A DNA stretch of 64,000 bases from Pilaira anomala (taxonomy: Eukaryota; Mucoromycota; Mucoromycetes; Mucorales; Mucoraceae), in contig JAIXMQ010000022.1 in NCBI GenBank assembly GCA_025716855.1, positions 310,001 to 374,000 on the forward strand, written 5' to 3'. Below the pieces are notes generated by a model. It was given only the letters and a program-made list of their open reading frames with translations, did not search any database and was not told the DNA's origin. The translations under genes were made by a program, and so were the position numbers. Positions 1-64,000 of this stretch are shown piece after piece; position 1 is the first letter of the stretch; each line of letters opens with the position of its first letter.

Positions 1-557
1 ATATGTGTTATACGGGTCTTTTTTTTTTTTACTTGGAACAATCTCTTCTTTGGATAAAGGAGTGTGGAAAAAGAAGAGATTAAAAATGGAGCGGTAAGGA
101 AGGAATATATGTAAAAAGAAGAAAGTGGAAGAAAAGAACAAAATAAAAAAAAAGGGATTATTTATAATGAAAAAAAAGGGATTATTTATAATGAAAAAAA
201 AAAAACCCCCCTGTTTGTCTGGCGTATAAGAAAAAAAACCTGCCTGTATGCCATGTGAAAAAAAAAAATTGATGTAATGGTGTATTTCATGCAAAAGTTA
301 TAAAAAACCTTATTCACGTGACGACGTGCCTTGTTATACTTTTTATAAATTAACTGAGTCTGAGTCATTTTTGTTTGGATTGCTTTCAAGTTGAAAAGCG
401 TTTGAGCTAAGAATGAATAAGGTCAAGTGTTACATGCATCTATTAAACATTTTTGTTCATCAAAGGTAAATAATCTTATCTTTTTTGATTGTACAGTAAT
501 CTTGTTGAGGGTAAAAAAAAAAAAAAAAAAAAAAAACCACAAGATATAATAAGCTTT
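1..557. other. AT-rich intergenic DNA, no gene seen
   Basis: This stretch is rich in A and T runs, including a run of about 22 A at 513-534. The phrase 'aaaaaaagggattatttataatga' type motif is duplicated in tandem near 150-195. The only open frame is 67 codons of low complexity and I do not believe it. The segment lies 3' of the minus-strand TRAPPC13 gene, so it probably holds that gene's 3' UTR and polyadenylation region. Confidence 0.6.
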
Positions 558-1898
558 TTATTCAATCGTAGGTTTGATATTTTCATCTGAATGAGTGAGT
601 ACAAAAATATCACAGACATGGTCAATATCTTTTGTATATCCTGAATACAAATCCATCACTCGTAACCCGCCTACTCTTTGTAAGCCAGAAGTCAATGGGA
701 AAAACTCTAATTGAGTCTCGACGGATTGGTTTGGAAGTACATCACCCAACTGAACACTACTGAGACCACTTAATAAGACGGAACCCATCTTTGTCTTGAT
801 AGCAGTCAGGACCAACTTCATGTTTTCCGTGGCATGATTCTTGACCCGAATGCCCAATTTAAATGGATGTTCTAATATGACACGTACAGGCTCTTGCATA
901 AATGGTTGGAGCTCTAAATCTTCCAACATGGGAGCCTTTCTCGTTAACTGAGAAGTTTGCAATCTACCTAAATCGCCCATATAAGATCTCCAGACGATAT
1001 CTAATTTACCTAAAGCATTTGTTGTTCTTGAGATACGATCGTTTTGATCGTCTTTAGGAGATAACATATAAAGGTATTGTCGAATATCTTGTGGATGAAT
1101 AAAGTGATCACCAAACACACTCTCGTTACTACAAGCCACTACATGATTTAAATCTTCAAACCCAAAATGTTCAGAGGGTTCAAACCTCATGCGCTCTAAA
1201 AGCATGGGACCGGCGGATACGTTCTGCAATTGAGCTTCTAAAAACACACGTCCATCAATTAAATTATTTAATTTTGTCTTTACGGCTAATGGGTTGGATA
1301 CTTGAAATTTATAGAATTTACGGAAATGTCGTTTTTTACCGTCAGGGGAATTATATTGAACAGAACAAACCAAGATATGCACACCAAGTTCTTTGATTTC
1401 ATGTGCTACGGTTGTATCGTAAGTCTTTTGTGGATCTAACGTGGTGAAAGGACCGGTCATGGTATCGGATAATACAAATCGTTGTGAAGACGTTTGAAGT
1501 TCTATTTTGACACCGACTTGTTGCACTGCAAATGGAGATTCGTTATTGATACTGATAAAGGTACTAAAGTTTTCTCCAAGGTATATATTGCCAAAGGCAG
1601 AAGGAAGTTTCAACATTTGACTTAGGCCGAAATCACGAATTTGTATCTCGTTGCATTGATTGATATCGATAGGATGGGATGCAGTCAAGTCCGAGATGTT
1701 TAAGGATTCAAGTCCATCGACTAAAGGTGAAGTCTTTTCTGTACCTGATTCATAATAAATTGGAAACGTGGAGGTCAGTTGAGGTCGTGATAAACGCATC
1801 ACTTTTAACGAGAGTAGATGAGGTAATTGATCATCTTGTGATTGAATATTGGGTGAAGACATGCTGCCTTGACGTGGTGAATGCATAGTTGAAGACAT
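558..1898 (-). CDS. TRAPPC13: TRAPP complex subunit 13 (TRAPPC13, DUF974 family)
   Basis: This single-exon frame encodes 446 residues. The N-terminal block beginning LLSLKVMRLSRPQL, and the beta-rich middle with phrases such as GENFSTFISINNES and LGVHILVCSVQY, match the TRAPPC13/DUF974 family as I know it. The family is a subunit of TRAPPIII-type tethering complexes that activate Rab1/Ypt1 on Golgi and pre-autophagosomal membranes. The length suits the family (about 400-450). The first 25 residues are Ser/Gln-rich and variable, so an internal Met at position 5 or 13 could be the true start. The gene lies about 440 bp downstream of the Ste11-like kinase on the same strand. The family call is recognition by eye, not a database search. 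Confidence 0.85.
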   Translation of the reverse strand: MSSTMHSPRQGSMSSPNIQSQDDQLPHLLSLKVMRLSRPQLTSTFPIYYESGTEKTSPLVDGLESLNISDLTASHPIDINQCNEIQIRDFGLSQMLKLPSAFGNIYLGENFSTFISINNESPFAVQQVGVKIELQTSSQRFVLSDTMTGPFTTLDPQKTYDTTVAHEIKELGVHILVCSVQYNSPDGKKRHFRKFYKFQVSNPLAVKTKLNNLIDGRVFLEAQLQNVSAGPMLLERMRFEPSEHFGFEDLNHVVACSNESVFGDHFIHPQDIRQYLYMLSPKDDQNDRISRTTNALGKLDIVWRSYMGDLGRLQTSQLTRKAPMLEDLELQPFMQEPVRVILEHPFKLGIRVKNHATENMKLVLTAIKTKMGSVLLSGLSSVQLGDVLPNQSVETQLEFFPLTSGLQRVGGLRVMDLYSGYTKDIDHVCDIFVLTHSDENIKPTIE

Positions 1899-2336
1899 GT
1901 CTATACATATATATATAAAAAAAGAAAAAAAAAGGGTATTGTTTTACCAAAAGGCAAAATCAATGTTGGTTTATTTAAAGCGCCGGAGGATTCATCATGT
2001 ATACATACTTCTTGATATAAATTATGCTGCTTTATAAACGTTTCATATATGTAATGATAATATAGGAAGATACTGAATAGGTAGAGAATAATAGGATTTG
2101 AATATTATGTCGAAAAGTAATTAATCAAGCTATGTATAACAAAGAAAAAAAAATTAATAGAAGCAGTAAACAAAAAGTTTATCTGTTCCATTCCTTCTTT
2201 ACAATAGTTGTCAAGGTAAAAAAAAAACGGTATTAAAGCAAAAAGAGGTACATTGACTGTTGTATTTTTCATTGTAAGTATTATTATTGTGTATATATAT
2301 TTACTCTTTTTATTTATATATATATATATATATTCC
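1899..2336. other. Spacer between TRAPPC13 and the MAPKKK gene
   Basis: The spacer is AT-rich with TA microsatellites (around 2311-2330) and no credible coding frame. It should contain the TRAPPC13 promoter and 5' UTR (minus strand) and the 3' UTR of the kinase. Confidence 0.5.
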
Positions 2337-5300
2337 TTAAGAATCCAGCTCTTCTTCAAAGATTAAGTCTTCTGCTAAAAAGGGATGCTTTAAAAGTTCA
2401 TCAGCAGAAGGTCTTTGCTCATGTTGTCTATAAAATTTAAAAATAAAAATTAATAATGCAAGCATACAATCATTTGTTATTTTTTTTTTAACTAAAAAAA
2501 AAAGAAAGAAACTTACAACTGAAAGGTACATCTTAAAAAGTCTTGAGCGTCTTCACTTAAATTTGAAGGGATATTTGGAGCGGTATAACAGCCAATTTGA
2601 AAAATGGCTTGCATTTGAGAGAATTCAGGGAAAGGATGATCGCCCGTAAACATTTCAACGACCATACAGCCTAGGGACCAAATATCTGCCTTTCGAGTAT
2701 ACTGAGTTTGTTTGACGACTTCCGGGGCCATCCAATAAATACTTCCTTGTAAACTAGGACGATGTGCAGCTGTGGCGGGTTGACCTTGTAAGATGATGTT
2801 TTCCTCTACTTTTTTGGAGATACCGAAATCGGTGATTTTGACACCACCTTTGTTATCGACTAATACATTGGCCCCCTTGATATCACGATGTACGATATCT
2901 TTCCCATGTAAATAATTCAAGCCCTTTAATATTTGTCTGACGAAACTTTTCACCAGTGGTTCCTGGAAAGCACCATAACTTGATAATAAGCCAGCTACGG
3001 AACCACCCGGTACGTACTCTAGAAAGATACTGAAATAGGAATCGTCTGTTTGAGAACCCAAGTATTGAACAATGTTCTCGTGCTCGAGTTCACGTAATAA
3101 TTCGATCTCTCGTTGTAATGCTTCTACCATGGATTTTTTACGTTGTTCTGTAGCTGAATTTTCTACAGGTAATTCGACTTGTTTGACAGCCATGAGTTCA
3201 CCACTGATGGGGTTCAGCCCAAGGTAGACGTCGCCGAATGTGCCTCGACCGATTAAGGAGCCTTTCATCCATGAATCTGGTGGATGCTTGGGTCGATGGA
3301 TGGTGGTGGGTGTTGTGACGGTAGGCTCGCGTATAGATGGTAATACGACAGGCATCTCTGGTTTGACGGGTTCAGGTACTTTGATTTCGGGTAATTCGGT
3401 TGGTTCAGGTTGTTCTTTTGCTAATATATAAATATGTATAAAGATAAGTAGAATGAATCATGATTAGAAGAAAAAAAAACTACATACTCCCTTCTACAGC
3501 TGGTTTATATGATTTATATTCATTACGATAAAATAAACTTGAAGACCTTTTTTGATTTACAGTGGGTACAATCATTTCAAAGTTATTTGTAGTAGTCGTA
3601 GGCTTAGATTCATTGGCCTGATCAAGATCAAGATGTGTGGTTGGTTTGGTATCATGTGTCTCTTTCGACTCTACAGTGGCTTGCTGTTGATCTTCTTCTT
3701 CACTGTCATCACTACTACCACTACTAATACTACTTAATAAACTATCATAATCATCATCGTTATCTTCTTCCTCTTCTAAAAATCGATCGAGATCTACACC
3801 TAAAACCGAAACTAATTCAGGTAACACACTATTTCTATAATTTCTCGGCTCCATTTTACATAATGCAGAATTTCTTCTGGTCATGGATAATCGTTGTGCT
3901 TTGATTCCAGCCGTTTCGAGTATCTCTCGATTATGATTTGGAAAGAAAGAAGGGAGGTTAGAAGAGATGATTTCGGAAGGTGGACGTTCACCAAAGAATC
4001 TACGACGACCTCTTGTACTATTACTACTACTTAAGACGGTTGGATTTTGTGAACGAATCGAGCCTGCATGACTTATTCTATGCGATAAATAATCGGGTCT
4101 ACTACTATTTAAAGTAGTCGAACTTTGATGAGTAGACCAACCTCCATTATAAAGAGGTGAAGTGGGTTTACTGGACCCATCATCCTTGTGTTGATATTGT
4201 TGTCTTCTATTTGCATTGATGGTGCCCTTTCGTTTAAACTCTTCATGTGTTGGATATAAATGTCTTTTTCTCAAGATCAAACGTTCTTTTTCAGGACGGT
4301 CAGTTGATCTACAGATATCAATTAATTCTTGATCAGATAAAGCGCGCGCTTCACCGTTCGTACTTGAGCCGACGAAAATACAATAACTATCGGCATTCGA
4401 TTCGTCAATCCCAAATTTATGCAAGACTTTGGCCATGATGGCTTTTGCTTCAATGGCCGTATGTACATTGACAATACGCGTTTGTCCATCTTCTCCAAAT
4501 ACTTTTACACATGTTTGTTTTACCTTTTCCATCGACATGATACCACCTTCTAATGAATTTCGCTATATAGATATAAAAAAAAAAAGCATTGATTTTTTTT
4601 TTGTATTTTTTTGTATTTTTTTTTTTTTTGTAATTTTTTTTTTTTTTTGTATTTTTTTTTTTTTTTTTTTTTTTAGTTGTTGTGAATCATATACTTCCTG
4701 CTTCATATTTAATCTTTTCTTTATTACCTTTTGTAAGGTTCGAGGACTAGATGGACTTAGTGAATATAAGTCAGAATTTTGTTGTGGGGTTGGTGGTGGT
4801 TGTTGATTTTGTAAATTGGAAGCGCTTGTGTTGTTATGTTGATTAGGATTGTTTCGTTGAGATCGTTTTGATTCGGATCTTCCCAAAAATCTCGAGAATG
4901 AATTGGATCGATTTAATAAACTTTTTGCACTACTTGTTTCTGAAGATTTTGATATCTTATCTGTTGTTACATTAAATCCTTCATGTCTAGAATCATTTGT
5001 AGGTGTCATTAATCTGCTGGTAGAGTCAAGATTGTGATGTAACTTGTATAAAAGAAGGGTATTAAAACCGCGCATGATAAAGCAGTAAAAAAAAAAACGA
5101 TAATAAAATATTTATTTTACTTACTCTGGTAGGTGTTCTAGCAGCTAAAGAAGCAGCTAAATAACATTCTTGACGTAAAGACTTTATAGCGACAGATAAC
5201 CTAACTCTCTCTCCTACCGTTTTAATATCCATGGCTTTAAATGCTTCATAATCTAAATCAAGTAAAACTGAACCTGTAATGTTGTGCTCTAACAAAAAAA

Positions 5301-5560
5301 AAGTGTGTATATTTTGGTTTAAATATGTTACTATGGGTACTTTTTTTTTAAAAAAACAAAAACAAAATACCTATAAACTTTTGACTGAACCTTCCTAGTG
5401 ATTGATTACAAAGCCAGTCTGATACTCTGGATTCAGACCATAACTTTACATCGTCTAATAAGGTTCTTTTGTATTGATGTTCAGAATAACATGGAGATGT
5501 AGGTGAAGGTTGCCGTAATTGTCTAGCTGAAGGTGAGGGAGGTTGTAGAGGTATAGACAT
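2337..5560 (-). CDS. STE11: MAP kinase kinase kinase, Ste11/Byr2 type (SAM-RA-kinase)
   Basis: Six exons (5560-5371, 5288-5125, 5042-4728, 4562-3488, 3420-2517, 2427-2337) close in phase to 912 residues. A SAM domain covers roughly residues 40-115 ([14 protein letters not shown] ... [14 protein letters not shown]). A Ras-association domain follows at about 235-330 ([18 protein letters not shown]). A Ser/acidic linker leads to a C-terminal Ser/Thr kinase from about residue 640. Kinase motifs are intact: [33 protein letters not shown] and APEVV. This is the domain order of Ste11/Byr2, the MAPKKK of mating, filamentation and osmotic cascades; SAM binds the Ste50-like adaptor and RA binds Ras-type GTPases. 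The last intron splits the kinase close to its end. The start is the first Met preceding SAM. The A-rich ends of exons 3 and 4 were chosen by phase. Confidence 0.93.
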
Positions 5561-6107
5561 TGTTTGTTACTTTTTTTTTTTTACAGAAAAAAATCAAAAT
5601 AAAACTCAAGCGTTTTCTCAAGTTCCTTTTTTTTTATTTATGTGAAGAGAAGAAAAAAAAAAAAAAAAAAAAAAAGAGAGAGAGAGAGAGAGGAGAGGGC
5701 GAATTTCTTCAAGGTCAGACAAACTACAAGTTCATGTATTTCAAGCCATAACTTTTGACAGTCTTATGAGATATATACATACATTTAGTTGTTTGTTAAT
5801 TCAATGGGATCATTCACGACTTGAGTTAGAATAGGATTACCTACAAGAAATAAAAGATACAATATATTTTACAATTTGAAATGGATTGTATGTGAAAAGA
5901 GATCGAAATATTTTTACCCTTTTTTGAGCCGAGACCACTATGTTTGATACTTGATTTGGGTTTTTAACTTTATTTATTTGTGTGTACACAAAAATTACTT
6001 TTTAATACGCGATAAAACAAGTACATAAGAATTGATTTTTTTTATTTTGAGACAACAAAAATAAAAAGGGTAAAATTTTATATAAAATACAAACTTCTTT
6101 TTTTTTT
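5561..6107. other. Spacer between the MAPKKK start and Vps45 stop
   Basis: It contains a long A run followed by a GA microsatellite (about 5652-5691) in the presumed kinase promoter or 5' UTR, and otherwise AT-rich DNA. No believable coding frame is present. Confidence 0.5.
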
Positions 6108-7615
6108 TTAACGAGTAGACAAGTTCATATAACTTTCACCTACTTGTTGTACTTGCTGTAAGAAAGTCTTTGAGTTATGAATACAGTTTCCACCCAATAC
6201 AACACGAATACCAGGCGTAGTCATATTGAGTTGAGCAATATATCTTGCTTCTTCAAAAGTAGCACCACCACAAATAAATACAATAATATCTTGAGGTCTT
6301 TCACGTTGTTGTTGTTGCATGCTGCCTTCTACAAATGGATAATCGGTATCCTTGAGACGTGCTTTGATCAATAAATCTAATGTATCTGCCAACAAGGGAG
6401 TATGTTGTGTGTAGACATTTTCAACACCTTTTAATCCTTTTAATGCACTTTTACCTCTTGATAAAAAGGATTGGTTTGAGAACAAATCGTCTTGTCTTTG
6501 TTGATAACCAGCGTAAAATAATAAAGCAGGAATTAACTGCCAAAAAAAAAAGATAATTAATATTCTTTTTCTTTACCGTGATATATATATATATATAACT
6601 AACTAACTTACAGCACTCTTTCTTTCACTCACTCCTACTTTGTCTAATAAATCAATTAATGATTTTACAGCATTATTTGTCATTCTTTCATATCTTAAAG
6701 CATACAACAAGACTAGACGAATCTTAGCATCTTCACTAATTTGAGGGGTTTCAATCAATCTTTGAATGTTCTTTAAATCCGAATTATGGTTTTCGTTACA
6801 AGCTAATCCTTGTTCAAGTTCACTGATTTCCAATAAATGATCTTGGGATACTCTTCTACTTAACTCGCTCACAAGAGCCACATGTTTTGATACATTCCCA
6901 GATAACTTTCTAAATTCAGGGTATTCTTCTACAAATCGTTTCATATCGGCAATGGATTCAATATTCATGTTTGATTTTGTCTTTGATTGATATTCATCTA
7001 CATAATGCTTAATCGTAGCACCCAAGTCACCTAGATTAAGATACATTGATTTTTTAAAAAAGGGGTCTTGATCAGGAGATAAGACGATTTCCTTTAGCTC
7101 GTGTTTGACTTCAGGTACGTTTGTCATATCGACCCGTCCATGATGAATGCCAATCAGTTCATGCACCATGGCTTGATAAGTCCATTGAGTTAATAAAGGA
7201 GTGACGGGATCATTTCTTCTGTCCAAAATCAATAAGATAGGTGGTGTATCAGTTCTTCTGAAATCGAATAATTGACCTTCTGTCGTCATGGTATTCTGTA
7301 CCTCGAGAGCTAATTTCTTTGCCATGGCACTTGCTCTTTCGTATCGAATGACGGGTTTCTTTTTCAAACTGAGTAAGACGGCACAGAGACCACGGACAGT
7401 TTGTTCAAACGTATCTGGGTCCCAGCTATGGACACTGTTGCCGAATAAATAGTGAGGGTCTTGGCCTAAAGAAAATAAGTCGGGATTGATAGCTAGGTAG
7501 TCGCCATAGTATTCTTGGACTTCCCGAATGACTTCATTCTCATCTACTTCTGCTAATTGTTCAATATCTGATTTACGTACCGAGTTACTAAAGTCTACCA
7601 AGAGTGAGGTTTTAG

Positions 7616-7646
<31 letters not shown>

Positions 7647-8039
7647 TGTTTAAAAATACATATTATATACTTTACAGAGATAGTAATCACCGTAGGCAGG
7701 TTCTTTAAGTTCTGCAATGAGGTATTGTAAGGATTCACGGGTAGGTCGAAGGAAACAAATACATTTCAAGTGCTTCATCTTTTCACGGTTTCTATTATCG
7801 ATTCTATCAATCAGATAACATTCTTTTGTAAGTAAAGTAGATTGTGTTGTTACAAGTGATATAATGGGTGTCTAAAAAAAATATATATATATATAATAAG
7901 TTCAAGTATATTTTAAAAAGTGGGTATCCTTTTTTTTATTATTATTTACAGTTTCTGTATCTAGTAACAAAGCTTTCATACCAGGTACGTCGTTTATCAT
8001 TTTATCAGCATAATGCTGAATTGCTTTGATGACATTCAT
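6108..8039 (-). CDS. VPS45: Vps45, Sec1/Munc18 (SM) family vesicle-fusion protein
   Basis: Four exons (8039-7950, 7871-7676, 7594-6612, 6536-6108) close in phase to 565 residues, the usual SM-protein length (about 570). The N-terminus MNVIKAIQHYADKMI...VPGMKALLLD is characteristic of Vps45. It is followed by LKCICFLRPT and YYLYFSNSVRKSDIE, a middle PPILLILDRRNDPVTPLLTQ block typical of SM domain 3a, and a C-terminal block around VFICGGATFEEARYI. Vps45 binds the Tlg2-type syntaxin and supports TGN-to-endosome fusion. A run of about 23 T (7617-7643) lies in intron 2; the acceptor I chose restores the conserved LYFSN junction. The protein is very confidently assigned by family recognition. Confidence 0.95.
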
Positions 8040-8565
8040 TTTCTTTTTTTGTATTTTACAAGAAAAAAAGAGAGTGAGTTTCAAAGTAAAGCATAAATTT
8101 CTACATTTTATATAAAAACAATTCTCTCCTGCCTATTATAATAGATCCAGTCAAAGTTGAATGAATTCTTTCTAGCATATTTCTGTTACTCATTATGTGT
8201 TTTAAAAGTAAAAAGTATAGTGAACACTTATCCAACATGGTTGTTTTGATGTAGGTTGATATCCAACTGATTGAGAATACCTTGTTAAACATCGTAGCTT
8301 ATAGTGGTGGCTATTGAAGCTTATGAATTAATTTTTTTTCTTGGATTATCACTAGTTTGGATCATTATATTTGTAATCATTTGTTTACATACTAAATTTG
8401 TTTCTATTTTTACTTTTTGTATTGAACCAACAAGTCATCCTATGAAGCTATGATTCGAATCCATTTTAAAAAAAGAGAGAGAGAGAGAGAGAAAAAAAAA
8501 AAAAAAGAGATTTTTTAATTAAAATGAAAATGATGAAGTGTTGAAGATGATGAAGTGATGATATT
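8040..8565. other. Vps45 upstream region / Ase1 3' region
   Basis: The segment is AT-rich. It has a GA repeat (about 8475-8492) with an adjacent A run. A 63-codon minus-strand frame at 8101-8292 has no recognisable features and is not called. This should be the Vps45 promoter and the Ase1 3' UTR. Confidence 0.5.
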
Positions 8566-10677
8566 TTATAAAGATTTTGTAGTGGTAAGCGTTGCTCTTG
8601 AGGCAATGGGTATCATAGAAGACATTTGACTACTTGTACGTTGTGGTTTAAATGCTTTTGTAAGGGTAATATTTGAATTGATATATGCAGTGGATGAATA
8701 AAGATCTTCATGAGAAGTAGACAAGTCAGAAGGAATGGTACTATTTTTTCTTGAGGAAGCTGATTTCTTTTGTAACTTTTGTTTTTTACTTAAAGGCATA
8801 GACTGTGATGGTTTAATCTTTTTAGGCATATTATTTGTTGATGTTGTGACTACAGTGATGGCAGAAATGGCTCGTGTCTTTAATTGAGGTTTCTTGTGAT
8901 TGACAGTAACGATTGAACCTAAACTTCCAACAGAGACAGGTCGGTTACTTTTGTTTCGCTTTGATAAGGGTCGATCCATGGGTTCAGAATTAAGAAATCC
9001 AAAGAATGTTTGATTCGCTTCTCTATCTGCAATTTCATCCAACTAAATTATATATGGTTAAATATATGTATAAAAAAAAAAAAGTTATATATATATATTA
9101 CCAAAGTATCAAGATATCTACGTTCACCAATCATGACAGGTTTACCAGCTAATCTTTCGAATTCACCAAGAGCTTTAATTAAAGCGCGATCTAATTGTAA
9201 TAAACGAGGTAAACAACTATTGCGCCACTTTTCTTCTTCTATTAATCGGAAAGAAGCTTGGAATAAACGTTTAGGATCAGAAGCAGTCTTTTCAAAGTCG
9301 ATCATTTTCTGTGAGTATGTATGTAAGTATAATTTGTTAATTTTTGTATGATGATAATGATAATATATATATTTTTTTTTACCTGTATCAGGTCTTTTCG
9401 TTCTTTCATTAATGATTTTAAGGCTTGACCTTCGAGATGTATACTTTTTAAATAAGTCATGTGTTTATCGACAGTTGTTTTAATTTCTATTTTGGTATCT
9501 GTATTATATTTTAAAAATAAAATAAATAAGTACAACTACGTTTTAGGAAGATTTTTTTTTTACATTACTTTTTTCGTAAAGGGATGTTATGAATTCCGTT
9601 CTTTCTATTTCTGATAGGAGACAAGCATCCCATAAGGGTATCAATTGATCCTTAAACTAAAATGGAACAAGTTTTTTTTTTTTTTAGAGATGATATATAC
9701 AAAAGGGAGAGAAAAAAAAAAGGTAAAAAGACTTACTTGTTTAATATATTGATCAAATACATTTCTAACCATGGGTTCAATACTATCAATAATTCCCTTA
9801 AGCTAAATAAAAAAAATAAAAAAAAAAATTAACATATAACAAAAATGCACTGCAAATGTATATTATTTACAATCAACATATCATCAGAACCTAATAAGTT
9901 TGGTATTAAAGGTCTTTCCAAGATGGGTATATTGAATTCTTCCCAAACGGCTTTTACTCTTGTGACGGATTGAGAGTAAATGTGATATCTTGTATCGAAC
10001 AAAGATTTTAAAGCTTGATTTTTTAAATGTAATTGATCAAGAGTGGAACGAGATAATTTTAATTGGTTGGTTGGATGATGATAATAAGAAAGAATGGTAG
10101 GTTCTTGTGTGGATAAATCGATATTTAAAGGAAAGTTTTCGAATAAAGCGGATAATCCTGATTCGATTGAGTTGTCGTTGTCGTCTGTTGCTTCATATCT
10201 TAATATGTGCCAATAATAATGAATTTGGTTTACAATTAATTCAAATTCTTTGATACGAGAAGTCTAGATGTAATTGTTAAAAAAAATTTCAAAGCCTTTT
10301 TTTTTTTTCTTTGTTATATACCTCTGTCTCCTGTAAGTCACGTAATTCACAACTTATCTATTTAAAGAGAAAGAGAGAGAAAAAAAGAAAGCAGGGTCAA
10401 TGATACGCCATAAAATAAGGGATTTTTTTCTGTACTTACTGATTGTATGGTGGCCCAAGAGAAATCAATATCGTTATACTCCTATATGAGATTATTTTAG
10501 ATATACATACACATATATATAGAATTTTATATATATATAGGTTACCTCAAAAGATTTGAATTTATAAGGTAGTACCAATTCATTACATAATTTTTGAATT
10601 GAGAGTAACCATTCCTTCATATGTAACTGTCTGATCGATAATTCCTAAAAGAAAAAAAAAATTTTAATATGTAAATG

Positions 10678-10714
<37 letters not shown>

Positions 10715-11250
10715 CTCTTATAAACATTCCATACATGGCTTAATCTAGAGTTTAACTGAGTCAATGCTTTCTCCTTTGGATAAGTCGGATTTAAATCGTT
10801 ATAAATTGTCAAGATATCAGTTGTTATGAACTCATTTGAAATACTTGAATTTAACATGTTTTCAAGTGAGACACCTAATAAATTACAACTTGATTCGATA
10901 TTCGCCTATTATAAATATTTGTTATGCAAAAAAAAAAAAAAAAAAAAAAAAAAATCGATAAACAAAAAAAATAAAAAGAAGGATTTTTTTTTTTTTTTAC
11001 CATAATGTCTTGAATATTTGCTGACAACAGGGTCTTCTCTTTTCGTTCGTTTATAATTAACTTTTCAAGCTCTTTCATGACAGACTAAATGATAATAATA
11101 ATAAAAAAAATCAATTTTTTTTTTTTTGCTTAACTAATTTTTTTATTTTTTTTTTTTTACTTCAAGCTTCTTGTTAATTGTGCAAGCGTCAACATCGAGT
11201 GATGCCCAAAGTGAAAATAACGTTGATAAGTGTGAATAAAGTAAATTCAT
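8566..11250 (-). CDS. ASE1: Ase1/PRC1/MAP65 antiparallel microtubule bundler
   Basis: Twelve short exons from 11250 to 8566 close in phase to 625 residues in my model. The first exon (MNLLYSHLSTLFSLWASLDV) and coiled-coil rods lead to a conserved spectrin-like microtubule-binding segment: FEKTASDPKRLFQASFRL, LPRLLQLDRALIKAL, GKPVMIGERRYLDTL. This DP-RL...EE...R...LP-L...GERYLD pattern is the hallmark of MAP65/Ase1. The C-terminal approximately 150 residues are basic and Ser/Lys-rich, as expected of the regulatory tail that carries nuclear-localisation and Cdk sites. The protein crosslinks the spindle midzone and works with kinesins in anaphase and cytokinesis. Several introns are only 60-80 nt. 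Two donors are non-canonical-looking (GTTTAT after exon 3, GTAATG after exon 9) and were chosen because other options bring stops. Confidence 0.87.
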
Positions 11251-12242
11251 GTGCTGTAAAGTAACAATATCAATTTTTTTTTTAAAAAGAGAAAGGGAGA
11301 AAGAAAGAGAGAGAAGAAGAAGAAGAGGAAAAAGAGAGAAAAGAGAACAAAAAAAGACTTATGTAGGCAACGCCAAAAGAGAGAGAGAGAGGACTGTTTT
11401 TAAAGGTCAGACATTTTTGTATATATATCCAACTTGTTTGTATTATATCAGAATGTGTGTTAGGTCTTTTAACAACCCTGTATATTCAGGGCTTTTTATT
11501 TTATTACTGTCTTGTACATTGTTTAACAAAATTTCCACACACACACACTCTCTCTCTCATACACTCCTTTTACTCTCCTCGTGTAATTTTTTTTTTCATT
11601 CCAAGATATAATAACTAAATTATCGAAATGTGTTACCCCACATATTTTTTACTAGGTTTGTATCCTTTTTTTTTTCTGTTCCGTAATATAAAGTTCCGCG
11701 GTTGTTACAACGGAGAACTTTAAAAAAAGCTAATATTTCGTTCAAAATAGAAAAAGAAAGTTTGCCTCAGAAAGAAAGCTTTTCATTAATAGATCTTAAT
11801 TGAACTCTTCTTTTTGTATGATTAAGAAGAGGTTTTTTAATCAATTGACTGCGCAGTAAAAAAGAAAAAAAAAAAAAACTTGAACCACGATACTTGAAGA
11901 ATGAAGCATCATTTGTCTGCAGGTACTTGATCTTCAGACACTATTCAAGAAAAAAAAAAACGATGAATGTCCCCTACTTTTTATATCTATGTTTATTTTC
12001 TTTAATCTATACCCTTATAAAAACTTGTATATCTCAAGACAAAAAGATATATATATATATATATATATATTAAAAAAGTCTCAAGATTACATAAAAACTT
12101 GACGCATTTTTTATCTTATAAGATGAATTTATTGTATTAAAAAAAAAAGCAACTGTATAACGTGATACAGGAGGGAACACAGGAGTGAAGAAATGATGAT
12201 GAAACAGTTTACTTTTAATGCAATCGATTGTTTGTTTATTTT
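11251..12242. other. Ase1 upstream region with purine and pyrimidine tracts
   Basis: About 1 kb without a credible gene. Strand-asymmetric tracts are notable: a purine-only stretch at about 11286-11342, another GA run at 11378-11391, and a CA/CT pyrimidine stretch at about 11534-11580. A 120-codon plus-strand frame spans these tracts but its translation is only Glu/Arg and Ser/Leu low complexity. A TA microsatellite lies near 12047-12070. This should include the Ase1 promoter and the DDB1 3' UTR. Confidence 0.5.
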
Positions 12243-15200
12243 TTAAGAAACCAAAGTACGAATGAAGTTTTCAATATCAGTCGTTTTGTATATACTAGAA
12301 GGTAAGGCTTCAATAACTCTTTGCTTTGAAAAGGCATTCATGTATTGAAAAGTTTTTAAGAGATCACCATCTAGATAATTACTTTCTTCCACGGTGGTAC
12401 TATTAATCCTTGACTTATAACTTCTCCATAAAGTATGATCTAAATTGCCCACATTATTTGATTCTTTTAATATACTTTCTTGGATTTGTCTGAAGAAATG
12501 AAATGAGCCTTCGGATATGGTCTTGATGGTGCCAATGGATCCATGGACTGTTGCAAAAGAAAATGAGGACTCTATTTCGGTTATTTCTACATTATCTTCA
12601 TTTTCATCGTTTCGAGTAGGTAGACTTGATAGCATATTTGATAATATATCTAGTGTATATATATATATATATAAGCTCATGTTATCATTGTGTGTATGAT
12701 TTTTTTTTACCTTGTTTGAAGCAATTGACAAGTGATCCAATATGATACCCACCTTCTGATTCTAAACGCATAATACTACTTTGAGTTGATCTTTGATATC
12801 TTGTTGGATTTGGATCGAGAGATAAAGTGAATACGTTATTTTTATTATCAGCGCCAATATATACATTTTCATTCACAAATTTGACAGCTGTCATCCAAGT
12901 GGGTTGGCTGTCAACGGCTAATAATTTTAATGACAGAGGATCTTTGTTTGTCATGGTCAGGACGGATACGGATTGTATTAAATCACCCACGAGTACACGA
13001 TCGCCATAAGTATCTAGAGTTAAAGCTAAAATGTTGTTATGGATATCTGATTTAAAATCGATTCTTTCGCCTAATGGTAAATCCGGTTGAAAGTTTTTTA
13101 AGGAATAAATCTAAAATTGATTTAGTATAACAAATATAATAAAATATGATTCGAAAAAAAAAACACTTACGGAACCGTTCACACAGGCAATGACCGAGTT
13201 TTGAAATGATTTTAGATTATAAACAACACCAGGTAATTGAACTTGATCTAATAATTCACATTTTCGATCTTTTATATCAAATACGAGAATTCTACCTAGA
13301 TTTTTATCGGGATCGTCACTGTTTTCAATGATTGTACCAACAAATAAAAATTCTTGATTTGGATATGCGGCAAATGTTGTCATGGCCATACTTTCAACAA
13401 TTTCATTATTTGGTAAATGATATACATCCAAAACTAAAACAAATGTGTGTGTGTGTGTGTGTGTGTGTAAGCATCATTGTATTCATAATAATAAAATTTT
13501 AATACTTTACCATGAAAAGTCTGTGCGTCAAGAATTTGAATTTTACCAACATGTTTGATAAAGCCATTATTCATGTCTTTTTGGTTTAAGATGGTACCTA
13601 CAGCCAATACTTTGGAAACGGTTGAATATTGAATCCGAATAGGCATTTCACCATTTAAAGTGACTTTTGTATGATGCAGTTTTTGAGAAGTGTCTGTTTG
13701 ACCAATGGATAATCCATGTTCGGTCATTAATATAATCATACCATAAAAAGGTGCGATTGCATAAACATTCTATATTTAAAGATGAAACATTTTTTTTTAA
13801 AAAAAAATAAGGAATGATTTACAACAACTTTTTTTTTTTTTTGCTTTTTTTTTTTTACCTTTAAATTGACAGCGGAAAAAAATAATTTATGATATCGACT
13901 GGTGACGATAGTAGGTCGAATACCGGTAATAAAAATCTTTTGTTCTCCATCGTGTAGAAAGGGGTACATGGCAGTACAGTAAGTTCCAACCATTGTTTGT
14001 CGTGTCTCTGATAAATTAGGTGTTGAATGATTGAAGTATATTTTACTCGTCAAGACCTTTCCATCCCCTTTATACATTTTTTAGATTTTTTTTTCTTTTT
14101 TTTTTTTACATGTAAAGTTGCATCTGTATATATTACCTAATAGAATCATCAAGTATTGAATTTTTTCTAATTTAATTAAAAGTACATCTTTTGGACCGGT
14201 TACAGAACCTAATGCATGTTCAAATACAGGGTTCAAATTGGGTAACTGCAATATTTTTATCATGGATTTAGACCACATGCCTACAGTGACAAAATCTTTA
14301 TCTGTACCGTTCTCGTGTTTGGGGCTTAAATGGATGCATGCAATATCTGGAAATTGTTTGACACTATATTATGAGGTGAGAAAAAAAAAAATGTACAAGT
14401 TATAAATTATATATATATATATATATTACCAAATTGGCAACAGTGCATTATCTGTGATATCTAAATAAACAAGCGTCCCTTTTCCACAACAAAGTATACA
14501 TTGAGTTGAATTTACTTTAGCGATTGAAATCTTTTCACCATTTGCAGGTATCCATTCAGATAAAATTCTACCCTTTGGATCATCCATGACCAGACGAACA
14601 GAAAAGGGCGTGACTTGAACAATGTTCTTATTGAAAGTGACAGCAATATCCAAAGTAACTAGATTGAAGACTAAACCAGAATAGGCTTGATATTCTCTTA
14701 ATTCGTTTAGATTATGTTTACTTGATGTCTTTAAGAGAATAGTCTCTAACGCGGTGGAAACAACGAGTATATTTGAATCTAGGCTCCAGATATTATTTAC
14801 AAGTGGAATGTTTAATTGATGTTTCTCAATGAATCCAACCCCGTTTTCAACTACGCGAAGACTCCCTTCTTTATCCGTTCCTGAACAACAAATCATGGTC
14901 TTTTCTCCGTGACCATCGTAATCGAATAAACAGAAATCAACTATCGGACCTAGATTGGTAAATGTATAGAGTGTCTCGACAGTGTATTTTTTTGTGCCGT
15001 TCGTTACTAGTCGAACAAGACTTGAGTCGCCTTGTGTAGACCCAATATAAAGTAATCCATCACCTAAATTCACAATTGTATGGGGTATCGAAATTTGTCC
15101 AATGACGTTACTTGTGATTCCAGATACTTTCATATTATTGATTTCTAATGTTAATACATATAAAAAACCTTCTGAATCTCCTAATATACAATGTTCAGCA

Positions 15201-16258
15201 TCATCTAAAAATGCATGTCTTTTTTTTTTAAGAAAAAAAAATAAGTTTTCCTTTTTTTTTTTCGCCTGTATATATGTAAAAAAAAAAAGAACTTACGCTG
15301 TCACTGTAACTAAATCAATACTCAATTCTTTTGTAGTAATAGATGGAAGAGATAAATCATGATAAGAAATGATATATTCACCAATGGACAATACACCACC
15401 GTATGGATCGGGTACAGCAATTAAAGTATGGGTGGTCGCTTCTACTCTGACGGATAATTTGGGAGATTCAGATACTTCGTTGGTACCCGGTTTATATTTA
15501 AATATCTTGATTGTTTTTAATTCATTGATTTCACCTAACAAGATGGCCATGGAAGACAGTTGAACACCCCGTAAGGCAACAATGGATAAGATATCGTATT
15601 CTCGTGTACGAAGTGGAGAAGGAGTGAATCGAGATAATTTGACTTCCTTTCCTTTTGATTTGACAGGTTCTTTTGTTAAGGGGATAGCGAATAAGAAACC
15701 TGTGAAGGCGCTGACCAAGACGGTTTTATGCTTTTGGTCGAAAATAGTAGCAATAGGTTGATCAGTGTTGCGAGCGGTTGTTTCGATCATACCATGTCCT
15801 TCAGTCTCGATCGTCTCGGTTCTGGCATTGTAGGTTAGGATGGTGAAACAGTTTTGCTCGGTTAGTAAGAAGATAGATTCGGTTGAGGTTTCCTAAAGAA
15901 AAAGAAACTATATTAGAAAATATATATATCAGGGCGAAAAAAAAATGTATCATGATTCTATTTTGACATACTGATAGTTGGGACATTTGTATCGAACTGA
16001 TAACACCGTATATACTGAACTGAGTAAATAGTTTAATACCGTCTGACAAAATTGAGTATATCTCAACAGTAGAGCCTTTGCTGAAATATATGCATATATT
16101 AATATATATATTTCTTTTTTAAAAAAAAAAATTTGTATCTGCTTTCGTTTTTACCAAACAATCAAATTTTCGTTATCTTCACTAATAAATCGACCCTTTG
16201 TTGCACATGTTACTGCTGTTGCTGGATTAAGTGTAGTTACAACATGGTGTTTACTCAT
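12243..16258 (-). CDS. DDB1: DDB1, damaged-DNA-binding protein 1 / CUL4 adaptor
   Basis: Ten exons (16258-16155, 16080-15972, 15892-15297, 15218-14430, 14363-14137, 14067-13859, 13769-13511, 13433-13171, 13110-12711, 12649-12243) close exactly to 1,120 residues, the family length (about 1,140). The N-terminus MSKHHVVTTLNPATAVT matches DDB1-type starts. HAFLDDAEHCILGDSEG and LLILGDGKV match BPA/BPC propeller signatures, and the C-terminus has HTLWRSYKSRINS, YLDGDLLKTF and the final helix FIRTLVS. DDB1 is the propeller adaptor of CUL4 ubiquitin ligases in DNA repair and chromatin silencing. CPSF-A and Rse1 paralogues are longer, which argues for DDB1. Intron 7 holds a GT microsatellite at 13443-13468. 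A 14-nt open segment at 14110-14123 looked like a microexon, but including it breaks the frame. Confidence 0.93.
13443..13468. repeat. GT microsatellite in a DDB1 intron
   Basis: About 13 GT units on the plus strand lie inside the intron between DDB1 exons 7 and 8, near its acceptor end. It is a likely length-polymorphic marker with no coding effect. Confidence 0.85.
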
Positions 16259-16309
16259 TGTGAACGAAATAAAGAAATAATTTGAAATATTTATCACGTC
16301 GCGCGTATT

Positions 16310-16312
<3 letters not shown>

Positions 16313-16392
<80 letters not shown>
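16313..16392. repeat. 80-nt T homopolymer
   Basis: An uninterrupted run of 80 T on the plus strand begins 54 bp upstream of the DDB1 start codon. It reads as poly(A) in the DDB1 transcription direction. It is the longest homopolymer in the window. Confidence 0.95.
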
Positions 16393-16395
<3 letters not shown>

Positions 16396-16781
16396 TATAA
16401 TTGTCGCACATAGAAAAGCTGGTCACGACTTGTTTCTGAAGAACTATTGTTTAAAGTAAAACGAAAGGTTATATCAATAAAGATCTATCTTAGCTACTTG
16501 TTTTTAAAGTCAAAGCAGGATTGTATGTATGCCGAAATAGGATGAGGAAAAACGACTTCTTTTTTTAAAATTAAAAACAAAAAGAAGTATCATAGTTTCT
16601 CTCATATCATCCTGTTTTTTTTAGAAAAAAATAAGCCCTTTTGTAAACCGTTGTTTTACTACTGTATCAAAGTTCCTACGCTACGATTTGTATCTTACTG
16701 ACCTTAGTTATTCAGTTTGATAAAGAAGAAGGAAGTACTATAGACATGAGGTTTTTTTTTCTTGCAGTGAAAAAAACTTTA

Positions 16782-17195
16782 AGCCAATCAAATCATCGGG
16801 AAAAATGAAAAAACTACATTTTTAGCCAAAAATCAACGATCCCTGACCTTTGGATTTTTTCAAAAAATCAGAAATGTATACATATCTTAGTATCCAAAAC
16901 GTTTTAAAACTTGGCCTTTCACAGATATATGTAGAATTTGATGGTCTTTTCAAAAATGTAAAAATCAAAGCAAAACTATTATGAATATCAATAACTATTG
17001 TGAAAAAAGCGACATACAGTTTCTGTTAGGGCAAGTATATTTTCCATATATTAAAAAATAAATCCAAATGCATAGAAAAATGCGCCTTTAATTTCTACAT
17101 CTTTTTTATATCATATTGTATAATACAATAGTGGATATAAAGGACTTTAATTTGAAAATAAAGAAATTTGGGTCCAAATTTCAATTTTTAGGTCC
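16782..17195 (+). repeat. Dispersed repeat, copy A (direct)
   Basis: This copy of about 414 bp shares an ordered series of blocks with copy B: TTTGGATTTTTTCAAAAA, GGTTTTAAAACTT-like, GAATTTGATG-CTTTCAAA, TCTGTTAGGG, ATGCGCC, then GGACTTTA-TTTGA and TCCAAATTTCAATTTTT. It begins with AAGCCAATCAAATCAT, which has its inverse at 17499-17514. Identity is clearly below 90 percent, so the copies are old. No coding capacity is seen beyond a 67-codon low-complexity frame. Confidence 0.75.
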
Positions 17196-17280
17196 AAAAA
17201 ACAGGGAAAAAAACCAAATCAGGATACAGACACATTTTATTAGACAATATAACATTCAAACGATGCAGAATTTAAAAATT

Positions 17281-17514
17281 AAGCTTTCTATGCATTTAGA
17301 TTTATTTTATTATACATAAAAAATATACTTGCTCTAATAGAATCCGTGCTTTCTCGCAATAACTATTAGACTTTGTAATTATATTACTTTTATTTTTACA
17401 TCATTCGAAAGAGCGCCAAATTCTATATCTAATCTAATTATAAACCTAAGCTTTAAAACCATTTTAATTATAAGATATATGTTTTTATATTTTTTTGACA
17501 TGATTTGATTGGCT
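17281..17514 (-). repeat. Dispersed repeat, copy C (inverted, shortened)
   Basis: Read on the minus strand, this segment starts with AGCCAATCAAATCATG and continues through AAAATGGTTTTAAAGCTT, GAATTTGGCGCTCTTTC, AGAGCAAGTATATTTTT and AAATCTAAATGCATAGAAA. That is the same order as copy A, with the early part shortened. With copy A it forms an imperfect inverted repeat (arms 16782-17088 and 17281-17514). Confidence 0.7.
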
Positions 17515-17912
17515 GAAAAAATTTCTTCAAAAAACTAAATTTTTTAGAAAAAATCACCCAGCTACCCCCTTTGGATTTTTTCAAAAATTAAAAATGTGAA
17601 TATATCTTGACATTAGAATGGTTTTAAAACTTAGCTTTCTAATAGTATCTAAAACAGAATTTGATGCTCTTTCAAATGATGTAAAAATCAAATTAAAATA
17701 TTTATAAAAAGTAATAGTAATTGTGGAAATATTAAATTATAGTCTCTGTTAGGGGAGGTATATTTTTTGCAACTAAACATTTAGGTTTGAGTTTATAGAA
17801 ATATGCGCCATCAAATTCTGGATCATCTGAATATCATATTGTCTAGTAAAATACTTCATATAGAAGGACTTTACTTTGACATGAAAAAACTTTTTATCCA
17901 AATTTCAATTTT
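17505..17912 (+). repeat. Dispersed repeat, copy B (direct)
   Basis: This is a second direct copy, about 400 bp, abutting the outer end of inverted copy C. It matches copy A over nearly its whole length and ends in TCCAAATTTCAATTTTTTTT. It ends 115 bp before the tRNA gene. No gene is seen in it. Confidence 0.72.
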
Positions 17913-18027
17913 TTTTTCATTCTGAGCCTTAAAACAATATATGCATTTGTGGTGTATATAGCGGTAGCACGTGACATATGCTTAATTATATTGCTATTAT
18001 TAACTACAAAAATTCAAGCTCAAAAAT

Positions 18028-18100
18028 AACTGAATGGAGAAGTGGTTTAACTCGTCTCATTCACTCTGAGAAGATCGTCGGTTCAAACCCGGCTTCAGTT
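18028..18100 (+). tRNA. tRNA gene, anticodon CAC (valine by anticodon)
   Basis: A 73-nt cloverleaf folds without an intron. The acceptor stem AACTGAA/TTCAGTT is perfect (7 bp). The D arm is GAG/CTC, the anticodon stem TCTCA/TGAGA with loop TTCACTC, the variable loop has 5 nt, and the T arm GTCGG/CCGGC has loop TTCAAAC. The discriminator is A. Internal promoters are recognisable: box A TGGAGAAGTGG (one mismatch) and box B GGTTCAAACCC. A T7 Pol III terminator follows at once. By position the anticodon is CAC. Oddities are an A at position 1 and a pyrimidine at position 37, so it may be a diverged or tRNA-like copy rather than the main tRNA-Val. Confidence 0.72.
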
Positions 18101-18167
18101 ACTTTTTTTCTTAAGTTCTTGAGGGTGTGTCCATAGGGACATACCATGATTATTAAATGCAACCTTT

Positions 18168-19987
18168 TTATTGTAACATTTTTCTTCTGGTTAAGACAAG
18201 ACATCTATCCCAACCTTGGATATCTTTATAAACATCTTGTTGTTCCCAGTCGGACCAAATCTTTAAAACGTTTTTCATCATATCTTTTCCACATTCTAAA
18301 ACAACAAAACCATCTTCTTTTACAACGACAGGAGCTATCTTACTTAAGACTTGGTACCATTCGTAACCATTTTCTTTTGCAAATAAGGCTTCAGCGGGCT
18401 CTTGTTCTAGAGCAGCCATTTGTTCTTTTTGTTTACTTGTCTTGTTGAAATCCAAATAGGGAGGGTTACATACCAAAACATCGAATGCGATGGTATCGTT
18501 GATATGAGACATATCTTGTATACGCCACTCTATTCTTTGAAGATGACCTTTTAAAAGAGCCTGAGCATTTTCTTTGGCTAGATTTAAAGCTTGTTCACTG
18601 ATATCGATGCCTACACCCGTTGCAGAAGGAAGTTGATCGAGTATTGAAATCAATAAATTGCCACAGCCTGTACCTACATCCAAGATTCTTTGATTTTCTT
18701 TATTTTTCAAAGCAGAGACGGTGGCATGAACCAGTGTTTCAGAACCAGCACGAGGAATTAAACAATCTTTTGTGATCTTAAAAGTCTTGCCACAGAATTC
18801 TTTTTGTCCCAACAAGTAGGGTAGTAATTGACCTTCTTTTCTTTCTTCTAAATCAATGGGTAAAATGCCAGATTTTTTAATTTCATCGGCTTCGCGGTCT
18901 AATTTCAGACGATAGAATTTGGCTTCTCTTTCGACCATGACGGTAAACTTGGTAGGTTCTTCTTGTTGTACATGAATGCGTGTGTTTAAAATGGGGTGAA
19001 TGAAAGAGATTTCTAAAAGAGATACGCAGAGGCCTTTATCACGATTGGTCTTTAATGGTTTTGTAAAGGTTGAGTTGCCAATGATGGGATGATTTGAATG
19101 AAAATAAAATAACTTTCGTAAAGTGGAGTTGCATAAAGGAGTATGTAAATCTAAGTCCAATCTTGAAATATAGTTTGCATGGTTTGATCTGGTTTGTGAA
19201 ACAATAGAAATAGACTTTAATACATCGTTTGGTATAATTGGTTCACACTCTTCATCTTTTTTGTTTAATTCGGGTTGGAATAATGTCGAGATATCGGTGG
19301 TGGGTACGTATCCGTGAGTAAGGATTCTCATTCTTGCTTGAATTTTGTCTTGTTTGTATTCTTTGGTGAGTAAGTCTCTCATTTCTTCGGTTTTTGCTAC
19401 AATAATCTATACTCGAAGAACTTTTAATTCTTTTTTTCTTTTCCTTATTTCTTTTTTTTTTTTTTAAAAAAAAAAAAACTTGGACTTACTAATCCAGAAG
19501 CAGCTTTTTGAATGTCATTGATGCACCATATTTTTTCTCGGTTGCCTTCAAGGTCTTTTAAGGCTGTATTGTATAGAATAGCCTTTTCAAATGTGACAAA
19601 ATTCTAAAAAAAGAAATAAAGAGTTTTTTTTTTTAATTTTGACATATTTTTAAAACTTTAATTTTTCTGTACCTGTCCTGAAGGTTTCCAGACAATAGCT
19701 AAGTGAGGGTCCTCATAACAAATATTAATAGGAACTGTCTTCATTCTTTCAGCTTCTTCCAAAGACTTATTGTATCTAAACTCGATCACGTCGTCCTTTG
19801 ACAATATACGGCATTCTTCTACAGGCTCTCCATTGACAGAGATCTCCTTTCTTGAAAAAGCAAGATGCAAATTTCTTTGAGACTTTGCGACTTCTCTATG
19901 ATTTACTAATAGCCAACGTCTGACTCTTTGACCGTGCCCTGACTCTGGTACAGTTACTTTAAGATAATTGATAGTTTTATCTTCCAT
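18168..19987 (-). CDS. Degenerate RluA-type pseudouridine synthase fused to HemK-like methyltransferase
   Basis: Three exons (19987-19673, 19603-19490, 19406-18168) close in phase to 555 residues. The N-terminal third looks like an RluA synthase: an S4-like segment (RVRRWLLVNHREVAKSQR...EISVNGEPV), then PINICYEDPHLAIVWKPSGQ, then ASGLIIVAKTEEMRDLLTKEYK. The catalytic HRLDxxTSGL block here reads NDIQKAASGL, so the essential Asp is Gln. The C-terminal half is a class I methyltransferase: motif I ILDVGTGCGNLLIS, GIDISEQAL and the NPPY motif VCNPPYLDF of HemK/PrmC enzymes, which N5-methylate the GGQ glutamine of release factors. Phase is continuous across both junctions, which supports one protein. 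I infer an active methyltransferase carrying an RNA-binding, catalytically dead synthase module. The mitochondrial versus cytosolic location cannot be read. Confidence 0.85.
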
Positions 19988-20241
19988 AATAAGTGTATGT
20001 AAAAAAAAAAAAAAAAATGATTGAAAAGTTTTTATTTTAAATATCATTTTGAACGGTCACTTCTTTTGAAAACATTTTATTTTATACTCATCGTATATAG
20101 AGAGATTCAAAAGATGAATAAAAATGCTGTTTTATTGGAATAGTAAAATTGATTGACTCAAAATTAATAGAATCTGTGAGGAAGGGATAATGAGAGGGGG
20201 AGGGGGGGAAATAATGCAACGGGTGATGATGAGTATATGGT

Positions 20242-21509
20242 TTAGTTATTATCTAAGAGAGGTCTACGTTGCTGATGATCGTCATTTTCAGTTGTAGGAG
20301 AGTCGTCTAATAAATCATAATCGTTTTTCTTCTTGTTGTTTCTAAAGTGTAAACAGCAAAAGACGTATACGATTGATTTCCATAAATTCAAAATTGCAGT
20401 CTTGATATCACCAAAAAGACTTGCTTTACCATCTACAATTCTTTCCGGTCTAAGTCTATGATGATTATCGATCAAAACTGTAACACAAGTCTAATGAAGA
20501 ATAGTTAGATATTTAATCGCTGAAAAAAAAATGAAAGAACTTACCACAACTGCGTTAAGAACACCTAAAGCAGTACTTGCAGAAATCATAAACATGATAA
20601 TTTGTTGATACATGACAGCATCTTTCATTGGAGTACCAGAAATCAACTGACCAGTCATCCTAAAATGAAGCAAAGAAATTAGAGGTTGAAAGTAAAAAAA
20701 AAAAAAAAAAAAAACTTACATTCCGGGAATAGCAATTAAACCAATAACTGACATTTGATTGATTGTAGGTAACATAGCTAATCTTACAGCTTCTACTGCA
20801 ATCGATTGTCCCGCTTCCCACCGGCTAGCACCAAATGCTAAATAAGTTTCAATTTGTTCCTTACGAGTACCTACACTCGATAGACAGCTACTGATAGCAA
20901 CAGCCATACCACTCATTGCATTACCTAGCAACATACCCATTGTTGGAATAAAAATCTCGGGTGTCCAAAATGGATCTTGGCCCATAGCATAACGAGAACC
21001 AACGATGCCCACTACAAGCGTAGATATACCAGAAGATATTAATACGGATAAGAACTAAAAAAAAAAAAAAAGATGATGAAATTGAGTCCATCATGTGTGT
21101 ATTGTCGGTTTATTCCCAAAGTTACTTTACCATGCCTTTATATGTTTGTTTGGATTTATTATAAACAGTTTCATAAGCTCCAAGGAAGATTAAAACAACT
21201 AGTGATAAAATTTAACGGTTAGTCTCGGAATACAAAAGAAGTTTAATATATACTTTACAGGTCATTAGCATGACGAGTGCTGGATGCCTTGTTTTAAAAA
21301 CGTCCTCTAGAATAAAACCCTATCGTTTGTAACTTATTAGTACTTAGTCGGACAATGATATTTCGAATAATAGTTTTACCATTAAGGTCAATTGAATTAA
21401 ACATCGAATAGCGGCTATAATCAAGCTTTTTTCAAGCTGTAAACCTAAAGCAAGTGAGATACCGCCTATATATATGTTTATGTGTCAGTCAGATAAGAGG
21501 GGAAAAAAT

Positions 21510-21556
<47 letters not shown>

Positions 21557-21685
21557 ATTGACCAAAATAAAGGAAGAAGCTATAGCAACGTTAACCCAAG
21601 TTAAAGGAGGAGCTGAGCTATGACCAGACTCTTGCTCTGTTGGTTGAGTAACATTTGCTACTAACTCGAACAAAGTGCTATCCAT
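20242..21685 (-). CDS. UPF0014/FetB-type membrane permease
   Basis: Seven exons (21685-21556, 21465-21380, 21319-21259, 21198-21131, 21054-20720, 20659-20545, 20490-20242) close to 347 residues. About seven hydrophobic helices are visible. The family-specific core is MGMLLGNAMSGMAVAISSC followed by ETYLAFGASRWEAGQ and LIAIPGMMTGQLISG. That matches UPF0014 proteins (bacterial FetB, plant ALS3/STAR2), the membrane half of ABC-type exporters linked to iron or aluminium tolerance. A roughly 70-residue hydrophilic tail with an acidic, di-leucine-like end (YDLLDDSP) is added to the bacterial-type core and may carry sorting signals. No ATPase partner is nearby. A run of about 37 T lies in intron 1. 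The substrate is unknown. Confidence 0.88.
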
Positions 21686-21897
21686 TTTTATGACAAGAAG
21701 AAATAAAAAGCAAAATCAAGAGAAAAAAAAAGGCATTTTTTAATTTTACAGCTAAAAAAACGTTCGATTTTGAAGTTCAGAAAAAAAATTTAAACAAATC
21801 CATGTACCTTTTTTTTTGTTTTTGTTTCACGATCTGTTTAATAAGGTTAAACTTATTAAGTCATACCATGTTATAGTATTTTATCATTATATGTAAA

Positions 21898-23374
21898 TTA
21901 TTTTTTATTACTTAGGAGATGAATAAACATGGCTAATTGAATAACGATAAAGAATCTAAAAAAGCGCCATACTAAATAAAAACTATCAAAAGGAACTTGG
22001 ACAATACGGTTTAACATGCCATGTGTTGGTTTATGTTGTACCATTGTTGTATTAAATTGAAATTGGTGTTGTTTACGATAAGATTCTACAGGAACAATTA
22101 AGCTATCATCAATCTTTAAGCTAGGATAGATAACTAGATCTTGTTTAATTTGTTTTCTTGTTCTTTGTTTTCGTCTAGGTGATGATACAGGCTGATCTGC
22201 TACAACTACCATTGTACTATTATTTAACTCAAAGTCAAGGGTTTGCAGATGCTGATGTTTATTATTACTGCTGATAGAAGAGGCCATCTGTAATTCAGAA
22301 TATAAACTATTATTCATCATATTTTGAGGTAAATGGTGATGATGATATACTTCTTCCTCTTCTTCTTCTTCGTCAGAGGAAGGATGACTTGTGGTTTCAG
22401 CAATTAAACTAGGTATTTGCTGATGACAATCATTTGTCAAGTTTAGTCTATATTCTTCGATCAAACCAGTTAATTGATGTATATGACTTTGTTGAAATTT
22501 AAATTGATTTTCAAGTTGAGTTATTTGCTCTTTTGTCTGTTGAACATGAGTAAATTGTGATTGCAATTGTTTGAGCTCAATGATCGTATCATGGAATTGA
22601 TGCTGGATTTGATCTTTTGCTTTAAATAATTGTTGATTTTGACTCATCATTTGTTCAATTTTAAAAGACAATTCGTTATAATCATCATCATTACTTCTAA
22701 TATTAGTAGTAGTTGTATCATTTGTTTGATTAGCAAAATCAATTTCTTTTACAATCATTTTTCTCAAGTATTCTTGACGATAGTCTTCATGTTGTTGAAT
22801 TTTTTCGTAAGCTTGCTCTAAAGATTGATAAAGTTCATTTACTTGAAATGTTAATTTTTGTTGCGAAGTAATATTTTGTCGGCTGATTTTTTCATTTGAT
22901 TCTAATGTGGCTTCATATTTCTTTAATAATTCAGCATTTTGAGATTCAAGTTGATGAATAGTTTGTTGGTTATTTTCCAGCTTATGTTTATAATGGTTAT
23001 CTGATGCTTGTTGATGAATATTAAATTCATCTTGCAAGATATTATATTTTTGTTCAAGTACAGTATTATTTTCTAATAAAGTTTTACCAACTTCTGCTGC
23101 AAGTTTAAGATCTACATGACATTTAAAAAAAAAGGTTAAAAAAGTTGGTTTATTTTAATTTAAATTTTTATTTACCTTTCTCCTTTTCTAAAAGTGAATT
23201 GATTGTTGTTTTAAAGATATTCTTCAATTCAGCTGGAGATCTTTCAACAATCCATGAATAAGAGGAAGCAACCGAAAATGTTGGTGAAGCAGGTTCGCGA
23301 AGACTGCTTTTGGTTTTCATAAAATGTTTGTTTAACAAACCATTTGTGTTAATATTTAAAGTTTTAGTGGGCAT
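21898..23374 (-). CDS. Coiled-coil protein with a BICD/BICDR-like CC1 box and C-terminal membrane tail
   Basis: Two exons (23374-23176, 23111-21898) close to 470 residues. At the splice junction the protein reads LLEKEKDLKLAAEVGKTLLE. This resembles the CC1 box (DLxLAAxLGKxLLExN) of BICD-related and HAP1/TRAK dynein adaptors, which binds the dynein light intermediate chain. It is followed by some 200 residues of heptad-rich, Gln-rich coiled coil. A Ser/acidic linker with HHHH follows, then a basic patch (RRKQRTRKQIK). The last 30 residues form a hydrophobic helix (VWRFFRFFIVIQLAMFIHLL) ending SNKK, so the protein looks tail-anchored. Inferred role: linking dynein-dynactin to a membrane cargo. 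The gene is divergent to the SET gene across 399 bp. The exact family is unproven; BICD-like is by motif. Confidence 0.72.
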
Positions 23375-23773
23375 TAGTATTGTTATTATTGTTATTTAAA
23401 GATAGGAGAAGTGTATGTATGAGAGAGAGTGAGAGAGAGAGGAATTAATTATAAAAGTAAAAAAAGAAAAGAAAGGAAAGAATAGGTGAGAAAGAGGAGG
23501 AGGGAGGAAAGGTGGATAGAGAAGAGAAAGAGGGAGACCATAAGAAGAAAAAAAGAGTCATTTAAATACATTTGTCGGAACCCGTTGAGAGACGTTGTAC
23601 AAATATGTAATGTTAAAGATCATAGGAACACTGCCATGTAACACATCTATCCCCATCCATTTTATTTTCATGCCCAATTCTCACCCAGTAAAACAGTCAC
23701 CTTTTTCTTCTCCTCTTCGCTTTGACAAGTGAGCGTGTGCTCGCGTTTTAACCATATTGTCAATAGTTACATA
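23375..23773. promoter_or_regulatory. Shared divergent promoter region
   Basis: The 399-bp interval separates the start codons of the minus-strand CC1-box protein and the plus-strand SET gene. The half nearest the coiled-coil gene is almost all purine on the plus strand (GAGAGAGTGAGAGAG and AGGAGGAGGGAGG tracts, 23425-23555). The half nearest the SET gene is mixed sequence with pyrimidine stretches (about 23691-23720). I see no convincing TATA box. Regulation of both genes from here is inferred from layout only. Confidence 0.5.
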
Positions 23774-25926
23774 ATGGCAGAATCACCAACTAGTATTTAT
23801 CTGAATTGGATAAAAGAAAACGGGGGACATTACAAGAAAATTGAGTTCAAGAATGGTACGATATTCTTTTTTTTTTATTAAAAAAAAAAAGCTTAATTTT
23901 TTTTTTCTCTTCTATTTGTAGATAGTCAAGGTGTAGGATGTGTTTATACAACAGAAACAGTCAAGGAAAATGAAAGTTTTGCTTCAGTTCCTTTTAAACT
24001 TTGTATTACAGAAAAGGTTGCACGCCAATCACTTCCTAATCTAACTGAATTTTCAGGACGTATCGTATTGTCCTTGTTCTTACTTTTACAAAAACAACTT
24101 GGAGAAAAATCTTTTTATTGGCCTTATATCAATATTCTTCCCAAAACGATTAAAACACCATTATTTTTCGATGAATATGACCTCAAGTTTATTGCCAATA
24201 CGAATTTAGAGTCTGCAGCAAGAGATAGAAAGGCTGAATTATACAAGGATTTTAATAGACTTTTAGAGAAGTTACCTGAAGGAGTTGATAAAAATGGCGT
24301 TTCATGGTACCACCTTTTTATTTCTTAATTAATATGCGCAAAGCTCCCTAAAAAAAAATGCATTGCATTTTTGTTTTATTATTATAGGGAAGATTTTCTT
24401 TGGTGTTATAGTGTTTATTCTTCAAGATCATTTCCATATCAATTAATTGATCCTTCTTCAACTGAAATATCCGAAGTATTATTTCCTCTGGTTGATTCGT
24501 TAAATCATAAACCAAATACAAAAATTACTTGGACTAGAAATGGCGATGTTGAAACAGGCTCTTTGTCATTTGTTTCTGGTCAAGTATTTGAAACAGGCGA
24601 AGAGATCTTCAATAACTATGGACCAAAGGTGCGCAAAAAAACAAATAAATATTTAGATGTTTATTAATCACTAACCTACTATCTATAGTCAAATGAAGAA
24701 CGTAAGCTCATGAACAAATAACACAAAAAATAATAATACTAACATAACATATTGTAGTGTTACTAGGTTACGGATTTTGCTTTGAGGTAAGTACAGTCAG
24801 TATATATATTTAATTTATATTAATAGTTTGTGTAGTACAATGAACATGATCATGTTGCATTAAAACCAAATTTCTCTAGGGATCCTAACCACGAAATCAA
24901 AATGAAAATTATCGAACAATGTAAAATAACATCAGGCAATGTGGATCCACTTACGTTTTATATTCATCGCCATCATATTCCAAACGTATTCTTTCAATTA
25001 ATGAGAGTATTAGTTATGAATAGTATGGAAACTGAATATTATTCAATTTGTTCAGATCCTCAATTATTAGATTTTGTTGGATACAGAAACGAACTCTCCA
25101 TGCTATCCATGACCTTAGCTCTTTTGAAGAATCGTCTGCATGCTTTAGAATTACCTTTAGATGTTGATATGAATAATATTACTTATTGGCAAAGATTTTG
25201 TTTAATGTATAGATCAGGTATATAAAATTTTAACTATTTTTATACTTGTTTTGCCTTATCAAGTAAATTGTATTTTTTATTTCATTTTATTAGGACAACA
25301 GGACATTTTTAGAATCACTTTAAAAAAAGTAGAGGAAATGAAACGTAATTTGATTCAAAAGATGTATCAAGATATTAAAGAAAATCGAATTGCACCCATT
25401 GCTCCCTTCTTGAGTATTGTTAATCCCGATCATCACCTATCAACCATTGAAATTGATAACAATAGTCCCTTTATCACTTTGGATATGGTTGTCATCACTT
25501 TAAAGAAATTATTAAATAAGAATACGAAATTTGCGGGTATAATTAATGAACTATTTGAAGACTTGGAAGAAGAAGCAGATATTGTTATAATGTTGTGTTT
25601 GATAAAAGAAAATTCAAATATCAACAGTGAATGGAGGGAATTTTTTGATAAAACATCAATTAATAGGTAAACATATAACTCCTTTAGTAAATCGATCTCC
25701 CTCCCCTTTCCCCTTTTGTTAATATAAAAACCATTCTAATATATTTCATAGTCAAGTAGTAGATGAATCTTTACAAGAAATGTATGAATCTATGATACCT
25801 GCTTTTGCAGAAGAATATCCAGAAGAATTTGATATCAACACATTTACTTTGGAAGCATTTGCTTGGGCTGACTCTCTTTTAAATAATTACTCAATTGATA
25901 ACCCATTATCAATTGTACCACTTTAA
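23774..25926 (+). CDS. SET-domain protein lysine methyltransferase (Rubisco-LSMT/RKM/SETD6-like)
   Basis: Eight exons (23774-23855, 23922-24306, 24388-24628, 24689-24701, 24758-24786, 24836-25217, 25294-25666, 25752-25926) close to 559 residues. Exon 4 is only 13 nt and exon 5 only 29 nt, yet together they encode the conserved SNEELLLGYGF of the post-insert SET core. Upstream are LNWIKENGGHYKK, ESFASVPFKLCIT and VLFPLVDSLNHKPN (the NHxPN motif) and FNNYGPK. After the SET fold comes an alpha-helical substrate-binding domain. This layout is that of RKM1/RKM4/SETD6 enzymes that methylate ribosomal proteins or other non-histone lysines with SAM as donor. The precise substrate cannot be read. Short exons make automated models prone to error here. 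Confidence 0.9.
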
Positions 25927-26178
25927 ATTAACATTTTAGCAGCCCAATTGCCCAGTTCGGCGGGAAGGCATATGGTAATTCCATACTCAATAAACCAAAA
26001 ATGTACCTTCTTTTTTTTTTCTTCATCTCTTAACTAGATTCTTTTTCTTTTTTAATTATTACTTATTTTATTTCCGTCCCTATTTTATTTTATTTCTATT
26101 GTCACTGTCGTTGTCGTTGTGTGTTCACTGAAAAAAGAGAATAAATAGTTATTGTCGAGAATATATTATTAAAAAGAA

Positions 26179-29100
26179 ATGACTTTAAGCTTTTACAATT
26201 GTGTTTGGATTGTCTTGGCTTTTAGTGTAGCTCGAATATGTTTAAAGTCACTCCTTTCACTTCGCTATCATTTTAAATTTGGAAGAATTGGATTCTTTTC
26301 CATCAAAAACATTCAATACCATCACCACAAGTCATCTGAAACAGCTTTATGGTCAGTTAAAGTAGGCAAACTCAAGTTACGTTTAAAAAGAAGGCCGACC
26401 TTATCCTCTCCCACACCATTCATTACAATATATGTAGCAGATATCCAAGTACAATTACATAGTCTAACAGCTTTAGCTGCAGCTTCACGTCAACAACAAC
26501 AAACAACAACCACAACACGAAATAAACGGTTCTCTCGTGTGAGTTCATCATTTCAAAAGATACCGTGGTGGTACTCTTTATCGATTGTTAAATATGTCAT
26601 CAAAGTCTCATCAGCCTTACCTGCCCAATTGCTCATGGCAGGACTTGCAAACTATGTTGATATTCAAGTACAAGACTTTAAGCTTGATATTGAACAACAG
26701 GCAAAAATTAAGGTACAGCACATTATTTTTAGTTCAGTTTTATTTGCCAATGTCACTATTCCCAATATATCCTCCGCTTGTAACTCTGTTCCTAATTCAG
26801 TTCCTTCTTCTCCAAATCCATTCATGAATAACTTTGATAGTTTATCTGAACGATTGACTACACTTCATTCAAGTTATCAACGTCATTCTTTAAAGCGTGC
26901 TCAACATTTATTTAAAGAAAAGTTTTTTGAAATCATGTTAAAAATTGGTACGATCTCTTTCATCACCACTTCTTCAGAAGAGGATCAATCGATCGAAACG
27001 TTAACTATACCGGCTGGAGGTCAAATTGCTGTCTCCTGTCATTTATCCGCGGGTTGTGTCACTTTGAAAGATGTGGATGTGAATACGAGAGTCGATACTT
27101 TCAACTTAAAGTTAAATCCTTTATTAGATCTTTTGGATAATTTGAAACGGTCAATCAGCACTACTCCAAGCACAACCAATGAACAAAGTAAACACAAAAA
27201 GACGAAACTTATCCCATTGCTTCGATCAATTACGCTTTCAGTTGATAATGTTATTGTAGAAATGCAGCATCGAGATCATTACCATAGTGCGCTCAAGTTA
27301 GAAGAAGTTCATTTAAGTGGTATTGCTGAGAACGCTTTACCTGGTGTAGATCCATACTACAAAATACAACTCCTACTTGGTTTAACATCATGGACATTAT
27401 TTGACGAGTCAGTAGAGATGAAAATGATTCTTTTACCCGATATCAAATTAAATGCTAGTTTCGCTCAAGATTTAATTTTATCTGGTAAAACAAATAGTAG
27501 TTTGGATTTTGAACAAGAAGGTGGATTTGGTATAAGCGATGATAATGGACCGAATCAAAAGTTTATCAATATTCAGTTTATGTTTATGGAACCTACGCTG
27601 TATTTAGATGTTTCTAGAGCTGATATATTAGGAAAATTAGGATTGAAAAAGCGTCGACACATAAGTGGTAACGATGGTAACAATAGTAAACATGGTAAAC
27701 TTGTAGAAAAGAAAACTTCAAACATCTTTTTTGATTTACCGAGAGCAAGTGTTTCGATTCATATTGATAACCCTTCTGTGCATATGAAGAGTGTATCGAA
27801 GCAAATGGGAATTATTTCTTGGTCAGAAATTACGATAGAAGCATCTGGCACTTATAGCGCACAAAAAAATCGTCCAGTTTCCATTATTTCTAGATTTTCT
27901 GAACCCATCTCACCTACGAAATCGAATATGCAGTATAGCCAACATGACGATCATACAGAATATTCAGCAAATTCAAGTACTATACAGCGAATTCAATCAC
28001 AAACCAAACCTTCTTGGACCAATTTATTCCGAAGAGGTTGGAAAACAAAAGGTGGATTAGTAGATGAAACAAGTCAAAAGAATGTAATTGAATGGCATTA
28101 TAAAGCTTCTGCTCGAGCAATGATTCAAAATACGTGCTTTGAAGATGTTTTGGAAATGAACGACAAACCCAAGCTACAAAGACAGAAAATACAAACTGAT
28201 TCAGCTAAAAATGCTTTTATATCTATTGGAAATTTTGAGACAACTGCATATACACGATTAAATGTTTCGTTTATAGAGGATGGATTAGATCAGCGTATTC
28301 GAGTTGCTTGGGATCCAGATGCTCACCATATTAATGTAGATACGACTGTGGATACACCTGTATTGAATTTATGGACGAAAGTCAATACAAAAGAGGAAAC
28401 TCAACTTGAATTTTGGGTAAATGCGATTGCTGGACAAATCAAAACTCAATTGAAAAAGAACAGAGCACCTACTGATACTACGAATGAGACTCAACAAGTA
28501 AATAATTCACCTCAAAAAATGACTGAACTTTTTGGTGCTATTTCAATTCTCAAGACTGCAGTAAATGTAACGAATGCTATTGTTGTTTTAGAAGGTATAG
28601 ATAAAGGATTAAAAGGAAAACGATCAATTCCTACTGGATTTTTAGATAATGCGCCTGAGAAGGATGTTGATGTTCGTGTGATTGTTTCAATTAAACAAGT
28701 CTCTTTTATATTTAATGGATCTCGTATATTTTCTGCAACTCGTCGTGGAAAACATACCCCTTGTCAAAGTATTGGGTCCATATCAACACAAGATTCCGAT
28801 GAAGAAGATAATGAAACAACTGCAGGTTCAGAAGGGAGGAAAAGCGTACAGCAAGTATCATTTGGAACATCTCGATTATCATTTAAACATATTATTGTAG
28901 AAAGAATATTTAAGCTGAATGAAAAGAGTACCGATGGGGTTGAATGGCATGAACATGAAGATCAAAAATCAGTTATACTTTGGATCTCCCGTATTAATAC
29001 TCGAACTGAAATGATATTAGAAGTTTCTCAACGTATCATTCTTGTGCCTTCGATTGTTGTAAAGAAGAATGGTATTCAATATTCGATCACAAACCATTAT

Positions 29101-32100
29101 GCTTGTCTTATTGTGGCACATTCAATTACAAATTTAATGAAGAGATGTTTCCCCAAAAGAAATACAGAATCGAAATCATCTAATAGCACCAAGAAAATTA
29201 CAATTCGAAAACTACAATTTCAAATTAATCGTAGTGATATTCACTTATTTTTACCTGGTGGAGAAACTGAATTATATGTTCGTATGGATAGTTTAAGAAT
29301 ACAATGGGATAACGATGTGGAACATCAAGGAGAGGTACCACCTACTGCAATTCGAAATGTAACCTTGTACGGTGCTGCGCCTCGTAAACCAGGCCATTGG
29401 GATCAGCTTTTGGAAATGGATAATTTACGGTTTTTGATTGAAAAGGATGTTGATTTTGATACCGGTACTTTGAAAAAATCAAATCAATTGTCTATGTCAA
29501 AGTTATATGTCCGTATTCCTTATGGTTATGAATTAAGTAGTTTTGTGGATAGTGCAGTGACACTTATTAAGGCAGTGAAAGCTTCTCATACACGTATCTA
29601 TAAAGGTAATTCTTTCTTGTTCTTTGGTCCTACTGAAAAAAAGACGCCGGTCATGATGCCTCATATGCGATTTGTCTGTGATTTAATTACACTACAGTTT
29701 GAAGATGATCCATTCGAGGCTAGATTAAGATCTATTTGGAAAACAGGTGTTGTTGAACAAGCGAATAGAATTGCTATTCAAGATGCATTTGAAATTAAGG
29801 CTCAAACTCTGATGCAAAATCCTAGCGATAAAAATAAAAGAGGATCAGACCGAGGTAATGTGAATATATACATATACTTAATATGATACTAATTTTTTTT
29901 TATATTGGCTTAGCAGAATCGATTTATATTGATGAAGAAGCTGATAGTAGAGTAAACGAAGCTTGGCAAGGACTACAAGAACATAACTCAAGATCTTGGA
30001 TGCGACATATAGATGCAGCACTTTTAAAAGAAGCTTCAACTTACGAAAAAGTACAAGCTAGCAATTATCGACATGCTAATATCTCGGGTCAAATGGATGA
30101 AGTATTTGATGACATTAAAGATAAAAAGACACATGAACTTTCAGAAATGTTTTGTATTGAAGTTGTAGATCTTCCTCTTTATCCTGCCTTGTTGGATATC
30201 ACTATCAAAAATTCATGTCTAGATTTTAGTCCACCTGATTTTGATCTTGAAAAGACAAGAGAGTTTATTTATAATGTGGGCAAAAAACAACCTTTGGATA
30301 CTCCATTATCAACATTAATTCCATTTCATTTGAATTGGAAATCAGGTGAAACTTGGGCCCAATTACGTGATTATCCTGTACCATTTATTTTAGTTCCACC
30401 AATGAATCATGAAGATAACGATTTACCTTCTTGGTCACTTTCTGGCGATTATGTTTTTGCTGATGATCTTGGTGGTATAGATGGCACCCGATGTATTAAT
30501 GTATTAATTGTTGATGAAAACCCAGACTCTTATACACTCAATATTGCACGTACTAGTACACCACTCAAGTTTTTTTCTGTTGTAAATATTAATGTACATA
30601 CTGCTGGATTATCTCAAATATGCTGGTCAGTTTCTTATCAACCTGTTATTCAAGATATATCTCGTGTTATGGACACATTTACTCGAGCACCAGTGGATCC
30701 TTCTGACAAGATTGGTTTCTGGGACAAGATACGACTTATTCTTCATACTCGCGCCAAGATCTCATTTATAGGTGGCGGCGACCTTGCTATTGTAATGAAA
30801 GGAACTCGAGACCCTTATGATATGAGTGAAAAAGGATTTGGTCTTGCAAAAGTTTGGAGAAATGATGTTGTTTGTTTATTTGGTGGTGATAATCCAGAGG
30901 GTGAATTCATGCAAATTATAAGTCGTGATTATGCATTTGGTGTTCCTGATCTTGTTCGTGGTGGTTATACTGCTTCTTACATTGTTGCGGCTGATAACAC
31001 TAGAAGAGAATCAAATGAAAATGCTCAAAAGCAAATGAGGCAATCTGCCTCCGTGTCTTCTTTCAACTCTTCTACTCCATCTAAGGATAGTGAAAATGAA
31101 TCTAGATTTGTAAAGATTGCACTCAAATTATCTGGTGGTATTCGAATGGGGCTTGGTTGTCAACTTGAAAGGATGTGTAAACCTCATTGTGAAATCTGTA
31201 ATGAAGATAGTGAATATAGTGCTGAAGCTCGTGAGGTTCATAAGAGTAAGCTATTGACATTCTTACCTCATTATAAAGTTAAGCTCAAAGCACCTCAAAA
31301 TGTTCACGAAAAAGTAAGTTTTTCTAATATTTTTATATATGAAAAATTAATAGTACTAATATATTTATTCTAGGATTATGATGCTTACAGAGGCTTTAGA
31401 TCTGATTATATTCACTTGTCTATCAGTATCGTTAAATTTGATACTACCGAACATGATAATGAAAAGGAAAAAGTTACAGGCAATTCAATGCATTTAACGC
31501 CCGGATTTCTTGATCATTTCGTTTCATGGTTCAGACTGTTTGGTGGTGCCATGGGCTATCCAGTGCGTGATGGTACTTTATTCCCTAAATCTGATACAAG
31601 ACCTACTCAAAAGTTTGGCAGACATATGAGCTCAATGAAGTATAAAATTGTTGTCAATCCTCTTACAATTGGTTGTTTTATTAAGGACGAAAATGTAGTC
31701 GCCGATGAGGTCACCACAGAAGAACTTGGAGACTCAGTTGGACTAAAGGGATTTGTTAAATTTTTCTGTATTGATATGCATCAAAGAAGAGAAATTGTCA
31801 ACGTTGCAAATTATAAATTAGATCAAAAACGACTGAAAGCAAACTGGCCTGTCTCTGAAGCTGAAATTCAACTGAAAAATATTGATTTACGTGCAGTGAG
31901 AGCAGATTACTCAGGAAATGCCGATGAATCTTTATCTTCATCCGGTGCAGAGAATGTGAGTATTCCAGTATCTCCAGAACAAATCTACCTTTCGGATGAT
32001 AGTGATAATGGGTTGGATATGATGGAAGGATTAAATTATCAATGTAATAATGATTCAGATTCGTCGGACTGGGTGGACTTGGATGATTTCATTGAAATGG

Positions 32101-35100
32101 GTGTCGCTACGCCAGCTGTACTTCCTGCTATCCAAGTATTGCCCTTTGCATTTTCGCCTTGTATTTATTATCTTCGTCAAAATAACAGAGATGATATTCA
32201 AAAGTATAAATATCTACATAAAACTCATAATTGTATTATTGGAACTGCAGTTGGTAAGAAAATTTTAATTGCTTTAATACTATTACCATGTTTAAATTAA
32301 CATTTATTTTTTGTATTAAAATAGATACACGTGAGATGCAGACAACTTTACTGCATGATAGAAGTAGAAATATTGACGTACAAATTAGAAAACATCAAAC
32401 TCGTCTTCACAATATAGAATTGAAACGACTTCAACATGGTACAGATGAAAAACTATTAGAAGAACTTGTAAGTAAAAAAAGTTATATAAAAGAGTATTAG
32501 TATAAAATTATTAAAAATATTTTATAGTCTGATTCAATTGTTGAAAAAACGAGAATTTTGTACGAAAAACGAGAGTTATTACAACGTTATCTCAAAGAAT
32601 TGTCAACCCAAGCAATGCCTGATGTAGTGCATAGTAAAAAGTCGGATACTTATGCTAACTCAACCATCTTTGGAAAAGATTCACTGTCTCAATGGGAAGA
32701 ATTAATGGGATACTTTAAAGTAAGATATATTGCGCACAATCCGCAAATTTTATGGAATAATTCTATTCGAAATATTGTATATCATGCTATGGACCTTCGA
32801 GATCACCGTCGTGCTTTATCATATTACATGACTTCACGTACTGTCAAATTCTTGAGAGATTTGATTGAAGCGTCAGAGTTAAGATACAGAGATTGCCTTA
32901 AACCGTTTGTTCTTGATGATGAAGAGGGTGGTATGGATAGATCTATGGCCGAAGATTTAATTGCTAAATTGCTACCAGATGCAAAAGTAATCGCCAATAA
33001 TGAAACAGAAGTTCCACATGGTGGACGTGATTCAGATCAAGTTGATATGTCTAAAAGTGAAAATGTGAATAATCCAAAAATGCAATTGAAGACAATTCCT
33101 AGTAGTTATGTTATGAAGAGTAGTTACCTTGTGGATCTCCTTAACCCTCAAATCAGTTTACAAAGTGATTGTGATCCTAATAACATTGTATTAGTTGCAA
33201 ATGAAAGAACTCAAGTAAAAGGATTCAATATCATTGATGAAACAGATCCTGATGCTGAAATGGAAATAGTAAAGCATAGAACAGTAGCAAGCTTAGATAA
33301 CGTTCAAATCTTTGTTGCAAAGAAGGAACAATTCGATAGTGTTGATTTGTTGTTGGATAATCATTATGGTGCAAAAGAAAGCGACCATTGGCTAGCTTGG
33401 ATCCCACCAGAGATGTTGATTAGTTATGTTAAACACTCGGACAAATTCCAGCGTATTGGTGACCGAATTGCTGCAACTTTGCAATATGACAAGTACAATC
33501 CTCTTAGAATTAAAACAAGTACAACTGTTTACTCTCAAGTTCATCCGTTTGAAGATCGATGTGATTCCGTTCAACTAAATTTCCCTAAACTTAAGATGAC
33601 AGCAGATTCAGCACAATACAATGCTGTTTATCAAGTCACAACAGATCTACTAGTGTATAAAGAGCCTGCAAAGAAAGAACGTCTAGCTCGTCTTCGTGAA
33701 ATTATGATGGCGGCAGATCGTGCAAGTTTGTTCGAAGTTACAGAAAAAATTGTGGACTTACAAAATAGAGCACGTCAATTGATCCATACACGGGATCAGT
33801 ACCGACAAAATATGGCACTGTTAGATGATAACCGTATAGAGGAATTTAAATCTATCAGAGTGGCGCTGTATGATACATTAGAAGAACTTTATTTAGGAAT
33901 GGAAGCTATCAAGCTTATGCAAAGTAACCAGAGAAGAGATTATCATGAACCCAAGACAAATTTGAAGTTTGTATTTTGTGCTGAAAAACTCATATGGGAA
34001 ATGCTTTCAAAAGGTGATACTCCACTTAGTGAATGGAACTTGAGCAACTTTAACTTTATATTTGTAAGTAAGGAAGATCATTCAGCCACAAATACGCTAG
34101 AGGTAGAAGTTGTACGAGTCAAGAATACCTCGCCATCTCCTGTATTTGTTGATATTTTGGGACCTTATTATAATTCAAGTAAACCATATGATTTTTCTCG
34201 GCATAAAATGTTACGATGTTACTTTGTTACTTTGGCACCTGTGGGTGGTATTCCAGTGGTACAACATTTAGAAATCAATCTTCACCCATTGCGGGTTCAA
34301 ATGACTCATAGCTTTGGTAAGGCTTTATCATACTATCTTTTCCCTCCTGAAAAGAGAAGCAAGTCTATAGAGTCTACCCCTATGGCAACATCCAACTCTA
34401 CGCCAACTACAAACAACACCGTTACATCAAATGAATCAGAAAATGTTGCATCCAACTCATCCAACATTATACTTCAAAATAGTACTAGTGAAAAAACAGA
34501 TAAGGAGGCCATAAAGACTTTTAGTTCCGTCAAAAATGTTGATGCAACACAACCTACAAATATCTCCATGCCTGATTTATCAAAGTCAAATATCAATACC
34601 AACAATTCCCAAACAATCCTACGCGACGATATGGATCCTGATACACAAACTGACACATCTTCAACTACTTTAGCAAATTCTAACAAAAAGTTTAAAAAGC
34701 AAAATCTTCACAAGTTGACCAAATATAAAACTATGGATGATCTTTCTGTAATGAAGAAAAGAGCTTCAAGTAACCGAACATTTATTTTAGTTAAAATTCC
34801 TGGTGCTAGACATTGTTTAAGTTATCAAGTAAGTTTTTTTTTAACCTCTCAGAATAGAATAGAGCCTTATATTTACTCTTTTTTTTTTAGGGCCCTAAAG
34901 ATAAAAATATCGAAGATTTAAGAGATTTTGCATTTGAGCAACCTACACTTGAGTTCCGTAACGAGACTTGGTCCTGGTTTGAGCTAGTGTCTAATGTTAA
35001 AAAAGGTAAATTTAATCAATATCTTTCATAAAGTAAAGGAATTAATGTGTTTTTATCTTTTTATTTTCAAGATTTTATGAGAGCAGCATTGTTGCATAAT

Positions 35101-35771
35101 AGTACTGCATTATTAAAAGAAAAGCTTCTTCGTAGACATCCACGTGATAACGGAAAGTTGACAGACTCTGGGATCTCGTATTATAGTGCTCCTAACTATG
35201 TACCAGAACCAGAAAAATATAGCGCTTCTTCTTTGTATGAAGTAGACAATAATTCTGAAAACACTGAAAGTTCGAGAGACGATGGTGAATATTTAGATAG
35301 AGATGTGATTTCATTGCATTCTGCTCATTCTCAAGATAATTGGGAGACCGAAAGTCCGGAAATACCACCGAAACGTAATCATATTTGGTCAAAGTAAGTA
35401 TCCTAAATTAAATTCCTACATGTAACAAACGAGTAATTTTATTTCTTAGACTGACAAAACCCAAAAAATCGAATTCGACCTCCACTGAGCAAAAAAATGT
35501 GAGGTCTGGTCCTGAACTTCTTTTGAATAAAGCCAATAATAGTCATATGTCGATTGATACGCAATCACATAGTGATAACTACCAACGAACTGTTAGTAAC
35601 AGAGAATCTCCTATAGTACTCACTCGTTCAGTGTCAGCAGCTACACGAGATTTGCCTGGAGATGAACAATTAATCGCCAAAGGAAGATTTTTATTAGGGA
35701 AATATTATAACGGGCCTGACTATATGCATAGTAATACAAAAATGAAAGGAAAACAAACCTCTAGAAAATAA
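26179..35771 (+). CDS. FMP27: Fmp27/Hobbit (BLTP2) bridge-like lipid transfer protein
   Basis: Eight exons (26179-29854, 29917-31313, 31374-32253, 32325-32467, 32528-34828, 34891-35005, 35072-35393, 35450-35771) sum to 9,156 nt and 3,051 residues. An N-terminal membrane helix (MTLSFYNCVWIVLAFSVARI) precedes the chorein-like beta groove. The diagnostic GFWDK block appears as DKIGFWDKIRLILHTRAKIS. The C-terminal helical region with RAxxLIHTRDQYRQN and LKFVFCAEKLIWEML also fits. Fmp27/BLTP2 proteins form hydrophobic bridges at ER-plasma membrane contacts and move phospholipids. It is longer than yeast Fmp27 (about 2,600), mainly from Ser/Asn/Thr-rich linkers near residues 2,550-2,750. Exon 2 can begin at 29914 or 29917 in the same frame. 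The gene is convergent with the orphan gene, 80 bp apart. Confidence 0.95.
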
Positions 35772-35851
35772 TATAATAACTCTTTGTACAATATTAAAGT
35801 ATATTTTAGTTAACACAACATTAAAAAATATTAATTACAATAATAATTGAC

Positions 35852-37300
35852 TTATTTATTGATGGGTGTTGTAGCATTTAATTTTCTTGTGGAAAACATG
35901 TTACATAAATTAATATTTTTGCTTGAGAATGAACGTACTATCGATGCTGATGAGCTGTCAATTTTTTTAGATGCGTTCAAGTTTGTCTTTCCTCTACTGA
36001 GAGCTTTTGGTATACTTGTTCCCGCGTTGCTAACTTTACGTTGTTTATTGGCTAAGGGTGAAGTGTTCGGCGTAGCGACATTGTCGACCTTTTCCATAAT
36101 ATTCTTCACTAAAGAGTTTTTCCTGGGTGGTAATTTTTTAGTGCTAATATCTCTAATAGAATTACTTGGTCGTAGACTGGTTGCTGGGGTATCAGTTGGC
36201 TTCTTATCAATTTTAATTTGTTTTTGTTCTAGATTAGTATTGCAATGCTTGGTTCGAGGTGAAGTTGGACGGTCTTGCTCGATTTCTATCTTTTGACTGC
36301 CTTCTGTGTCATTCAACTTTCGATATTGCTCACTTATAGAAATCTGGTCATTATTTTTCAAAAATAGCTCTCGCTCCAATAAACTTTCTGGACAATTCCC
36401 CTTACTTTGACAATACAAGGAAGTAATGTCAAAGCTACTATCATCGTTATTTCCATAGCCATCCTCATCATCTGTCATATTGGATAAATTTTGCTGAAAC
36501 GAATTAAGATTCTCAACCGAAAAACTTTTCTTTATAGGAATCATCTCTCTACAAAAGTGGCAAGAAAGCTTATGGGCGTCATCATCTCTTGGGAAATAAG
36601 TAGCAAAATTGCAAGCTGGTGTAAAATTTTGAGCACAAGGGGTTACTTCTTCCCAGCGATTACTGACAATAGGAGTTGATGGTGAACTTATTAAACGGAT
36701 CGGTCTATTTGAATCAAATGACAATGCAGAATCAATGAATGTCTGTTGGTTTGGTTCATGATCAAAATACCTATCAGAGCCTTTTTGAGTGTTTTTCTTC
36801 CCTACTGCTAATTCGCATTGAATTTTTAGCTGATTTTTATATTCTGTCTTCAAATCTCTTTGCCGAATCAGAAAATCTTGTGATATTGTGGAGTCTGAGG
36901 AAGAATATAAGAATTCATCTGATTTTTCATTTTCTTCTAAACGTATATTATTCAACTCGTCCACAATCTTGAAAAGCTGTTGTCTTTTTCGAAGAGATTG
37001 TTTCATGAAATGTAATCCATGGATATTCATTGTAAAGGCATTATCAGTAGGGTTTAAATCAGTCTTTTGGCTTCCCCAGTTTTCTGCACATTGTATCATA
37101 CTTTGTGAGCCTGACCAGACTTGGTTTAAGAAATCATTAAATAAGTGTATTAATGTAAATTGAACATGTTCTGATCTATTGATTCTTGATCTTTTGATAT
37201 TGGTGAATGGATTATTTAGTTGCTCGTTGTTCCATGTTGTTAATAACTTTTTGTATTCGTTATCAATTTTCCTGTGTTCTCTGTATTCATCTTGAATCAT
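35852..37300 (-). CDS. Uncharacterised 482-residue protein
   Basis: One intronless frame of 482 residues, ATG at 37300, is far too long for chance in DNA this AT-rich. I do not recognise it. The first 110 residues look folded and helical (EYKKLLTTWNNEQLN, HVQFTLIHLFNDFLNQVWSG, HGLHFMKQSLRKRQQLFKI). The middle has a CHFC pair at about residue 247 and a later C-x6-C, which might bind a metal. The C-terminal 170 residues are Ser/Thr/Lys/Pro-rich and look disordered, with many basic-Ser sites such as KNSLVK and RSFSSKN suitable for kinases. No signal peptide or membrane segment is seen. A scaffold or cell-cycle protein would fit this layout, but that is a guess. Confidence 0.75.
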   Translation of the reverse strand: MIQDEYREHRKIDNEYKKLLTTWNNEQLNNPFTNIKRSRINRSEHVQFTLIHLFNDFLNQVWSGSQSMIQCAENWGSQKTDLNPTDNAFTMNIHGLHFMKQSLRKRQQLFKIVDELNNIRLEENEKSDEFLYSSSDSTISQDFLIRQRDLKTEYKNQLKIQCELAVGKKNTQKGSDRYFDHEPNQQTFIDSALSFDSNRPIRLISSPSTPIVSNRWEEVTPCAQNFTPACNFATYFPRDDDAHKLSCHFCREMIPIKKSFSVENLNSFQQNLSNMTDDEDGYGNNDDSSFDITSLYCQSKGNCPESLLERELFLKNNDQISISEQYRKLNDTEGSQKIEIEQDRPTSPRTKHCNTNLEQKQIKIDKKPTDTPATSLRPSNSIRDISTKKLPPRKNSLVKNIMEKVDNVATPNTSPLANKQRKVSNAGTSIPKALSRGKTNLNASKKIDSSSASIVRSFSSKNINLCNMFSTRKLNATTPINK

Positions 37301-38028
37301 TTTAGTAAGTGTTAAAAGAATGAAAGGGGTTTTACAAAAAGAAAAAAAAAAGAAAGAAGGTTATTGTTTTTTCTTCGACTACTTTAAGATATATTGCATT
37401 CCAAGCTGACATCATAAATATCGTTTTTTTTTTTATTTGTCAATTTATCATCACATATAAAACAAAAAGCGCAATATCTCTATATTTGTAAAAAATTATA
37501 TGTATCTTAGTAATATTGGATCATTCAACTATATGAATTCGTTGATCGGTACGCACTCATAGTATTGCATAGAGTGTCATCCAATAAACCCAGGAGATGT
37601 CATAATATATGCAGGGGAACTTTACGTTTTTTATCTGAAAAATTGGCTTTTTTTGTCATCTATTTTTTTTTTTTTTTACAAGCGTAAACACCGCCATGAT
37701 ATACATATTTTTAACGCTCTACATAACCTGTCTTAACCCCCTTCAGAACCAGTTAGCTAATTCAAACGGGTTTATGTGCTATATTTTACAGCGTCTAAAT
37801 TTATAAGTGTCATATCATTGAATTGTTTAGTTATGCATAATGTAATAGGATTTTTAAAAAAATATGCTTGCTTGAGAAAAATAGCAATTGAGAAATTTGA
37901 ACAAAAATCATAGTTTATTGATATGAAGATTAAGGATATGCTTTTTTTTTTTCTTTACGCATCAAATAAATATATGTAGAAAATAAGTGCGAAGAAAAAG
38001 TAAACTGTGTACGTAATACATTTTATGT
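37301..38028. other. Upstream region of the orphan gene
   Basis: About 730 bp of AT-rich DNA with T and A runs and no credible coding frame. It should carry the promoter of the orphan gene at 35852-37300 and the 3' UTR of the HsbA-like gene. Confidence 0.5.
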
Positions 38029-38723
38029 TTAGGTACTATAAACTTGCTTTGCACTAGCAAAAGCATCAGCGATGGTAGTTTTATCTTTTTGAACAGCAGG
38101 CAAGAATTCAGGACGACTGCTTGTGGCTAAACAAGAGAACAAAGCATCAAATGCATCACTAAGATAGAAGATATGATCTTTGAATTCAGCAGTAACATTA
38201 GGAATTTTATCGAAAACAGGTTTTGATTTTTTCATGGATTCTAAAGCAGCGGTGAAGCTGGTAACGGAGGTGGTAATGGTGCTTTCGGCATTGGTAATAT
38301 CTTCTAAAGCAACACCAGTTAAATCACTAACACAACAATCCGCGGTGGCTTGCTTGAGTAAGGCTTCTAGAACATGCTCATCGGCGTCGATCTGGAAAGC
38401 AGCGGTAACATCAGGGGTTGGTACCCAAGTATCAAGCTGTTTTATATTAAGCATTAATAAAAAGAAAACTTTCAAGTCATTTTCCTTATTGTATACTTAC
38501 ATCTCTCTTGGTAAGATCTGATTGATTCTTAACAGCTAACATACTTTTGATACAAGCTTGAGAATAACCAGTAGTGGCACGCTTTTCAAGAATACTGGCG
38601 GCATTGGCTTTAGGCGAAAAAAAAAAGTGTTAAAAATACAATAGGATGAATAGAATAAATTTAAATATATATACCTGAAAGAGCGAGTGTAGCAGCGAGG
38701 AACAAAGTAAAAGAAGTACGCAT
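38029..38723 (-). CDS. Small secreted protein, HsbA/galactomannoprotein-like
   Basis: Three exons (38723-38675, 38607-38501, 38436-38029) close to 187 residues. The N-terminus MRTSFTLFLAATLALSANA is a clear signal peptide, cut near Ala19. Dibasic sites ILEKR and LTKRD nearby suit Kex2 processing. The mature part is helical and ends KTTIADAFASAKQVYS, which resembles the end of hydrophobic surface-binding protein A domains of fungal cell walls. Two adjacent cysteines (ADCCVSD), one earlier (QACIK) and one late (FSCLA) could pair. There is no GPI signal, so it is likely released or loosely wall-bound. The HsbA link is by pattern and length only. The first intron's acceptor is AAAG with no pyrimidine tract. 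Confidence 0.72.
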
Positions 38724-39324
38724 TATAAACAAAGTTGTAATATCGAATTTGGTGAAGGGAAGCAACTTTCATACCTTTATTTATGTAACCTAATTTCTGA
38801 AAAAAAAAATAACCCATTTTGATTCGAGCTAAAAAAAAACATTCCAACTTGATATTATGTTTTAGATACATTCGAAGCTATTTCATAAAGTTTACAAAAT
38901 GACCTAGAGGTCAAATGAGAGCAAACACTGGAAGATATGTTTGCCAATTAACTTAATTTTGCCTGTTTTGAGTTATTTTTATGTTGTCTAAAAATCATGG
39001 TCAATAAAGTTTGTTACTATTAAAAAACATTTATTTATAGTCTTCATTCCGAGTAATGGGAAAAATCAAATGTTAGGAACACATTTAGATAGTATGTAAA
39101 GAATGCAAACCCTTCAATTTTTTTTTATAAAACTATATGTTGGTGAATTCATTTTTATTTATTTTAGAGTTGGTAGTTACCTCAAGAGCAATAGTGGATT
39201 TTTTTTTTTTTTAGAAAAAAAAGTCGATGAGATCATGTTCAAAACAAATATTAAATAATTGATATGAGAATACATAGAATGTTTTCTGAATGGAATGTTT
39301 TTATTTCACTAATAACAACTGAGA

Positions 39325-39534
39325 GTAAGTTATTTATGGAACAACAAGGTTGATTTCATGTATAGACTGTTCTATCAAACTGTTTAACATGAAGGTTTAG
39401 TTGATGCACAATTTAAGGAATCAATTCACATACTTGAAAGATTTATAGTATAAGGCATTTTAGTTAGTACTGTTTATAGAAATCTGATGGTTGGTCTTGT
39501 TCTAGAAAAATTTAATTTGAGGAATGCTTTATGA
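39325..39534 (+). pseudogene. Interrupted 70-codon reading frame, possible transposase relic
   Basis: Seventy codons read continuously apart from in-frame TAA stops at 39385 and 39451. The translation is amphipathic and protein-like (EGLVDAQFKESIHILERF, then GILVSTVYRNLMVGLVLEKF). The helix-turn-helix-like LVSTVYRNL pattern is reminiscent of the DNA-binding half of Tc1/mariner or IS630-type transposases. That resemblance is weak and by eye. It may equally be a relic of some other gene. Confidence 0.35.
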
Positions 39535-40216
39535 GGGGGGAGGGGTTATTCCTGTCTCTACTTCGAAGTACACATCATGAATAATTACTGTGACATAGAC
39601 AAATTATTACCTAACTTTATTTGAAATAACCAGTAAAATAGAGAGTAAGAGAAATATACACTCTCGAGCAGATTATTAACCTCATTCGTATAAGATTGCT
39701 ATGAAGTTCTTTGATTTGCGGGAAAAAAAAAAAGTAAAAACATAAATATGACATTAATTTTTACAAAAGATGTTTGTTCTTCTTTTATTTTTACAGCAGG
39801 TATTTGAACAGCTACAGAATGATAAGTTCAATCGATTATAGGAATACTAATAATAAAATGGGTTATATTTGTTTTATTTATCCTAAAATATTAAAATCAT
39901 TAAAAACTTGTTCTTCAGAAACGAGTTAAGCTACTTGATGAGTTACAATATCTACTTGTGTATTATTATTGTTGACTTCCTTATTTTTTTTTTCACACGC
40001 CCCTCCAACTAATTCACCTGCTATAATCGAAACTGAGACTGAAGCGACAAGTCGTAAGTCTCGAACTGTCAACTTTGCTTGATCATATTATTTAATTCCC
40101 CCTTTTTTTTTTCTGTAGCAAGTTCTGAAACATCAGAAGAAATACTTTAGGTAAGTGACAGCTCTAAATCGTCTACTGGATGACTTAATGGTGTGTTCGT
40201 TTTAAAAATTAAAGCA

Positions 40217-40474
40217 AGTATTCTAGATTTCCTTGACTGTATAATGTCAAAGAAATCCCCTGATGCTAACAGGGGAAACAACGTTTACGGGAACTGGAGC
40301 CAAGAAGAGCTATTCGACATAGCCAAGCAGTATATTTGTGGCCTTAGCTTGCACTGTACGATTTGAGAGGTAACCAACTGGTTATCGAAAGATGAGCGCT
40401 TTGGAGCGACTGAGAATACAAGAATAAATGGAATGCAAACCAGATCCAAAAAAATTATGGAAACTAAAACCTGA
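40217..40474 (+). pseudogene. Interrupted 85-codon reading frame
   Basis: The frame contains SPDANRGNNVYGNWSQEELF and then DIAKQYICGLSLHC, with an in-frame TGA at 40364. Reading continues after it as EVTNWLSKDERFGATENTR to a final TGA at 40472. An upstream segment (about 40120-40152) with a flanking TGTAG acceptor and a GTAAGT donor could splice to it in frame, so the remnant may once have had introns. I cannot name the family. Confidence 0.35.
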
Positions 40475-40571
40475 GTCAAATGACTCTTTTTCTTTTGTAG
40501 AGAAAGCGTTGAGAAATACGCTTAATTAAAAAGTACAATATCTGGCTTCGATAAATCCCCATTTTTCTTTG

Positions 40572-41039
40572 TCAAGAACACTGCTTAAACAAAGCGTAAT
40601 AACATTGCCGATAATAGATACACATGGTATCTAAAAGTTTTATTCTAGTCACAAAGCGACCCATCTTGTACACACTGAAATTAAATAATATGGTTTCATA
40701 AAATATACCTAAAGGAAAGCTGAAATGTAGCTTGTAACACTTACTTTTAATAATTAGAAATGTTTTATTTTTTGGAAGATGATCACAAAGATGTTCCATT
40801 GCAGAAAGTACTCGTACTTTATGTTTATAGAGAAGAACATTAGGATTTATCAGACAATGAATCACTTCTTTGTGATAATATTGATTCATGAGTAATGATT
40901 CCATGTAGAAATTAAAGTGAAATGGATATCGACGTAGTGAAATTATTTTTATCCAAATTGCATTAAGATGGCAGTATAATGCATTTACTCTGTAGACCCG
41001 AGTATAGGAATCATGGTGATATCGTTTTTCATTGAACAT
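40572..41039 (-). CDS. Doubtful 155-codon frame, unknown
   Basis: A single frame of 155 codons starts MFNEKRYHHDSYTRVYRVNA. It is rich in Tyr, His, Cys, Ile and Lys, contains no domain I know, and has no low complexity. A GTAAGT donor sits at 40746 and a TTTAG acceptor 36 nt later keeps the frame, so a tiny in-frame intron is possible but shorter than the others here. It may be a real lineage-specific gene, part of the decayed region, or a chance frame. Confidence 0.25.
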   Translation of the reverse strand: MFNEKRYHHDSYTRVYRVNALYCHLNAIWIKIISLRRYPFHFNFYMESLLMNQYYHKEVIHCLINPNVLLYKHKVRVLSAMEHLCDHLPKNKTFLIIKSKCYKLHFSFPLGIFYETILFNFSVYKMGRFVTRIKLLDTMCIYYRQCYYALFKQCS

Positions 41040-41276
41040 TATTTCTTCCCGAAACGTGAGGTAAACATTTTTGTCACATATATTTTATGTATTTGTTGCG
41101 CTGTAATCATACGATAATAAGCTTTCACTATGTGCTGTCAAAATTCTCATATGCCAATTCCCACAAAGTAGATCTCACAAAGTAAATTAAATTAAAACCC
41201 ATTTTTTCCTTTTTTTAATTATCCACTTCACGTTATTGAGTTAAACTTCTTTCAGTAACACGTTATAAAAACAACA

Positions 41277-42918
41277 ATGGTAAAAACAACAAGACATTAG
41301 GTTTCTTTTGTATGCTTTAAAAGCTTAACGAAATAAAATTTAAATTTAGGATCTAGTAGGGTTTCTTGTTTTGTTTTTAATCGCTTTTGGACTTGTGGTG
41401 TTTATATTATTATTTGGCGAAGGACCATCATTAAGGTAAAAAAGAGAAAGAGAGAGAGACTTGGTTGATTAATGAGAAGGGAAACAAGAATAAATATTTT
41501 TTTTAAGCATAGACATGGACCGGTTGGAAAACTAAATAGACTTTTAACCGAGAATTTACCTCGAGCAATAAGGTAACTAGATAAAAAAAAAACGAGATGA
41601 ATGACACAAGTTGAAAATAATATGTTATTGCATTTTTTTTTTTGTTATAGTTGGGTACTTTTACATACTATTGGACAAAGTAATGTGAATCGTCTAGGCA
41701 GAAGTTGGGCTTATTGCTGTGAAAGCCGTAATCCCTTTTTACAGGTAAAAAAAAAAAAAAATGTTTGCATATAAATAAATTAATTAAACGTTGCAAATTA
41801 GGTCTTTTTTGTTCTTTTGTCTTCTGCATCTATTGTATCGTTCCTTTATAATGCATTACCACATATACCTGGACCCTATTTGCATAAAATTCATTAGTAA
41901 AGTATATAAATTGAATGAATTCGAAACAAGATATTTAAAAAAAAAACTAAAGTATATAATATATATAGTTTCTTTATACCAGCCCAAATTATATCCATTT
42001 ATCTATCCTATTATTTAGCCTGTTCAGTCAACCCAGGTATTATTACAGCGGAAAACTTACAAAAGCATTTAGACTACTATAAATACGATGGATTAATATA
42101 CAAAGCCAAGACATGTACAACGTGTAAGATGCAAAAGCCAGCTAGATCAAAGCATTGTTCAATGTGTAAGGCATGTGTTGGTAGGCTGGACCACCATTGT
42201 GCCTGGATCAATCGATGTGTAGGAGAAAACAATCAACGGTATTTCTTTTTATTTTTATTTACACTTGTTGAATTTTGCGCTTATGGAGCGTATTTATGCT
42301 TTCAAGTGTATCGTGGCATGATTATTGAATGGGGATTAGATAAAGCGTTTGTACATAACACAACGACTGGAGAAAGATCGATTGTATCATTTCGTAGAGC
42401 ATTTTTGGTATAGTGTTATGATTCACATGTCATTTTTTTGTTTTTGTTTTTAGCTAATAATTTTGTAAAAGTACGTACTTCATCAGGATCGGATAATAGG
42501 CGCTATTGGTATCTTGGCAGCGGTTGTTTCAGCAGTTGTATTTATTTTTTTTGTTTACCAGTAAAGTTATATATTTATATATTTTGAATTGATTGGAAGA
42601 TGATATTAATGCCTGTTTTATTATAGGTTATACTTGGCAGGAAGAGGTATCACAACCAATGAAGCGTTTAAATGGGAATTAGTAGAAGAATCAGTTGATA
42701 GAGGAGAATTATTTAAAATTGTGCCTGTGAAACCAAGTTCAACAACAACAACTGCTTTAGAAGAAAAAAAGTATTTAAAAAGATATAACAAAGCTACAAA
42801 GAAGGAAGAAGAGGTGGAAGAGAAAAAGATTGAAAGTTTTGAAGAAATTGAGAATATTTATGATAAAGGTTTTCTTGGCAACCTGAAAGAAGTTTTTTTT
42901 CCTCCTAATTTAGGTTAA
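41277..42918 (+). CDS. SWF1: Swf1-type DHHC palmitoyltransferase
   Basis: Eight exons (41277-41279, 41350-41435, 41513-41572, 41651-41744, 41802-41896, 41969-42407, 42472-42560, 42627-42918) close to 385 residues. The first coding exon is only the ATG. The N-terminal membrane helix is DLVGFLVLFLIAFGLVVFIL. The cysteine-rich domain reads CTTCKMQKPARSKHCSMC followed by the catalytic DHHCAWINRCVGENNQRYF, and membrane helices lie on both sides. The PARSKHC phrase plus the N-terminal anchor and short loop match Swf1/ZDHHC4. In yeast, Swf1 palmitoylates SNARE transmembrane cysteines. The C-terminal tail is Lys/Glu-rich and ends with KEVFFPPNLG. The intron 6 acceptor (AAAAG) was chosen because the nearer TTTTTAG brings a stop. 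Confidence 0.9.
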
Positions 42919-43002
42919 TGCGGATATAAATAAACTTTTATTTTTTTTTATTTTTTCTTTTTTCCCTCTTTTTAATTTTTTATTATTATTTAACAAAACA
43001 AA

Positions 43003-43442
43003 ATGCTCGGTACTTGCTGTCTTATTTTTATTATCATTCTTCTTCCTCCTCTTGGCGTCTTTTTCATGAAGGGTTGTGGAGCAGATTTCTGGATCAATTT
43101 GTAAGTTAAAAAAAAAGGGGGGGGGATTGTATTGAGAGAGAGAGAGAGAGAGAGAGTATGTATATTGAATAAAAATATCTTAGGTGTTTGACCTTACTAG
43201 GTTATCTTCCTGGTCATGTTCATGCCTTATACGTTCTTATTAGAGAAAGAGAAGAGAAAGCTCAAGAACAACGACTTATTCATCAAAACCAAGCCTATAG
43301 TCATCATCAAGGCCAAGGCTATCATCAAGGCCAGGGCTATCATCAAGGTCAAGCTTATGGTCAACAAAGCCAAGCTTATGCTACACAAGGTCAAACCTAT
43401 GATAATAAGGGTCAAACTTATGGTTCTGTACCTACTCAGTAA
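43003..43442 (+). CDS. PMP3: Pmp3-family plasma membrane proteolipid with Gln/Gly/Tyr repeat tail
   Basis: Two exons (43003-43100, 43184-43442) give 118 residues. The first 55 residues are the two-helix UPF0057/Pmp3 core: LIFIIILLPPLGVFFMKGCG, then FWINLCLTLLGYLPGHVHALY. This family sits in the plasma membrane and influences membrane potential and salt tolerance. Canonical members end here. This one continues with a charged stretch and then a tail of tandem QGQxY units (GYHQGQGYHQGQAYGQQSQAY and beyond), a low-complexity sequence that may self-associate. The intron contains a GA microsatellite (about 43134-43156) and a G tract. Confidence 0.93.
43134..43157. repeat. GA microsatellite in the PMP3 intron
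   Basis: About 12 GA units lie between the PMP3 exons, next to an A run and a G tract. The purine-only content of this 83-nt intron is unusual, since no pyrimidine tract precedes its acceptor. Confidence 0.8.
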
Positions 43443-44171
43443 ATTCGAATATTTTCTTAAAATGTTTCAATTACGTAACAATTATATCATTATTTTTTTA
43501 AACGCTTTAACTAATAAACATGTATGTACAGTCCCTTTTATATATATATATATATCTGTATGACCCTATATTTAGTTTTAGGTATCTCTATTTTTTTTTT
43601 CTTTTCTTTCTCTGATATCATTCACATAATATCGTTCATGCAAAGACATGCTAGTTAATTGCCCTAAAATTTTGTGAAACTGCTGACAAAACTTGGTCAC
43701 CGAGACTGAGCCTCGTGTCCCTTTTTGTGAATAGCGGAGTGATTATACTTTTCGATTTGCTTTTGAAGTAAAAAAAAAAAAGCTGTAGTAGGAAGCTCCT
43801 TTTTTTTTTTTATAAAGTGGTATGATCAAGAGAAAGAGTACGATACTTTTTGTTCTGGTAGTTTTAAATTAAAAACTACTTGGCATTATCAAGAGTCAAA
43901 CAAGATTCGAATCAAATGTGTATTCCGATAAGGGTTTATACAAGTAATATACGTTCATTATGCTGCATTATCTTCCTTTGGGATATACAAGTTTAATTTA
44001 TAACACTTTTTGTAAAAACTCTGTTTCCATGTACAACAATTCAATACCCGCACATGGTGACCTTCAAAAAGTTTGGTTCCTGAATTTTTTTTTTTTTTTT
44101 TATTAATGACAGAAATCAGGTTTGAAAATACATAAGAAGGATTCATAACTTTTATATAATAAAACAAGTAA
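43443..44171. other. Convergent spacer after PMP3
   Basis: The spacer contains the 3' UTRs of PMP3 and of the minus-strand DUF2433 gene. AATAAA-like and TA-rich stretches occur. A 69-codon minus-strand frame at 43958-44167 has no protein-like features and is not called. Confidence 0.45.
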
Positions 44172-46284
44172 TTAATGGTCGTTCATGATACGACTATCAC
44201 GATAACTACGACCCCTACTACTACCACCTCTACCTCTACCTCGATTATTATCACCAAATTGTGTATTAGGTCTATTAATCACCAGTTTGTTGTCACGGTA
44301 AATGGTACCGTTCTTTGATAAAGCTTGTTCAAGCGCATTTTGATTAATGAAATCAACATAACAATGTGCCTTTGGTAATTGAGTAGTTGGATCAATTGGG
44401 AATTTAACTCCAGTCACGTTATCATAACCAAAATATTCTTTAATGTCTTCATCAGTCACTGTAGTATTAGAGAGACCACCTACGTAGGCTGTATAAAGAT
44501 TACGTTGCTAATAAAAAAAAAAGATGAATACGGAACTTTTTTTTATCTCTTTTCAAAAAAAAAAAAAGAAAACTTTACCATACTCTGTCTTTTCGAATTA
44601 CGATTGCTATTATAATTATTGTTATCAACCTCTTGTTGCCAATCCGAAGTAGTGTTTCGATATTGATTTGGCTTTTCAGCAGTCGTAGTTGTGGTGGTGT
44701 TGGTGGGAGCCGAAGAATGAATGGAAGAAGTAGCAGGAGAAGAAGTTTGTTGGTTTCTTCTATAAGAAAAATTCAAACCGTAAGATCTCATTTCGGAAGC
44801 CATGATACCGTTATGAATATTAAATAAAAGCGAGCCATAAGCAGCATCAGGTAAATTGAAATTCCACATGTTTTTATAAGCTAATTCGTCTCTTTCCCAA
44901 GCGAATAATTCCGATTTATCTGATCCTTCCATTTCTTGAAGTGAAGGAGGGATACGATTCACGACATTTAAAGCGTTACGAAGTAAACCAAATTGATGTT
45001 CACTAAAGAATTATGATTAATCATTGATAAAATGTGTTTAAAAAAAAAGAATACTTTACTCTACAGAATCTTCTACTTGTTCCTTAATTCCATCCCAGAG
45101 TTGCATAAATTGTTGTTGTGATTGAATTAATCTGTTACGGAAATGATCGATTTCAGGTTGACAAGCGAATTCATTATAAGCAATATTGTATCTGAAATGA
45201 AGACCTGCGGAGATTGTGAAATCGGCATGAAGGGTTAAAGCCAGTTGAGCTAAAAGACCTTCTCTACCGGGACTTGCGTGTGTGACAAGTACTCTGGTTT
45301 CTGTACGGTCATATACACTTGAAGCTAACTCAACTAGTTCACCAATTTGTAAAGCAGTTGTCCACATAACACCTAAACCACCAGCGATTGTATCAATACC
45401 TAAAATAAAACATAAGTAAAAAAAAAAAAAAAAAAAAAAAAATAGCAAAACAAAAACAAAGTGTATGGGGGGGGGGCCAACACAAACGTACCTTCGCCAT
45501 TATCAAATAATTTATGTTGTACAACCGCACCACCTAAACCAAATAATCTTAAACTGACACCCCCAATGTCGAGTAAATGAGTAGAAGCTTCATCCAATAA
45601 AAATAAATTATTGATATGATAATCTTTTGTTCTAAACTTTTCAATGATGGCGACATCTTCACAAGCACCCCAAACAGTATAGACGGGTACATCCAGTTGT
45701 TTCTCGCCAGAGAGAAATTCGGGAAACTCTGATAATAAAGTATGAGGTGATTGTTCTAGCGTTTGATAGATGGTTTCAGGAGATGAACTTAATAATCTTG
45801 CACGAATTTGTGCTGGTACAAGTGTAGTGTATTGAATCCAGTGCTTTAATGGTCTTTTTTTTTTAAAAAAAAAAAAAAAACGAATGTTAAAACTATTATA
45901 AAAAAGTATGCTTTCAACTTTTTATATATGTATGTATACCTTTCACCAATACGGTCTAAACTGGATCGATCTATCAAACTACTAGTTTAATTCTCTTCTT
46001 CTTTTTTTTATTTTATTTTTTATTTATTTCTTGTTACCATAGAAACCAAAATCACCCGTATGAATAATATAGTGTGCGTTGTATTCGCGTGCAAGACGGT
46101 TTAACTCAGAAATATTACCTAGATGAAGAAAAAGGGTTTAAGGCTTTTTTTTTTTTCATCTAAAGAGAGAGAGAGGGGGGGGGGGACAGGATTCCTAGTT
46201 ATGTTATATTTTTTTTTTACCTCTGACATCAGCAGTACATAAAATACGTCTACCTTCCACGGTCTGTAAAGTAGTGTTACTCAT
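44172..46284 (-). CDS. DUF2433 metallophosphatase-like domain fused to RRM and RGG tail
   Basis: Seven exons (46284-46221, 46118-46038, 45970-45940, 45853-45492, 45399-45060, 45002-44579, 44507-44172) close exactly to 545 residues. The N-terminus has calcineurin-fold motifs: ILCTADVRGNISELNRLA, IIHTGDFGFY (GD-x-G), VYTVWGACEDV and LVTHASPGREG (metal-binding His). This matches the fungal DUF2433 family. After a Ser/Thr/Asn linker, an RRM follows (RNP2 TAYVGGL, RNP1 AHCYVDF), and then an RG-rich end (GRGRGGSSRGRS). The classic NHD/E residue of phosphoesterases appears changed to WGACED, so activity is uncertain. RNA-linked phosphoesterase or RNA-binding regulator is inferred. The RRM joins in phase 0 across a short intron. 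Confidence 0.83.
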
Positions 46285-48198
46285 TTCCAAACTTTTTAGA
46301 TTCAGAAGAAAATAAAATAAAAAAGAGATGAAAGAAGAAAAGGGAAAAGTTTAGACAATATTAAATGTTAAAGCCGTCACTTTCCTCAAAGAAACAAGCA
46401 TTGTAATACACTCTCTCTATTATCGTGTGTTGAGGATCCGAAACTAAACAATTAAACAACTCAGAATTATTTATTAATTTAGAAAAGTCGTTACAGTTAC
46501 CCCGTTTTTTTTTTAAGAATATTATAGTCTTTTATGTCTTTAAAAGTTGCTGATATACTGCTTCAACTCGTATTCACATCAAGAACGACTTGAACTTCAA
46601 TTCTTGCTTTTTAATGTATTATTTTACTCATGATTCAAATTGATGGAAAAGTGGATAAAGATGGTTGTATTGAGAACCTTTGCGTTTTACTGCAGGAAAA
46701 GAAACGATGATTTGTAATTGTTCTTTTCAGTTTGTTGGCATAAAAAAAGTAAACGCATGAACGAAGAAGAAGAAGAAGAAAAAAAAAAGTATTTTAGGGT
46801 TCGGGTTGTCTAATTACTTTAAGCCAGAAAACGTTGACAAGTACAGTTGATTCTCCAGAAGAGAGGCCCCAGGCTTCTTTCGTAAGTTTAATGAAAAAAA
46901 AAAAAAAGAAGGAATAGTAGTTTTTTTTTTTTTATATATATAAAAATCTGATAACTATTTTTTTTTTTTCAGGGGGAGATAACCTTCCTAACATAGTGCT
47001 TTTCCAGAGTTTAGTGAAACCATGTGAGAGCTTTAAATTAAAGACTGTATAATTTTTGACGTGAAAATGCTTATCAATTTATTATATACGGAAGACTTTG
47101 TAATTTTCTAAAGGTTTATCTTTAGCCGAAGATAAAAGAGAAAAAACATACTTCTGCTAAAATGTTATGATCAAATACTATGTTATTTAATAATGTAAAA
47201 GTAAAAAAAAAAAAAAATGTGGAATGATCATACCTATAAAGTTTTTTTGAAAGTAAAAAAGAGTCAAGGAATGACTAAACTGAGTCGTATCATCTGAAGT
47301 TCAATCAAAGTAATTTAGTGAAATGAAAAATATTTTTGGTGTATTTGAAAGTGAATATATATACACTGTTTTCACTCCCTCCGCTGTCATGTTATATAGT
47401 GAAAAAGGATCACAATAAATGAGGAGTTTGCATAATTTAATGCATGTCAATTTGACATCTTTAAAAACATGTCAAGATTTAGGGAGAAAAAAAATCTAAA
47501 AAGTTAAAAAAAACAAGTTATATCTAAAATATTCTTAAAAAAAAAAAAGGCACATACACACAATATGTATATTCAGACACAATGAATATTATTGTGAGAA
47601 TTTTAGAGTGTGCATGAAAGATAAGACATTAGTTACGGCTTCTTCTTGGCATTCTAACTTTATATTTTGGTGTGAGAGAGAGTGTCGGACAATGTGAGTA
47701 ACAATTCAATAATAACACTAAAATAAATTATTCAAAAGACAAATTTAAATAAAGATAGCATTAGTTATATATTTGGTTAAGTAATACAACCGAGTATCTG
47801 GAGATATACAAAACTGTAATACATTGTTTATTTACAAAAGATAAGAAGAAGAACTATCAAACGGTTTTATTGGTGTGTTTCTCTCACCCTCCAAATAGAG
47901 AAAAATACGCTTTATAAAGAAAAAAATTCCCAGAGATTTTATGACCGTGTAATACACATTTCAATTGAAAGCTTTTTTTCTGTGACAAATTACGTTATTC
48001 AAAGCGTGGTACAGAGGTTTCAAGTTCCGTATATTTTTTATGCCATAACGCAATCCGCAATCATTCCCCATGTGACTTGTGTGTAAAGATCGCATGACCG
48101 GAGAGACGAGAAGAAAATAAAGTTATAAAGCAACCTTCTTTTTTCACTTTTTTTTTTTTATTTTCTTTTTTTTTTTAAAAAAAAAAAACTAATATATC
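46285..48198. other. Long divergent intergenic region
   Basis: About 1.9 kb separates the DUF2433-RRM start (minus) and the bleomycin hydrolase start (plus). No credible coding frame was found. A GTAAGT donor at 46880-46885 and a pyrimidine-rich TTTTTTTTTTCAG acceptor at 46960-46971 could mark an untranslated exon pair on the plus strand. Long T and A runs lie just upstream of 48199. Confidence 0.45.
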
Positions 48199-49832
48199 AT
48201 GGGAGCTCAAGCATCAAAAGAAGAAAGCTATAAACAAGCTTCTGCTCAAGAAAAGCAAGTAGAGGAAGAGAAGGATATGTCCCGTCTTTCAGCCCAACTC
48301 TGTCAATTGAACTTAACCCCTGAAGAATTCAATAGTAAATACCCAGCTACATTATCGACGGATAGTATTGCTAAATACTCTAAAAAGTTCTCTCAGGATC
48401 CCAAGAATGCACTTGCACGTAACGCGGTTTTTGGAAGTGATCCTACGTCCGTCTTGTTGAATCCAAAGGAGGCCCTGAAGGATCAACATGTGTTTAATGT
48501 CAAGTTGAACTTGGAAGGATCTGCTACAAATCAACGGTCCAGTGGTCGTTGTTGGATCTTTGCGGGTACAAATGTGATGCGTCTTGCAGTGATTAACAAG
48601 TACAAGTTAAATGATGATTTTGAACTCTCTCAGAGTTATTTATTCTTTTATGATAAGCTTGAGAAATCGAATTGGTTTTTGGAGAACATGATTGACCTTG
48701 CACACAAAGATATTGATGATCGTATTGTACAGTACTTATTGACGGATCCAGTCAGTGATGGTGGACAATATGATATGTTGGTGAATGTTGTTGAAAAGTA
48801 TGGTGTTGTACCTAAATCTGCTTTCCCAGAAACTTATTCTAGCTCTAATTCACGTCGTTTGAATTGGTTAGTCACGGTTAAATTGAGAGAATTTGCAGCC
48901 CAGATTCGTAAATCGGTTGAACAAGGCGTTTCGTTTCAAGCAGTTCGGTTCTTGAAGGAAAAGATGTTGGAAGATATTTATCGTATTTTAGTGATTTCTT
49001 TAGGAGAACCACCTTCTCAGTTTGATTGGGAAACGAATGATAAGAATGGTAAATATATTGGAATTCATCATCTTACACCTAAAAAGTTTTTCCGTGAAGT
49101 TGTGGGATATCCTGTAAGTAATAATAATAAATATTTGGGTATAATGATAACAGTGTGTGTGTGTGTGTAACTAACAACGAAATAAATAAATAGATTGCTG
49201 AAACTTTGTCCCTTATTAATGATCCTCGTAACCCCATCAACGCATTATATACAGTTGACCGTCTTGGTAATGTAGTGGGAGGAAAACCTATTCGATATGT
49301 GAATACATCCTCGGACGTTCAAAAGCAATTAGCCGTCAATGTATTGAAATCAGGAAATCCAGTTTGGTTCGGGTGTGATGTTGGACAATTCAGTAATAAC
49401 AAGATTGGAGCAATGGATACGAAAATTTACGATTATGGTTTAGCGTTTAATGTCGAATTTAATTTAACAAAAGAGGAAAGATTGTTGTACAAGGAGAGTT
49501 TAATGACCCACGCTATGGTATTTACAGGTGTTCACCTTGATAAGGATGGTCATCCTGTACGTTGGCGTGTAGAAAATTCATGGGGTGCAGAAACCAATGG
49601 TGATAAGGGGTTCTGGGTTATGTCTGATGATTGGTTTTCATCTTTTGTATATCAGGTGAGTTTTTTTATTTTTATATATAAAACACTCTCACATACATCT
49701 GACACATATTTATATTATTAGATTGTACTTGAAAAGAATGATATCCCTAAAAAGTTAGTGGCTCTTTTAGATACGAAACCTATTGTTTTACCTGCTTATG
49801 ATCCCATGGGTGCTTTAGCCTGTCCTCATTAA
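48199..49832 (+). CDS. BLH1: Bleomycin hydrolase, C1-type cysteine aminopeptidase
   Basis: Three exons (48199-49113, 49194-49655, 49722-49832) close to 495 residues. All catalytic elements are present: Cys in RSSGRCWIFAG, His in MTHAMVFTGVHL and Asn in WRVENSWGAE. The end DPMGALACPH extends the C-terminal arm that in yeast Gal6/Lap3 blocks the active site and sets aminopeptidase specificity. The family forms cytosolic hexamers that clear peptides, detoxify bleomycin and hydrolyse homocysteine thiolactone. The N-terminus MGAQASKEE fits an N-myristoylation signal (Gly2, Ser6), followed by a charged stretch. If used, it would place the enzyme on membranes, which is unusual for the family. Confidence 0.96.
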
Positions 49833-49971
49833 ATATATTTATATATTATACAACACATATTATATATCTATATATACATTTACATAAATGTGTGTTTCAT
49901 TTCAAATAAAATCTCTACATATATTTTATTATTATTATATTTTATCATAAACTAAATTAGTATAGAGGTAT

Positions 49972-50779
49972 TTAAAATGTCAAGGTAAAAACGATGGCGA
50001 AAATGGTGAAAAAGAGAATATTTGAGAAATCCAATACATTCTTGACAGTACTGGAAACTTTCTTAAGTAATGCTTCTTCTTCTGAAACATTCGCTTGATC
50101 AGCGGAAATAGCAGAAGTATTTACAGGCTTTTCAGGTGTGACTTGACCAGCTTTATAATTTGCTTGACCTAAAGAATGCTTATCATGTACAAACTTTAAA
50201 GAGCTTGAATTCTCTTTATAAGGGGTCTTGTCATTTAAACAACCATCTAAGCGTACCATGGTATAACCGGCATCATTGATTGTTTTCACGACATCGTAAA
50301 TAGCTTGCCATGAACCTGTATCGGGAATATCATACTGTACCGAAATAAAGGAACCCTTCGAATCATAGGTATCGATTTGCTTTGCGAAAACGGATTTGTA
50401 GAGATCGGCGATGCCTTCAGGATTTCCTTTATAGTTATAATCCATTGTATCCAAGTTATAAGCAACCAGCGTATAACCCAAATCATGAATAAGATTTTCT
50501 AATCTGATATCTTCCGGTTGAGAATAATGAAGACGAACGTACTTGGGTGCAACTCCAATTAAGGTCTCAATGATCTTGGCAGTATTTGTCACATCGGCTT
50601 TAATCTGTTCGTCTGATAATCCTTCTGAGGTATCGCCGGGAGCACGGTATGTCATACCGATAAAGTGTCCATCATTATATGCACGTTGTAAAATCATGGC
50701 ATATTGTTGCGTATATAACCTTTTTTTTTTTTTTTAGAAAAAAAAAATTAGATAAACTCTCCAATCCATGTTAAATATA

Positions 50780-50814
<35 letters not shown>

Positions 50815-51300
50815 AAGTGGCATTCACAAAGAAATTGGCTTTGGCTTGTGATGCTTTTAATCCATTTAATACTTTGGCAGTAACATCACTTGGACCTTCA
50901 TTCTATTATATTTTATAAAAGGTAAGGAGATTTTTTTTTTTAGGGGATTTTTTTTTATATATAATTACATAAGTAACAGCGATTTGACCTGGATTAGCAC
51001 AAGCAGTAGCTTGAGGCACAGGAGCTCCTGCAACTACTTCTGTTGGATGATTCCATACGGGTAAAAGCATGGTACCTGGGGGAGAAATGAAAAAAAAAAA
51101 CAGATCAGTTAGTCTGTATGGAACCCCCCCCCCCTCTTTTTTAGGGAGTAAAATGAACGATCTCTACCTTCTTCTAAACCACTTGCCACATTGGCATAAG
51201 CAAACAGAGAAGCTATCAATAAATGTTTAGAGAAGACCTATTCAAAAAAAACATGAATTCTACCTATTAAAAATACAAGCCCTGTTTTAAGTCTTGTCAT
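49972..51300 (-). CDS. Polysaccharide (chitin) deacetylase-like protein lacking catalytic motifs
   Basis: Five exons (51300-51277, 51237-51168, 51075-50969, 50902-50814, 50719-49972) close to 345 residues. A signal peptide (SKHLLIASLFAYANVASG) and a hydrophobic C-terminal tail (LFFTIFAIVFTLTF), preceded by Ser/Asn, suggest a GPI-anchored wall protein. The body follows the NodB plan of fungal chitin deacetylases (IAVTYNEGPS...VLNGLKASQAKANFFVN). But the metal-binding TFDDGP is YNEGP, the HxxxH block is GMTYRAP, and the RPPYG-type motif is VRLHYSQPE. All three catalytic motifs are therefore lost, and I infer a non-catalytic wall or chitin-binding role. Exon 1 depends on a 39-nt intron model and is the weakest part. 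Confidence 0.85.
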
Positions 51301-51632
51301 GATGATGAAGAAGAAGAAGAAAAGAAAGTAAAGAGGAAAATAAAAATAAAAAAGAGAGAGTGAAAATACCGATACATAACTTATATTTTTTTTTTTTTGT
51401 TTTTATTATTATTATTGTTGTTGTGTATGTGTGTATATGTGTGTGTGTGTATTAGTTTAAAAGTAAATAAGTTGGAATATGCATTCCCTTATTATTATTA
51501 TTATACCGGAAAGATATTTTTTTTATATATATATATATGATATGTGCGTATAAACAATGTGAGTGTGAGTGTGTATATATGAAAAAAATGACAGGGCAGA
51601 AAGAAAAAAAAAAGTGGAGGGGGATTTTTTTT

Positions 51633-52845
51633 TTATAGTAAAAGAGATTTCTTTTGTTGCTGTAAACGCATCAAAGGAAGGTATTTTCGTGGTAAATCTA
51701 CCACGACTTTATTCTTTTGTTTATTTTCTTGACAAAGCGAACTACAGTACCAAGGATGTTGAGATGGTTTTATAGAGTGGCAATATTGATGATAGGCGCG
51801 TGAACAACCGCCTTGACATGGAACGAGTTTATTTAATGTCTTTTCAGGAGCTTGACAAATCACACAAAATTGCTGTACAATGGGTCTTTGACGATCTTCT
51901 AATTTTTCTTTAGTGAATGCAGATAGATCTAGTCTTGGTAACCTACTAGCTAAGCCGTATCCTTTATAATCACAACCATGTTTACTGTAAATAAAAAAAA
52001 AATGGTTGATTAGTATATAGATATATATACACACACATATAAAAGTTTACTTACTTGCATAAAGTTCTTTTTCCCCATGGTCCTGGTCTCCAATTTACAC
52101 CTTCAGTTGTACCACAATATCTACACCAGTCAATACCCAATTTAGTTAAATTTTCAAATACAGTACAAGACTTTAATTTTTTGTTTGAAGTAGTAGTAGT
52201 AAATAATAAAGAGGATTCTTCCATTGATCTTTTTAAGGGATTCAATTTCTTTGATTCTGTAGTCCCGTTCATAACCTGTATAGGAGGAGACTCATCTAAA
52301 TATTCTTCATCATCATCATCATCGTCATCATCATCATCATGCTCATCATCATGGTCACCATCATCATCCTCTTCATTTTCTTGTTCTGGTTCATTGTCAT
52401 CTTCTTTATCTTCCTTTGTTGAAGAAGGTGTTAAAGGTAAAAAATCATAACTATCACCACTAAATAGAGCTGACCAATCATCATCCAGATGATCCATAGT
52501 AATTGAATTATTTACGGGAGACGATGCGGTACAGTGATCGGTTTTATCTTCTTCACCATAATTATAATCAATACCATCAAACAATGGTTCTCGGTCGTAC
52601 AAGAAGTCAGAAGGAGAAGTCACGGGTGATAAACAAGGGGTAGGAACCCAATTACTATTATCGATAAATGAAGGTGATGAGGGTGCAAAGAAGACATCAT
52701 CTTTAACAAGGTGATGAGGTGACCAAAACATCCATTTGAATGTCGTTTGTAATAACTCATCATTTAATGTATCACCATCTAATTTTGTGCTGCATTCGTG
52801 GCACGCATCCTCTTGTTCTTGTTGTTGTTTGGTTGTTAAGGACAT
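51633..52845 (-). CDS. GATA-like zinc finger plus PHD finger nuclear protein
   Basis: Two exons (52845-52055, 51984-51633) close to 380 residues. The first 260 residues are acidic and Ser/Pro-rich, with a run of Asp/Glu (about residues 165-190) typical of activation or histone-binding tails. Then comes WCRYCGTTEGVNWRPGPWGK followed by RTLCNKHGCDYKGYG, a GATA-type finger whose second pair is C-x4-C instead of C-x2-C. A PHD finger follows immediately (CVICQ, LVPCQGGCSRAYHQYC, PWYCSSLC), matching C4HC3. The intron falls inside the GATA-like finger. The combination suggests a chromatin-bound transcription regulator, perhaps a deacetylase-complex subunit. That complex is a guess. Confidence 0.85.
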
Positions 52846-53100
52846 TTAGTGTTGCTATAGTGATAAAAGTATTTAAGAAATAAAAAAGTAAAGAAAGAAA
52901 AGAAAAAAGGAGAGAAAGAGAGAGAGAGAGAAAAAAAAAAAAAAAAAAAAAAAAAAGAGTTCAATCGTTTTCCTATAAATCAAAAAGTACTAAAATAAGG
53001 AGACAAAAATAAAAAAAAAATAAACATGACCTCCCTAATAAATAAACAAGTGCTTCGATTTATATTTTCATTGTCTAAATATGAAAATGTTGTTTATTAT

Positions 53101-54247
53101 TTATCCAAGAACGTTTATAATTAATTTGGCACGCTTAATTTCTGCTGTTTCATCTTCCTCCTCCTCCTGGCCTTCTGGTGCTTGTGTTGGTGCACTAAAG
53201 GTAGCTTGTGCTAATAACTTTTCTGCATCAAAATCATCTTCATCATTTGTAGTTGTAGGTACTGCAGCATATCCTGTCAAAGTGTTACTTTTTTCTTTTT
53301 TAGGAATCTTTTCTTGTGCCTCCTTTAAGGTTTTCTACACAAAAAAAAAAAAAAAAAAAAAAAATTACTTTCATTATTCTCTTTTTTGTGTGTGTGTGTG
53401 TATTATTTTTTATATTCTTACCTCGCGTGCTGATCCTTGAAGATCTTTTAAATATTCTAATACGTTATCGAACTCTTGCTCAGGAATCTATTATATTTTT
53501 TTTATGTAAGTCTCTAAATATATATTTATACTTTATAGTATTGTTGTTATTATTTTTTTTTCTTACCTCGTACAAATTAGAAAGAATCCAGATCTGTTGC
53601 ACCTTTTTAAACTTCCACGTATCACGATCTTGAACGAATAGGCGTACATAGTTGAGAGCTTCTTCCTGCTTTGAATCTTTTTTGGATTCTTCGATTTCAA
53701 TCTTACTCTTTTTAGCCTTCTTTGGTTTCTTGATCACCTTCTTTTCAACCTCCACGACCTTTTCCTCTTCTACCTTATCCTCTCCATCAACCTCCTCCGC
53801 TTTACGTTTCTTGGCTTCAGGTTTCTTCATAGCGGGTCTGGCTTTACCTTTCTTTGCTGGTGTGACGACAGCAGGCTCTATCTTTTTAATCACAGTCTCT
53901 ACTTTACTATTTCCTTCGTCGTCAAAAGAGACGTGTGTACTAGCAACGCCTTTCAACAAGGCCTTTTTAGCTGCCTTTTGTGCAGTCATACTCTTTAATA
54001 ACTTTTGTCCTTGTGTCAATTTGGGTTTACCATCCTCTGTTGTTGCTGTTGTTGTTGTTGTTGCTATGGTTTCTGCTGGTTCCTCAGTAGTAGGTTTCTT
54101 AGTTACAACTTTCTTTTGAATCACCTTCTTTGTAGTCAAAGGTGTCTTTATCTCAACCGACTTCTTCTTTTCAACTGGTTTCTTCTTTTCGACCACTTTC
54201 TTTTCTACGGTCTTTTTCTCGACTACTTTCTTTACAGTTTCAGGCAT
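53101..54247 (-). CDS. WKF-domain (C7orf50-like) nucleolar protein
   Basis: Three exons (54247-53567, 53487-53422, 53334-53101) close to 326 residues. The N-terminal half is almost all Lys, Val, Glu and Thr (VEKKTVEKKVVEKKKPVEKK), highly basic and disordered. The conserved segment EEALNYVRLFVQDRDTWKFK and KVQQIWILSNLYE is the WKF domain (formerly DUF2373) shared with human C7orf50, a nucleolar RNA-binding protein. The family is associated with ribosome biogenesis, which would suit the basic arm. The protein ends EDETAEIKRAKLIINVLG. Coding of the Lys tract may be variable between strains. Confidence 0.87.
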
Positions 54248-55920
54248 CTTTCTATTTTTTAGTTTTGATCGATCTTGAAAAAAAAAAAAAAAAAGTTTAG
54301 AAAAATCTTTTTTGAGTTTCAAGCGAAAAGTTTAAGCAAAGTTTATGAAGAACCGTCACGGGAAGAGAGAGCATATCTTACTGCTCGGTATGTTACTCAC
54401 TATCTATTACTATATCTGTTTGTATATGCCCATATTCTGTCTTTTTTTTGCTGGTATAATGTATATATTATGTTGGTTTGATTTATGATACAACAGGGTC
54501 AACAATCGAAACTATATACACTAAAAAAAAAAAAAAAAAGCTTATATATCATCACTGATAAACAAAATCATGTAATGAAACAATATTTTACTCATTTTAG
54601 TTTTATATATATATATGTATATACATGAAGAGGAAGAGAGCTTGTGACTACACAGACATAAACACATATCCAAAATGAAAAATATGTATATTATGTATAA
54701 CTTTTTTGATTACTTAAAATGTGAATTCGACTGAAATTTTTACAAACAAAATTTTAAGCATGTGTGAAAAAATAGTGAAAAAGCAAAAAAAAAAACTCTT
54801 ATTAAAAAGACATTTTTTACGCACCTTTTTCTTTGCAGTAAAGAAAGTATTTATGCAGGAATGATCAAAAAACTTTGTAACCTTCTTTTCGGGACAACAT
54901 ATGCTTGTTCGAGTTTTATGTAATTAAAAGTCCTGGGATAGTTTAATATTTTTTTTTTTTTTTTTCTAATGAAACACTTTGAAGGCAGTTGCGAATGAAA
55001 TGTCACGGGCAAAACCTTTATATCACCAAAAAAAAAAAAAAAAAAGGGAAACCCCGTTTTTACTCATACATAATACGTCGTTGTTTTTATCGTGGTAAAC
55101 GATTTTTTTTTTTGCTTAATAGTACCATTATTTAACCTTGCATGAAATCTTTATTTTTTTTTTTTTTATTTTTATTTTTTTTTTTTTTTTTTTTACTTTT
55201 ATAATTTCATGGAAATGTACACGGATCATTTCTCATAAATATATTAATTGAATACACAAATCAGGAAGGTGTTTAAAATAAAGAGCTTGAAATAAGAATA
55301 TTAAACGGAGAGGTATGAACTGGAATATTTTTTATTTTTTTAAGGAAGATCAAGGGGGTTCTTTTTTTTTTTTTTTTTTTTTTTTGCTATTAGTTCACGG
55401 TTTATTTTGGTTTCTTGTTGAAAACAAAAAGATGGGTCATCTAACTCTTTTTTTTTTTCTTCAGCATGTAATTATCAATTTAAATGCAATGTAACTAAAT
55501 AAGTTCCTATAATATCAATTGTTCTCTCCCGTAAAAGACTGAATATGTGTATTACATACGCCCAAAAAAAAATATTGCATTGATAGGTACAGGGGGACAC
55601 TATTTTTTTTTTAATAAATCGTGTTTTTATCTTGTAGTGCGTATAAATATAGACAGCCATCATTTCATATAGATCGAATTAGAATGTATACACTCACTTT
55701 TTATATGACATTATAAGCAAGGTGAGTATGATTGTGACACACCCTTTCACGTTAACTACTACGACGACTATTTCATCTAGATTAACCCCTGACACGTTTT
55801 TAAGTTTAGGAATTACTTTTTGTATTTATGCGCATGCATATATATATATATATATTTTTTAAAAAATACTGATAAAGTTTTGAGCGTTGTACAAATCAAG
55901 ACTAATTTATATTTTGAATT
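54248..55920. other. Intergenic region rich in homopolymers
   Basis: No confident gene. Long T or A runs occur near 54520, 54950, 55030, 55150-55194 and 55360-55385. On the plus strand at about 54317-54392, a short protein-like frame (KVYEEPSREERAYLTARY) ends at a GTATGT donor-like site, but no matching second exon was found. The segment includes promoters for the WKF gene and the 3' region of the Hsp70-like gene. Confidence 0.45.
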
Positions 55921-57682
55921 TTAAACATAAGCAACCGTCAATTGCTCACCAACGTAAACAAAGGTACGTGAGAAGCTGGTAACATCATTTTCACCTAACA
56001 TTTTTGCGAAAAAACTAAGTGAGCTAAAATGATTTTTTGGTTTCATTTTGACTACGACATGCCTAATAGAGTTGTTGGAATTCTTCTTTAAAGAGAATTT
56101 CCGTACAACATCACAAGAAATAGTACGGAGAGGAATAATATCACTATTGTTTGTTTCTTTTAAATAATTAAACTTTAACAAACCTGTTTTTTTTTGTATT
56201 GCAACAAGTATAATAGTCAGGATCATGTAATATAATATTTAATTAACAAATATATATTATACTTACGGATAGAAATATGTTCACCAAAATTTAAATTTTT
56301 TGATTCAATTTTAAAAATTCTTGTAAAACCTTCATCAGAAATCAATTGTCCTCTTCTTAAGTGGACAACAATATCACCTGGATTGACTTTATGTTCCATT
56401 ATACCACCTTTAAAGGAAACCGAGATAGTTTTTTCCGTCTTTTTATTGTAAAAGTCTAGACCGTAGTTTTCGTGTGATACTTGATGTAAACAACCATTAT
56501 GAAAGATCTCGTGCAGAGGATGACGAAGTCCTATTTTAGGTCGCAGTATCTCATTCGTAGATTTAAATAGTACATAGCCAAACGCGTCTAATTCTTTTTG
56601 TTCGATGCAATTATCCAGTATTTCTTGTATCATCGAACTGATCGTCTTGCTTAATAAAGTATTATATGAAAGTTCGAAGAGGTTGCCTGTAATAAACAAA
56701 TAATTTACATTAAACTTTCCAAATAAATCTTGATTTTTGAGTGATGAAGAGATCATCATTAGCTTTTCAGTTATGACTGGTCTAAAAGCCACTTCCAATA
56801 TATCTCGAATTGAAAAATTGATTCTACATTTACATTCTCTATTGATTGGTATCATTTCCTTTTCATCTACACGATCCAAATTTGATTGACTTGAAGCAAA
56901 CTTATAAAAGAAGTAAATAATTGAGTCAATGCTTGTATATATAATAAAGTAAAACTTACCTTTCTTAGTATATAAAACTTTATTCTTGCTAAAAAGGATT
57001 TATAATTCTTTAATGATAAAATATTATCTCGATGTAGATCACAAGTTTGAATTAAACTTTGATCTGATTCAGCTTGACGCCACAAATAGTTACACATCGA
57101 ATTGTATATATTTTCAGTTGGGATTATTTCGTTCTGTAAGCTGATGGCGGCTGCTTCTTCTTCTGTTTCTGTAGTTCGGACCACTTGAAATAATGTGAGC
57201 TGTATATTGTTTTCACGTATCTGTGATAAGACATAGTACGATTTGAGAGGAAGGTCTATTTCTAATTCTTGTTGCATAATTGGTAAGACACCTTCACCCT
57301 GACCAAGGATTTTAATTTCTTTTGACTTGATTTGCTTTTGAAATAGACCGCTTGCAATAAAAAGTTCCTTCTTTTGATTTCGATCACCAATGATACTATC
57401 GAGATGTTTTTCAAAGAAGATTACGTGTCCAATCTTCTTGTTTTCATATCCAATCACGCTTTTTAATTGTTCTTGAATGAGTTGATTTAAATGACCAAAG
57501 TAAATGACTAAAAAAGATTTGATGTATTTATTTTGATGTGTTTGTAACTTGTGTTCTGGTCCGATTTTTTTATTTGAAAGTAAACTTTCCATATCGGATT
57601 TAAGCGCAAGTTGCATTTGGGTCGAGAAAAATTCTTTCGTATCATAAACGTTTTCTTTGCCTGATGTTGTTGGTTTATTCAT
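55921..57682 (-). CDS. Divergent Hsp70-like protein B, N-terminally shortened
   Basis: Three exons (57682-56960, 56900-56267, 56183-55921) close to 539 residues from the ATG at 57682. The frame stays open upstream to an acceptor-like TATAG at 57853, so an extra 5' exon is possible. It parallels gene A and other Hsp70-like/actin-fold proteins: ELFIASGLFQKQI and KSYYVLSQIRENNIQLTLFQ (subdomain II strands), IRDILEVAFRPVITEKL, and NYLFITGNLFELSYNTLL where relatives carry a VGGFG-type phosphate loop. The N-terminal IDFGTT phosphate loop is absent and the Gly-rich loops are lost, so ATP hydrolysis is doubtful. The gene sits 230 bp downstream of A in tandem, consistent with duplication. A fused two-module protein is the alternative. 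Confidence 0.68.
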
Positions 57683-57915
57683 ATGCTCAGGTCTTTTCAA
57701 TCGTGCTCTTCGATTGCGTACTATACTCCAGAAATGGCCTGCGGGTGTCTTTTTGGTAATTGAAGTAGTATGAACCTTTTTCCTTTCCAGTTGACGATCG
57801 TATTTTGAAAAATAATCTATTGAGTCCTTGAAATAGGTTTCTAAAAATGTCTCTATACTTTTTTTTTTCTTTTAGATGAATAAATGCAAGTGCATAAATA
57901 AGGTTTTAACCAAGC

Positions 57916-58770
57916 TTACTTCTTTTCGATTCTTAAAGTTGTTAAATTTTTTTGGTACGGTACAGAAAAGAAACGCTCTAGAGGCTTCAAGCTATGAGGG
58001 GGGGGGGGTTTAAGTCAATGCATAATGTGTAAAGACTTTTTATGTATATTACCTTAATGGAAGACCATGGCATACTATTTTTTCAATACGATCACCTTTC
58101 ATTAGTGCACATGAATACAAAACTTGTTTGAATGATATATCTAAATAAGCCGCACGAAATTTCAATTCGGATACTCGTATCATACATCTATTCATCTTAC
58201 CTAGCATAATAACTATATCTGGATCTTCTTTATGCAAGTCTTCTGTCATTGACAATGCTTCAAATGTATCTCTGCGAATAACTTTAGGCGACATAATGGA
58301 GTCAGACACTTTGATTTGTTCTAGTATTTTGCGACCAGCGCCTTCAATAATATAACTAGCTTTCAGCTTTAAATGGAGACGTGCATTAGCAATAGTCATA
58401 ATGCTGTAATTTAAACTGTCGCCTATTCTATTTAGGGTGATTGAGATCCAATTGAAGAGGATAGGGAATGCATCTATACTTTCAAAAATGGTTTCTTTCA
58501 ATGAGATGAGAGAACGTATCTTGTTAAAATTATCTGATAAAACATCTCGAATACCATTCTCCAAGTCCATAGTGATTGAGGCAAACGCTGCCTGATAGAT
58601 ATCTTCAAGCGTAATTGATTTGATGGATTCTACTTGCTCTTCGCTCAAACCCTTCCATTCATTTCGATTAATTTTTATAGATCGGTCGTTAGCTTTATGA
58701 GGACCCTTTTCAAATAATTGCATCTATATATATATATATAAATATAAAAGCTATATAAAGGAAATTGTCA

Positions 58771-58804
<34 letters not shown>

Positions 58805-60388
58805 TTACCTCTAAGCTCAGAAATTGATGAATGACAGTGTCAATGTTATTATCATTTACATATTCTTCGTCAACTCCTAACTCTTCTATAAATTGCTTGA
58901 TATCAGACCTTAATTTATCAAAGTTGATATTGACAGTGACAGATTTGGATGTATGTGGCACCAGACTCGGATTTAAACCAGTGCCTACGGTTGGATGTTC
59001 AAATTCAAACAAATCGAACTTGATAATAAAACCTTCTTCTGATTGAACAGTGCAACACATAATATACTGTGTACTTGGTATAATTTTGTCTTCTATCTCA
59101 AATTTTGGGTGCTGAATCAATTGAACAATCGATTCAAGCTTGGTATAAAGTAAAAGTCGGTTCGGATAGTCAGATTTTGAGATCAGACCTGCAGCAATGA
59201 AAATAGGACGAATTAAATCTTCTCGCATTGAATGTTCCCACTCGGTAGGAACCATAAAGACGAAATGTAAATTAACGTCACTATCACTATTTTCTGCTGA
59301 CTCTTTATCAAGGCTTAGCCATGTTGACTTTAGACTATTTACCAGATTAAGTATATAGTCTGTTACACCCTGTAACACCTCAAGTACGTCCTTGTCATTG
59401 GGGTTTTGTTTGTACTTGGGATAGACACGTTCTAGTTCCTTGATAAAATTATCTCTGTAGATAATGCCCTCTTTTGTATTTGTATTTAATCTTCGTGCTG
59501 CGTCTCCCCAAGCTAGGACTTTGGTTCCTTCCATGTTGTAAGCTATAGCTGCAGCTTCTCTTTTTTTTTTTTTTTTATAAGTCAGTTAAAGTTTTTTTTT
59601 TTTTTTTTTTTTTTGAAAAAGATGAATAGATAATTTACCTGTTTGAAGACAAGGAAGGGTAGTTTCTTTGTCTATTGAGAAAACACTTAGCATGACCGTA
59701 CCAGTCATTCAGATCTTTTTTTCTTACAGTCAATAATGATGTTATTTCATTAGCATAAATACTTACATATAGTAATACAGTAATTGTACTGGTAATAATC
59801 AAAGGCATAATCCATGATGTGATCAGCTTTTCTTTTTTTTTTTGAAGAAGAAGAAAAAGAGAAAAGAAAGACACAGAAATTAATATGGTTTCAAATGTAA
59901 TAAAATCAAATTTGTGTGTTACAGTATGTACACATGTGTAACTGGAAGATTTCTTCAAGGACAACTTAATTATTTGAAGATTCTATTAACCTTCTTATTA
60001 TCAAACTTTACTTGATTTGGTATTTACGCCATGAAGTTAGTTTTGGCGATTCAAAGAGTTCGTATTTATAATCGTGGTCAATTACTACTTTCACTTGACT
60101 ATATTTGCTTTTTTTTTTTTTTTTTTTTAAAAAAAAAGGGCTTCATATCTAATGTTTGATTGAAGACATGAATCTCTCTTTTTTTTTTTTTTTTTTTTAT
60201 AACTATCTTATGAAATCTCTTAGATCGACTGAATCGGTCGAAAGAACAGCAACCAAGCGAATTGAAAAGTTTGTGCTTGCTGCAAATATTATTAAATCTA
60301 GAATTAATGAAGTCAGATGGTGAATACAATACAATAACATAATACATATACCTTGTAAGTCTCCGTCTTTGTGACGGGGCTTACTCAT
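57916..60388 (-). CDS. Divergent Hsp70-like protein A
   Basis: Seven exons (60388-60352, 60297-60204, 60098-60012, 59722-59639, 59559-58809, 58723-58053, 57991-57916) close exactly to 599 residues, a normal length for the Hsp70-like family expanded in zygomycete-type fungi. Family marks: IAYNMEGTKVLAWGDAAR, LHFVFMVPTEWEHSMREDLI, FIAAGLISKSDYPNRLLLY and PLERFFSVPYQKNLTTLRI. The phosphate-1 loop (IDFGTTYSG in relatives) is only FAASTNFSIRL, and the DAGGGT-type loop is replaced by CCTVQSEEGF. It therefore looks like a pseudo-chaperone. The TAA stop overlaps a GTAAGC donor-like site, so read-through splicing to gene B cannot be excluded. The first three exons are short and least certain. Confidence 0.75.
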
Positions 60389-61205
60389 TATGAATTTGAT
60401 GGAAATACAAATTTAGAAGCATCAACATCGGTTACACCATTTTGTTTTTCAGCTAATCACTACTTCACTCGTTGACGATCACCTTACTACAACAGTCTAC
60501 GGTGGATTGTTTTTATATCCAATACATACAGTCTACACAGAAAAGAGAATTGTTATTAAGATTTATTAGATGATGAATCAACTTTTTTTATAATAAAATT
60601 ACTGGTTTGTCTTGCCACACTGCACCACATAAGTTATGCGTGCTTCAGAGTTACTTGTTTCGCTATACAATCTCTTGTCGATATAACGTGTGTAAAACAA
60701 GAGATCCATATGGTAGTGATAAAAGGGTGATTTATATTAATTTTGAATTGAAAAAAAAAGAAAGTATAAGAAAAAGAAAGAACAAAAAGTGATTTATAAT
60801 GAACCTATTTGTGTGGTGTGAGAAAAAAAAATAAAGGAGCAACTTTCACTCCCATCTTCAATCAGTGTAACTAATTACTTCAATCTTGTTATGAAGAAGG
60901 CTTGGAATATTATGTAAAATAGTTCCGAATTAAATTTTTGATAAGGCTTTTGAGTGTTTTAAATGACTTGGTACGACAACTAATTTGGTATTGTTTTTTT
61001 TAATACTTTGAATGTGATATGTTTAAAACTCAATACTTGTATCCAAAGATGTAAATAGCGTTTAAAAAGATAATTTAAAAAAGTTGATTGTCCTCAGAAA
61101 TGTTGCTACAACAAAGTAGATATATAGTTTTTTTTTAATGATTAAAAGAAACATAAAATGATAATGTAAGGAATTCTATATAAATAATATTAGATGGCAA
61201 TGGTT
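60389..61205. other. Spacer upstream of Hsp70-like A
   Basis: About 820 bp of AT-rich DNA. A 61-codon plus-strand frame at 60607-60792 ends in Lys/Arg low complexity and is not called. The promoter of Hsp70-like A and the 3' UTR of the CDF transporter should be here. No heat-shock element (nGAAn repeats) stood out. Confidence 0.45.
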
Positions 61206-61427
61206 TTATGGGTTAAATCCGACATCATCTACAACACGTCTATGTTCAATAGCATGGTCTGAGCTATAATCCAAATGAACGAATGCACGCTCCACGTTCT
61301 CTAAAGATTCTAATGCTTCTTGTAAAGCTTCACCAAGATCGTGGCATTCACGAAGTGGGGCATCAGGAGGTAACACAATGTCAATTTCTACCATTAACCT
61401 ATCACCAACGTAATAAGCACGTACCTA

Positions 61428-61468
<41 letters not shown>

Positions 61469-62672
61469 GATCGTTTGTTATTACTCGTAAAATATTGATA
61501 CAAACAATAATTTTAAAAACTTACAGTGTCAACCGCAGTAATTTTTTTAGAGAAGCGGTATGCCATGTAAGTAAACTGCTTCAGATCATCTGAGCTTGCA
61601 GCTTGACCAGTTAACCTACGAACGTTCTCAAGTAAAACGCCCATCCACTCATAAATAATGTAAATGGAAAGAAGGATAGCGCCTACAGGATCTAACCAAT
61701 TCCAGCTCATATAATTACCCGCAAGGGGGAATAAGGTACTTGCGATAGTAAAGACCACATCATTTTCATGATCATAGGCTAATGCTTCTACACTCGAACT
61801 TCCTTTTACTGAAGCGCACCAGAACCAAAGAATACCTTTGATAAGTACATTCGCACCAAGGATAATTAAGGCAGTTTGACTCAAATCAATTTCCTCAGGT
61901 GCAGTGCCGGAAGTTAACTTTTCAATAGAACTGATCAAAACTTGGGAAAAGGAGGTAGTAATGACGACAGCAAATACAATGATACCTAATGGTTCCATAC
62001 GAGATTTTCCCACTGGATAAGAGTAATAATTCTTTTGTCGAATGATCCGAACGGTGAAAAAAATAATAGCGTTACTGACAATATCCAGAAAACTTTCAAA
62101 AGCAGAAGCCAGTAATGCCATGGAACCAGAATACCAGGCTAGAATGATTTTAGTGCTAAATAAAGCAATATTAGCCAAAAAAGACAAGTTGATGGCCAGG
62201 TGAATAATCCACATAGGAGATTTTGTGGTCTCTAAATCAGGTGTGCTGGATCGAGAGAGAAGTGGTTCAGTGTCTTCTATGGTTCGCGTTGGAATACTAC
62301 CACGTTCTTCGTCATGAAATATCGAACCATAATTATTACAATAAGGGTGTTCTCCTTTTTGCAAGGACTCAACTACACGATCTACTTGAACGAAGCGAGA
62401 GATCATGGCATTTTGGTGCTGTAAGGTAATTCAAAGGAAAAAAAGATTGAAAAAGTTAATATTGAATCGAACAATAAGATTGATCGAGTATGAAAAAAAA
62501 AAAAAAAAATTACTTCGTAAAATTTTCGAATTTTTTTGTTTGAGCAACTCTTTAGCTGTGCTTCAGAGATTCGAAGTGATTCAAAGTGTACCGGAGGAGG
62601 TAAAGTGTCGTAAGCTACAATTGCCACTGAGTCTCTATGGCTTAGTCGTCTAGGTATATCTTCTGGGGACAT
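61206..62672 (-). CDS. Cation diffusion facilitator (CDF), Mn-type metal transporter
   Basis: Three exons (62672-62514, 62418-61525, 61424-61206) close to 423 residues. Six membrane helices follow a 120-residue cytosolic N-terminus with a TEPLLSRSS stretch. Helix II has ASAFESFLDIVSN and helix V has AYDHENDVVF, the DxxxD signature of manganese-type CDFs (plant MTP8-11 and fungal relatives) rather than the HxxxD of zinc carriers. The conserved YPVGKSRMEPLGIIVFA loop and a C-terminal ferredoxin-like dimer domain (YYVGDRLMVEIDIVLP, HLDYSSDH) confirm the family. Helix II carries Glu where most have Asp (DSxxD). Likely role: Mn2+ export to the Golgi, vacuole or outside in exchange for protons. Confidence 0.92.
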
Positions 62673-63414
62673 TATTCAAGTAAGCGTTATTTATGTAAAT
62701 ATCTTAAAAAAGGGCAAAAAAAAAAAAAAAAGAAAAAAAAAAAGGTTACAAAAAAAACGTTTCGGGAAATGAACCTTGTTTGAGTTATTCGTTTTAAAAT
62801 TAAAAAAAAAAAAAAAAAAAAAGGTTGTTCCTGTCCACTTATTTCATTAAAGATGTTTCATATCTTATTTTTACCTTGATTGTTTTTTTTTAATCATTGA
62901 ATAAATAAACTACATTCAAAAAGGATAACTTCATGTTACTACTTTTTATCTTATCTTTCTGTAATCCGATAAGAGAGTAGTTTTTATCCTGTTTAGGGGT
63001 AGTCGTTGTGTAACTACTGTTACAGAATAATAGTAAAATTAAATGATCCGCAAGTATTTTAAATATACATCCTACAAAGGCAATTGCATTGTCTAATCAT
63101 GAAATGCTTGTTTATAACTCAATCAGCTTGAAATAATTGTGAATTAATTAGTCGTCTAGTTACATCTACAAACAATTTTGTTAAAACTTTACATTTTTAT
63201 TCTTAACACAGTCTTTTAATAAGAAAAATTTTAGTACAAGTAGTTCAAAAAGGTTATATATAAAAAAAAAACTGCCGTAGGATTTGTACTTAACATATAA
63301 AACTCGTATATTACTTGCATCTGTGTCTAACTATGAACGTTAGCGTTAAAATTAGTTTTACATCAAGATAAACATTTTAATTACCCTTCAGGATTGCAAA
63401 AAAAAAAAAAAAGC
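62673..63414. other. CDF upstream region
   Basis: The region contains A-rich tracts (62718-62744, 62802-62822) and otherwise unremarkable AT-rich DNA. I find no coding frame. It should contain the CDF promoter and the 3' UTR of the right-edge gene. Confidence 0.45.
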
Positions 63415-64000
63415 TTAGCCTGCAGAAGAACTGATTTTCTGATCACCTGTAGCAGGATCCCACACAACTAGTGGTAGCCGTGGTGTTTTGCGATGTCACT
63501 AAAAGCACGCTTGGACAAAAAAGCAAAGCCCATCAATCTGGTAAAGAGCAACAAAAATCCATCCCAGATTTCTAAAAGAGATCAGTTGTTAGTTTTTTAT
63601 GTCTTTTTATTATTATTATTTGCAAAGTTATATATTAGAGATGAATATTTGATATTAGACTTTCTTTTATTAAATAAGGTTTTATAAATGATTTTTTTTT
63701 TCTTGTACAGTCTCCCCCTCCCCCCCCCTCCCTCCGTTTTTTTTTTTTTGTTAGCAAATACCACAACATAACTTGGATAAAAGTTGACGAAGAGGACTCT
63801 TACGTCGATTAACAAATTCTTCGTCGTATAATTCGTTATGACCATTACCGTAATCCCCGTTAAAACCATCTAATAAGTTAGATATGTCATTATATATATA
63901 TATAGTCATGGTCTATCTATTTTTCTTTTTTTATTCAGCTTACCGTGAGGTCTATCCTGTTCAGGCATTTGGTAAGGATTCTGCTGTTGTTTTGGAGGCT
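63415..64000 (-). CDS. 3' part of an unidentified gene, cut by the window edge
   Basis: The last window bases read PPKQQQNPYQMPEQDRPH up to a GTAAGC donor (exon end 63944). The next exon begins at 63869 (DGFNGDYGNGHNELYDEEFV ... SPLRQLLSKLCC). Reading straight on gives GIC and a stop at 63751. Alternatively a GTATTTGC donor at 63761 splices, in phase, to an exon at 63571 with a good CTAAC branch site and TTTTAG acceptor. That gives EIWDGFLLLFTRLMGFAFLS, then KRAFSDIAKHHGYH and a stop at 63468. A second open frame of the same DNA reads TPRLPLVVWDPATGDQKISS to a stop at 63415. I do not recognise the protein; the N-terminal part is outside the window. Confidence 0.5.

Follow-up and report, generated by a model that had tools for sequence, protein, structure and literature searches.

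The gene on the minus strand at positions 21898..23374 of the window (the whole 64,000-nucleotide stretch of Pilaira anomala DNA analysed here) probably encodes a membrane-anchored dynein-dynactin adaptor of the CC1-box class. This reading rests on the match of its CC1 region to BICDR1 and TRAK2, on three conserved modules, on the order and spacing of these modules and on the presence of some partner genes in the genome. An adaptor of this kind had been put forward in the original prediction; its CC1-box class and module layout are upheld at the level of sequence, and dynein activation keeps the status of a proposal, as that prediction had said. Dimerisation, binding of the dynein light intermediate chain (LIC) and of dynactin, motor activation, membrane insertion and the target membrane are inferred. 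The gene has the following features:

21898..23374, minus strand: whole gene from start codon to stop, two exons, 470-residue product
23176..23374, minus strand: exon 1, encoding residues 1–66 and the first base of codon 67
23112..23175, minus strand: intron of 64 nt, phase 1, with standard ends (GTAAAT...TGTAG)
21898..23111, minus strand: exon 2, from the remainder of codon 67 through the stop
23065..23188, minus strand: CC1 box EKEKDLKLAAEVGKTLLENN, residues 63–82, interrupted by the intron and predicted to bind dynein LIC helix 1
22723..23109, minus strand: first long helix, residues 68–196, predicted by AlphaFold with high confidence; predicted coiled coil
22417..22692, minus strand: second long helix, residues 207–298, predicted by AlphaFold with high confidence; predicted coiled coil
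22291..22311, minus strand: NSLYSEL, residues 334–340, Spindly-type motif following a disordered acidic break; predicted contact with the dynactin pointed end
21907..22017, minus strand: anchor helix, residues 432–468, WRFFRFFIVIQLAMFIHLL, with the basic end SNKK, located by conservation ranking and AlphaFold

Gene model and relationships of the CC1 box

The junction between the two exons yields EKEKDLKLAAEVGKTLLENN, corresponding to residues 63–82 of the 470-residue product, and places the AAxxG element (AAEVG, residues 71–75) at the start of the coil. That splicing creates a CC1-like box, as originally proposed, is borne out by the gene model, by the equivalent junction possible in three paralogs and by an annotated relative from Thamnidium elegans. 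The same codon and phase are usable for splicing in all three paralogs of the same genome, a second junction being likewise possible in the one on contig C146, and the T. elegans protein (P0002) is continuous over the junction. A further relative (P0007) crosses it within a single open frame on a 1505-nt contig, which is perhaps a transcript. As for the neighbouring genes, the stretch 20716–21054 of the window (minus strand, 121 bits), downstream on the same strand, belongs to a gene for a UPF0014 membrane protein, and the stretch 24836–25225 (plus strand), upstream on the opposite strand, belongs to a gene whose product has a Rubisco LSMT substrate-binding domain (22.1 bits against a cut-off of 21.6).

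Protein searches returned 60 relatives, and the CC1 box is kept in 54 of them, so the AAxxGK residues emphasised by the original prediction are retained across the family. Four of the six models lacking the box are truncated at the N-terminus. The other two are the public models P0020 (Gigaspora rosea) and P0041 (Entrophospora), in which the box is partly lost, apparently by a wrong splice choice at the junction.

We compared a 49-column CC1 profile with 177,635 distinct PDB sequences. The profile was built from 17 fungal members, namely the window protein, two of its three paralogs and 14 of the 60 relatives, all selected with the box present. The top five of its 16 matches at E≤10 were BICDR1, with four distinct sequences at E 1.1e-10 to 2.5e-10 and a composition bias of 1.0 bit, and TRAK2 at E 9.1e-6; the sixth match, SIR4, followed at E 0.1. 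The resemblance to the CC1 box of animal BICD-related and HAP1/TRAK adaptors was thus confirmed, and by this profile comparison the CC1 region shares a sequence relationship with BICDR1 and TRAK2. A family profile of 43 rows (the window protein and 42 of the 60 relatives; 18 were excluded as partial, near-duplicate or doubtful models, P0020 and P0041 among them) also placed BICDR1 first among the best 60 of its 87 PDB matches at E≤10. Its four distinct BICDR1 sequences scored E 1e-9 to 1.7e-8 with a composition bias of 37.5 bits, followed by Myosin-4 at E 9.9e-4, and TRAK2 reached just 0.14.

Single-sequence searches of the PDB gave smaller signals. The stretch of residues 61–136 returned five matches at E≤10, each of them BICDR1 or TRAK2, with modest E-values of 0.036–0.098, whereas a control stretch of the coil without the box (residues 211–286) returned six matches that included no adaptor, the best at E 2.1. 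BICD2 was the top of four matches at E≤1 for a Gigaspora relative (E 0.038), and the whole window protein matched nothing in the PDB at E≤1. Profiling the clade to which the window protein belongs gave 30 matches at E≤10, the best at E 0.023 and none of them an adaptor; in several rows of this profile the gene model begins at exon 2, so that the CC1 box is missing.

A chance motif was considered and ruled out by the CC1 profile search, by the box-free control stretch and by shuffling of the window protein, in which AAxxG arose in 727 of 200,000 shuffles and the fuller motif in none of 200,000.

Comparison with the curated Pfam profile HAP1_N (PF04849, cut-off 33.9 bits) gave a divided outcome. 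The single window protein scored 13.7 bits (E 0.037), below the cut-off, and none of 28 family members passed it, the best reaching 31.9 bits; the check that the original prediction had suggested therefore failed for the protein alone, and it is the family CC1 profile against the PDB that succeeded. Across sets of family members, 6 of 12 matched HAP1_N at E≤1, 4 of 6 at E≤0.1 and 10 of 10 at E≤0.01, the last ten having been hand-picked, several of them because they are listed in the database under PF04849.19; the best matches reach E 1e-7. A HAP1_N search of the P. anomala genome itself found no match, which fits a box divided by an intron.

These results also bear on whether the protein might be a golgin-like coiled-coil membrane tether, unrelated to dynein, with an AAxxGK element that converged on the CC1 box. 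Coiled coils are prone to loose matches, HAP1_N matches the single sequence weakly and the family-profile matches carry a large composition bias. However, the CC1 region alone, with its small bias, reaches BICDR1 at E ~1e-10, against 0.1 for the best non-adaptor, and the LIC helix is conserved, as is the Spindly-type motif. We consider such a tether very improbable.

Predicted coil and the Spindly-type motif

The AlphaFold model of exon 2 alone, computed from the 43-row alignment (mean pLDDT 73.9, pTM 0.30), contains two long helices with 221 predicted helical residues, equivalent to ~33 nm. Canonical adaptor coiled coils measure 35–39 nm (PMC9481740; for this and the other papers cited, statements refer to the passages accessible to us). 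The coil is interrupted at residues 197–206. In a crude shuffle-based heptad test of our own, none of 1000 shuffles did as well as the second segment, whereas 141 of 1000 equalled the first. Of the long coiled coil in the original prediction, the long helices are predicted, with heptad support for residues 207–298 only. In the search for HBS1, the heavy-chain binding site that adaptors carry in the coil, a conserved LExxN block was observed ~50 residues past the box. Beyond residue 298 the model shows a disordered break, followed by a short helix (residues 336–349) of low confidence (~66), which begins with the Spindly-type motif. The model of a Gigaspora relative, based on an alignment with 28 of the 60 relatives (mean pLDDT 66.5), has the parts in the same order, but its first helix is followed by ~60 disordered residues.

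The Spindly-type motif had been overlooked in the original prediction. It consists of LYSEL at residues 336–340, within NNSLYSELQ, and the pattern L[LMYHF]xE[LF] is found in 58 of the 60 relatives. Five of these, close relatives of the window protein, have histidine in the second position; the remaining two relatives read LLGDL. When nine-residue windows of exon 2 were ranked by conservation over the 43 rows, a procedure blind to motifs, the CC1 box came first, the anchor (WRFFRFF) second and LYSEL third. The pattern by itself is cheap (P 0.41 per shuffled protein), so its weight rests on its conservation among relatives. Published definitions differ in breadth. The motif has been described as LΘXEΘ, where Θ is aliphatic or aromatic, situated past a coil break and binding the dynactin pointed end (PMC9481740), alternatively as LxxEΦ (PMC11623564) and more narrowly as xLF/AxE (PMC11310688). 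LYSEL agrees with LΘXEΘ; most family members, the window protein included, do not conform to the narrower xLF/AxE.

From A71 of the box to L336 of the Spindly-type motif the distance is 265 residues. The corresponding elements of TRAK1 lie at 125–139 and 373–379, a spacing of 248 (PMC10746525), and dynein activation by TRAK requires both motifs (PMC10011603). The predicted order and spacing of the modules match those of known adaptors.

The protein could instead be a membrane-anchored dynein tether that binds LIC through its CC1 box and assembles no active dynein-dynactin. HBS1 has no confident identification in the coil, the coil is interrupted in both the window and the Gigaspora models, and the CC1-like box of NuMA, judged unlikely to participate in the complex (PMC11623564), is a precedent for such a motif going unused and a reason for caution. 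Against this, the Spindly-type motif is conserved nearly as well as the box and the anchor, and the coil length and module order suit activating adaptors. On balance we find a passive tether rather improbable and retain the reading as an activating adaptor.

Predicted membrane anchor, family and partner genes

The C-terminal hydrophobic helix of the original prediction is recovered by AlphaFold, with ten-residue confidence means up to 94 in mid-helix and 50 to 80 near the ends. Its hydrophobicity is only moderate (best 19-residue Kyte-Doolittle mean 1.71) and arginines are present; because of these two properties the anchor might rest on the membrane rather than cross it. The anchor motif was identified in 50 of the 60 relatives. 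Of the other ten, six end earlier and three have a GPD tail with an altered core; the model of the tenth is doubtful.

Tail charge separates the window subfamily from most of its relatives. All 12 subfamily sequences with the anchor motif have a tail charge of +2 or +3, whereas the other 38 motif-bearing sequences average −2.1 (range −4 to +3); relatives outside the window's clade mostly end in a GPDxxL-like sequence, and the window protein ends in SNKK. Used as a query in its own genome, the window tail found itself, the paralog on C146 and one weak match (E 0.099), and nothing else. Tail-anchored proteins targeted to mitochondria or peroxisomes typically carry a short helix of moderate hydrophobicity that ends in basic residues. 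The basic tail of the window subfamily, set against the mostly acidic tails of relatives, suggests a different target membrane, and our guess is that the window paralog may serve mitochondria or peroxisomes where the relatives serve the endoplasmic reticulum or nuclear envelope.

A basic tail of this kind would also suit a TRAK-like two-way adaptor, one that binds kinesin-1 as well and works on mitochondria, attached by an anchor of its own rather than through Miro. TRAK2 is moreover the second adaptor in the CC1 profile search. BICDR1, however, outscores TRAK2, Miro persists in the genome, and the basic charge of the 12 subfamily tails is set against the negative mean of the other 38. We therefore regard a TRAK-like role as unlikely and keep to the dynein-dynactin adaptor.

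All relatives that carry an organism name come from Mucoromycotina or Glomeromycotina. They include Umbelopsis, Gigaspora, Rhizophagus, Paraglomus and Ambispora, genera that we take to belong to these two groups, and also Mucorales. The protein search requires shared exact words and its queries were drawn from Mucoromycotina and Glomeromycotina; because of the shared-word requirement, the lack of hits from Dikarya and animals does not show that the family is missing there. When 30 members from outside the window's clade were combined into a profile, it matched the window protein with 170 bits, and box, coil, Spindly-type motif and anchor were collinear. Four members with a CC1 box were identified in this genome, on contigs C135 (the window), C146, C150 and C160. 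In a tree of 29 rows (25 of the 60 relatives, the window protein and its three paralogs), the window subfamily forms a group of nine rows (support 100/100) whose branch is long, at 2.7 changes per column; the deep forks are weakly supported. Judged by these comparisons, the window gene is one member of a Mucoromycotina/Glomeromycotina family and not a lone oddity.

A further relative in the genome has the anchor only (locus L016 of contig C223, 777–2306, minus strand). It keeps the anchor (WCRF...KGPED) but lacks a CC1 box and any clear Spindly motif. It scores 43 bits against the 30-member family profile and matches no Pfam domain at E≤0.01. Its sequence might represent the anchor minus the motor-binding part.

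Two dynein LIC genes, on contigs C135 and C24, both encode the adaptor-binding FFxSLL helix (HEVLANFFQSLLSKK and HEVLNNFFLSLLSKK). Adaptor binding by human LIC1 requires the FF as well as the LL of helix 1 (PMC6336354), and both pairs are retained in the two fungal helices. One of the LIC genes shares the window's contig, ~110 kb away. The gene for dynactin p62 was also identified in the genome. The p25 subunit is present as the weakest partner match, in short exon pieces only, and its model also matches 4 of 14 control bacterial and archaeal genomes, one of them above the cut-off. Miro is present as well, and there are two HOOK_N matches, on contigs C46 and C175, so Hook may be duplicated too in this genome.

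Points that speak against the adaptor reading include the HAP1_N misses, the window-clade profile without an adaptor, the bias of the family-profile matches with TRAK2 at 0.14, the interrupted coil and its first segment in the heptad test. They also include the cheap Spindly-type pattern, its histidine in five close relatives and the low confidence of its helix, the moderate hydrophobicity of the anchor, and the NuMA precedent. Under the mechanism that we propose, the coil would dimerise and the paired CC1 boxes would catch LIC helix 1. The coil, ~33 nm long, would run alongside the dynactin filament, and the Spindly-type motif past the break would dock on p25 at the dynactin pointed end. The C-terminal helix would insert into the organelle membrane and tie the complex there, so that the organelle itself would recruit and activate dynein with no Rab or Miro intermediary.

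Comparison with known adaptors

BICDR1 (BICDL1), the top PDB match of the family, has the CC1 box KEKDLVLAARLGKALLERN where the fungal protein has EKEKDLKLAAEVGKTLLENN. The BICDR1 chain also carries TSLLSEIEQSM, ~230 residues beyond its box, which we take as its Spindly motif and which is close to the family's SLLSELENEW, although HMMER left the two SLLSE motifs unaligned. The fungal family differs in its coil break and C-terminal anchor. To our knowledge, BICDR1 has no membrane anchor, and fungal Hook has neither a CC1 box nor an anchor. Hook (HookA, Hok1) is the dynein-dynactin adaptor that the review literature names for fungal cargo; it uses a Hook domain and works in the FHF complex on early endosomes (PMC7649786).

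TRAK reaches mitochondria via Miro, unlike the fungal family with its own anchor, and the TRAK1 spacing of 248 residues between box and Spindly motif compares with 265 here (PMC10746525). The link to TRAK2 lies in the CC1 box match (E 9.1e-6); the TRAK/HAP1 profile HAP1_N, as noted, is passed by none of the 28 fungal members.

A KASH end is PPPX-type, and the C-terminus of the fungal family, SNKK or GPDxxL-like, is not. The closest parallels in layout are nevertheless the animal proteins KASH5 and ZYG-12, which share with the predicted layout of the fungal family a long coil, a LIC-binding N-terminus and a C-terminal membrane anchor. They carry an EF-hand and a Hook domain, respectively, instead of the CC1 box of the fungal family, and the five Pfam matches of the window protein at E≤10 include neither EF-hand nor Hook. 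KASH5 and ZYG-12 are described as transmembrane, which set them apart from the other activating adaptors known at the time of that report, and KASH5 activates dynein (PMC10071310). Nesprin-2 has related motifs near its membrane anchor, but in reversed order and outside a typical coil, and its recruitment of dynein needs BicD2 (PMC11310688).

The original prediction had described a CC1-box protein anchored directly in a membrane as a different solution. Set beside KASH5 and ZYG-12, a membrane-anchored adaptor as such was already known; what is new is the CC1-box class joined to a membrane anchor in fungi. The literature searched, consisting of titles, abstracts and passages with most subscription journals outside its coverage, held no description of a fungal CC1-box adaptor. 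If the reading is correct, the CC1-box adaptor class would not be confined to animals, and the fungi concerned would include arbuscular mycorrhizal symbionts. A single protein joining the anchor to the dynein-dynactin docking sites would also connect organelle and motor in the simplest way. Given that these sites are short and conserved, the claim could be tested using one peptide and a single point mutation. We give about even chances to a wider proposal, in which Mucoromycotina and Glomeromycotina would own membrane-built CC1-box activating adaptors as a third class beside KASH5 and ZYG-12, and Mucorales would have multiplied the family and altered its tail, giving organelle-specific dynein activators that work without a Rab, FHIP or Miro step.
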